DNA of 38,266 bases from Candidatus Saccharimonadota bacterium. Lineage in GTDB: Bacteria; Patescibacteriota; Saccharimonadia; Saccharimonadales; Saccharimonadaceae. The notes beneath the pieces were generated by a model, which had not been told where the DNA came from, made no database searches, and was given only the letters and a program-made list of their open reading frames with translations. Below, one piece after another: positions 1-38,266 of this stretch (positions are counted from its first letter, which is position 1; every line of letters starts with the position of its first letter). The position numbers and the translations under genes are program-made. The stretch spans positions 1 to 38,266 of the forward strand of contig JAFWIP010000011.1 in assembly GCA_017514805.1 (NCBI GenBank), read 5' to 3'.

Positions 1-2337
1 AACTCAATCCTAGATATCAGAAATTCAGATATCACTGTGACTGGACCAGAATCTGGTTCTCACCGGGGCTGGTATGAGGGGATAAATCAAGGTACATCGA
101 CCATAGATAATGTAAATATAACTGTAACGACTGGAGACACTTCATGTTCCACTAGTTCATCACAATTATCCGACTGGGGATGCGCATGGGGCGTGAGGGG
201 CGATACGACTATTTCGAATACTACGATTAAAGTCAAATCTTACGGAATGAACTTTGGCGTCAGGGGCGGTGCTACTCTCAATAATAATGTCGTCATAGAA
301 ACGGAGTCATCGAATAATATGACGCGCGGCGTGATGGACGGCGCAAATATCGAAGGTAATGTTACCATTACCGCTACTGCTACGGGTCGAGATATTGCAG
401 TAGGCATCCTTGGTGGATACTATTTGACGGCAACAATTAATAATGAGGATGCTGCGATCACGGCTTCTAGTAAGAATAGGGCATACGGCATATACCAGGC
501 ATCGTCTAGCCCAATTACTATTAATGCTGGCACCATTAATGCGACTGGTGATTCTTCTGCTTATGGCTTGTATGTGCCATATCAAAAAGCTATTATTAGC
601 GGCGGAAAAATTAATGCGCATAGCAGTACCGAGCAGAGCTATGGTGTATATATGTCGAACGCGAGTTACGGTATTTTAAATATGACTGGCGGAGAGATAG
701 CTAGCGAGACAGATAGCGGCGTAGCATACGGCATATATGTGAATGCGGCCGCCGAGTCGACAATTACTGGCGGTAGGATATATGGCGGAGACTACGGCGT
801 TTTTACGAATAGCGGTTACTATACGACCGTCGGCACAAACGATGGGGGGTTGAATAGCGAATCCCCAGAAATAATTGGCGGAAAGTATGGTCTTTACGGT
901 GGCAGGTATAACTTCTATGATGGAGTATTGAAAGGTGGTATATTGGGTTACCAAGACGGCTATGTAAAAGAGATACCGGAGAATACGGCTCTTCATATAG
1001 AACAGCAGACAATTGATGGGGCTGATTATGACGCGCGTTGGTTAGTGTATGAATATGACGTGGCTCAAATAAATGATGTGAAATATACTAGTTTAAGTAA
1101 GGCTATTGCGGCTGCGAATACAGGAGATGAAATACAGCTCATTGCGAATAATTTCATTTCCACTCCACTTACAATATCTAGCGATAAAGAATTCATAATT
1201 AAAACAAATGGCTACGATATCATAATTATCGGCAACCCAATTGTAAATAACGGAAAAGTAACTATCATAAATAATCATTCATCGCAAAGCCCGATTATTG
1301 ATTACTACTATACTGGCGACTATCTAATTACAAATGAAACTGGTGCCGAATTATCTCTGCAGAATATTAGATTATCTTCATCAAAGACGATAGATAACAA
1401 AGGAACATTAACGCTAGATAATGTTTCATCGGTTGCGACGGATATAAATATAAATAATATTGGCAATATTGTAGCCGCAAACAATATGACACTGAGCGGC
1501 ACTAATTATCCAATTTATAACAACGGCGGAAATGTTTCTATCAGCAATGCGACAATTACTGGTGGAGAAGTTTATAACAATGCGGGCGAACTATCGATTA
1601 GTAATAGCTCGGCGGCTAGAACCGGAGCGAATATATTTAACTTTATCATAAATAAAGGCACTTTATCATTGAATGCATTTGATGCAACTATGACTAATAC
1701 GAAACTAGAATCTGGCGGTAGCGATAACTATGCTAGGGCCATCTATAACACTGGTCATATTACCACGTCGAATGGAACCGTAATAAGAAATATCATTAAT
1801 GCTGGTGCGAGCGAATATATAAGAAAATATTCCGTAGTTTCATATAATGATGGAGGCACAATTGATTCTTCTGAGACTAGCTACATTTTAGATAGCAGTA
1901 ATACGAGGAGGACCGAGCTTGACGTGTATGCAGTATACAATCCAACTGGATCGTTCAAGCTAGAATCTGGCTCTATCTCTGTAACTGGAAAATTCTACAG
2001 TAGTGCTGCGGCTTATGGAATTTATAACGGATCGGGAGTTGTTACTATTGGTATTCCGGAGAGCCCGGATTCGGAACATTACGGGAAGGCGGACGCAAAT
2101 GTCTCGCTCACGGATCCGAACATATACGTCGTTAGTGATGAAAGCGCTGGCGTTGGCGTCAAGAACGCTAGTGGCGGAAAGATTTACTACTACGACGGCA
2201 GGATTACGGGCTCTACTGCCGCTATGCCGGAAAAGCCGGCTGGCGTCGAATATCTCTATGAGCCAAAAGATTACGTAGACGAAAATGGCTATCATTATCG
2301 TGTCCTCGAATGGATGCGCGAGCAGCCAGGCAGCTAG
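1..2337 (+). CDS. Secreted beta-helix-like surface protein, 5' end outside window
   Basis: The frame is open from the first base, so the N-terminus (and any signal peptide) lies upstream; the GTG at 37 is simply the first possible internal start. The visible part is about 778 residues, rich in Gly, Asn, Thr, Ser and Ile. An A/S-Y-G-I/L/V-Y motif recurs roughly every 20-30 residues in the first 300 residues (AYGIY, AYGLY, SYGVY, KYGLY), as in right-handed beta-helix adhesins. A middle segment resembles the 'NDVKYTSLSKAIAAANTGD' type domain found in many Firmicutes cell-wall proteins and restarts the beta-helix. The C-terminus ends VLEWMREQPGS, with no LPxTG-like signal and no membrane segment, so the attachment mode is unclear. 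It stops with TAG. Role in adhesion is inferred from composition only. Confidence 0.75.
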   Translation, partial: NSILDIRNSDITVTGPESGSHRGWYEGINQGTSTIDNVNITVTTGDTSCSTSSSQLSDWGCAWGVRGDTTISNTTIKVKSYGMNFGVRGGATLNNNVVIETESSNNMTRGVMDGANIEGNVTITATATGRDIAVGILGGYYLTATINNEDAAITASSKNRAYGIYQASSSPITINAGTINATGDSSAYGLYVPYQKAIISGGKINAHSSTEQSYGVYMSNASYGILNMTGGEIASETDSGVAYGIYVNAAAESTITGGRIYGGDYGVFTNSGYYTTVGTNDGGLNSESPEIIGGKYGLYGGRYNFYDGVLKGGILGYQDGYVKEIPENTALHIEQQTIDGADYDARWLVYEYDVAQINDVKYTSLSKAIAAANTGDEIQLIANNFISTPLTISSDKEFIIKTNGYDIIIIGNPIVNNGKVTIINNHSSQSPIIDYYYTGDYLITNETGAELSLQNIRLSSSKTIDNKGTLTLDNVSSVATDININNIGNIVAANNMTLSGTNYPIYNNGGNVSISNATITGGEVYNNAGELSISNSSAARTGANIFNFIINKGTLSLNAFDATMTNTKLESGGSDNYARAIYNTGHITTSNGTVIRNIINAGASEYIRKYSVVSYNDGGTIDSSETSYILDSSNTRRTELDVYAVYNPTGSFKLESGSISVTGKFYSSAAAYGIYNGSGVVTIGIPESPDSEHYGKADANVSLTDPNIYVVSDESAGVGVKNASGGKIYYYDGRITGSTAAMPEKPAGVEYLYEPKDYVDENGYHYRVLEWMREQPGS

Positions 2338-2374
2338 GATTTTGCGCCAAAATAACTACTAGAAAAATCATAAA

Positions 2375-2401
2375 TTAGCACTCTTGCATTTCGAGTGCTA
2401 A
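2375..2401 (+). promoter_or_regulatory. CIRCE operator (HrcA site) upstream of clpC
   Basis: A perfect TTAGCACTC - 9 nt - GAGTGCTAA inverted repeat matches the CIRCE consensus bound by the heat-shock repressor HrcA. The 9-nt loop TTGCATTTC is identical to that of the second CIRCE before clpP. No hrcA gene is in this window, so the regulator itself is inferred. Confidence 0.95.
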
Positions 2402-2412
2402 TTTCATATAAT
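2384..2412 (+). promoter_or_regulatory. clpC promoter, -35 inside the CIRCE loop
   Basis: TTGCAT (2384-2389) and TATAAT (2407-2412) are separated by exactly 17 nt. The -35 hexamer is the first six bases of the CIRCE loop, so a bound repressor would cover it. Only 6 nt separate the -10 box from the ATG at 2419, which predicts a leaderless transcript. Confidence 0.85.
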
Positions 2413-2418
2413 AGGGGT

Positions 2419-3756
2419 ATGGTAGATGAATTTAGTGAAATTATGAACCATCTCAGCGAAAATGCACGCTTTGCGTTGCAAAAAGCTGATTTCTATTCTA
2501 AACGCTACAACCAGGGTTATATGGGTACCGAGCATCTCTTGATGGGCATCATGGCTCAGGATACTTCGACTGGCGCCAAAATCCTTAGCAGCGAAGGCGT
2601 CGATCTTGACCAGATTGAGCGCGCTCAGGGTAAGGTTGCAGTAGATGTTCCGGCGGCACCAATGGCGATGATGTCACTTTCCGAGGCGACCGTATTAACG
2701 CTGCGCATGTCACTAAATTTCGTCAAAGAAAATGGCCTCGATATTGTTGGAACAGAGCATATTGTTTATTCGCTTTTGCGCCAACCAAATTCTCGTGCGA
2801 GCGTTCTGCTCAGTCAGCTCGATGTCGATTTGGATAAAGTCGCAAACGATATTGAGGAATTAATCGAAAAACAAGCCGACGAAGCGAAACTAGAAAAGCA
2901 AAAGTTGCGTGCTGGCAAACGTCCAACTTTTCGCTGGCTCAATAAATTCGGCACAGATTTAACCGAAGAAGCAAAGCAGGGCAAACTTGACACTGTAATT
3001 GGTCGCGACCAAGAAATCGAGCGCGCCGTCACGGTGCTTTGTCGCCGAACGAAATCTAACCCAGTTCTGATTGGTGAAGCCGGTGTTGGCAAAACCGCAA
3101 TTGTCGAAGGTCTCGCGATGCGTATCGCGAAGAATGATGTGCCGGGTGCTTTGATTGGTAAGCGCATTTATCAAGTCGATCTTAGCTCAGTCGTTGCAGG
3201 CACGAAATTCCGCGGCGAATTCGAAGAGCGCATTAAAGGTATTATTGACGAAGCCGTCAGTAATGACGACGTAGTATTATTCATTGATGAGCTTCACTTG
3301 CTCGCTGGTGCTGGTAGCGCTGAAGGCAGTATGGATGCAGCGAATATTTTGAAGCCAGCACTTGCGCGTAATCAGCTCAAACTGATTGGTGCTACGACGC
3401 TCGATGAATACCGCAAAAATATTGAAAAAGACAAGGCGCTCGCACGTCGCTTCCAGACCGTTATTGTTAATGAGCCTTCGCCAACGATTACGCTGCGTAT
3501 TTTGAAAGGTATCAAGAAACATTACGAAGCCCACCATCAGGTCACGATTTCCGATGAAATACTCCAGGAGGCGATTAATCTCTCTGAGCGTTATATTTCT
3601 GACCGCTTTATGCCGGACAAAGTCATCGATGTTATCGACGAGGCGAGCGCGATTGCGCGTGTCTCGTTGGACAAAGCAGGTGCCAGTATCTATAAAAAGA
3701 ACAAAATTGAGCTTGCTGACTTACAAGAAAAAATCGAAGCTGCGGCCGAAAAATAA
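2419..3756 (+). CDS. clpC: ClpC ATPase, N-terminal part (Clp-N and first AAA+ domain), ended by in-frame TAA
   Basis: This is the first half of the Hsp100 unfoldase that feeds substrates to ClpP. Residues 1-150 hold the Clp-N repeat domain ([20 protein letters not shown]). Walker A GEAGVGKT is at about 219-226 and Walker B VVLFIDEL near 285. The frame stops at TAA 3754-3756 after 445 residues, exactly where ClpC proteins continue with a Gln before the UVR-like D-Y-E-K-A-A motif. The following codons (3757 onward) continue the family sequence in the same frame, so a single CAA-to-TAA change explains the break. ATG 2419 is chosen as the start because it fits the promoter; a GTG at 2395 lies inside the operator. 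The fragment may be a real truncation, a read-through product or a sequence error. Confidence 0.9.
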
Positions 3757-4893
3757 GATTACGAAAAAGCTGCCGAGTACAAAACTCGTGCTGCCAAACT
3801 TGAGGGTGAAATTAAGAAACTCGAAAAAACTAATAAGGATCTTGCTAAGGCGCCGGCCGTCACGAGCGATAATCTCGCGACTGCAATTAGCCTAAAAACC
3901 GGCATTCCAGTTAGTCGCGTGCGTGGTTCCGAGCAGGAATTACTCATTAATCTCGAAAAGCATCTTCAAAAAGAAATCATCGGTCAAGACGCTGCAATTA
4001 AGGCGACCGCAAAGGCAATTCGTCGTGGTCGTTCTGGTATTGCAGATATTCACCGTCCAATTGGCTCATTTATCTTTATGGGGCCAACTGGTGTTGGTAA
4101 AACTGAACTCGCTAAGACGATTGCACGCGAGGTGTTTGGCGGCGATGATGCGCTGATAAAGATCGATATGTCCGAATTTGGCGAGAAGCATAATGTTGCC
4201 CGTCTCGTAGGTGCGCCAGCTGGCTATGTTGGTTATGAAGATGGCGGTAAGCTTACTGAGCAGATCCGTCGTCGCCCATATTCCGTCGTGCTCTTTGACG
4301 AAATCGAAAAAGCCCACCCAGAAGTATTTAATATTCTCCTTCAAATTCTCGAAGATGGTACTTTGACTGACGGACAGGGTACAAAGGTAAAGTTTAATAA
4401 TTCGATTATCATTTTAACGAGTAACCTTGGCGCTGAGGATATGTATCGCGAGTCCGAGATGGGCTTCGCCGCGAAGACTAAGCACGACGCGAAGGAACTT
4501 GCAGCCGAACATGACGCAAATGAGGCCGCTGCGATGAAGGCATTGCGCAAACTTATGCGTCCAGAATTAGTAAACCGCTTTGATGCGATTGTTACCTTTA
4601 ACGCACTGAGCGAAAAGAATGTTGAGGCTATTTTTGCAAATATGATTGAAGATCTCAAAAAACGCCTCGCAACAAAATCGATTGGCCTTGAAATCACGCC
4701 CGCCGCGAAGAAACATCTTATTGAAAAAGGTTATGATCCGAAGAATGGCGCACGCCCAATGCGTCGCGTTATTGAAGACGAGATTGAAACTCTGCTTGCC
4801 GATAATATTCTTTCCGGCAAACTAAATAAAGGCGATATCGCGAAAATTGAGTACAAAAAAGGCGATTTTTCGCTCGTCAAAGCCCGCGAATAG
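3757..4893 (+). CDS. clpC: ClpC ATPase, C-terminal part (UVR/M region and second AAA+ domain)
   Basis: This continues the preceding fragment in frame after the TAA. It opens with the UVR-like motif DYEKAAEYK and a short coiled coil, then the second AAA+ domain: Walker A GPTGVGKTE (4081 onward), Walker B VVLFDEIEK (4285 onward) and the C-terminal D2-small domain (NGARPMRRVIEDEIE). With the N-terminal part the total is 824 residues, a normal ClpC length, so nothing else is missing. If translated independently the first candidate start is GTG 3919, which has no convincing Shine-Dalgarno and would lose the M region. It stops with TAG. The D2 sequence shows no decay, which argues for a recent mutation, suppression of the stop, or a base-call error. 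Confidence 0.9.
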   Translation, partial: DYEKAAEYKTRAAKLEGEIKKLEKTNKDLAKAPAVTSDNLATAISLKTGIPVSRVRGSEQELLINLEKHLQKEIIGQDAAIKATAKAIRRGRSGIADIHRPIGSFIFMGPTGVGKTELAKTIAREVFGGDDALIKIDMSEFGEKHNVARLVGAPAGYVGYEDGGKLTEQIRRRPYSVVLFDEIEKAHPEVFNILLQILEDGTLTDGQGTKVKFNNSIIILTSNLGAEDMYRESEMGFAAKTKHDAKELAAEHDANEAAAMKALRKLMRPELVNRFDAIVTFNALSEKNVEAIFANMIEDLKKRLATKSIGLEITPAAKKHLIEKGYDPKNGARPMRRVIEDEIETLLADNILSGKLNKGDIAKIEYKKGDFSLVKARE

Positions 4894-4904
4894 GGCGCTA
4901 GTGT

Positions 4905-4910
4905 TATACT
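4905..4910 (+). promoter_or_regulatory. -10 box of the metallopeptidase gene (leaderless)
   Basis: TATACT preceded by TGT forms an extended -10 element (TGnTATACT from 4902). The ATG is only 6 nt downstream and there is no ribosome binding site. No clear -35 is visible. Confidence 0.6.
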
Positions 4911-4916
4911 ATTAGC

Positions 4917-5918
4917 ATGAGCGAAAATAAGCTTCACCCGTGGCATGGAATTGCCCGCCTGATTTCTCTGATTGTGATTTTTGTCTGCATTATTATTGCT
5001 GCGACGCAAATCAACTATTCAGCGATTGTCGATAATATTTCGTCGATTGGCTACGAAATGTCGCCTGAACTCGCGGATATCGTCGACGATATAAAGCTGA
5101 CGCGCGACGGTGAACGAATTTTAATGGCGACACGGCCTGAACTTCAGGAGGCAGAAGAGTTCAATCAAAACTGCGTTTCTGGTGATTCGGAATCGGCGAC
5201 GCTCGGTTGCTATTCGAATAATCGTATATTTGTCTATAATATCGTACGCTCTGAGCTTGAAGGGATTCGGCAAGTTACCTTAGCGCATGAATTGTTACAT
5301 GCAGTTTGGGCGCGCATGACGGATTCGGAACGACGCGAGCTTCACGATTCATTGGACTCGATTTATCAGACCGAGGAGAGTATTCAAGAGCATATGAAAC
5401 TCTATTCGCCAGACGGCTATTATGACGAGCTCCATTCGACGGTTGGTTCGCAGATCAGTCCAGACAAGTTGTCTGAGCCATTGCGCAACCATTACGCGAA
5501 ATATTTTACTAATCAATCAAAATTGGCGGAATTCTATGATGGCTATAATGCGCAATTCAAGGTAGCTTCCGATCGTATTAAGGAGCTAGAAAAAGAAATT
5601 GCTGAGCGAAAAGATGCAGTAATAAAAAAGCAAGAAGAGTATATGTTGAATAACTCTATTTTGTCTAATGACATTAATGATTTTAATGCGCGCGCCAGGA
5701 ATGGTAGCTTCGAATCGGTTGAACAGTTCCATCAGGAAAGAGAGGCATTAATTCAGCGCCAGTCTGTTCAGCGGGTCGCATACCAAGAAATAATGAATTA
5801 TATTTCCGACACTAATGCGCTAGTAAACGAATATAATAATAATATTGCGCGCAAAACGAGTTTATATAAGAGTATTGATAGTAAAATCGACCAGCCAGAT
5901 GATACTACTGAAGAGTAA
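4917..5918 (+). CDS. Membrane-anchored HELLH zinc metallopeptidase-like protein
   Basis: The 333-residue product has one N-terminal membrane segment (about residues 12-31) with a short basic cytoplasmic start, so most of it should be outside the membrane. HELLH at 124-128 in the context TLAHELLHAVW is a zincin HExxH signature; an acidic residue in YYDELHS (about 168-173) could be the third metal ligand, which is an inference. Residues about 205-245 are a charged coiled coil, and the C-terminus is polar and acidic. It sits between clpC and clpP with its own leaderless promoter, 23 nt after clpC. The substrate is unknown. I cannot place it in a named peptidase family; role in envelope protein turnover is a guess from location and motif. 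Confidence 0.7.
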   Translation: MSENKLHPWHGIARLISLIVIFVCIIIAATQINYSAIVDNISSIGYEMSPELADIVDDIKLTRDGERILMATRPELQEAEEFNQNCVSGDSESATLGCYSNNRIFVYNIVRSELEGIRQVTLAHELLHAVWARMTDSERRELHDSLDSIYQTEESIQEHMKLYSPDGYYDELHSTVGSQISPDKLSEPLRNHYAKYFTNQSKLAEFYDGYNAQFKVASDRIKELEKEIAERKDAVIKKQEEYMLNNSILSNDINDFNARARNGSFESVEQFHQEREALIQRQSVQRVAYQEIMNYISDTNALVNEYNNNIARKTSLYKSIDSKIDQPDDTTEE

Positions 5919-5919
5919 T

Positions 5920-5946
5920 CTAGCACTCTTGCATTTCGAGTGCTAA
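5920..5946 (+). promoter_or_regulatory. CIRCE operator upstream of clpP
   Basis: C/TTAGCACTC - 9 nt - GAGTGCTAA with a single mismatch in the outermost left base. The loop TTGCATTTC is identical to that of the clpC operator. HrcA-type co-regulation of ClpC and ClpP is implied. Confidence 0.93.
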
Positions 5947-5957
5947 GTGTCTATAAT
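5929..5957 (+). promoter_or_regulatory. clpP promoter, -35 inside the CIRCE loop
   Basis: TTGCAT (5929-5934), 17-nt spacer, TATAAT (5952-5957). The -10 box begins 5 nt after the operator, the same offset as at clpC. The ATG at 5965 is 7 nt after the -10 box. Confidence 0.85.
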
Positions 5958-5964
5958 TAAAGGC

Positions 5965-6546
5965 ATGAAAGATTATTTGGTCCCAACAGTTATTGAAGAA
6001 AACAATCGCGGTGAGCGCGCCTATGATATTTATTCGCGCCTCCTTAAAGAGCGCGTGATTTTTATGGGCGAAGAAGTTACTCCCGCAACGGCAAATATTG
6101 TCATTGCGCAGCTTCTTCATCTCGCATATGAAGACCCAAAGAAGGATATTAAGCTCTACATTAATTCGCCAGGCGGATCTGTTTATGACGGTCTCGCAAT
6201 TATCGATACGATGAATTATATCGAGCCAGATGTTCAGACGATTGGTATTGGCTTGCAGGCTTCGATGGGTGCGATGCTTTTGTCGAGCGGCGCCAAGGGC
6301 AAGCGTGTTTGTTTGCCGAACGCTCGCATTATGATTCACCAGCCAAGCTCTGGCACTGAAGGTAAGATTACTGATCAGGAAATTGCACTCAAAGAAGGCG
6401 TCTATCTCAAGAAAGTTCTTGCTGAAATGATGGCGAAGAACACTGGCAAATCGCTTAAAGAAATTGAAAAAGCGATGGATCGTGATTACTGGATGTCCGC
6501 CGAAGAAGCAAAAGAATTTGGCATCATCGACGAAGTGATAAAATAG
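5965..6546 (+). CDS. clpP: ATP-dependent Clp protease proteolytic subunit ClpP
   Basis: This is the 193-residue serine peptidase that forms the tetradecameric barrel working with ClpC. The catalytic triad is visible: Ser100 in QASMGAM, His125 in MIHQPSSG and Asp174 in MDRDYW. The oxyanion-loop region [11 protein letters not shown] and the whole fold are of standard length. ATG 5965 is chosen because [21 protein letters not shown] matches the family start and the promoter lies just before it; a GTG at 5947 overlaps the promoter. It probably forms an operon with radA (24-nt gap). Heat-shock control by the CIRCE element is expected. Confidence 0.97.
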
Positions 6547-6570
6547 AACTAAATAATTGGAGGTGCCACT

Positions 6571-7932
6571 ATGGCAAAAACTAAAGCAAAATTTGTTTGC
6601 CAAAATTGTGGCACGAGCTATACGAAGTGGGCAGGGCGCTGCGAGAATTGCGGCGAATGGAATACTCTGCTCGAACAAGAAGTGCCGACCGAGGCGGAAG
6701 CAAAATCCGCCCTCGCACGCGGGGCAGTTTCTGGCAAGAAACTCGTCGCCGTTTCAATTAATGAAATTGAACCATCCGACGCCGGCAGTCGTTTGAAGAC
6801 TGGCTTCCCAGAACTCGACAATGTTCTCGGCGGCGGGATTTTGCTGGGCGGCGTCGCTTTACTTGCGGGCCAGCCTGGTATGGGCAAATCAACGATTTTG
6901 ATGCAGATTTGTGCGACAGTTTCTAATAATGGCCGCAAGGTGCTCTATGTTTCCGGCGAGGAATCGGCTGGGCAGGTCAAGATGCGCGCGATTCGTCTCG
7001 GTGCTAGCTCAGATCAACTTCATTTCGCCAGCTCCTCGTCTGCGAACGATATCGCCAAAACGATTGAAGAAGATGGCTACGACCTTGTTGTTGTCGACTC
7101 GATTCAGACCTTAATGATGGCAGAGATTTCTTCGGCGCCAGGCACAGTTAGTCAGGTTAGCAACTGCGGTAACCTCATTATTCGTGCTGCTAAAGCTAGC
7201 GGCACGGCCGTAATTATTGTTGGCCACGTCACGAAGGACGGCACGCTTGCTGGACCAAAAGTTCTCGAGCATCTCGTTGATGTGGTGATGAATTTTGAAG
7301 GCGACCGCTACGGCGGTTTCAAGACTATTCGCGCCGTTAAGAACCGCTTCGGCTCTACGACGGAAGTTGCGATTTTCGAAATGGCGAGCGAAGGTCTCGT
7401 GGAGGTGAAGAATCCATCCGAAGCCTTGCTTTCTGAACGTCAAAATACAGATGGCAGTATTATTATGGCGACGATTGAGGGTACGCGTCCGCTTCTCGTG
7501 GAAATTCAGGCACTCGTTAATCCAACAAATTACGGTTATCCAAAGCGTACAGCATCTGGTTTCGATTTGAATCGTCTAAACTTACTTATCGCAGTGCTCG
7601 AAAAACGCACTAAGCTCAAACTTCAGGACAAGGATATTTTTATCAACGTTGTTGGCGGCATGAAACTGAATGACTCTGCCGCAGATCTTGCAATTTGCAT
7701 GGCGATTGCGTCGGCCGCGGCCGGCCGCAAACTCGACGACAATCTCGTTGTCTTTGGCGAGGTTGGCCTCGGCGGGGAAATCCGTTCCGTTATCGCTCCA
7801 GATCGTCGCATCGCCGAGGCAAAGAAACTCGGCTTCAAGAACGCCATCGCGCCCGCGACCGTAAAGGATAAATTCGTCCTCCCGGTCAAAGACCTCCGCG
7901 ACGCGCTGATCAAATATATGAATAATAAATAA
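6571..7932 (+). CDS. radA: DNA repair and branch-migration protein RadA
   Basis: A 453-residue RadA/Sms: RecA-like ATPase that promotes branch migration during recombination and helps integrate incoming DNA in competent cells. In order: a C4 zinc finger (C10, C13, C24, C27), RecA-like core with Walker A GQPGMGKST near residue 100, the RadA-specific KNRFG motif at 257-261, and a Lon-protease-like C-terminal domain (INVVGGMKLNDSAADLAI). A strong Shine-Dalgarno (GGAGGTG) precedes ATG 6571. It follows clpP in the same direction and is probably co-transcribed. No anomalies; stop TAA. Confidence 0.96.
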   Translation: MAKTKAKFVCQNCGTSYTKWAGRCENCGEWNTLLEQEVPTEAEAKSALARGAVSGKKLVAVSINEIEPSDAGSRLKTGFPELDNVLGGGILLGGVALLAGQPGMGKSTILMQICATVSNNGRKVLYVSGEESAGQVKMRAIRLGASSDQLHFASSSSANDIAKTIEEDGYDLVVVDSIQTLMMAEISSAPGTVSQVSNCGNLIIRAAKASGTAVIIVGHVTKDGTLAGPKVLEHLVDVVMNFEGDRYGGFKTIRAVKNRFGSTTEVAIFEMASEGLVEVKNPSEALLSERQNTDGSIIMATIEGTRPLLVEIQALVNPTNYGYPKRTASGFDLNRLNLLIAVLEKRTKLKLQDKDIFINVVGGMKLNDSAADLAICMAIASAAAGRKLDDNLVVFGEVGLGGEIRSVIAPDRRIAEAKKLGFKNAIAPATVKDKFVLPVKDLRDALIKYMNNK

Positions 7933-7956
7933 TATTGTAATAAACACAACATTTTA

Positions 7957-7983
7957 TCGTGCTAACGTATAGACAAAGCACGA
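7957..7983 (+). repeat. Short hairpin after radA
   Basis: TCGTGCT and AGCACGA arms (7 bp, 13-nt loop) without a T-tract. It may be a weak radA 3' end structure. Its right arm is part of the 15-bp repeat described next. Confidence 0.4.
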
Positions 7984-7989
7984 GCGGAA
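7975..7989 (+). repeat. Left copy of 15-bp inverted repeat flanking the giant surface gene
   Basis: AAAGCACGAGCGGAA; its exact reverse complement is at 13961-13975, just past the terminator of the giant gene. Confidence 0.7.
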
Positions 7990-8018
7990 CCTTAAAATAT
8001 AAATAAGCATTTAAAAGT

Positions 8019-8071
8019 GGAGTGTAATGTGAAAGAAAGAAAACGCAACGTTTTTTAGCGTTCGACGTATC
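8019..8071 (+). other. Disrupted translation start of the giant surface protein
   Basis: GGAG (8019-8022) is spaced 6 nt from GTG 8029, which reads KERKRNVF and then hits TAG (8056-8058) directly after a run of six T (8051-8056). Dropping one T, or a +1 slip of UUU on UUUU, joins it to the long frame as ...NVF-SVRRILSAVFAASF, a proper basic signal-peptide start. Alternatively ATG 8027 is already in the long frame, but its second codon is TGA. Without one of these events the long frame can begin only at TTG 8072, which lacks a ribosome binding site and a basic n-region. Confidence 0.7.
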
Positions 8072-11000
8072 TTGTCCGCAGTTTTTGCGGCGAGTTTTGT
8101 TGTGGCGCTACTGGGCACGATTGGTGCCTTCGCGGGGGCAAATTTATTTAAGATTCAAGATGCGAAGCTCAGCGAACTATCAGCAGGTGCCACGGGCGCA
8201 ATCTCCACTTTTGACGAAACAAACATCGAAAGCAATGTTACATTCCACAAACTAGATGACTCCGCAAAATATACTATTACACTCAAAAACACAGACTGCA
8301 AAGATCATATTATCCAATCAATTACCGACGACAACGACAACCCTTATGTCTCTTACGAGTACAGCTCCTATGCTAATACGCTCGTCAAAGCCGGTGATTC
8401 TATTGACTTCATCGTAACAGCAAAGTATGCCAATGCCGTAACGGATAAGAATGCTCGCGCTCAAGCTACGAACGTAAAATTCTTCCTTAAGTTCGCGGAC
8501 ATCGATGAGCCAGAAGAACTCGCAATCGCTCCAAATACTGGCGACAACATTATGACGAGTGTTGTTGTCCTCGCTATTTCAGCGGCGGGTCTCATTGTCT
8601 GCGCGCTCATTGCAATTAAGCGCAATAAAAAGCACGCCAAAGTCTTTGTCGCCGCTATCGTTGCAGTTTCCGCAGTAGTCGCGACCGCAAGCGTTCATGC
8701 TGCTAAGGTTGAGACTAATAGTATTTCTATTACGTCAAACTATGGTCTCTATGACAAAGTTGCTATTACTTGGACTGATGCTAATGGTGACGAACACGAA
8801 GAATTCGTTCCATACAATGAACCAGCTAATATCCCAGATCAAACCAAACCTGGTCATACCTTCACTGGTTGGGAAGACGAGAATGGTAATCCAGTAGATC
8901 TAACCGAACCAATCACTGATGATCTAAATATTCATCCAACCTTCCGTGCTCATAAATATACGATTAAGTTCAACGGTAACGGTGCAACTGGCAGCATGGA
9001 TAGTATTGAGATGACCTATGGCGAAACTAAGACTCTTCCAGCAAGTGCCTTTAGTTTCTTGGGCCGTACTTATGCTGGCTGGGATACCGAAGCAAATGGC
9101 TCCGGCGTTCATCATGATGACCAGGCTGAAGTAAAGAACCTCACTACCGAAGATAATGGCGTAGTTACGCTCTATGCTCAGTGGTCAATTAATCCGTTCT
9201 ATATCAACTACGAGGGTAACGGTGCAACGAGTGGGGAAATGGCGACCACGAACTGTGAATACGACCAGAGCTGTATTCTGCGCGAGAATGCCTTCAAGAA
9301 AACTGGTTACCACTTCATTGGCTGGAAATATAACAACAATGACTATACCGACAAAGCCGATGTAACTAACATTATTGAATCCGGCACAATTACGATGGTT
9401 GCACAGTGGGCGGTCAATCACTATACAATCGTCTTTAACATCAATACTGATGACGCAAACGCTTCCGGTACTATGGCGGATATGGCTAACCTCGAATACG
9501 GTACAGAATATTCACTAACCGCCAACGCCTTTACGCGTACGGGATATAACTTTGATGGGTGGAGCACTGAAGTTGACGGTCATAGTTATAGTCTTACGGA
9601 TGCGCAATTATTCCGCAATCTCACTACCGTAGATGACGATATTGTTACGCTCTATGCGCAGTGGGTGCCGATTCATTATAATATCGTCTTCCATCAAAAT
9701 CATGACGGCGTTGCTGGTAGTACGAACTCGATGACGAACGTTGCTTATAACGAGACGAGAACTCTCTCACAGAACGGCTTTGCGCTCGAGCACTACAAAT
9801 ATATGGGCTGGAATACTGCCACTGACGGCACTGGCACTCCATACGAAGACGGCGCAAGCATTAAAAATCTCACTACAACTGACGGCGCAACAATCGATCT
9901 CTACGCACAGTGGAAAGAACGCACCGCAATGCTTGATACTGGTGCAAATATCAATAAAATCATGCGCGAGCAATTTACCGATGCAATCACCTTCTCGCAT
10001 TACACTGCTGGTGAGCCAGATTTTGAAACCATCACTAATGAAGTAGATATCGCTCTTCCAACTTCAAACTTCCCTGTCTATGCTTGGGTTGACAATGGCA
10101 ATCTTTATTGGTGGTCTGAAGCCGATAAGCCAACAATGAATGTAAACTCCGCCAACTTCTTCAACGGCGTTCATAATGCTGGCACTGCGTCAGCACCAAA
10201 TAATGTTGCCAATAGCCTATCGAAACTCGAATCTATCGATATGACCGGCCTTGATGCTAGTGCCGCAAAAGATATGACTCGTTTGTTTGCAAATACCAAA
10301 GCGCTTAATAGTCTAAACCTTAGCGACTTCGATTCATCTTCCGCAACAAATATGGATGGTATGTTTTATGGTACGGCCCTAAAGAATGTTGATCTCAGTC
10401 TTATTGAGGCTGGCAATGTAACCTCTATGGCTAGCATGTTCCAGAGCACGAAGTTTGACGCTCTAGACTTTAGTAACTTTGATACTCATAACGTAAAACT
10501 CATGTCTAACATGTTTACTAGTGCTGTCATGACTAATCTTGACCTCAGCACACTCGATACTTCGTCCGTCACGAACATGGCAAACATGTTTAAGTCCTCG
10601 AATATTACCACGCTTACATTCTTTGATACGGAAAATCCAACCGCTACCAAGTTTGATACGAGCAAAGTCACGACTATATCTGAGATGTTCCGCGAATCAA
10701 AAACTAAGACACTCGATCTTTCGCAATTTAATACATCCGCAGTTACAAATATGTATGGCGTATTTTATAGTGCGGCTGTCTCAGATCTTAATGTCTCAAA
10801 TTGGGACACCAGTAATGTGACGAGTATGTATATTATGTTCTTCGCTGCGGCAAACCTCACCAGTCTTAATTTAAGTCACTTCAACACCGCCAAGGTTACG
10901 AATATGCAGCAAATGTTTGACAGTACGACCAAGTTGAAATATCTCAATGTTTCCAACTGGTCAAACGACAAAGTTACGAATATGAGCTACATGTTCCAGG

Positions 11001-13921
11001 ACGTAGGTAGAGGAACGGCTGGTGAAGTAACGATTGTCTTTGATGGCTTCAAGACTCCGTCGGTGACTAATATGACCAGAATGTTTGCTAGATATAACGA
11101 TCACAACCTCAAGGTTCTTGACCTCAGCAGTTTCGACACCTCCAAGGTAACTAGCATGGGCACCATGTTTGGTGGTGGACGACAAGACACAATGATTCAT
11201 AATGCAATGTTCGATACTATCTACGTTAGCGATAAATTCACTAATGCTGGCGTAAGTCCTACAACTGAAGTATTTAACAGAACATCAACTGTAATTGGTG
11301 GTGCTGGCACCACTTGGAGTCAGGATCATATGACTGCGGATTATGCTCGTATCGACGATCCAGACAACGGTGAACCAGGCTACTTTACGCTCAAGGATTC
11401 TATCTACGTCCGCTATCATGGCAACGGCTCCGATGATGATTCTTACGAAATTATGTCAAGCTACTATGTTTCGACTGCTGAGCCATATGACGTTAAGCTT
11501 AAGCCGAACGCATTTGTGAGGGAAGGCTACAAGTTCATGGGTTGGGCAACTAGCGCAAATAGCACGACCGTTGCCTATGCTGACGGCGCTGCGCTCGAGG
11601 GGCTCACGGCTTCCAAGACTCCGCTTGAACTCTATGCGGTTTGGAATAAGATCGAAGCAATCTTTAACTCCAATACTAGCAGCACGCTTAATAGTATTCA
11701 TAGCACCAATTCGGACGCTTCAAAGTTTAAGAAATATCCTAACGGTCAACCAAGTGATGAGATTATTGCAACTGCAACCGATGTTTCGCGAACTGATGAT
11801 CCGATTTGGGTTTGGCCAGATGGCGAAAATATCTACTTCTGGAGCGAAGACCCAGTTCCTTCGTTCCCATCAAATATGGGATCATTCTTCATGGGTTCAA
11901 TGATGACTGAAATTGACCTCAATGGCACCGATGCGGATGTCACCAGTCTGTACTGGACTTTCGTGAATGCTTACTCGCTCAAGAAGATAGATTTTGGCGA
12001 CAACTTTGATACGAAGCGAAACACGAACATGTCTGGAATGTTTGGCTACGCATACGCACTTGAAACTATCGAATTTGGCGACAAATTCAGCACTGAAAAT
12101 GTCACTGATATGTCGTGGATGTTTAATAGCGCTCGTAGCTTGAAGAGTGCAGATATTGCCTCGTTTGATGTATCGAAAGTTAAGAATATGTCGTATATGT
12201 TTACAAATGGCGGCGGTCTTGAGGATCTTGATTTAAGATCCTGGAATACTGCTTCGCTCACTGGTAGCGGTCTTGTTTCGACTTTTGGATCATCGCGTAT
12301 TAAGAGTATCCAATTCGGCGAGAACTTTAATACAAATAATGTCACTAGTATGGCTAATACCTTCTACGGCATTAGAGCAACCTCACTTGATGTCAGCATG
12401 TTTAACACCGAAAAAGTTACGACTATGGCCGGTATGTTCTCTGGTTCCGCTATGACTTCTTTGAATCTTAGCAACTTTAGCTCTGCCGTATTGCAAAATA
12501 TGGATAGTATGTTTAAGGGTATGGGTAATCTCACGAGCATCACTTTTGGTCCAAACTTTACAGCCGAAGGTGTCACTAATATAGCTAGCCTATTCGATGG
12601 TGCTTCGAGTATAGAGTATCTTGACTTGACTGGCCTACATATTCCAGCCCAAACAAATATGAACCGCACTTTCATGGATATGCATAAGCTAAAGACGCTA
12701 GATATTACCGGATGGGATCTTACGCATGTTACCAACACCAGCAATACCTTTGCAAACGAAAAAGTCGTAGAAACAATCTATGCTTCGAGCGAATTCTTGC
12801 CAGAAAACTTACCTTCAGGCGGATTTGAATTTGGCAACTGGACGCTTGGTGGTCATCTTGTTGGTGGCGCCGGCACCGCATGTACTACCAATGTTAGCGG
12901 CGTCTATGCTCGTATCGACGACCCAGACAACGGTAATCCAGGCTACTTCACCGAGAAAAATGCACGTTATATTCGTTATGATGGCAACGGTGCAGATAAC
13001 GCTGAGTATGAAACTATGACAAGCCACTACCTAACTAATACGGGTTCGCTGAAGGCTAATGCGTTTGTACGAGACGGTTATGCATTTGATGGCTGGAATA
13101 CGGCAGCTGATGGCTCTGGCGCAAGCTATACTGACAAGCAGGTCATGAGCGAATTGACTGAGTCTAAGACCCCACTAACGCTATATGCGATGTGGTATCA
13201 AGACAAGGACTTCAATGGAACTGTTAGCTTAACGCAACAATATAGCTCTGCTGATGTCTTGCAGCTTTCGGCTACTATGCCGCAAGGTTATGTCGGTGCC
13301 GCCTACTTTAATCCGGCCAACCTAAAAGAAAGATGTAGTGCTACTTCAACAAATGTTGCGGATAAGGAAGCAAAGAATGGCTGTATGAAGTGGTATATCT
13401 ATGGCGACGACGGTACGAATTATAAGATGCTGCTTGATCATAATACTACAGCAAGGATTTCCTTTAACTCTAGTAATAATAATTCCAACCCGCAGGCGCT
13501 ACTAAATCAACTAAGCGCAGATACAGCAGATTGGGATGCGAATAATCTAACCATAGATATCTTTACTGCGAATGAGGTTGCTGCAATTGCGGGTATTAAT
13601 CCGTTTAATGTGAGTGGAAATACGGCTTCAACTGGTAAGTATTATCCGCTGGACACTCACGAAATAAACAGCACGGATGGTAGGGGTAGAAGTGCGCATG
13701 CGTGGATGTATGATTATACGCAGGATTGCGAGACGCACGGGTGCGATTACGAGATGAATAAGGGGTATGGCTACTGGACTAAGACTGCACTCGGCGGTAG
13801 TAGTAAAGAGGCCTGGCTAATAAACTACTTTGGTCGTTTAACTATTACTAAGGTTGATCTCGCAAACTGGGGTATTCGCCCAACAGTTACGATTTCAAAA
13901 TCTCTCGTTAATGCCGAGTAA
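8072..13921 (+). CDS. Giant BspA-like / InlB-repeat surface protein
   Basis: The open frame is 1949 residues. An N-terminal hydrophobic signal (residues 2-22) is followed by a small beta-rich domain (25-150), then PNTGD at 154-158, a membrane segment (161-182), a basic stretch KRNKKHAK, and a second signal-peptide-like segment ending VHA near 210. Next come about five InlB/Flg_new-type repeats (G-Y/H-F-x-G-W ... L-Y-A-Q-W) to about residue 620, a DUF285/BspA leucine-rich-like block with recurring V-T-N-M-x-x-M-F, another Flg_new repeat, a second DUF285 block, and a third Flg_new. The C-terminal domain (about 1710-1949) has no anchor and ends in IRPTVTISKSLVNAE. A module of 521 codons is repeated (YARIDDPDNG at 11342 and 12905). 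The fold family is used in adhesion to host or partner cells; that role here is inferred. The start is uncertain (see 8019-8071). Confidence 0.9.
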   Translation: MSAVFAASFVVALLGTIGAFAGANLFKIQDAKLSELSAGATGAISTFDETNIESNVTFHKLDDSAKYTITLKNTDCKDHIIQSITDDNDNPYVSYEYSSYANTLVKAGDSIDFIVTAKYANAVTDKNARAQATNVKFFLKFADIDEPEELAIAPNTGDNIMTSVVVLAISAAGLIVCALIAIKRNKKHAKVFVAAIVAVSAVVATASVHAAKVETNSISITSNYGLYDKVAITWTDANGDEHEEFVPYNEPANIPDQTKPGHTFTGWEDENGNPVDLTEPITDDLNIHPTFRAHKYTIKFNGNGATGSMDSIEMTYGETKTLPASAFSFLGRTYAGWDTEANGSGVHHDDQAEVKNLTTEDNGVVTLYAQWSINPFYINYEGNGATSGEMATTNCEYDQSCILRENAFKKTGYHFIGWKYNNNDYTDKADVTNIIESGTITMVAQWAVNHYTIVFNINTDDANASGTMADMANLEYGTEYSLTANAFTRTGYNFDGWSTEVDGHSYSLTDAQLFRNLTTVDDDIVTLYAQWVPIHYNIVFHQNHDGVAGSTNSMTNVAYNETRTLSQNGFALEHYKYMGWNTATDGTGTPYEDGASIKNLTTTDGATIDLYAQWKERTAMLDTGANINKIMREQFTDAITFSHYTAGEPDFETITNEVDIALPTSNFPVYAWVDNGNLYWWSEADKPTMNVNSANFFNGVHNAGTASAPNNVANSLSKLESIDMTGLDASAAKDMTRLFANTKALNSLNLSDFDSSSATNMDGMFYGTALKNVDLSLIEAGNVTSMASMFQSTKFDALDFSNFDTHNVKLMSNMFTSAVMTNLDLSTLDTSSVTNMANMFKSSNITTLTFFDTENPTATKFDTSKVTTISEMFRESKTKTLDLSQFNTSAVTNMYGVFYSAAVSDLNVSNWDTSNVTSMYIMFFAAANLTSLNLSHFNTAKVTNMQQMFDSTTKLKYLNVSNWSNDKVTNMSYMFQDVGRGTAGEVTIVFDGFKTPSVTNMTRMFARYNDHNLKVLDLSSFDTSKVTSMGTMFGGGRQDTMIHNAMFDTIYVSDKFTNAGVSPTTEVFNRTSTVIGGAGTTWSQDHMTADYARIDDPDNGEPGYFTLKDSIYVRYHGNGSDDDSYEIMSSYYVSTAEPYDVKLKPNAFVREGYKFMGWATSANSTTVAYADGAALEGLTASKTPLELYAVWNKIEAIFNSNTSSTLNSIHSTNSDASKFKKYPNGQPSDEIIATATDVSRTDDPIWVWPDGENIYFWSEDPVPSFPSNMGSFFMGSMMTEIDLNGTDADVTSLYWTFVNAYSLKKIDFGDNFDTKRNTNMSGMFGYAYALETIEFGDKFSTENVTDMSWMFNSARSLKSADIASFDVSKVKNMSYMFTNGGGLEDLDLRSWNTASLTGSGLVSTFGSSRIKSIQFGENFNTNNVTSMANTFYGIRATSLDVSMFNTEKVTTMAGMFSGSAMTSLNLSNFSSAVLQNMDSMFKGMGNLTSITFGPNFTAEGVTNIASLFDGASSIEYLDLTGLHIPAQTNMNRTFMDMHKLKTLDITGWDLTHVTNTSNTFANEKVVETIYASSEFLPENLPSGGFEFGNWTLGGHLVGGAGTACTTNVSGVYARIDDPDNGNPGYFTEKNARYIRYDGNGADNAEYETMTSHYLTNTGSLKANAFVRDGYAFDGWNTAADGSGASYTDKQVMSELTESKTPLTLYAMWYQDKDFNGTVSLTQQYSSADVLQLSATMPQGYVGAAYFNPANLKERCSATSTNVADKEAKNGCMKWYIYGDDGTNYKMLLDHNTTARISFNSSNNNSNPQALLNQLSADTADWDANNLTIDIFTANEVAAIAGINPFNVSGNTASTGKYYPLDTHEINSTDGRGRSAHAWMYDYTQDCETHGCDYEMNKGYGYWTKTALGGSSKEAWLINYFGRLTITKVDLANWGIRPTVTISKSLVNAE

Positions 13922-13932
13922 AAATGCAATTT

Positions 13933-13957
13933 AACCAGCCTTTCGAGGCTGGTTTTT
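13933..13957 (+). terminator. Terminator of the giant surface gene
   Basis: AACCAGCC / GGCTGGTT 8-bp stem with a 6-nt loop and a following T-run, 11 nt after the TAA. Confidence 0.9.
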
Positions 13958-13958
13958 G

Positions 13959-14090
13959 TATTCCGCTCGTGCTTTTTATGTTAATAATAATTTTGCTTCG
14001 GCGATCGTGGTTCCAGTCGTTACTATGCACTCGGATGCTATTTATACTTGGGATGACGGCTGGCTAAGGTGGAATATTAGCCTAGAATAA
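13959..14090 (+). pseudogene. Possible C-terminal remnant of another surface protein
   Basis: There is no start codon or ribosome binding site, but the frame is open from 13935 to TAA 14088 and reads like the end of a secreted protein: ASAIVVPVVTMHSD then TWDDGWLRWNISLE. The P-V-V ... D-G ... I-L-E pattern resembles the last residues of the 34225-35964 protein (KPVVALIHN ... SGDGT ... ILEW). It begins inside the right copy of the 15-bp repeat. Similarity is judged by eye over about 28 residues, so chance is possible. Apart from this, 13922-14107 holds only the terminator. Confidence 0.35.
13961..13975 (-). repeat. Right copy of 15-bp inverted repeat
   Basis: TTCCGCTCGTGCTTT, the exact reverse complement of 7975-7989. 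Together the two copies enclose the giant gene and its terminator (about 6 kb). Confidence 0.7.
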
Positions 14091-14107
14091 AACAGGGGTT
14101 TTAGTCC

Positions 14108-14136
14108 TTGCATCTCTCTCTAATCTGTGGTAAAAT
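14108..14136 (+). promoter_or_regulatory. rpsO promoter
   Basis: TTGCAT (14108-14113), 17-nt spacer, TAAAAT (14131-14136) with an extended TGG before it. The ATG is 10 nt downstream, so the leader is only a few nt at most. Confidence 0.75.
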
Positions 14137-14146
14137 AAGCGACAGT

Positions 14147-14413
14147 ATGATTACAAAAGACAACAAAGCCAAGGCTATTAAGAAGCTTGCCCGCAGCGAC
14201 AAAGATGTCGGTTCTCCAGAGGTTCAGGTTGCTATTTTGACTGAGCGCATCAAGGAAGTTACCGAGCACGTCAAGGCAAACAAGCATGACTTTATGGCAA
14301 AGCGCGGCCTCATCCAGATGGTCGGTCAGCGCAAAAAGTTGCTCAAGTACCTCGAAAAGAACGATTTCGAGACTTACAAAGCAACCGTTGCCAAACTTGG
14401 TCTCCGCAAATAA
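14147..14413 (+). CDS. rpsO: 30S ribosomal protein S15
   Basis: An 88-residue small-subunit protein that binds 16S rRNA in the platform. The family core is clear: GSPEVQVAILTERI, then MAKRGLIQMVGQRKKLLKYL. The start ATG 14147 gives the usual S15 length; a TTG at 14108 lies in the promoter. It is followed by its own terminator and then by pnp, the classical rpsO-pnp neighbourhood, but here pnp has a separate promoter. Confidence 0.97.
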   Translation: MITKDNKAKAIKKLARSDKDVGSPEVQVAILTERIKEVTEHVKANKHDFMAKRGLIQMVGQRKKLLKYLEKNDFETYKATVAKLGLRK

Positions 14414-14415
14414 AG

Positions 14416-14445
14416 AAAAAGGCCCGTTTCGAAGGGGCCTTTTTT
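14416..14445 (+). terminator. rpsO terminator
   Basis: AAAAGGCCC / GGGCCTTTT stem with a 9-nt loop and T-run. Confidence 0.9.
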
Positions 14446-14481
14446 GTTGAGATTAATCTAATATATCTATTATAGCACACT

Positions 14482-14510
14482 TTGCCGATTTTGTCAATTT
14501 ATGCTACAAT
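14482..14510 (+). promoter_or_regulatory. Predicted pnp promoter
   Basis: TTGCCG (14482-14487), 17-nt spacer, TACAAT (14505-14510). It would start a leader of about 90 nt. Confidence 0.55.
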
Positions 14511-14528
14511 AGAAACATAATTAAATAT

Positions 14529-14597
14529 CGAGAAAATGATAGATATTTTCTCGCAAACTCTTGCGATAAAGTACTTATTATTTTCTCGAGGAAAGGC
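14529..14597 (+). promoter_or_regulatory. Structured pnp 5' leader with alternative pairings
   Basis: CGAGAAAAT (14529-14537) can pair perfectly with ATTTTCTCG at either 14545-14553 or 14580-14588. Between them TCGCAA/TTGCGA (14551-14566) forms a further hairpin. The distal pairing partner abuts the Shine-Dalgarno GAGGAAAGG (14588-14596). pnp autoregulation through a leader stem is known in enterobacteria with RNase III; whether this one works the same way is inferred. Confidence 0.6.
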
Positions 14598-14605
14598 AGT
14601 TTTTG

Positions 14606-16789
14606 ATGGATATCATCAACCCAAGCGGTAAGAAAACCTTCAAGCTTGAGACTGATTTTTGTGGCCGCAAGCTCGGTCTCGAAGTCAACCGCGTCGGTTT
14701 TCGTACTACTTCATCAGTATTAGTAACTTATGGCGACACAGTTGTGCTCGGCTCGGTCGTAGTTGGTACCAAGCCGGTCGTCCAGGATTTCTTCCCACTC
14801 TCAATCGATTACGAAGAAAAGTACTATGCTGCAGGTAAGATTAGTAGCAGCAAGTTTATTAAGCGCGAAGGCAAGCCTTCCGATAATGCAGTCCTCGTTG
14901 GTCGCCTTATCGATCGCCCAATTCGCCCACTCTTCCCGAAGGGTTATCGTCAGGAAATTCAGGTCGTCACGACCGTGCTTTCCATGGATCCAAGCTTCCG
15001 CCCAGACGTTATTGCAATGATTGCGGCATCGAGCGCTTTAATGCTTGCTGGCGTACCATTTGATGGCCCAATCGCTGGTCTTCGCATCGGCCGCGTCAAT
15101 GGCGAATACAAAGCATTCTTAACCCCAGAAGAACGCGAAGCTTCCGACCTTGACCTCGTTGTCGCTGGTAAAGATTCTGGCATCACCATGGTCGAAGCTG
15201 GCGCAAACGAAGTCCCAGAGGAAGTTATCGTTGGTGGCCTCGAATGGGGGCTCAAGATGATTCAGCCGGCAATCGCGCTTCAGAATGAACTTCGCGAGAA
15301 GGTTGGTGTAGAAGAGAAGGAATACACCCTCATCCTCCCAAGCGAAGAAGCTCAGGCAAAGGTTGATAAGTGGATGGAAGGCAAACTTGGTCCAGAACTC
15401 CGCACTCAGAATACCGTTGAGCGCAATAATCTCATCGACGAAATTCGCTGGGCAATGCATGACGAATTCTCTCAGGAAATCACCGACGACGAAGCCGGCA
15501 TTACCGATAAGATGACCGACGAAGAGAAGATGACTGCTCGCACGCATTACTATGATGAGCACTTCCGCGCTGAATATAACGACGCTTTCGAGCTTGCTGT
15601 TAAGCATGATGTTCGTAAGCATATTATCGAAGAGGGTGTTCGCCCAGATGGTCGCAAGCTTGATGAGGTTCGTCCGCTCAGCTCGCAGGTTGGCATTTTG
15701 CCACGCACGCACGGCTCCAGCCTCTTTACTCGTGGTGTCACTCAGGCTATGAACATTGTTACGCTTGCGCCACTTAGCTATGGTCAGCTTGTTGATACGA
15801 TGGAAGTCACCGACGGCGTTCGCCGCTACATGCACCACTACAATGCTCCAGGTTATACGGTTGGCGAAATCTCTCGCCTCGGCAGCCCTGGTCGCCGCGA
15901 AGTTGGTCACGGCTATCTCGCCGAGCGCGCGTTGACGCCAGTTCTTCCAAGCGAAGAAGAATTCCCATACGCTATCCGTAGCGTTACTGAGATTATGTCT
16001 CAGAACGGTTCAACTTCGATGGCTGCAACTTGTAGCTCTTGTCTCGCTCTTATGGATGCAGGTGTTCCGCTCAAGCGCCCAGTTTCTGGCGTTGCAATGG
16101 GTCTCATGATGGATGGCGATACGCCATATGTCCTTACTGACCTTATGGATGCCGAGGACTTTGCTAGTGATATGGACTTCAAGGTTACTGGTACTACCGA
16201 AGGTGTTACCGCTCTCCAGATGGACATGAAGGTTCACGGCCTTCCAGTCGAAGTTCTTCGCAAGGCAATCGCTCAGGCACACGAAGGTCGCATGTTTATC
16301 TTGAAGCACATGCTTAGCGTGCTAGAAGGTCCGCGCGATCATCTCAGCCCATACGCTCCTCAGATTGAGAAGCTCATGATTAAGCCAGAAAAAATCGGTA
16401 CGATTATCGGCAAGGGTGGTGAAACAATTAATAAAATCACCACTGAGACTGGCGCCGAGGTTAATATTGAAGAGAACGGTCTCGTTACTGTCGCTGCTAG
16501 TGATGCCGAAAAGATTAAAAAGGCGATGGATTGGATTAAGTCTCTCGTTGAAGAACCAGAACCAGGCAAGATTTATACTGGTAAGGTTGTCTCAATCAAG
16601 GACTTTGGTGCGTTTGTGAATATCCTCCCAGGTATTGATGGCATGCTCCATATTTCTCAGATTAGCGACAAGCGTATCGAGAAGGTTACTGACGCGCTTC
16701 AGGTCGGCGATGAAATCAAGGTTCGCCTTGATGCTATCGATGATAAGGGCCGCCTCAGCCTCTCAATGAAGAACGTTGATCAGAAATAA
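14606..16789 (+). CDS. pnp: Polyribonucleotide nucleotidyltransferase (PNPase)
   Basis: A 727-residue 3'-to-5' phosphorolytic exoribonuclease that degrades and tails RNA as a trimer. Two RNase PH domains flank a helical linker; the second carries RPDGRKLDEVRPL and the GDG region (MGLMMDGDTPYVL ... TDLMDAEDFASDMDFKVTG). The KH domain follows (IGTIIGKGGETINKI), then the S1 domain (YTGKVVSIKDFGAFVNILPG) at the end. The length is typical. ATG 14606 sits 9 nt after the Shine-Dalgarno; a TTG at 14603 is not preferred. The transcript has a structured leader and ends at its own terminator. Confidence 0.97.
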   Translation: MDIINPSGKKTFKLETDFCGRKLGLEVNRVGFRTTSSVLVTYGDTVVLGSVVVGTKPVVQDFFPLSIDYEEKYYAAGKISSSKFIKREGKPSDNAVLVGRLIDRPIRPLFPKGYRQEIQVVTTVLSMDPSFRPDVIAMIAASSALMLAGVPFDGPIAGLRIGRVNGEYKAFLTPEEREASDLDLVVAGKDSGITMVEAGANEVPEEVIVGGLEWGLKMIQPAIALQNELREKVGVEEKEYTLILPSEEAQAKVDKWMEGKLGPELRTQNTVERNNLIDEIRWAMHDEFSQEITDDEAGITDKMTDEEKMTARTHYYDEHFRAEYNDAFELAVKHDVRKHIIEEGVRPDGRKLDEVRPLSSQVGILPRTHGSSLFTRGVTQAMNIVTLAPLSYGQLVDTMEVTDGVRRYMHHYNAPGYTVGEISRLGSPGRREVGHGYLAERALTPVLPSEEEFPYAIRSVTEIMSQNGSTSMAATCSSCLALMDAGVPLKRPVSGVAMGLMMDGDTPYVLTDLMDAEDFASDMDFKVTGTTEGVTALQMDMKVHGLPVEVLRKAIAQAHEGRMFILKHMLSVLEGPRDHLSPYAPQIEKLMIKPEKIGTIIGKGGETINKITTETGAEVNIEENGLVTVAASDAEKIKKAMDWIKSLVEEPEPGKIYTGKVVSIKDFGAFVNILPGIDGMLHISQISDKRIEKVTDALQVGDEIKVRLDAIDDKGRLSLSMKNVDQK

Positions 16790-16804
16790 AGCATAATCAC
16801 TTAA

Positions 16805-16843
16805 AATATCTAGAATAATATTGTGTTATTCTAGATATTTTTG
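16805..16843 (+). terminator. pnp terminator
   Basis: A perfect 14-bp stem AATATCTAGAATAA / TTATTCTAGATATT with a 7-nt loop and short T-run. Confidence 0.88.
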
Positions 16844-16888
16844 TGATATTATTACATTAAATATAACTTAAAGGAGAATAGTTAAACT

Positions 16889-17578
16889 ATGGCAAATACT
16901 GTAGTTGAACCCGTGAAGATGCCTAAGGTAAAGGCAGACAACAAGTTAATCGCAGGTATTAATGCAGCAAGCATCACTCTAGCTACCTTCATGGGCTGGA
17001 TGACAATCTTTGCTGGCATCGCAACTTTCACTAAAGAAGGTTGGTCAGTAGCGGTTCCATTCGCTAGCGAAATCATCGGTGCAAATATGGGCTGGGCATC
17101 AGTCTTGTTCGCATCCGGTATCATGACCGTACTATTTGGTGTTATCGGTTTGATCACTGCTGGTAAGATCACCGACATCAATGCAATGAAATCTTCTTGG
17201 AAGTATGCACGCAACGCTTTCATCGTTATCGCAGCTATTGAGATCATCAAGATGATCGCTATCGCTATCTACTCTCTCTGCGGTATCGGCGAAAAGTCCG
17301 GTGTTGATCAGGGTTACCTCTGGCTCAACAGCTTCCTATCAAACACTCTAGCAGCTGGCGCAGCAGTTGGCATCGCCTTCATCGCTAACGCAATCGCTGC
17401 TGGTAAGACTACTGTTCTTAGCGTCATGCGCTTTGTCGCTCTCGGCATCGCAGCTGTCGGTTGTGTCTTGGTAGTTGTTTCTACTATCGTTAACTTCTAC
17501 AGCAAGAAGACCACCTACAAGAGCAGCTCAAGCAGCTCAAGCAGCTCAATTGAGAACTGGCTTGATCTTCTAAAATAA
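16889..17578 (+). CDS. Unknown five-segment membrane protein with poly-Ser tail
   Basis: I do not recognise this family. The 229-residue protein has about five hydrophobic segments (27-47, 69-91, 108-130, 151-171, 179-203) after a basic, lysine-containing N-terminus. It ends with nine consecutive serines (212-220) and IENWLDLLK. The serines are encoded by three exact copies of AGCAGCTCA (17522-17548). A strong AAAGGAG ribosome binding site lies before the ATG, and a near-perfect terminator follows. Codons are dominated by C-ending forms such as ATC, which hints at high expression. It is monocistronic between pnp and ftsK. A holin-, pilin-assembly- or channel-like role would be speculation. 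Confidence 0.75.
   Translation: MANTVVEPVKMPKVKADNKLIAGINAASITLATFMGWMTIFAGIATFTKEGWSVAVPFASEIIGANMGWASVLFASGIMTVLFGVIGLITAGKITDINAMKSSWKYARNAFIVIAAIEIIKMIAIAIYSLCGIGEKSGVDQGYLWLNSFLSNTLAAGAAVGIAFIANAIAAGKTTVLSVMRFVALGIAAVGCVLVVVSTIVNFYSKKTTYKSSSSSSSSSIENWLDLLK
17522..17548 (+). repeat. Three tandem AGCAGCTCA units
   Basis: Exact 9-bp tandem repeat inside the unknown membrane protein gene, encoding the Ser9 stretch. In-frame copy changes would alter only the tail length. Confidence 0.9.
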
Positions 17579-17590
17579 TCCAGCAATAAC

Positions 17591-17626
17591 AAAAAAGAGA
17601 AGCATGAAAACGCTTCTCTTTTTTTT
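17591..17626 (+). terminator. Terminator of the unknown membrane protein gene
   Basis: AAAGAGAAGC / GCTTCTCTTT stem with an 8-nt loop and a long T-run. Confidence 0.92.
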
Positions 17627-17630
17627 ATGG

Positions 17631-17636
17631 TATAAT
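17631..17636 (+). promoter_or_regulatory. -10 box of ftsK (extended, leaderless)
   Basis: TGGTATAAT (17628-17636) is an extended -10 element 8 nt before ATG 17645, directly after the preceding terminator. No Shine-Dalgarno is present. Confidence 0.7.
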
Positions 17637-17644
17637 TTAGCTAT

Positions 17645-19870
17645 ATGGCACAGAAAAAGCGAGGTAAAAAACGTAAATCATCTGCCAAAGAAGTTGCACC
17701 GAAGCATGAGCTTCCGGGTGGTTTTTGGCGTCAGACATTGGCAATTCTATTTTTAGTATTCGCAGTAGTTTTTGTTGCGATGTGGTTCGGAGCGGGGCAG
17801 AACGCCGTATTTATTCAAGGATTAAAAGATTTCTGCGATAATGTATTTGGTTATACCACTTATCTATTCCCAATCATCTTTACTTATATTGCTGTCATGA
17901 TTTTTCGCGCACCAGACAATCGCGTTAATGCAAGCGTTTGGGTTGCCTCGACCTTAATGATTTTCTGGTTCTGCGGCATCTTTGGTGTCGGCAGTTACGC
18001 TACGCCAGATAAGACTGGCGGCCTAATCGGCGATGCAATGAACTCTGTAGCGGTCCGTAATTTAGGTAGTGCGCTTTCAGTTGTTATCTATGTAGTCTTA
18101 ATTCTTATTACAGCGCTCTTTATGTATGCCGAGACTCCACTTGCGCTGTTTAAGAAGATTGCTACGATCTTCAGGACGAGTAAGGATGGCGAGGATGCTG
18201 CGAATGCTCGCGTTATGCGCAAGAATAAAGAAAAGAACGTAAAAGAAGACCTTGGCGACTTCAAGGTTGTTGCGAATGTTGAGACTGTAAACGATAAAAA
18301 GAATCGCGATCTTCCACTCTTCAAAGAAAACAAGATGGCGGAAGTTAAGGCTACTGAAGAGCCGACTGCGCTTGTTGCTGTTTCTGATCCAAACTGGAAG
18401 ATGCCGCCGATGGACCTCCTTAACAAAAAGACTACGCCGGCCGATCCAGGCAATACCGAAGAGAACGCCCGCATCATTAAGGATACGCTTGCGCAGTTCG
18501 ATATCGATGTTGCTGTTGAGGGTGCTAATCTTGGTCCACGTATTACTCAGTATACGCTTCGTCCACCTGCCGGCATTCGCGTCAACAAGCTTCTTCAATA
18601 TGACAAGAACCTTGCGATGTCGTTGGCAGCGGATAAGATTCGTATTGAAGCACCAATTCCGCGTACTAATATGGTCGGTATTGAAGTTCCGAATATTACG
18701 CCGGCTAGCGTTGGTCTCCACGAGCTTCTCCGTGCGCAAGAATGGCGCAAGATGGCTAGCGAAAAGCCACTCGCCTTCACGGTCGGTAAAGATATTGCTG
18801 GTCAGGTAGTTGTTGGCGACCTCGCCAAGATGCCACACCTTCTCATTGCCGGTACTACTGGTTCCGGTAAGTCTGTTATGACCAACGTTCTTATTAGCTC
18901 GCTTCTTTATCATAATTCGCCAAGTGATTTGAAGCTTATTATCGTCGATCCAAAGCAGGTTGAAATGGCGGCTTACGAAGATATCCCTCATCTTCTCGCG
19001 CCAGTTATCAATAGCACTGACAAGGCGCTTAGCGCAATGAAGTGGGCTGTCGGCGAGATGGAGAAGCGCTACACTATCATGAGCAAAGAGCGCGTCAAAA
19101 ACATTATCGACTACAATACTAAGATGGCTGAGCAGGGAGGTAAGGTTGAGATTGCTGATGAAGATGGGAATATTCAGCAGCATGACCACGGCAAGATGCC
19201 ATATATCGTCGTAATTGTCGATGAGATGGCTGACCTTATGATGACTGCTGGCAAAGAGCTTGAGATGCTAATTGTACGTATTGCCCAGAAGGGACGCGCT
19301 GCCGGTATTCATCTCGTTCTTGCTACTCAGCGTCCGGAAGTTAAGGTTGTTACTGGTCTCATTAAGGCAAATATACCGGGTCGTATTGCTTTCGCTGTCA
19401 ATAACGGTGTCGACTCGCGCGTTATGCTTGATGCAATGGGCGCCGAGAAGCTGCTTGGCTCCGGTGATATGCTCTTCTTGACGACTGAGATGATGGGTAA
19501 ACCTCGCCGCGTTCAGGGTGCTTTTGTTAGCGATAAAGAGATCGGTAAGATTACTGATTTCTTGCGTCAGCAAGCTCCGCCGCAATACAACGATGAAGTT
19601 ACTTCGCAATCTGTCTCGATTCCGGGTATGCCTGGTGCTGGTGGTAGCATGGGCGGCGGTGGCGGTGACGTCGAGCGTCAAGCCGCCGAGATCGCAATCC
19701 GTGCCGGTAAGCTCTCTACCTCGCTCTTGCAGCGCCAGCTTCATATCGGCTATGGCCGCGCTGCTTCGATTATCGACGAGCTCGAAGCGAAGGGCGTCGT
19801 TGGTCCTGCAACTGGCGGCAACAAGCCGCGCGATGTCTTAATCACCTCCATTGACGAGTATCCAGGATAG
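17645..19870 (+). CDS. ftsK: DNA translocase FtsK/SpoIIIE
   Basis: A 741-residue septal DNA pump that clears and sorts chromosome ends at division. About four N-terminal membrane segments lie within residues 25-170, followed by a short charged linker. The motor domain includes Walker A GTTGSGKS at 403-410 and Walker B-like VVIVDEMADLM. A Gly-rich linker (about 655-675) precedes the C-terminal winged-helix gamma domain (GKLSTSLLQRQLHIGYGRAA), which reads oriented DNA sites. The linker is short compared with the E. coli protein, as in most small FtsKs. The gene has its own leaderless promoter and ends in TAG 15 nt before proS. Confidence 0.95.
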   Translation: MAQKKRGKKRKSSAKEVAPKHELPGGFWRQTLAILFLVFAVVFVAMWFGAGQNAVFIQGLKDFCDNVFGYTTYLFPIIFTYIAVMIFRAPDNRVNASVWVASTLMIFWFCGIFGVGSYATPDKTGGLIGDAMNSVAVRNLGSALSVVIYVVLILITALFMYAETPLALFKKIATIFRTSKDGEDAANARVMRKNKEKNVKEDLGDFKVVANVETVNDKKNRDLPLFKENKMAEVKATEEPTALVAVSDPNWKMPPMDLLNKKTTPADPGNTEENARIIKDTLAQFDIDVAVEGANLGPRITQYTLRPPAGIRVNKLLQYDKNLAMSLAADKIRIEAPIPRTNMVGIEVPNITPASVGLHELLRAQEWRKMASEKPLAFTVGKDIAGQVVVGDLAKMPHLLIAGTTGSGKSVMTNVLISSLLYHNSPSDLKLIIVDPKQVEMAAYEDIPHLLAPVINSTDKALSAMKWAVGEMEKRYTIMSKERVKNIIDYNTKMAEQGGKVEIADEDGNIQQHDHGKMPYIVVIVDEMADLMMTAGKELEMLIVRIAQKGRAAGIHLVLATQRPEVKVVTGLIKANIPGRIAFAVNNGVDSRVMLDAMGAEKLLGSGDMLFLTTEMMGKPRRVQGAFVSDKEIGKITDFLRQQAPPQYNDEVTSQSVSIPGMPGAGGSMGGGGGDVERQAAEIAIRAGKLSTSLLQRQLHIGYGRAASIIDELEAKGVVGPATGGNKPRDVLITSIDEYPG

Positions 19871-19873
19871 TTT

Positions 19874-19879
19874 TATACT
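19874..19879 (+). promoter_or_regulatory. -10 box of proS (leaderless)
   Basis: TATACT 6 nt before ATG 19886, starting 3 nt after the ftsK stop. No Shine-Dalgarno. Confidence 0.55.
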
Positions 19880-19885
19880 ATCTCT

Positions 19886-21118
19886 ATGAAATTAAGTCAA
19901 ACATTCGCGAAGACGGCCAAGACTGCTCCTGCCGATGAAGTGAGCGAGAGTGCGAAACTCTTAATTCGGGCTGGCTATATCTACAAAGAGATGGCTGGTG
20001 TTTATGATTATCTCCCGCTTGGTATGCGCACGCTCGAGAATATCATGCAGGTCATCCGCGAAGAGATGAATGCACTTGGCGGCCAAGAAGTCCGCATGAC
20101 GGCGCTTCAGCCTCGTGATGCCTGGGAAAAATCTGGACGCTGGGACGACAAAGTCCTCGATGTTTGGTTTAAGACGCAGCTAAATGCTGGTGGCGAAATT
20201 GGTCTTGCTACTACGCATGAAGAAGCCTTCACTCGTATGATGAAGTCTTATATCTCTAGCTACAAAGATCTTCCGCTCTATGTCTACCAGTTCCAGACGA
20301 AGTTCCGCAATGAGCTCCGCGCAAAATCCGGTATTATGCGTACGCGCGAATTCATGATGAAAGATCTTTATAGCTTTAGTCGCACAAAAGAAGAACACGA
20401 CGAGTTTTACGAGAAAGTCGCCAAGAGTTATACGAAGATTTTCGATAGACTCGGCATCGGCGCTGACACTTTCCGTACTTTCGCAAGTGGCGGTAGCTTC
20501 TCGAAATTCAGCGATGAGTATCAGACGCTCTGCGAAGTTGGCGAGGATATCGTCTATCTCGATCGCGAAAAGAATATTGCCGTTAATGAAGAAGTGTATA
20601 CTGATGAAATCCTTAATGAACTTGGCCTAGACAAATCCAAGCTCGAACAGCATAAAGCGGCCGAGGTTGGCAACATCTTTACGCTTGGCTACAAGTATTC
20701 CGAGCCACTCGAGCTAGAATTTAACGACGAAGACGGAAAACGCCAAAAAGTCTTTATGGGCAGCTACGGCATCGGTCCTAGCCGAGTGATGGGCGTAATC
20801 GCCGAAAAACTTAGTGACGATAAAGGTCTCGTCTGGCCAGAAGAAATCGCTCCATATAAGTATTATGTCGTCGCCATCGGCGACAAAGCGATGGAGATTG
20901 CAGAAGATTTGCATAATAAAGCACCTGAACAGATTATTCTCGATGATCGCAAAGACAAACGCAACGGCGAGAAGTTTGCCGATGCTGAATTACTTGGTAT
21001 TCCATATCGCGTCGTGATTAGTGATAAGACTTTGGCGGAGGATAGAGTCGAGTTGAAGAAACGCACAGAAAGTGAAATAAAACTCTTGCCATTAGCAGAT
21101 TTTATTGCTAAACTATAA
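19886..21118 (+). CDS. proS: Prolyl-tRNA synthetase, compact form
   Basis: A class II synthetase that charges tRNA-Pro. Motif 1 region (DYLPLGMRTLENIMQVIREEM), motif 2 (FRNELRAKSGIMRTREFMMKD) and motif 3 (GSYGIGPSRVMG) are intact, followed by the anticodon-binding domain (APYKYYVVAIGDKAMEIAEDL). The protein is 410 residues, against about 570 for the usual bacterial form; the editing insert (INS, normally between motifs 2 and 3) is absent, with only GGSFSKFSDEYQTL and about 75 residues in that space. Mischarged Ala-tRNA-Pro would have to be cleared by a free-standing editor, or not at all. Stop is TAA. Confidence 0.93.
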   Translation: MKLSQTFAKTAKTAPADEVSESAKLLIRAGYIYKEMAGVYDYLPLGMRTLENIMQVIREEMNALGGQEVRMTALQPRDAWEKSGRWDDKVLDVWFKTQLNAGGEIGLATTHEEAFTRMMKSYISSYKDLPLYVYQFQTKFRNELRAKSGIMRTREFMMKDLYSFSRTKEEHDEFYEKVAKSYTKIFDRLGIGADTFRTFASGGSFSKFSDEYQTLCEVGEDIVYLDREKNIAVNEEVYTDEILNELGLDKSKLEQHKAAEVGNIFTLGYKYSEPLELEFNDEDGKRQKVFMGSYGIGPSRVMGVIAEKLSDDKGLVWPEEIAPYKYYVVAIGDKAMEIAEDLHNKAPEQIILDDRKDKRNGEKFADAELLGIPYRVVISDKTLAEDRVELKKRTESEIKLLPLADFIAKL

Positions 21119-21171
21119 CCGAAGTAACAGTAAATTTTCCTATTTTTTCTGGGGTACAGGAGGGATATTTT

Positions 21172-21618
21172 ATGGCAAAAACAGTTAGTATTACCGCTGC
21201 CGGTCGCAAAGATTTAGAGCAGGAACTCGCCGAGCTTAAAGCTCGCCGTCCTGAAATTGCTGAAAAAATTGCAACCGCTCGCTCCTATGGTGATCTCAGT
21301 GAGAACGAAGATTATTCGGCAGCTCGTGGCGAACAGAAAGTCATCGAGGGTCGTATTCTTGAAATTGAGGATATTCTCCTCCACGCTAAGATTATTAAAT
21401 CTGGCAAAAGAGAGAAAGTTGCTATGGGCTCTACCGTCACACTTAAGTCCGGTAATAGCAAGAGCGTCTATACCCTAGTCGGCGCCGTAGAGGCTAATCC
21501 GCTCGAGGGTAAGGTTAGCAACGAATCGCCTATTGGCAAAGCAATATTTGGTAAAAAAGTTGGTGAAGAGATAACGCTTCCAAACGGCAAAAAATTCAAA
21601 ATTGCTGAAATTAACTAA
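21172..21618 (+). CDS. greA: Transcription elongation factor GreA
   Basis: A 148-residue factor that stimulates transcript cleavage in backtracked RNA polymerase. The N-terminal coiled coil carries the conserved acidic tip region (DLSENEDYSAARGEQ), and the C-terminal FKBP-like domain ends SPIGKAIFGKKVGEEITLPNG. A strong AGGAGG lies 8 nt before the ATG. It follows proS by 53 nt and may be co-transcribed with it. Own terminator downstream. Confidence 0.96.
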   Translation: MAKTVSITAAGRKDLEQELAELKARRPEIAEKIATARSYGDLSENEDYSAARGEQKVIEGRILEIEDILLHAKIIKSGKREKVAMGSTVTLKSGNSKSVYTLVGAVEANPLEGKVSNESPIGKAIFGKKVGEEITLPNGKKFKIAEIN

Positions 21619-21642
21619 AGCACTCACCAAAGAACAATTAAC

Positions 21643-21678
21643 AAAATACGCTAAACCTGAAAAGTTGGCGTATTTTTA
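21643..21678 (+). terminator. greA terminator
   Basis: AAAATACGC / GCGTATTTT 9-bp stem with a T-run. Confidence 0.85.
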
Positions 21679-21708
21679 TGTTTTATTAAAAATGAAAGAG
21701 GTGGAAAT

Positions 21709-23505
21709 ATGAAGAAAAAACCTAAGCAGGAGCGCAAGATGGCTTTTCGCCGCACGCTCCACTACTACGGAATTGTGTTCAAAAAATACAAATTCCTCAC
21801 TGCTATTTCGATAATAGCAACCCCAATTGTTGTGCTTGCGCGCAACACGCTCATTCCGCTCATTTTTGCCAACATGATCGATAGAGTATCGGCTGGCATC
21901 TCTGCTGAGCAAATTATCCCAGAGCTTCTTCCGCAGGCCATCGCCTTGCTCGCTTGTCATATTATTGGCTCGTGCTTGATTGGCTGGATTCGTGTATATT
22001 CGCTCTGGAAGATGGAGCTTCGCGCAATGTATGATCTTGCTACGATGTGTTTCGACAGCGTCTGTACGCAATCGATGCAGTTTCATTCTGACCGCTTCTC
22101 CGGTTCGCTCGTATCGCAGACGAATAAGTTCGTAGGTGGTTTTGAACGTTTCTACGATACTTTGATCTTTCAAATTCTATATTTTGGCTCCTTATTGGTG
22201 ACGATAATGGTCGTCTTAATTCCGCGCGCACCATGGTTTGCGCTAGGACTATTACTATTCGTATTCCTATACATTCTCAGCTCTGCGTTAACTTTCAAGA
22301 GAATCTCGCACTTGAGTCGTGAATGGTCGGAGGCGGAAAATAAGCAGACTGGTCAGCTCGCCGATTCGGTGTCGAATATCATCTCGGTTAAGTCGTATGG
22401 TCGCGAGGCTCACGAGCGCCATCGTTATGCAAACTATAGTCGCGCTAGTATGAATGCTGGTTTTGCGCAGATGCGTGCCCACATGAAACGCGACATTGCA
22501 TTTAATGCTGTAAATATTGGCATTATCGCAATCATCGTTCTATTTATGATGGTTGGCCAGACATTCTTTGGTCTATCGGTTGCAACCTTGATTCTTATTG
22601 TTAACTACTCCATGACCGTTATGGGCGAATTGTGGGATATTAATAATATCTTCAAGGCAATTAACCGCGTGTTTGGCGACGCTTATGAAATGACGATGAT
22701 TCTCGATGAAAAACGCGCCGTCGTTGATGCGCCTGGCGCAAAAGAGCTCGTTGTCAAGAAAGGCAAGATTAAGTTCGACGATGTGCGCTTTCAGCATCAT
22801 GATGCTAAAGAGGCAATTTTCGATAATTTTAACTTAGATATTAAGCCAGGCGAACGCGTCGGCCTAGTCGGCGTATCTGGTTCTGGTAAGACTACATTGA
22901 CCAAACTGTTACTTCGCTTTGCGGATGTTCAGGCTGGGGAAATTCGCATAGATGGTCAAGATGTCGCCAAAGTCCAGCAGGTATCTTTGCGCGAAAATAT
23001 CGCATACGTGCCTCAAGAAACATCGCTCTTCCATCGCTCAATTGCAGACAACATCGCTTATGCGCGCCCAGATGCTACGCGTGAAGAAATCATTCGCGCC
23101 GCCAAGCTTGCGAACGCACACGAGTTTATTAAGGAATTGCCTGATGGTTATGAAACGCTTGTGGGTGAGCGTGGTATTAAACTTTCTGGCGGCCAGCGTC
23201 AGCGTATTGCAATTGCGCGCGCAATCCTAAAAGATGCACCGATTCTTGTTCTCGATGAGGCCACTTCAGCGCTTGATTCCGAGTCCGAGGCGCTTATCCA
23301 AGATGCTTTGATTAAGCTCATGAAAGGCCGTACTAGCATCGTGGTTGCGCATCGTCTCTCTACGATCGCAAGCCTTGACCGAATTATTGTGCTCGACAAT
23401 GGTAAAATCGTTGAGCAGGGCAGCCATGCAGAGCTAATTAAGAAACGTGGCGCCTACAACAAATTATGGTCGCGCCAATCTGGTGCCTTCCTCGACGGCG
23501 AGTAA
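21709..23505 (+). CDS. ABC exporter, fused permease and ATPase
   Basis: A 598-residue half-transporter of the type that exports lipids, peptides or drugs as a dimer. Six hydrophobic membrane segments lie in residues 25-320. The nucleotide-binding domain has Walker A GVSGSGKT (388-395), signature LSGGQRQR (from 492), Walker B ILVLDEATSALD and the H-loop VAHRLST. The EAA-type loop and coupling helix look intact. The ribosome binding site AGAGGTGG precedes the ATG. Substrate cannot be told from sequence. It lies between the greA terminator and lysS, 22 nt before the latter. Confidence 0.93.
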   Translation: MKKKPKQERKMAFRRTLHYYGIVFKKYKFLTAISIIATPIVVLARNTLIPLIFANMIDRVSAGISAEQIIPELLPQAIALLACHIIGSCLIGWIRVYSLWKMELRAMYDLATMCFDSVCTQSMQFHSDRFSGSLVSQTNKFVGGFERFYDTLIFQILYFGSLLVTIMVVLIPRAPWFALGLLLFVFLYILSSALTFKRISHLSREWSEAENKQTGQLADSVSNIISVKSYGREAHERHRYANYSRASMNAGFAQMRAHMKRDIAFNAVNIGIIAIIVLFMMVGQTFFGLSVATLILIVNYSMTVMGELWDINNIFKAINRVFGDAYEMTMILDEKRAVVDAPGAKELVVKKGKIKFDDVRFQHHDAKEAIFDNFNLDIKPGERVGLVGVSGSGKTTLTKLLLRFADVQAGEIRIDGQDVAKVQQVSLRENIAYVPQETSLFHRSIADNIAYARPDATREEIIRAAKLANAHEFIKELPDGYETLVGERGIKLSGGQRQRIAIARAILKDAPILVLDEATSALDSESEALIQDALIKLMKGRTSIVVAHRLSTIASLDRIIVLDNGKIVEQGSHAELIKKRGAYNKLWSRQSGAFLDGE

Positions 23506-23514
23506 AAAAGATGG

Positions 23515-23520
23515 TAAAAT
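23515..23520 (+). promoter_or_regulatory. -10 box of lysS (extended, leaderless)
   Basis: TGGTAAAAT (23512-23520), 7 nt before ATG 23528. Confidence 0.6.
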
Positions 23521-23527
23521 ATAGATT

Positions 23528-24964
23528 ATGGCAACTCTAAAAGATTTTCGCGATGAAAGAATTCGCAAACTAAATGAATTAAAAGAAGCAGGCGTCGATC
23601 CGTATCCTGCACATTCCAATCGCGATACAAAGATTGGTGATATTTTAGAGAACTATGATTCTTATGCTGATAAAGACGTTTGTGTAGCTGGCCGTATTGC
23701 TAGTATTCGTAGCTTCGGCAAGCTCGCATTCGTCGTCGTCGAGGACGACTCTGGCAAGATTCAGGTCTTTTTGAAAGATGATGCTGCTAAATTCACTAAG
23801 AAATTAGACACTGGTGATTTTCTTGAAGCAGCTGGCAAAGTTGGGCAAACTAAAACTGGCGAAATTTCGGTATTTTGCGACATGCCTAGACTATTAACGA
23901 AGGCTTTGCGTCCACTTCCTGGCCGTGATGGTTTCACGAACAAGGAAGAGCGCTTGCGCCGTCGTTATGTCGATATGGCTGTTAACCCAGAAGTACGCGA
24001 ACGTTTCATTCGTCGCAGCAAATTCTGGACCGCAACTCGCCAGTTTTTGAATGATCATGGTTTCGTCGAGATTAATATTCCAGTTCTCGAGACTACGACC
24101 GGAGGCGCCGATGCAAATCCGTTCGTTACGCATATGGATGCGCTTGATCAGGATTTCTATCTCCGCATTTCGCACGAGCTTCCGTTGAAACGTCTTATCG
24201 GCGGTGGCTACGAGAAGGTCTACGATATTGGCGTCCGTTTTCGCAATGAAGGCATGGACGAGGAGCATCTCCCTGAGCATATCGCAATGGAATCCTATGC
24301 TGCATACCAAGATTACAATGACGGCATGGATCTTTATGAAGAAATGATTAAATATGTCTGCAAGGAGACTTGGGGCACGCTTCAATTCGAGCATGACGGC
24401 ATGAAAGTTGATCTCGATTGCAAGTGGCCACGTATTAGCTATGCAGATATTATCAAGGACAAGTTTGATATCGACGTCTTTAACCCTGACCTCGATAAAA
24501 TTAAATCTATTCTCCGCGAAAATAAAGTAAAATACGACGATTCGATGGGTGCTGGTCGCTTACTCGATTATCTTTGGAAGATTATTCGCAAAGAATCTGC
24601 TGGTCCATTCTGGCTCATTCATGAACCGGTCGAGTTGTCTCCGCTAGCAAAGAAGCACGAGGCTGACCCGCGCGTTACTGAACGCTTCCATCCAGTTATC
24701 TTCGGTACTGAGATGGGCAATGGTTATTCTGAGTTGAATGATCCGCTTGATCAGCTCGAGCGCTTCCAGGAGCAGCAGGCAATGCGCGATGCTGGTGACG
24801 ATGAGGCGCAGATGCTTGATATGGACTTTGTCGAGATGCTCGAATATGGCATGCCACCAACTTGTGGCTGGGGTAACTCTGAACGTAATTTCTGGCTATT
24901 CGAGGGCGTGTCTGCTCGCGAGGGCGTTCCATTCCCGCCAATGCGCCGCGACAGCGAAGAATAA
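23528..24964 (+). CDS. lysS: Lysyl-tRNA synthetase, class II
   Basis: A 478-residue enzyme that attaches lysine to tRNA-Lys. The N-terminal OB-fold binds the anticodon (VAGRIASIRSFGKLAFVVVED). The class II core follows: motif 1 near VEINIPVLETTTGGADANPF, motif 2 VRFRNEGMDEEHLPEHIAME, and a C-terminal motif 3 that reads GWGNSERNFWLFEG in place of the usual G-x-G-I-D-R. The motif 3 arginine is kept, but the surrounding residues are unusual; I do not know how widespread this variant is. The gene has a leaderless promoter and a terminator that overlaps the dprA promoter. Confidence 0.93.
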   Translation: MATLKDFRDERIRKLNELKEAGVDPYPAHSNRDTKIGDILENYDSYADKDVCVAGRIASIRSFGKLAFVVVEDDSGKIQVFLKDDAAKFTKKLDTGDFLEAAGKVGQTKTGEISVFCDMPRLLTKALRPLPGRDGFTNKEERLRRRYVDMAVNPEVRERFIRRSKFWTATRQFLNDHGFVEINIPVLETTTGGADANPFVTHMDALDQDFYLRISHELPLKRLIGGGYEKVYDIGVRFRNEGMDEEHLPEHIAMESYAAYQDYNDGMDLYEEMIKYVCKETWGTLQFEHDGMKVDLDCKWPRISYADIIKDKFDIDVFNPDLDKIKSILRENKVKYDDSMGAGRLLDYLWKIIRKESAGPFWLIHEPVELSPLAKKHEADPRVTERFHPVIFGTEMGNGYSELNDPLDQLERFQEQQAMRDAGDDEAQMLDMDFVEMLEYGMPPTCGWGNSERNFWLFEGVSAREGVPFPPMRRDSEE

Positions 24965-24980
24965 TTAAAACATATATATT

Positions 24981-25022
24981 AAAAGTGTCAAAAATAACAT
25001 AGTTATGCTTTGGCACTTTTTT
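24981..25022 (+). terminator. lysS terminator
   Basis: AAAGTGTCAAA / TTTGGCACTTT stem (one wobble pair) with an inner ATAAC/GTTAT hairpin and a long T-run. The TTGGCA of the dprA promoter is inside its right arm. Confidence 0.85.
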
Positions 25023-25037
25023 GTGTTGCGCTAAACT
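25010..25037 (+). promoter_or_regulatory. dprA promoter (leaderless)
   Basis: TTGGCA (25010-25015), 16-nt spacer, TAAACT (25032-25037), 6 nt before ATG 25044. Confidence 0.6.
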
Positions 25038-25043
25038 AAGCGC

Positions 25044-25916
25044 ATGAAATATCAAGAAACTACCATTAATCATCCATTTTTAGAAATATTAGAATGTTGC
25101 GGCGATAAAACTGAAGTAAAACAGCCTGTCAAAAAGCTTTGGTACCAAGGCTGACTACCGGAAGGTGAGCGCCCGCCAGTCGTGGCGATTGTCGGCTCGC
25201 GCCGCTGTACTCCTTACGGCGAGAATATTGCTTATCATGCTGCTTATGAGTTGGGAAAGCATGGGGTTATCGTGGTTAGTGGCTTAGCTTATGGGATTGA
25301 CTCGTGCGCCCACCGCGGTTGTCTTGACGCGGGCGGAATAACGTTAGCGGTTCTTGGCACTGCGATTAATCAAATTTACCCGCGTCGGAACTGTGGCCTC
25401 GCGAAAAGAATCTTAGAAAAAGGCGCAATTCTTTCCGAATATGCGCCAGATACTGAGATAAAAGCGTATTTCTTCCAGGTTCGTAATCGAATTGTATCTG
25501 GGCTAGCGGACGCAGTGTTGGTCGTTGAGGCGTCGAAAAATTCAGGCACGAAGGGCACCTATGATTATGCCGTCAAACAGGGCAAAAATATATTTGCGGT
25601 GCCAGGCGATTTATCGCGACCGATGTCGGCCGGAACTAACGAAATGCTGCGCGACGGAGCGAATCCGTATTTAGATGTTTCGGATATATTGATTAGTCTC
25701 GGTCGTAAAATGCCGGAACCAGCAAAGCCGGATATATCAAAGTTTTCAAGTATTACGCAGGATGTTTATTACGCAATTAAGAGCGGCATTCGAAATCCAG
25801 ATACGATAGTTGAGCGATTAAATATTGGCGTGATGGATTTTAATATTGCAGTTACGACTTTGGAGATGGATGACCTGATAGTTCAAGACGGTGCAGGCTG
25901 GACAATTTGCCCCTAG
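25044..25916 (+). CDS. dprA: DNA processing protein DprA, interrupted by in-frame TGA
   Basis: DprA loads RecA on single-stranded DNA taken up during natural transformation. The gene starts at ATG 25044, and the first 36 codons read MKYQETTINHPFLEI ... KKLWYQG. Then TGA (25152-25154) interrupts, and the same frame continues LPEGERPPVVAIVGSRR, matching the family junction between the linker and the Rossmann fold. After it, the DprA core is intact: GSRRCTPYGENIAYHAA, VSGLAYGIDSCAHRGCL and the GDLSRPMSAGTNEML region. A winged-helix-like C-terminal domain (YAIKSGIRNPDTIVERLN) ends the protein, about 290 codons in all. The longest uninterrupted frame begins at GTG 25182 but would omit the N-terminus and has no ribosome binding site. 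A CGA-to-TGA or GGA-to-TGA change would explain the stop. Confidence 0.85.
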
Positions 25917-25927
25917 AGCGATATGAT
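25899..25927 (+). promoter_or_regulatory. Predicted ldh promoter
   Basis: TGGACA (25899-25904), 17-nt spacer, TATGAT (25922-25927), overlapping the end of dprA. Confidence 0.45.
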
Positions 25928-25956
25928 ATAAGCATAAACGAAAAGGGCATCATCTA

Positions 25957-26868
25957 ATGGCAAATAAAGTAATGATTGTCGGTACTGGCAATGTTGGTAT
26001 GAGCTATGGTTTCGCACTCGTCCATCAACGTACCGATGTTAATGAATTAGTTTTAGTAGACATAAACACAGAAGACGCAGAGGGCGAAGCGATTGATTTA
26101 CGCGACTGTCTCGCGGTTGCTCCTAGCTACATGAAGATTAGCTCTGGTAGTTATGCTGATGCGGCCGACTGTGATCTTATTGTAATAACGGCAGGTGTTC
26201 CGCAGAAACCTGGCGAATCGCGCATGGATCTACTTAAGAAGAATGCTGCTATCTTCAAGGATATGATTGGCCAGATTATGGAGACCGGTTTTGATGGTAT
26301 TTTCCTAGTCGTTAGCAACCCAATGGATGTCCTAACTTATCTAACTTGGCGCTATTCTGGTTTGCCGCCAGAAAGAGTGATTGGCTCTGGTACGGTTCTT
26401 GATACGGCTCGCTTACGTTATCGTCTATCGCAACGCCTTCATATTCATCCAAAGAATATTCACGCCTATCAGGTTGGTGAACACGGCGATACGGAATTTG
26501 CTCTTTGGAGTTGCGCTAGTGCTGGCGGTCAGCCAATCATGGACCTCATTAATAATAACGACCGTGCCGAAATTGAAGATTACGCCCGCAAAGAAGCCTA
26601 TACGATCATCGAGAAGAAGGGTGCTACATATTATGGCATCGGCACTTGTCTAGCTATGATTACTAACTGTATTTTGAATGACGAAAATCGTATTTTGACT
26701 GTTAGTAACTACGATGAGCTTAGCGATACTTACAATGGTTATCCGGTTGTGCTTGGTCGCAATGGCGTTGTCCGTCGTCTAGGGCTTCAGATTTCGCCAG
26801 ATGAACAGATTAAGTTTAATAGTAGTATTCGCGCGCTTCAGCAGGCTATTAAGGAAGTCGCCGACTAG
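25957..26868 (+). CDS. ldh: L-lactate dehydrogenase
   Basis: A 303-residue NAD-dependent enzyme that reduces pyruvate to lactate and regenerates NAD+ in fermentation. The Rossmann glycine motif VGTGNVGMSYG is at 7-17. Gln in AGVPQKPGESR, rather than Arg, marks lactate rather than malate specificity. The active-site His is in VGEHGDTEFALW. It has a Shine-Dalgarno (AAAAGGG) 10 nt before the ATG, unlike its leaderless neighbours. It fits a fermentative, respiration-free metabolism, which is an inference from this one gene. Stop TAG, followed at once by a strong promoter. Confidence 0.95.
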   Translation: MANKVMIVGTGNVGMSYGFALVHQRTDVNELVLVDINTEDAEGEAIDLRDCLAVAPSYMKISSGSYADAADCDLIVITAGVPQKPGESRMDLLKKNAAIFKDMIGQIMETGFDGIFLVVSNPMDVLTYLTWRYSGLPPERVIGSGTVLDTARLRYRLSQRLHIHPKNIHAYQVGEHGDTEFALWSCASAGGQPIMDLINNNDRAEIEDYARKEAYTIIEKKGATYYGIGTCLAMITNCILNDENRILTVSNYDELSDTYNGYPVVLGRNGVVRRLGLQISPDEQIKFNSSIRALQQAIKEVAD

Positions 26869-26870
26869 TA

Positions 26871-26899
26871 TTGACAATATTACGAAAGTCTGCTATAAT
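26871..26899 (+). promoter_or_regulatory. Perfect-consensus promoter after ldh
   Basis: TTGACA, 17-nt spacer, TATAAT: an exact match to the sigma-70 consensus, the best in the window. The predicted start is about 26905. Confidence 0.85.
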
Positions 26900-26905
26900 A
26901 TAAAT

Positions 26906-26953
26906 ATATACATTACTTCAAAGATAACCACCAAAACAGAGGTGGTTATTTTT
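26906..26953 (+). ncRNA. Candidate 48-nt small RNA
   Basis: The region between the perfect promoter and a strong terminator has no ATG or GTG start with a ribosome binding site. It is unpaired and A/T-rich for about 18 nt, then forms the terminator hairpin. It could instead be an attenuated leader of the PIN-TRAM gene, or the promoter could fire only through read-through. Inferred from the sequence layout only. Confidence 0.45.
26924..26953 (+). terminator. Terminator between ldh and the PIN-TRAM gene
   Basis: ATAACCACC / GGTGGTTAT 9-bp perfect stem with an 8-nt loop and TTTT. It also serves ldh. Confidence 0.88.
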
Positions 26954-26957
26954 GTGA

Positions 26958-26963
26958 TAGAAT
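26958..26963 (+). promoter_or_regulatory. -10 box of the PIN-TRAM gene (extended, leaderless)
   Basis: TAGAAT preceded by TGA (26955-26957), 6 nt before ATG 26970 and just after the terminator T-run. Confidence 0.5.
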
Positions 26964-26969
26964 ATAGAA

Positions 26970-27728
26970 ATGGAATTATTTATTATTATTTTACTATCGG
27001 CAATTTTTGCTGAGACTAGCGCGCTCACGGCACGCGAGTTAGCGCGAAAGCATGCGCCAGCCAAGAGCGCGCGTCGCAAGCTGTTCGTAGACACATCAAC
27101 TTTAATGGATGGCCGAATCCTTTCCGTCGCCAAAGCGGGTTTTCTTGGAGACGAGGTCCTAATTCCGCGTTCGGTAATTCGCGAACTTCAGCTTCTAGCT
27201 GACGGCGGTGATAGCGAGAAGCGTGCGCGTGCCCGTTTTGGCTTAGATATTGTAAACGAGCTCGAGCGCGTTGAGCTAGCTGACGTTAATATCTTCCAGG
27301 ATGAAGACGGGCGCGTGAAGGTAGACGAGCGCCTATTAGAGCTCGCGAAGGCTCATCATGGCATAATCCTAACAAACGATTTTAATCTTGCGAAGGTTGC
27401 AGCTACCGAGAATATCGACGCAATCAATATTAATGATTTGGCACAAGGTTTGCGCAGTGAATATTTGCCGGGCGACAAGTTAGATGTAAAAATTACGGCA
27501 GTCGGCGCAAATCCTCACCAAGGCATCGCGCATCTATCAGATGGAACGATGGTAGTAATCGATGACGCTGATCGCTATGCGGGAAAAAATCAAATGGTGA
27601 CGATTGAGTTTGTTCGCTATCTGCAGACAGCTGCCGGCAAAATGATGTTCGCAAAGTTAGCTACGCCAAAGCAGTCCAAGCCCAAAAAGACAACAGTTGG
27701 CCGTCGCCCTAGTCGAAATCGTAAGTAA
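26970..27728 (+). CDS. PIN-TRAM domain protein (YacL-like)
   Basis: A 252-residue protein with a short N-terminal hydrophobic segment (residues 3-14), then a PIN nuclease domain: Asp41 and Asp47 in FVDTSTLMDGR, and a later LTNDFNLA that supplies another acidic residue. A TRAM-like beta domain follows (PGDKLDVKITAVGANPHQGIAHLSDG ... VTIEFVRYLQTAAG), and the C-terminus is basic (KPKKTTVGRRPSRNRK). YacL relatives usually have four membrane segments; this one has a single short one. RNase activity is expected from the family but the RNA target is unknown. It ends against a bidirectional terminator. Confidence 0.88.
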   Translation: MELFIIILLSAIFAETSALTARELARKHAPAKSARRKLFVDTSTLMDGRILSVAKAGFLGDEVLIPRSVIRELQLLADGGDSEKRARARFGLDIVNELERVELADVNIFQDEDGRVKVDERLLELAKAHHGIILTNDFNLAKVAATENIDAININDLAQGLRSEYLPGDKLDVKITAVGANPHQGIAHLSDGTMVVIDDADRYAGKNQMVTIEFVRYLQTAAGKMMFAKLATPKQSKPKKTTVGRRPSRNRK

Positions 27729-27760
27729 AAAAATACCCCGCTAATGCGGGGATATTTTTT
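27727..27760. terminator. Bidirectional terminator between the PIN-TRAM gene and the PBP gene
   Basis: CCCCGC-TAAT-GCGGGG stem flanked by A-run and T-run, serving both convergent genes. Confidence 0.92.
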
Positions 27761-30488
27761 ACTTACTCCAGTTTACTGTCGTCGAGTAACCGCCAGTATC
27801 TGTTACGCGGACGGATGCGCTTGTTGGCTCTTCGCTGCTAACGTAGGTAATTGTGCCGCTAGTGCTGATTTCGCCGCTCTTTACGCCTGTACCGTTAACG
27901 GATAATGAATAGTTCTGTAGGTAATAACGGCCATTCGAGAGCGCCGCAGATACGGTCCAAGTGCCGTCATCGTTTGCGCTGACACTGATGCTTGCGTTAG
28001 GCTTTGCATCGCTACATTGATGGACGTCATCTTCGTTTTCCGTATCGTAGCCGCCGGCATAGAATACTTCCTTGCCAGTCATTGGATCAATCATCTTGGA
28101 AACTTCGACCTCGATACGAGTCTCTTCAGGAGTACAGTCAGTCGCCTTCTTCTTTGAGACGGAGTCAAACATCATCTTTTCATTCGAGATACCAGAAGAC
28201 TTCGACTTGTTATACCAGCTTGGCCAGATATCTGTTCTGCCATTGACGGCCATGTGTTGCATGCCAGCAGGCTCATTAATCTTATCGCCAGTCTTCCACT
28301 TGCCATCTGGGCCATAGACTTCCGCATGGATACGATCAATATATGCAGCACTAATATTAAACGCTACAGTGTGCTGGTCGCTTGAAAGTGCGCGGCCATC
28401 GTGATTACCGTTCCAGATTGCTGTTGCGACTACTGGAGAGTAAGTCATAACCCAGGAGTCTTTTGCTCGGCCGTTACCGTTATCAGTAGTACCAGACTTT
28501 GCGGCGAACCAGGTCTTGCTTAAGTTACCGAAACCGTTCGCAGTAGCGAGGCTACCAAATACGGCTCTACGAGATTGGACATCTGAAAGGATGCTGGTTG
28601 TCATGTAAGCGACTTGCTCATCTACGACACGTTCGCCCTCTGAGTCAGTCCAGCTTTCGATTACGTCGCCGGTCGCATTCTTGACTTCGAGAATGTAGGA
28701 CAATTCTTTATAGACGCCACCGCGCGCAAGTGTAGCGTAGGCGTTAGCATGCTCAACTGGGCGCACACCGCAACCACCACCGATGGCGGCAGATAGACCA
28801 GCGAATTCGCCGTTTGCGCAGTAGGAAAGGTCGCCTAATTTATGTGCGATATTGAGGCTATTTTCGATGCCATTAATATATAGGGCTTTGACGGCGCCAA
28901 TATTCAATGATCCAGCCAGTGATTGACGGATCGTAATATCGCCATAGAAACGACCGGAAGCATTACGTAGGCTACATTTTCCGGTATTGCCGGCGCAGTA
29001 GATTCTATCGATGTTCTCGTCTTTCAGGACTGTGCCAGGACCATAATTGACGCCCTCTCTCTGCATGAAGAGTGGAGTGTAATCGAGAATAGGCTTAATC
29101 GATGACGCTGGCTCGAGGAGAGAAGTAGCGGCATTAACCTGGCCGTAGCCAGCCTTGTTCCAGTCAGCGCTACCAACCATGGAGATAACTTGTGCCGTCT
29201 CGACGTCTACAGAGACGAGTGTTGCATTATCAGAGCCGTTAACGTAGAACCACTTTGAACCGTAAGCGACAGCCTCTTCGGCGATCTTTTGTGCGCGGTA
29301 ATCGAGTGTGGTCTTAATTGTGAAGCCGCCTTCACGCATTGTCTTGATGCCGTACTTAGCCTCGAGCTGGGATTTGACTTCGAGGACAAACCAAGGCGCT
29401 TTCATGCCGGCATACTGATCGGCTTCTGGCTTGATTTGTGCCAAGATATCTACAGCTTTCGCTTCTTCGGATTGTTCTTTCGTGATATAGCCCATGTCGA
29501 CCATAGCATCGAGAACGTACTTCTGACGTGCAATTAAATCTTTATGATACTGAGTATTATATGGATTGAAGCGGCCAGGGTTATTTGGAATAGCTGCAAG
29601 AAGCGAGGATTCTGCTAAGTCGAGATCTTTAGCGCTTTTGCCGAAGTAGGTCTGAGCAGCAGATTCAATACCGTTACGACGACCACCATAAGGCGATTCG
29701 TTGAGGTATAGCGTAATAATCTGCTCCTTGTCATACATTTTCTCGACTTCGATAGCGAGAATTGCTTCCTTAATCTTACGAGGAATACCGCCAATACCGC
29801 GGTCTTGTGCTTCTTCGGAGAAGTAAACCTGTTTGATGAGCTGCTGTGTAAGAGTAGAGCCGCCCTGAACCTGCTTGCCAGAAAGCGTACTGAACGTTGC
29901 GCGAATAAGAGCGCCAAAATCGATACCGATATGATTATAGAAGTTTCTATCCTCGGCTGCGACAGTTGCTTGGCGCATATAGGTGGAAATATCGCCGCCG
30001 TCAACGACTAAGCGATAATCGCCGCTACCTTTATCTTCCCAGAGCACTTCGCCGTTGCGGTCGAGATAGGTATTGACGGTGTCTTGGACGCGATTTGCGA
30101 GCTCTTGCGGATCAATTTCTGCCAAATCTTTCTTGAAGTAGAGGAAAAGGCCGCCAATCGCAATAATAATAAGTAAAATGAATGCGACAAAAATCTTTAA
30201 AAGACGAATCTGGTTTTCTTTAGAGAACCACCATTTAAAGAAGCGGTCTGGTCGCAAACGTGCCAAGAAACGCAAAAATGGATTCTTAGGTAATTTTGCT
30301 AGCTCCTCAGCTTTTTTGCGTGCGCGCTGATCTTGTTTAACGCGGCGCTTATAGGCGAGGTTAGAATACAAGCTCATGCCATTTTTAGAGCCAGTACGCT
30401 GTTTGCGGGCAGCCTTATCTGCCTTTTTCGACTCCATTTTTTTTGACACGGCTTTCTTGATCTTATTCGCAGTATTTTTCATAGCCAT
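27759..30488 (-). CDS. Class A penicillin-binding protein (transglycosylase/transpeptidase)
   Basis: A 909-residue bifunctional peptidoglycan synthase. The N-terminus is a 95-residue, strongly basic cytoplasmic tail, followed by one membrane segment (about 97-118). The glycosyltransferase domain carries the catalytic Glu179 in VAAEDRNFYNH and GGSTLTQQLIKQVYF. The transpeptidase domain has the SSIKP nucleophile motif, an SLN motif and the KSGTTDNG box. A beta-sandwich tail (about 820-909) with SxT-rich sequence follows. Start ATG 30488, with a -10 box TATAAT 10 nt upstream (30499-30504, minus strand) and no Shine-Dalgarno. Two nearby Met codons (positions 1 and 3) leave the exact start open. 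Confidence 0.93.
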   Translation of the reverse strand: MAMKNTANKIKKAVSKKMESKKADKAARKQRTGSKNGMSLYSNLAYKRRVKQDQRARKKAEELAKLPKNPFLRFLARLRPDRFFKWWFSKENQIRLLKIFVAFILLIIIAIGGLFLYFKKDLAEIDPQELANRVQDTVNTYLDRNGEVLWEDKGSGDYRLVVDGGDISTYMRQATVAAEDRNFYNHIGIDFGALIRATFSTLSGKQVQGGSTLTQQLIKQVYFSEEAQDRGIGGIPRKIKEAILAIEVEKMYDKEQIITLYLNESPYGGRRNGIESAAQTYFGKSAKDLDLAESSLLAAIPNNPGRFNPYNTQYHKDLIARQKYVLDAMVDMGYITKEQSEEAKAVDILAQIKPEADQYAGMKAPWFVLEVKSQLEAKYGIKTMREGGFTIKTTLDYRAQKIAEEAVAYGSKWFYVNGSDNATLVSVDVETAQVISMVGSADWNKAGYGQVNAATSLLEPASSIKPILDYTPLFMQREGVNYGPGTVLKDENIDRIYCAGNTGKCSLRNASGRFYGDITIRQSLAGSLNIGAVKALYINGIENSLNIAHKLGDLSYCANGEFAGLSAAIGGGCGVRPVEHANAYATLARGGVYKELSYILEVKNATGDVIESWTDSEGERVVDEQVAYMTTSILSDVQSRRAVFGSLATANGFGNLSKTWFAAKSGTTDNGNGRAKDSWVMTYSPVVATAIWNGNHDGRALSSDQHTVAFNISAAYIDRIHAEVYGPDGKWKTGDKINEPAGMQHMAVNGRTDIWPSWYNKSKSSGISNEKMMFDSVSKKKATDCTPEETRIEVEVSKMIDPMTGKEVFYAGGYDTENEDDVHQCSDAKPNASISVSANDDGTWTVSAALSNGRYYLQNYSLSVNGTGVKSGEISTSGTITYVSSEEPTSASVRVTDTGGYSTTVNWSK

Positions 30489-30498
30489 AATTGTATCT

Positions 30499-30504
30499 AT
30501 TATA
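30499..30504 (-). promoter_or_regulatory. -10 box of the PBP gene
   Basis: TATAAT on the minus strand, 10 nt before the ATG; nearly leaderless. Confidence 0.6.
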
Positions 30505-30587
30505 CACTACCGAGCTAAAATCGTCGAAAAATAACCGTAGGCGTTACGTGGCTCGATTCGCTTTTCATGCTACTTGGTTTTTAGCGT

Positions 30588-30705
30588 ACTTCCGAATGAA
30601 TAATACGGGCCATATACCGCATTTTGAACTTCTGAAAACGTGACGAAGCTCCGAATGGATAACACGGCTACGTATTGCATTTTTGAACTTCCGAAAACGT
30701 AACGA
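30588..30705 (+). repeat. Two imperfect 59-bp tandem units
   Basis: 30588-30646 and 30647-30705 share the ends (C-T-C/T-CCGAAT ... TTTTGAACTTC-x-GAAAACGT-x-ACGA) and differ in the middle. They lie in the 362-bp gap (30489-30850) between the divergent PBP and leuS genes, where I see no gene. A 72-codon minus-strand frame (30565-30783) covers the repeats and looks non-coding. Confidence 0.65.
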
Positions 30706-30761
30706 ACTTCTTAAAGGGCGGCAGTAGCGAGGCTGGGAAGTTTGTGATGTTATCGGAAGTT
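30686..30761. repeat. Imperfect 24-bp inverted repeat
   Basis: Arms 30686-30709 and 30738-30761 match at 20 of 24 bases with a 28-nt loop. The word ACTTCCGA or its complement occurs several more times nearby (30588, 30791). Confidence 0.55.
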
Positions 30762-30836
30762 GCGAAGTGGAGGTGTGGCGCATAAAAAATCTTCGGAAGT
30801 TCAGTCCAGGCGGTAGCGCACGCCTCTGTTTTATTG

Positions 30837-30842
30837 TATAAT
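30837..30842 (+). promoter_or_regulatory. -10 box of leuS (leaderless)
   Basis: TATAAT, 8 nt before ATG 30851; no Shine-Dalgarno and no clear -35. Confidence 0.6.
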
Positions 30843-30850
30843 TATTAATT

Positions 30851-33235
30851 ATGAGCCATTATGATCCACTAAAAATCGAAGAAAAATGGCAGAAGCGCTG
30901 GGAAGAAGAGAAGCCTTTTGCCGCTAAAGACAACGATAATCGGCCAAAGATGTACCTAGCCGAGATGTTCCCATACCCGTCTGGCGCAGGTCTCCATGTT
31001 GGCCACGTACGTAACTTCAGTATCGTCGACTGTCTTGCTCGTTTCTATACGCAGCAAGAAATGAATGTTCTCCGCCCGTTCGGCTATGATACTTTTGGTC
31101 TTCCGGCAGAGAATTATGCCATCAAAACTGGCATTTCGCCACAAGAAGTCACAAAGACAAATATCGATAACTTCCGTAAGCAGGCTAAGCGTCTTGGCTA
31201 TGCAATTGACTGGGATCGTGAAATTAATACTTCCGACCCTGCATATTATAAGTGGACTCAATGGTGCTTCCTTCAGCTCTTCAAGAAGGGGTTAGCTTAT
31301 CAAGCAGAGAATTATCAGTGGTGGTGTCCAGTAGATCAGACCGTGCTCGCAAACGAACAGGTCGAGAATGGCTGCTGCTGGCGCTGTGGTCATGAAGTCG
31401 AAAAGAAAAAGATGAAGCAGTGGTTCTTCAAAATCACCGCTTATGCCGATGAATTACTTGACGAAATCGATGCGCTCGACTGGCCAGACAAGATTAAGAC
31501 TATGCAAAAGAACTGGATCGGTCGCAGCGAAGGCGCTGAGGTAGATTTCGAGATCAAGGATCACAAAGAGACTGTTCGCGTCTTTACGACTCGCCCAGAT
31601 ACCCTCTTTGGCGCAACCTTCCTCGTGCTTGCGCCGGAGCATCCGCTTATTACGAAGATTACTACCGAAGATGCGCGCAAGAAGATGACTCAGTATTGCA
31701 AGGATGCAATCAAGAAATCTGAAATCGAACGCCAGGAAAATAAGGAAAAGACAGGTGTCTTTACTGGTACTTATGCAATTAACCCAGTCAACGGCAAAGA
31801 AATTCCAATCTGGGTCGCCGACTATGTCCTCAGCGGTTACGGTACGGGCGCAATCATGGCAGTTCCTGCTCACGATGAGCGCGACTATGAATTTGCCGAG
31901 AAATTCGACCTTCCTATCGTAAAGGTTATCGAAAAACCAGAAGATATTGAAGATGATTCAAAGTGCTACCACGGCGAAGGTAAGATGGTAAACTCTGCTC
32001 AGTTTGATGGCATCGATAGCGCTGATGCGCGTGACGGAATCACTGATTGGCTAGAACAACAGAAGATTGGCCAAAAGAAGGTTACTTATCGTATGCGCGA
32101 CTGGCTAATTTCGCGCCAGCGCTATTGGGGCTGCCCAATTCCAATCGCTTACGATAAGAACGGCAAAGCTCATGCGATTCCAGAAGACCAACTTCCAGTT
32201 ATGTTACCAAAGATTGACGATTACAAACCGGACTCAAGCGGCCGCAGTGCGCTCGCTAAGTCTGAAGAGTTTATGAAAGTTACAATTGATGGCGAGGAAA
32301 TGACGCGCGAGACCGACACGCTTGACGGCTACGCCTGCTCGAGCTGGTATCTCTGGCGCTATACTGATCCTCATAACGATAAAGAAGCTTGGAACAAAGA
32401 CAAAGTTAACTACTGGGCGCCAACTGATGTTTATTGTGGTGGCGACCATGCTGTTGCGCACCTACTCTATGTCCGCTTCTGGTGTAAGTTCTTCGCTGAT
32501 GAGGGCTACCTCGATTTCCGTGAGCCAGTAAAGAAGTTGCTTTACAACGGCTACATTAATGCACCTGACGGTAAGAAGATGTCGAAGTCTAAAGGCAACG
32601 TTATTGATCCGCTCGATGTAATTAATTCTGGTTACGGCGCCGATACGCTTCGTACTTATGAGCTCTTCATTGGCCCGTACGACCAAGACGCTGCTTGGAG
32701 CACTGAGGCGATCGGTGGCGTTTATCGCTTCCTCAACCGTTGTTGGACGCTAACTTTTGATAAGGAAATGCTCAAAGAGTCTGCGACTGTCGTTGCTCGT
32801 CATAAGACAATCAAGAAGGTTACTGAAGACATCTGTCGCAACAACTTTAACACTGCGGTTGCAGCAATGATGGAATTCGTCAATGAACTCTACAAGTCCG
32901 GCGCAGCTAAAGATGATCTTATTGCGCTTGCTAAGCTACTAAAGCCATTTGCGCCACATCTTGCCTGCGAAATGCTTGAAGAACTCAAGTCTGACGACGT
33001 CTGGCCAAAGTGGGATAATAGCCTATTAGTCGATGAGACTGTCGAAATGATTGTTCAGGTCAACGGCAAGCTTCGCGCAAAGATTGAAATTCCTGCCGAA
33101 GATGCTAAAGATAAGGCAAAGCTCGAAGAGTATGCGCTCGCCGACGAAAAGATTAAAGCGCTTACTGATGGTAAGGAAATCATTAAGACAATCGTTGTTC
33201 CACAAGGCAAACTCGTAAACATCGTTATCAAATAA
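30851..33235 (+). CDS. leuS: Leucyl-tRNA synthetase
   Basis: A 794-residue class I synthetase. The HIGH-type motif is in PYPSGAGLHVGHVRN; the CP1 editing domain is present (TTRPDTLFGATFLVLAPEHP and GTGAIMAVPAHDERDYEFA); KMSKS appears as GKKMSKSKGNV. The zinc-finger-like CPVDQTVLANEQVENGCCWRC insert is intact. The C-terminal ends with a short basic domain (VQVNGKLRAKIEIPAE). It is slightly shorter than the usual 800-860 residues. The gene is followed by a terminator shared with the convergent sortase gene. Confidence 0.96.
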   Translation: MSHYDPLKIEEKWQKRWEEEKPFAAKDNDNRPKMYLAEMFPYPSGAGLHVGHVRNFSIVDCLARFYTQQEMNVLRPFGYDTFGLPAENYAIKTGISPQEVTKTNIDNFRKQAKRLGYAIDWDREINTSDPAYYKWTQWCFLQLFKKGLAYQAENYQWWCPVDQTVLANEQVENGCCWRCGHEVEKKKMKQWFFKITAYADELLDEIDALDWPDKIKTMQKNWIGRSEGAEVDFEIKDHKETVRVFTTRPDTLFGATFLVLAPEHPLITKITTEDARKKMTQYCKDAIKKSEIERQENKEKTGVFTGTYAINPVNGKEIPIWVADYVLSGYGTGAIMAVPAHDERDYEFAEKFDLPIVKVIEKPEDIEDDSKCYHGEGKMVNSAQFDGIDSADARDGITDWLEQQKIGQKKVTYRMRDWLISRQRYWGCPIPIAYDKNGKAHAIPEDQLPVMLPKIDDYKPDSSGRSALAKSEEFMKVTIDGEEMTRETDTLDGYACSSWYLWRYTDPHNDKEAWNKDKVNYWAPTDVYCGGDHAVAHLLYVRFWCKFFADEGYLDFREPVKKLLYNGYINAPDGKKMSKSKGNVIDPLDVINSGYGADTLRTYELFIGPYDQDAAWSTEAIGGVYRFLNRCWTLTFDKEMLKESATVVARHKTIKKVTEDICRNNFNTAVAAMMEFVNELYKSGAAKDDLIALAKLLKPFAPHLACEMLEELKSDDVWPKWDNSLLVDETVEMIVQVNGKLRAKIEIPAEDAKDKAKLEEYALADEKIKALTDGKEIIKTIVVPQGKLVNIVIK

Positions 33236-33243
33236 CAGCATAC

Positions 33244-33271
33244 AAAAAGCCGCCAGTTAGGCGGTTTTTTG
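33244..33271. terminator. leuS terminator (probably bidirectional)
   Basis: AAAAAGCCGCC / GGCGGTTTTTT stem with a 5-nt loop, between leuS and the convergent sortase gene. Confidence 0.9.
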
Positions 33272-33279
33272 TTGGTTGG

Positions 33280-34116
33280 TTATTCTTCGCTATTACGCGG
33301 AGCGCGCTTAATTAGTTTTGCATGTAATACTACGCGCTGCTTGCTATCATAACAAGTCGAAAGCGTAAGGATATGGTCTGAACCGGAGACTGTCGTATTG
33401 AAGTCGTGCGCGCTGCGGCTTTTTAGGGTATTAGCAAAACGACCAAATTCTTCGTCATTACTAAAAGCAGTTTGAATATAATCATTCGTTGCGGGGATTG
33501 TGTAAGCACTAAATATTTGCCAAAGCGCCATCTCATTATCGTTAATTGTGCGGACGATGAAATTGTCGCGGTTGTTTAGCCAGCCACTCGTTAGAATGTT
33601 ACGGAGCGTACCAAACATTGAGCCGTCATAGCGGCCATGTGCGTATAGGATAAAGTTCTTGTCTGTGCCATTAACGAGATTGCGGAAATCGGCGAATACC
33701 CAACCTGCGCTACTATAGCTCTTGTCAAAAGAGTGCGTTAGATAAAAATCATTATTACTGGTTTTTACGAATGGATAATTAATGTTTGTGCCACCAACCT
33801 GCACCCAGCCCGTCACGTCATTATTTATGCTGCGTAAGCTAGAAAAATCGACATCAATCAGCTTAGTCTTTATATAACTCCAATATGGACTCTCTGGCGG
33901 TTCGTCTGACGGAATCGTCTCAGTATTCTCGTCATCGTCTTTTTCAATGACATCTGTCGCTTCTTCGATGATATCAGTCTGCTCAGACGTTTTATCGGAA
34001 TCGATCTTCCACTGAATAATTTTCCAACCTGAATAAACGATGCCGGCAACGCATAATAGAGCAATTATGCAACTAATAGCGGTCCGAAGATGGCTTTTAC
34101 CTCGCTGAATTTTCAT
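33280..34116 (-). CDS. Class B-type sortase
   Basis: A 278-residue transpeptidase that attaches surface proteins to the cell wall or assembles pili. A membrane anchor lies near residues 15-34 after a basic start (MKIQRGKSHLR). The acidic linker (about 40-75) precedes the catalytic domain: NYPFVKTSNNDFYLTHSFD, His in ILYAHGRYDGSMFG, Cys in TLSTCYDSKQR, and an Arg close after it. The pattern (DNDFYLTH, DGSMFGTL) is class B (SrtB family). ATG 34116 is chosen because the extended -10 box lies 6 nt upstream; an earlier start at 34134 is not supported. It is divergent from the gene at 34225. Confidence 0.92.
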   Translation of the reverse strand: MKIQRGKSHLRTAISCIIALLCVAGIVYSGWKIIQWKIDSDKTSEQTDIIEEATDVIEKDDDENTETIPSDEPPESPYWSYIKTKLIDVDFSSLRSINNDVTGWVQVGGTNINYPFVKTSNNDFYLTHSFDKSYSSAGWVFADFRNLVNGTDKNFILYAHGRYDGSMFGTLRNILTSGWLNNRDNFIVRTINDNEMALWQIFSAYTIPATNDYIQTAFSNDEEFGRFANTLKSRSAHDFNTTVSGSDHILTLSTCYDSKQRVVLHAKLIKRAPRNSEE

Positions 34117-34122
34117 ATAAAT

Positions 34123-34128
34123 AGTATA
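34123..34128 (-). promoter_or_regulatory. -10 box of the sortase gene (extended, leaderless)
   Basis: TGCTATACT on the minus strand, 6 nt before ATG 34116. Confidence 0.65.
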
Positions 34129-34198
34129 GCACAAGCATTATTGTGCATTATATTCTTGACCATTTTATCGCATTCAGTCAAAATAAAAATAAGCTTTA

Positions 34199-34204
34199 TA
34201 TAAT
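34199..34204 (+). promoter_or_regulatory. -10 box upstream of the 34225 gene
   Basis: TATAAT, 21 nt before ATG 34225. A six-codon frame (ATG 34208 ... TGA 34226-34228) overlaps the start. AAAGG (34214-34218) gives a weak ribosome binding site for 34225. Confidence 0.4.
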
Positions 34205-34224
34205 AATATGGTCAAAGGTCTAAA

Positions 34225-35964
34225 ATGAAGCATCACAAAACCCTTTCGCTTAAAAGTAAGCGTGCTTTCGCCATTGCTGGTACCGGTCTAGCTGTCTTAG
34301 CTATTGGCGCCACAATTGCATACAGCCAAACAATTGCAAACTTTAACAATAAATTTAAGCTTGGCTATGACAAGATTAAATCAATTGATATTGTGCCAGT
34401 CATCGAAGATTGGGCGCCATGCCAAGAGTATCCAAAGACGGCTACTGTTACTAATGAAAACGACACTCCACGCTATGTTCGCACAAAAATGAATGATTAT
34501 TGGCGTATCCAGAATAGCCAGCAGACCGACCATGAGACCTCTGACCTTCCAATGACCTGGACCGACGACTCCGGAACGCATAAATATGCCTTCTATAATC
34601 TTCAAAATGAAGATAAGTGGACACTCGCGAGCGACGGCTACTATTACTACAACGAACCATTAGCTCCTGGCGCTACGACGGAATCGCTTATTAAATCCGC
34701 AGAGTTTAATTGTGATGTAAATCTTGGTGGCGACATGTCTTATAGTCAAGATGGGAAAGTTGCTGAAACTATTCAGTCGGACTATGCCAACTCGGAGTAT
34801 CATGTCTATGTTATTTTCGAGATCAGCGACGAAGATATCCGTCCGAAACGCCAAACACTCTACGATATTGTTGCCGCGCAGACGAAGGGTTCGGACGCCA
34901 ATATGGACTATATGGCTTACGAAAACGATGGACAGCCGTCAGATGAAGGCGTCTATACTTTTAGAGGCACGGAAAATGACACTTATCCAGTTCACTACTT
35001 CCGCGGCGAAATTGATAACAATCGCGTAATCTTTGCGGGATTTTGTTGGCGTATTATGCGTACGGCGGAAAATGGCAGCGTGAAGTTAATATATGATTCA
35101 TTGTTGGTAAGTAATCAATGCACGGTCGAGCCTAATGATAGCGTTGGTATTCCGCGCTCTATTGGCCATTCGGCGTGGCGACTTGAGAATACTAACGGAT
35201 CTCCAACGCACTGGGGTTACATGTGGGGCAACGATATAAATCAGCGTGACTGGGTTTATGATCATTATCCTGAATCGTATAACGAATTTTATAACTACGT
35301 CAAAGACGGTACGATTGATGTGTTTCAAAATGAAACCGACAGTACTATAAAGACATATATTGAAAACTGGTTTGAAATGAAGGGCGGACCATACATCCTC
35401 TCTGAGAGCACACATGATCTTATGGCAAATGAAGATAAGCTCGAGGATGTTCCGTACTGTAACGATAGAAGCGTTACTTATGCTGACGAGAATGGCATAT
35501 CCTTCGGTGCTTTTAATCGCATTGTTATTGATGGTCATGAGCCTTCGACTTTTACGCATGCGGCGCAGAGCCATAATCCTAGACTCGACTGTCCTCGCGG
35601 AAAGATAGATATGTTTACGGTCAGCACCGTAAACGGCAACGGTAAATTAAAGCATAAAATTGGACTTCCTACCGCAGACGAGCTTGTGCTTGTCGGTACT
35701 GGTCGAAAAACTTATCTGAACACCTATCATGAGGTAACTACGCTTACCCCGGCATACTTTACTGCCGACACGCAGGGTATCATGTATTACGATGCAACAA
35801 ACTCCTACGGTAAGCCATATACGGGCATAAAGATTTACGGTACCGGTCAGGGCGGCGACCAAAATAGCTCTCAGCAAGTTAAACCAGTCGTAGCCCTCAT
35901 TCATAACACCTATGTTGCGTCTGGCGACGGTACTATCGCCTCTCCGTACATTCTTGAATGGTAA
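34225..35964 (+). CDS. Secreted or membrane-anchored surface protein, pilin-like / DUF6273-like tail
   Basis: A 579-residue protein with a basic N-terminus and one hydrophobic segment (about 14-34), which may be a signal peptide or anchor. The next part (about 45-190) resembles SipW/TasA-associated secreted proteins (CQEYPKTATVTNENDTPRYV). The second half has the pattern seen in large secreted proteins of Firmicutes: YTFRGTEND, FRGEIDNNRVIFAGFCWRIM and GLPTADELVL. It ends VKPVVALIHN ... SGDGTIASPYILEW. No LPxTG-like signal or second membrane segment is visible. Divergent from the sortase gene, which suggests a link but does not prove that it is a substrate. Confidence 0.8.
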   Translation: MKHHKTLSLKSKRAFAIAGTGLAVLAIGATIAYSQTIANFNNKFKLGYDKIKSIDIVPVIEDWAPCQEYPKTATVTNENDTPRYVRTKMNDYWRIQNSQQTDHETSDLPMTWTDDSGTHKYAFYNLQNEDKWTLASDGYYYYNEPLAPGATTESLIKSAEFNCDVNLGGDMSYSQDGKVAETIQSDYANSEYHVYVIFEISDEDIRPKRQTLYDIVAAQTKGSDANMDYMAYENDGQPSDEGVYTFRGTENDTYPVHYFRGEIDNNRVIFAGFCWRIMRTAENGSVKLIYDSLLVSNQCTVEPNDSVGIPRSIGHSAWRLENTNGSPTHWGYMWGNDINQRDWVYDHYPESYNEFYNYVKDGTIDVFQNETDSTIKTYIENWFEMKGGPYILSESTHDLMANEDKLEDVPYCNDRSVTYADENGISFGAFNRIVIDGHEPSTFTHAAQSHNPRLDCPRGKIDMFTVSTVNGNGKLKHKIGLPTADELVLVGTGRKTYLNTYHEVTTLTPAYFTADTQGIMYYDATNSYGKPYTGIKIYGTGQGGDQNSSQQVKPVVALIHNTYVASGDGTIASPYILEW

Positions 35965-35979
35965 AATCGCTTGGCGACC

Positions 35980-36008
35980 TTGTAAAACGATAAAAAATAT
36001 AGTAATAT
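35980..36008 (+). promoter_or_regulatory. Predicted promoter of the rpmF operon
   Basis: TTGTAA (35980-35985), 17-nt spacer, TAATAT (36003-36008). Confidence 0.5.
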
Positions 36009-36050
36009 ATAGAGCAAAGTATCTATTATTAATCAAAGGAGCATTTTTAC

Positions 36051-36242
36051 ATGCCTGAACCAAAGAAACAGAGCAGCCCTCGCAAGACCGGTCTTCGCCG
36101 CAGTCATTTGCGTCTAAAGCTTGCTCGCAGTGTTAACAAGCATTCGCCAGTCAAGGCGTTCGAAACTGCAAAGAAAACCCCAAATCTTAAGGTTTCTGCA
36201 GCTAAGAAAACCACGAAGAAATCTGACAAAAAGACAAAATAA
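36051..36242 (+). CDS. rpmF: 50S ribosomal protein L32, zinc-free form
   Basis: A 63-residue basic protein starting MPEPKKQSSPRKTGLRRSH, which matches the bL32 N-terminus. The usual C-terminal zinc ribbon (two CxxC pairs) is absent and is replaced by a Lys/Thr/Ala tail. AAAGGAG precedes the ATG. It begins the operon with nusB. The symbol rests mainly on the N-terminal 25 residues and on position. Confidence 0.75.
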   Translation: MPEPKKQSSPRKTGLRRSHLRLKLARSVNKHSPVKAFETAKKTPNLKVSAAKKTTKKSDKKTK

Positions 36243-36259
36243 CTAGGGAGGCAAAATAA

Positions 36260-36787
36260 GTGGCAAGCAATCGACATCTCGGCAGAATTATCTCGCTTCA
36301 GAGTCTGTATGAATACGAATTCCGAAGTAAGGCGGGCGACACCTCAGCCGACATCGATAGTATCGTCGCAAAAAATATTGAACCCTACGCCAAAGCCCTA
36401 GGGGATGTAGATTTTGTGCATGACTTAACTCATGGCGTTTTTGATGAAATGGAACAGCTCGACAAAGAGCTTCAGCCAATGGCACCAGAGTGGCCAATTT
36501 CTAGCATCTCTTCTATCGATCGCAATGTTTTGCGTATTGGACTTTTTGAACTTACGCGCCGTCAGGATACGGTACCACCAAAGGTGGCGATAAATGAGGC
36601 TGTTGAGCTAGCAAAAGCATTCGGCTCTGAAAATTCCTCAAAGTTCATTAATGGCGTACTTGGTACTGCTTACCGAAATATCGGTGGAGAGGAACAACCA
36701 AAGCATGCAGAACAAGAAAAGTCAGAGGCCGCAGAGAAATCAGAAGCGTCCGACACCGTCAAAGAAGACGAACAGTCGAGCAAATAG
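36260..36787 (+). CDS. nusB: Transcription antitermination factor NusB
   Basis: A 175-residue all-helical protein that binds boxA RNA with NusE (S10) for rRNA transcription. Family motifs: RIISLQSLYEYEF and VPPKVAINEAVELAKAFGSENSSKFINGVLG. The start is GTG 36260 with AGGGAGG upstream. Residues about 145-175 form an acidic tail (EEQPKHAEQEKSEAAEKSEAS), uncommon in NusB, and this part overlaps the next gene in another frame. It lies 17 nt after rpmF. Confidence 0.9.
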   Translation: MASNRHLGRIISLQSLYEYEFRSKAGDTSADIDSIVAKNIEPYAKALGDVDFVHDLTHGVFDEMEQLDKELQPMAPEWPISSISSIDRNVLRIGLFELTRRQDTVPPKVAINEAVELAKAFGSENSSKFINGVLGTAYRNIGGEEQPKHAEQEKSEAAEKSEASDTVKEDEQSSK

Positions 36788-37355
36788 ACGCAACGCTCCG
36801 CGTACTCCGAAACAGCGCAATGGCTACAAAGTGCCAGAAGCGCTTCCGACTCAGAATTATAAGGAACCGATTCACGAAAAACTTCGCCAAGTTGTTTTGC
36901 GCAAAAAACCTGAAATCAAAGAAATTGTGCGTGAACCAACTGCGGGCGGCATTGTCTTTCGCATGACTTCGGACAATCGTGATATTGAGATCCTCTTGAT
37001 TCAAGATAGTAAAAATCGTTGGACGATTCCAAAGGGTCACATTGAGCCAGGCGAAACTGCGAAGCAGACTGCTGTGCGCGAGATTGGCGAGGAATCTGGC
37101 CTCAAGAATGTCGAGGTTCTTACTTGGCTTGGCAAGATTCACTTCAAATATCGTCGCCTCGAGAAGCTCGTTCTTATGACGACTCAGGTATATCTCGTTC
37201 AGTCGATGGATAAAAACGAACGTCCAACCAAAGAAAAATGGATGAATGGCATTCGCTGGTTTAGCTTTGCTGATGCGCTTGACGCGATTGAATACGCGGA
37301 TATTGAGCGCTTGATGCTTATCGCAAAGAAGAAAATTCGTAGTGGGGAACTATAA
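36705..37355 (+). CDS. Nudix hydrolase with basic N-terminal extension
   Basis: A 216-residue protein from ATG 36705, which has GGAGAGG 12-18 nt upstream; an earlier ATG at 36651 lies deeper inside nusB. The first 50 residues are strongly basic and Pro/Gln/Arg-rich. The Nudix domain follows, with the box GHIEPGETAKQTAVREIGEES at 111-131 (catalytic Glu residues present) and a typical ending PTKEKWMNGIRWFSFADAL. Substrate is unknown; NTP or nucleoside-diphosphate derivatives are the usual targets. It overlaps nusB by 83 nt and rnc by 1 nt (TAATG), so the three are translationally linked. Confidence 0.88.
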   Translation: MQNKKSQRPQRNQKRPTPSKKTNSRANRRNAPRTPKQRNGYKVPEALPTQNYKEPIHEKLRQVVLRKKPEIKEIVREPTAGGIVFRMTSDNRDIEILLIQDSKNRWTIPKGHIEPGETAKQTAVREIGEESGLKNVEVLTWLGKIHFKYRRLEKLVLMTTQVYLVQSMDKNERPTKEKWMNGIRWFSFADALDAIEYADIERLMLIAKKKIRSGEL

Positions 37356-38077
37356 TGAATAAAGAACAAATTGACGCTTACAAGGCTTTTGCAAAGGATA
37401 AGCTTGGTTTTGAATTTAAAGATATTAATCTTTTAATCACCGCTCTGACGCATCGTTCTTATGTAAATGAACATAAAGCATCGGTCAATGAGCACAATGA
37501 GCGCCTTGAGTTTCTAGGCGATGCCGTACTAGAACTCGTAAGCTCGGATTTTCTTTATAAGAACTATGAGCAGCCAGAGGGAATTATGACGGCTTGGCGC
37601 GCTGCACTTGTGAATACGGAAGCTAATGCTGCTGCCGGCGAAAATCTTGGCTACGGTCCACTAGTTCGCCTCAGCAAAGGCGAAAAGAATGGCTCTGAAC
37701 GCGCGCATCATGTCATTATGGCTGACTGCTATGAGGCGATTATTGGTGCTATTTATCTTGATCAGGGCTATAAGACTGCCGAGAAATTTATCTATGATAA
37801 TAGTCTCGTTAAGATTGATGAGATTCTTGAAACTGAAAGCTGGCGCGATTCCAAATCTTACCTTCAGGAACTCGTCCAACGCCTCGAAGGTACTACTCCG
37901 CAATATCAGGTGATGAAAGAAGAAGGTCCAGATCACGATAAGACCTTTACGCTTGGCGTCTTCATCAATGGCCACCTCAAAGCAACTGCTACTGGTCATA
38001 GTAAACAGGAAGCTCAGGTTAAGGCGGCGGGCGAAGCAATCCGCAAATACAAACGTGCTCATCCAGAGCAATTCTAG
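37355..38077 (+). CDS. rnc: Ribonuclease III
   Basis: A 240-residue dsRNA endonuclease needed for rRNA maturation. The RIII signature HNERLEFLGDAVLEL (47-61) contains catalytic Glu52 and Asp56; Asp124 and Glu127 in MADCYEAIIGAIYLDQG complete the metal site. A dsRNA-binding domain (about 165-238) ends GHSKQEAQVKAAGEAIRKY. It follows the Nudix gene by a 1-nt overlap. Position near nusB fits rRNA processing. Stop TAG. Confidence 0.96.
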   Translation: MNKEQIDAYKAFAKDKLGFEFKDINLLITALTHRSYVNEHKASVNEHNERLEFLGDAVLELVSSDFLYKNYEQPEGIMTAWRAALVNTEANAAAGENLGYGPLVRLSKGEKNGSERAHHVIMADCYEAIIGAIYLDQGYKTAEKFIYDNSLVKIDEILETESWRDSKSYLQELVQRLEGTTPQYQVMKEEGPDHDKTFTLGVFINGHLKATATGHSKQEAQVKAAGEAIRKYKRAHPEQF

Positions 38078-38079
38078 TC

Positions 38080-38108
38080 TTGCAAAAACTGTCAAATTTT
38101 GATATAAT
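38080..38108 (+). promoter_or_regulatory. rpsP promoter
   Basis: TTGCAA (38080-38085), 17-nt spacer, TATAAT (38103-38108). Confidence 0.8.
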
Positions 38109-38140
38109 TACCCCTAGTTAATTAATTTTAAAGGAGAATT

Positions 38141-38266
38141 ATGCTTGCGATTCGCTTACAGCGTAATGGCCGTAAAGCTTTACCGCTTTATCGGATAGTC
38201 GTCCAAGAAGCGCAACGTCACCCTCTTTCGGGTCGTATCGTCGCTCAGGTCGGCAGCTACAACCCA
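38141..38266 (+). CDS. rpsP: 30S ribosomal protein S16, N-terminal part
   Basis: The first 42 residues are visible ([21 protein letters not shown] ... VGSYNP) and match the bS16 start. AAAGGAG lies 5 nt before the ATG. The gene runs off the window. Confidence 0.93.

Follow-up and report, generated by a model that had tools for sequence, protein, structure and literature searches.

Two described systems come close to a surface gene in which a stop codon directly follows a homopolymer in the first codons. In the programmed +1 frameshift of prfB, the gene for RF2, a slippery codon stands directly before a stop, as CUU UGA, with a Shine-Dalgarno (SD)-like stimulator a few bases upstream, a shift site conserved among orthologs, and an autoregulatory logic. 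In homopolymer phase variation of bacterial surface genes, a long tract kept in relatives occupies the first codons and acts as an on/off switch through slipped-strand mispairing. The encoded product has a described counterpart as well, the PARCEL/DUF285 surface proteins (Roske et al. 2010, PMC2996958).

Start of the giant surface gene and its relatives

We analyzed a giant surface gene, from a rumen-type relative of the Saccharibacteria, whose 5' end a first-pass annotation had likened to both systems. The window is the whole contig (C10, 38,266 bases) of a nearly complete, 881-kb genome in 11 contigs. The parts of the start region are as follows, with G008 the closest ortholog and G068 a more distant relative.

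6571..7932, + strand: radA, the upstream gene (TIGR00416, 4.7e-166)
8019..8022, + strand: Shine-Dalgarno GGAG, by direct reading; the same GGAG and six-base spacer precede homologue starts
8027..8032, + strand: ATG then TGA, an alternative start that was rejected (in G008 it lies outside the frame of the ORF, and G068 has no ATG here)
8029..8031, + strand: GTG start codon, six bases 3' of the GGAG; in both G008 and G068 it is conserved and opens the long ORF
8033..13921, + strand: giant surface-protein ORF, open after TGA 8030, with TTG 8072 as its first usual start
8051..8056, + strand: T6 tract after G8050, one T more than in G008
8056..8058, + strand: TAG ending the GTG frame after nine codons, by direct reading
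8057..8134, + strand: signal-peptide-like region SVRRILSAVFAASFVVALLGTIGAFA in the long frame, judged by eye

The letters reported earlier for the GGAG, GTG 8029, the T6 tract, the TAG, and the out-of-phase ORF proved exact. From GTG 8029 the frame reads VKERKRNVF and then meets TAG 8056-8058, and the long ORF of 1,949 codons runs one base out of phase with it. The long ORF instead shares the frame of ATG 8027, where codon 2 is TGA 8030-8032; past this TGA, the first usual start in the long frame is TTG 8072, 13 bases beyond the TAG. Exact six-base A or T runs are common (980 in 874 kb of the genome), and the T6 tract alone therefore means nothing. A conserved ribosome-binding site and start lying one base out of frame with a large ORF is, as the orthologs indicate, not a chance arrangement.

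The closest ortholog lies in Candidatus Saccharibacteria RGIG7560 from water-buffalo omasum (G008:C20), the nearest named relative found, and is 81% identical over the N-terminal part. It shares GTGGAGTGTAATGTGAAAGAAAGAAAACGCAACGTTTTT with the window letter for letter, amounting to 39 identical bases through five Ts, after which G008 continues as GGCGTGCGACG and the window, one T longer, as TAGCGTTCGACG. G008 lacks both the sixth T and the stop, and its GTG opens a frame of 1,912 codons. The peptide in the five-T frame is VKERKRNVFGVRRILSAVF in G008 and, past the break, SVRRILSAVF in the window; the proposal that five Ts would restore the frame was thus borne out, as this is exactly the frame of the ortholog. 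In the more distant relative (G068:C14, GTGGAGTGTAACGTGAAAAGAAAAAGG), the GTG is also in frame, with 1,406 codons, and AACGTG replaces the ATG. The assignment of GTG 8029 as the start, likewise made in the first-pass annotation, agrees with the in-frame position of the same GTG in both relatives.

Across the genus, about 38 homologues, including three from the window's own genome, have intact starts, many with the GGAG and six-base spacer. Among these homologues we found neither a common homopolymer tract nor a break of the T6/TAG type. Tract length and conservation of the TAG among relatives had been named earlier as a check, and the outcome, five Ts and no stop in G008 and no tract common to the roughly 38 homologues, spoke against conservation of either. 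Taken together, G008, G068, and the intact homologues place the gene start at GTG 8029, make the frame break private to the window assembly, and exclude the ATG-TGA reading; at the tract itself the argument comes mostly from G008 and G068. The string AAAGAAAGAAAACGCAACGTTTTT would serve to tell five Ts from six in same-species contigs, and no second same-species copy over 8051 was found.

One homologue, locus L013 (G006:C20), carries a G7 run (GGGGAGGGGGGGT) in its first codons, which encode the signal peptide; as a candidate contingency tract, this run is more convincing than T6. In several relatives (L018, L025, L027, and L112), a different surface gene of the same family lies directly behind the radA 3' end, where the window counterpart is 7932-8029; the site looks as if it were a slot for surface-gene exchange.

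The giant ORF encodes an N-terminal surface domain that includes hydrophobic segments as well as a PNTGD motif, followed by Listeria-Bacteroides repeats and then DUF285/PARCEL repeats (profile matches DUF285, 2.9e-82; Flg_new, 5.7e-37; TIGR02167 PARCEL repeats, 1.1e-56). It is under purifying constraint, with dN/dS of 0.07-0.09 over the first 500 codons, and shows no excess amino-acid change relative to G008. Judged by these comparisons, the ORF is free of decay apart from the T6/TAG break.

Explanations of the frame break

Rather than a conserved slip site or recoded codon, the break most likely reflects either a recent mutation of an ordinary kind or an error in the sequence. We put the probability at roughly 0.8 that the sixth T and resulting TAG are a private one-base insertion, real or a consensus error, as opposed to an evolved recoding or switching element. 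In such a case, the surface gene would start at GTG 8029 behind the GGAG, one extra T present in the window assembly alone would shift the frame, and ribosomes would make VKERKRNVF before halting at TAG 8056. The surface protein would then be absent or made at leak level only, and we infer from this that the gene is off. Continued expression of the gene by some means would also be compatible with the intact 1,949-codon ORF.

Whether the insertion exists in the organism is a question within this reading. An erroneous sixth T, arising in sequencing or in the consensus, with the gene intact in the organism, is a tentative but serious possibility at somewhat below even odds; assembly error had been named earlier as a refutation of the slip site. 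The error reading draws support from a second private lesion 4.3 kb away: clpC (2395-4893) carries an in-frame TAA mid-gene at 3754-3756, private to this assembly, where GAA or GAG, and thus Glu, stands in each of the 18 relatives read. The gene is intact in the genus, and natural loss of clpC is hard to believe. The clpC TAA poses the same question as T6, a real null allele or an error. On the other side, the aligned coding sequence of the window genome, about 266 kb with about 911 homopolymers of at least five bases, showed no frameshift, in a test that would miss breaks as near a start codon as T6. Private missense changes are not in excess in clpC, radA, pnp, or ftsK, and with this negative private-substitution test, generally poor contig quality was discarded as an explanation. 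In addition, a 4,461-base contig from another assembly (G062:C1) aligns to window positions 23527-27987 without gaps and with a single mismatch. On balance, we slightly favor a recent natural null allele over a consensus error.

That contig (L246), 99.98% identical to the window, sits in the assembly of another species, which has its own dprA copy (C3); G062 probably holds a contig of the window's species as contamination. A plasmid search and a viral_contigs pattern scan returned nothing.

The remaining explanations would keep the gene functional with six Ts. A true on/off switch, proposed earlier as a phase-variable tract, is unlikely. The location of the tract, among the first codons of a surface gene, is that of contingency tracts, and the G7 run of the L013 homologue occupies a similar place; however, five or six Ts is short, exact six-base A/T runs number in the hundreds in this genome, and the tract is absent or different in homologues. 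We consider it very unlikely that T6 is real and that the protein arises from ribosomes slipping +1 at UUU UAG or from slippage during transcription of T6. The UUU could re-pair one base on, in the geometry of a shifty stop, and the long ORF is otherwise intact. A stable hairpin at 8056-8110 begins exactly at the TAG (z -3.5 for 8056-8135), but its G008 counterpart is weak and no better than shuffles (z -0.6). Neither G008 nor G068 needs a shift, as both read through from the same GTG, and GAAAGAAAACGCAAC, which precedes GUU UUU UAG, contains by eye no AGGRGG-like or other SD-like stimulator. The prfB of the window genome is itself uninterrupted, without an internal stop. The earlier analogy to a prfB-like programmed shift was not supported. 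Transcriptional slippage on T6 is further disfavored because the runs in known bacterial cases are about nine A or T long (PMC5009743). Low-level adventitious slippage at T6/TAG may occur.

A restart of translation past the TAG, for instance at TTG 8072 with a shortened signal peptide, is highly improbable: this codon is in frame and 13 bases 3' of the TAG, but it has no SD, its use would cost the basic n-region (VRR), and G008 and G068 use the upstream GTG. Hardly credible is the alternative offered in the first-pass annotation, in which ATG 8027 is the start and TGA is read as sense. In its favor, ATG 8027 is in frame with the long ORF, and in-frame UGA occurs in the dprA of the genus; against it, ATGTGA is out of frame in G008, the ATG is missing in G068, and TGA functions as a stop in the window genome. 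The two orthologs rule this start out. A genome-wide code change, which would call for loss of TGA stops, a suppressor tRNA, and absence of RF2, was also rejected: the genome encodes both release factors, including RF2, TGA ends 20 of 182 conserved genes, and neither a UCA nor a CUA tRNA is among the tRNAs found. A search of the Saccharibacteria literature for phase variation, SipW, DUF285, or UGA readthrough found nothing relevant.

In-frame TGA codons in dprA

A far better recoding candidate than T6/TAG lies in the same window, namely candidate UGA-dependent expression of DprA.

25044-25916: dprA, with ATG 25044, in-frame TGA 25152-25154 (KLWYQG-TGA-LPEGER), and end 25916

The same TGA is present in the independent contig G062:C1, and in-frame TGA occurs in 19 of the 42 genus dprA copies read (loci L152-L180 and L231-L248 among relatives), each with it at one or two out of four alignment columns (3 copies at column 41, 11 at 43, 4 at 47, and 3 at 157). 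Neither TAA nor TAG occurs at any of the four columns in the 42 copies; elsewhere, columns 43 and 157 hold mostly Trp, Tyr, or Phe. The 36 codons 5' of the window TGA are under purifying selection (pN/pS 0.09-0.40 across eight copies, five of them stop-free in that stretch and three with TGA inside). In two further species, G067 and G004, reading dprA to its end takes a +1 shift at CTT TGA (HRGCL then DAGG), which is the shift sequence of prfB; the G004 copy also has an in-frame TGA. Within the sampled order, PF02481 matches with an in-frame TGA are confined to this genus; three matches elsewhere contain TAA. Alignments covering about 444 kb of relatives' sequence revealed no other gene with a convincing in-frame stop, with antisense frames set aside by eye; the lists of in-frame stops were filtered for antisense shadow frames, partly by eye. 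The dprA TGA was also considered as a third private lesion of the contig and rejected, as it is shared with relatives.

On the simplest reading, the genus would rely on leaky UGA termination, through readthrough or a +1 shift, to synthesize DprA, and this synthesis would respond to RF2 activity. A rival account holds that dprA is weakly selected and UGA mildly leaky, so that UGA accumulates by drift. Our literature search found no paper on in-frame UGA in dprA. Recurrence of UGA in dprA across the genus would link a protein of DNA uptake to how efficiently UGA terminates translation. It is a distant prospect that T6 is real and tolerated because a +1 shift at UUU UAG is frequent enough to supply the giant surface protein, which would add a UAG-dependent case beside dprA, a gene apparently expressed through UGA readthrough or CUU UGA shifting.

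Likeness to described systems

The T6/TAG site shares with prfB a slippery codon directly before a stop, where a +1 shift would bring the ribosome back into the long frame. It differs in having UUU UAG in place of CUU UGA, in lacking an internal SD-like stimulator, and in being unconserved. UAG is read by RF1, and for this reason the site lacks autoregulatory logic of the prfB type. With homopolymer phase variation it has in common the placement in the first codons of a surface gene, whereas the tract is too short and is not conserved. The encoded protein carries the same repeats as PARCEL/DUF285 surface proteins, with scores above the curated cut-offs (PF03382, 272.7 bits, cut-off 25; TIGR02167, 187.8, cut-off 30); unlike in those proteins, the repeats sit behind a Saccharibacteria-type N-terminal domain with the PNTGD motif and hydrophobic segments. 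Overall, the slip-site and recoded-codon readings fall, and a wrong annotation is avoided in favor of a start at GTG 8029 and a gene broken in this sequence. The closest match is an ordinary frameshift null allele, or a homopolymer consensus error, in an accessory surface gene, with the same single extra base in a short homopolymer, the rest of the ORF intact, and no notable difference.
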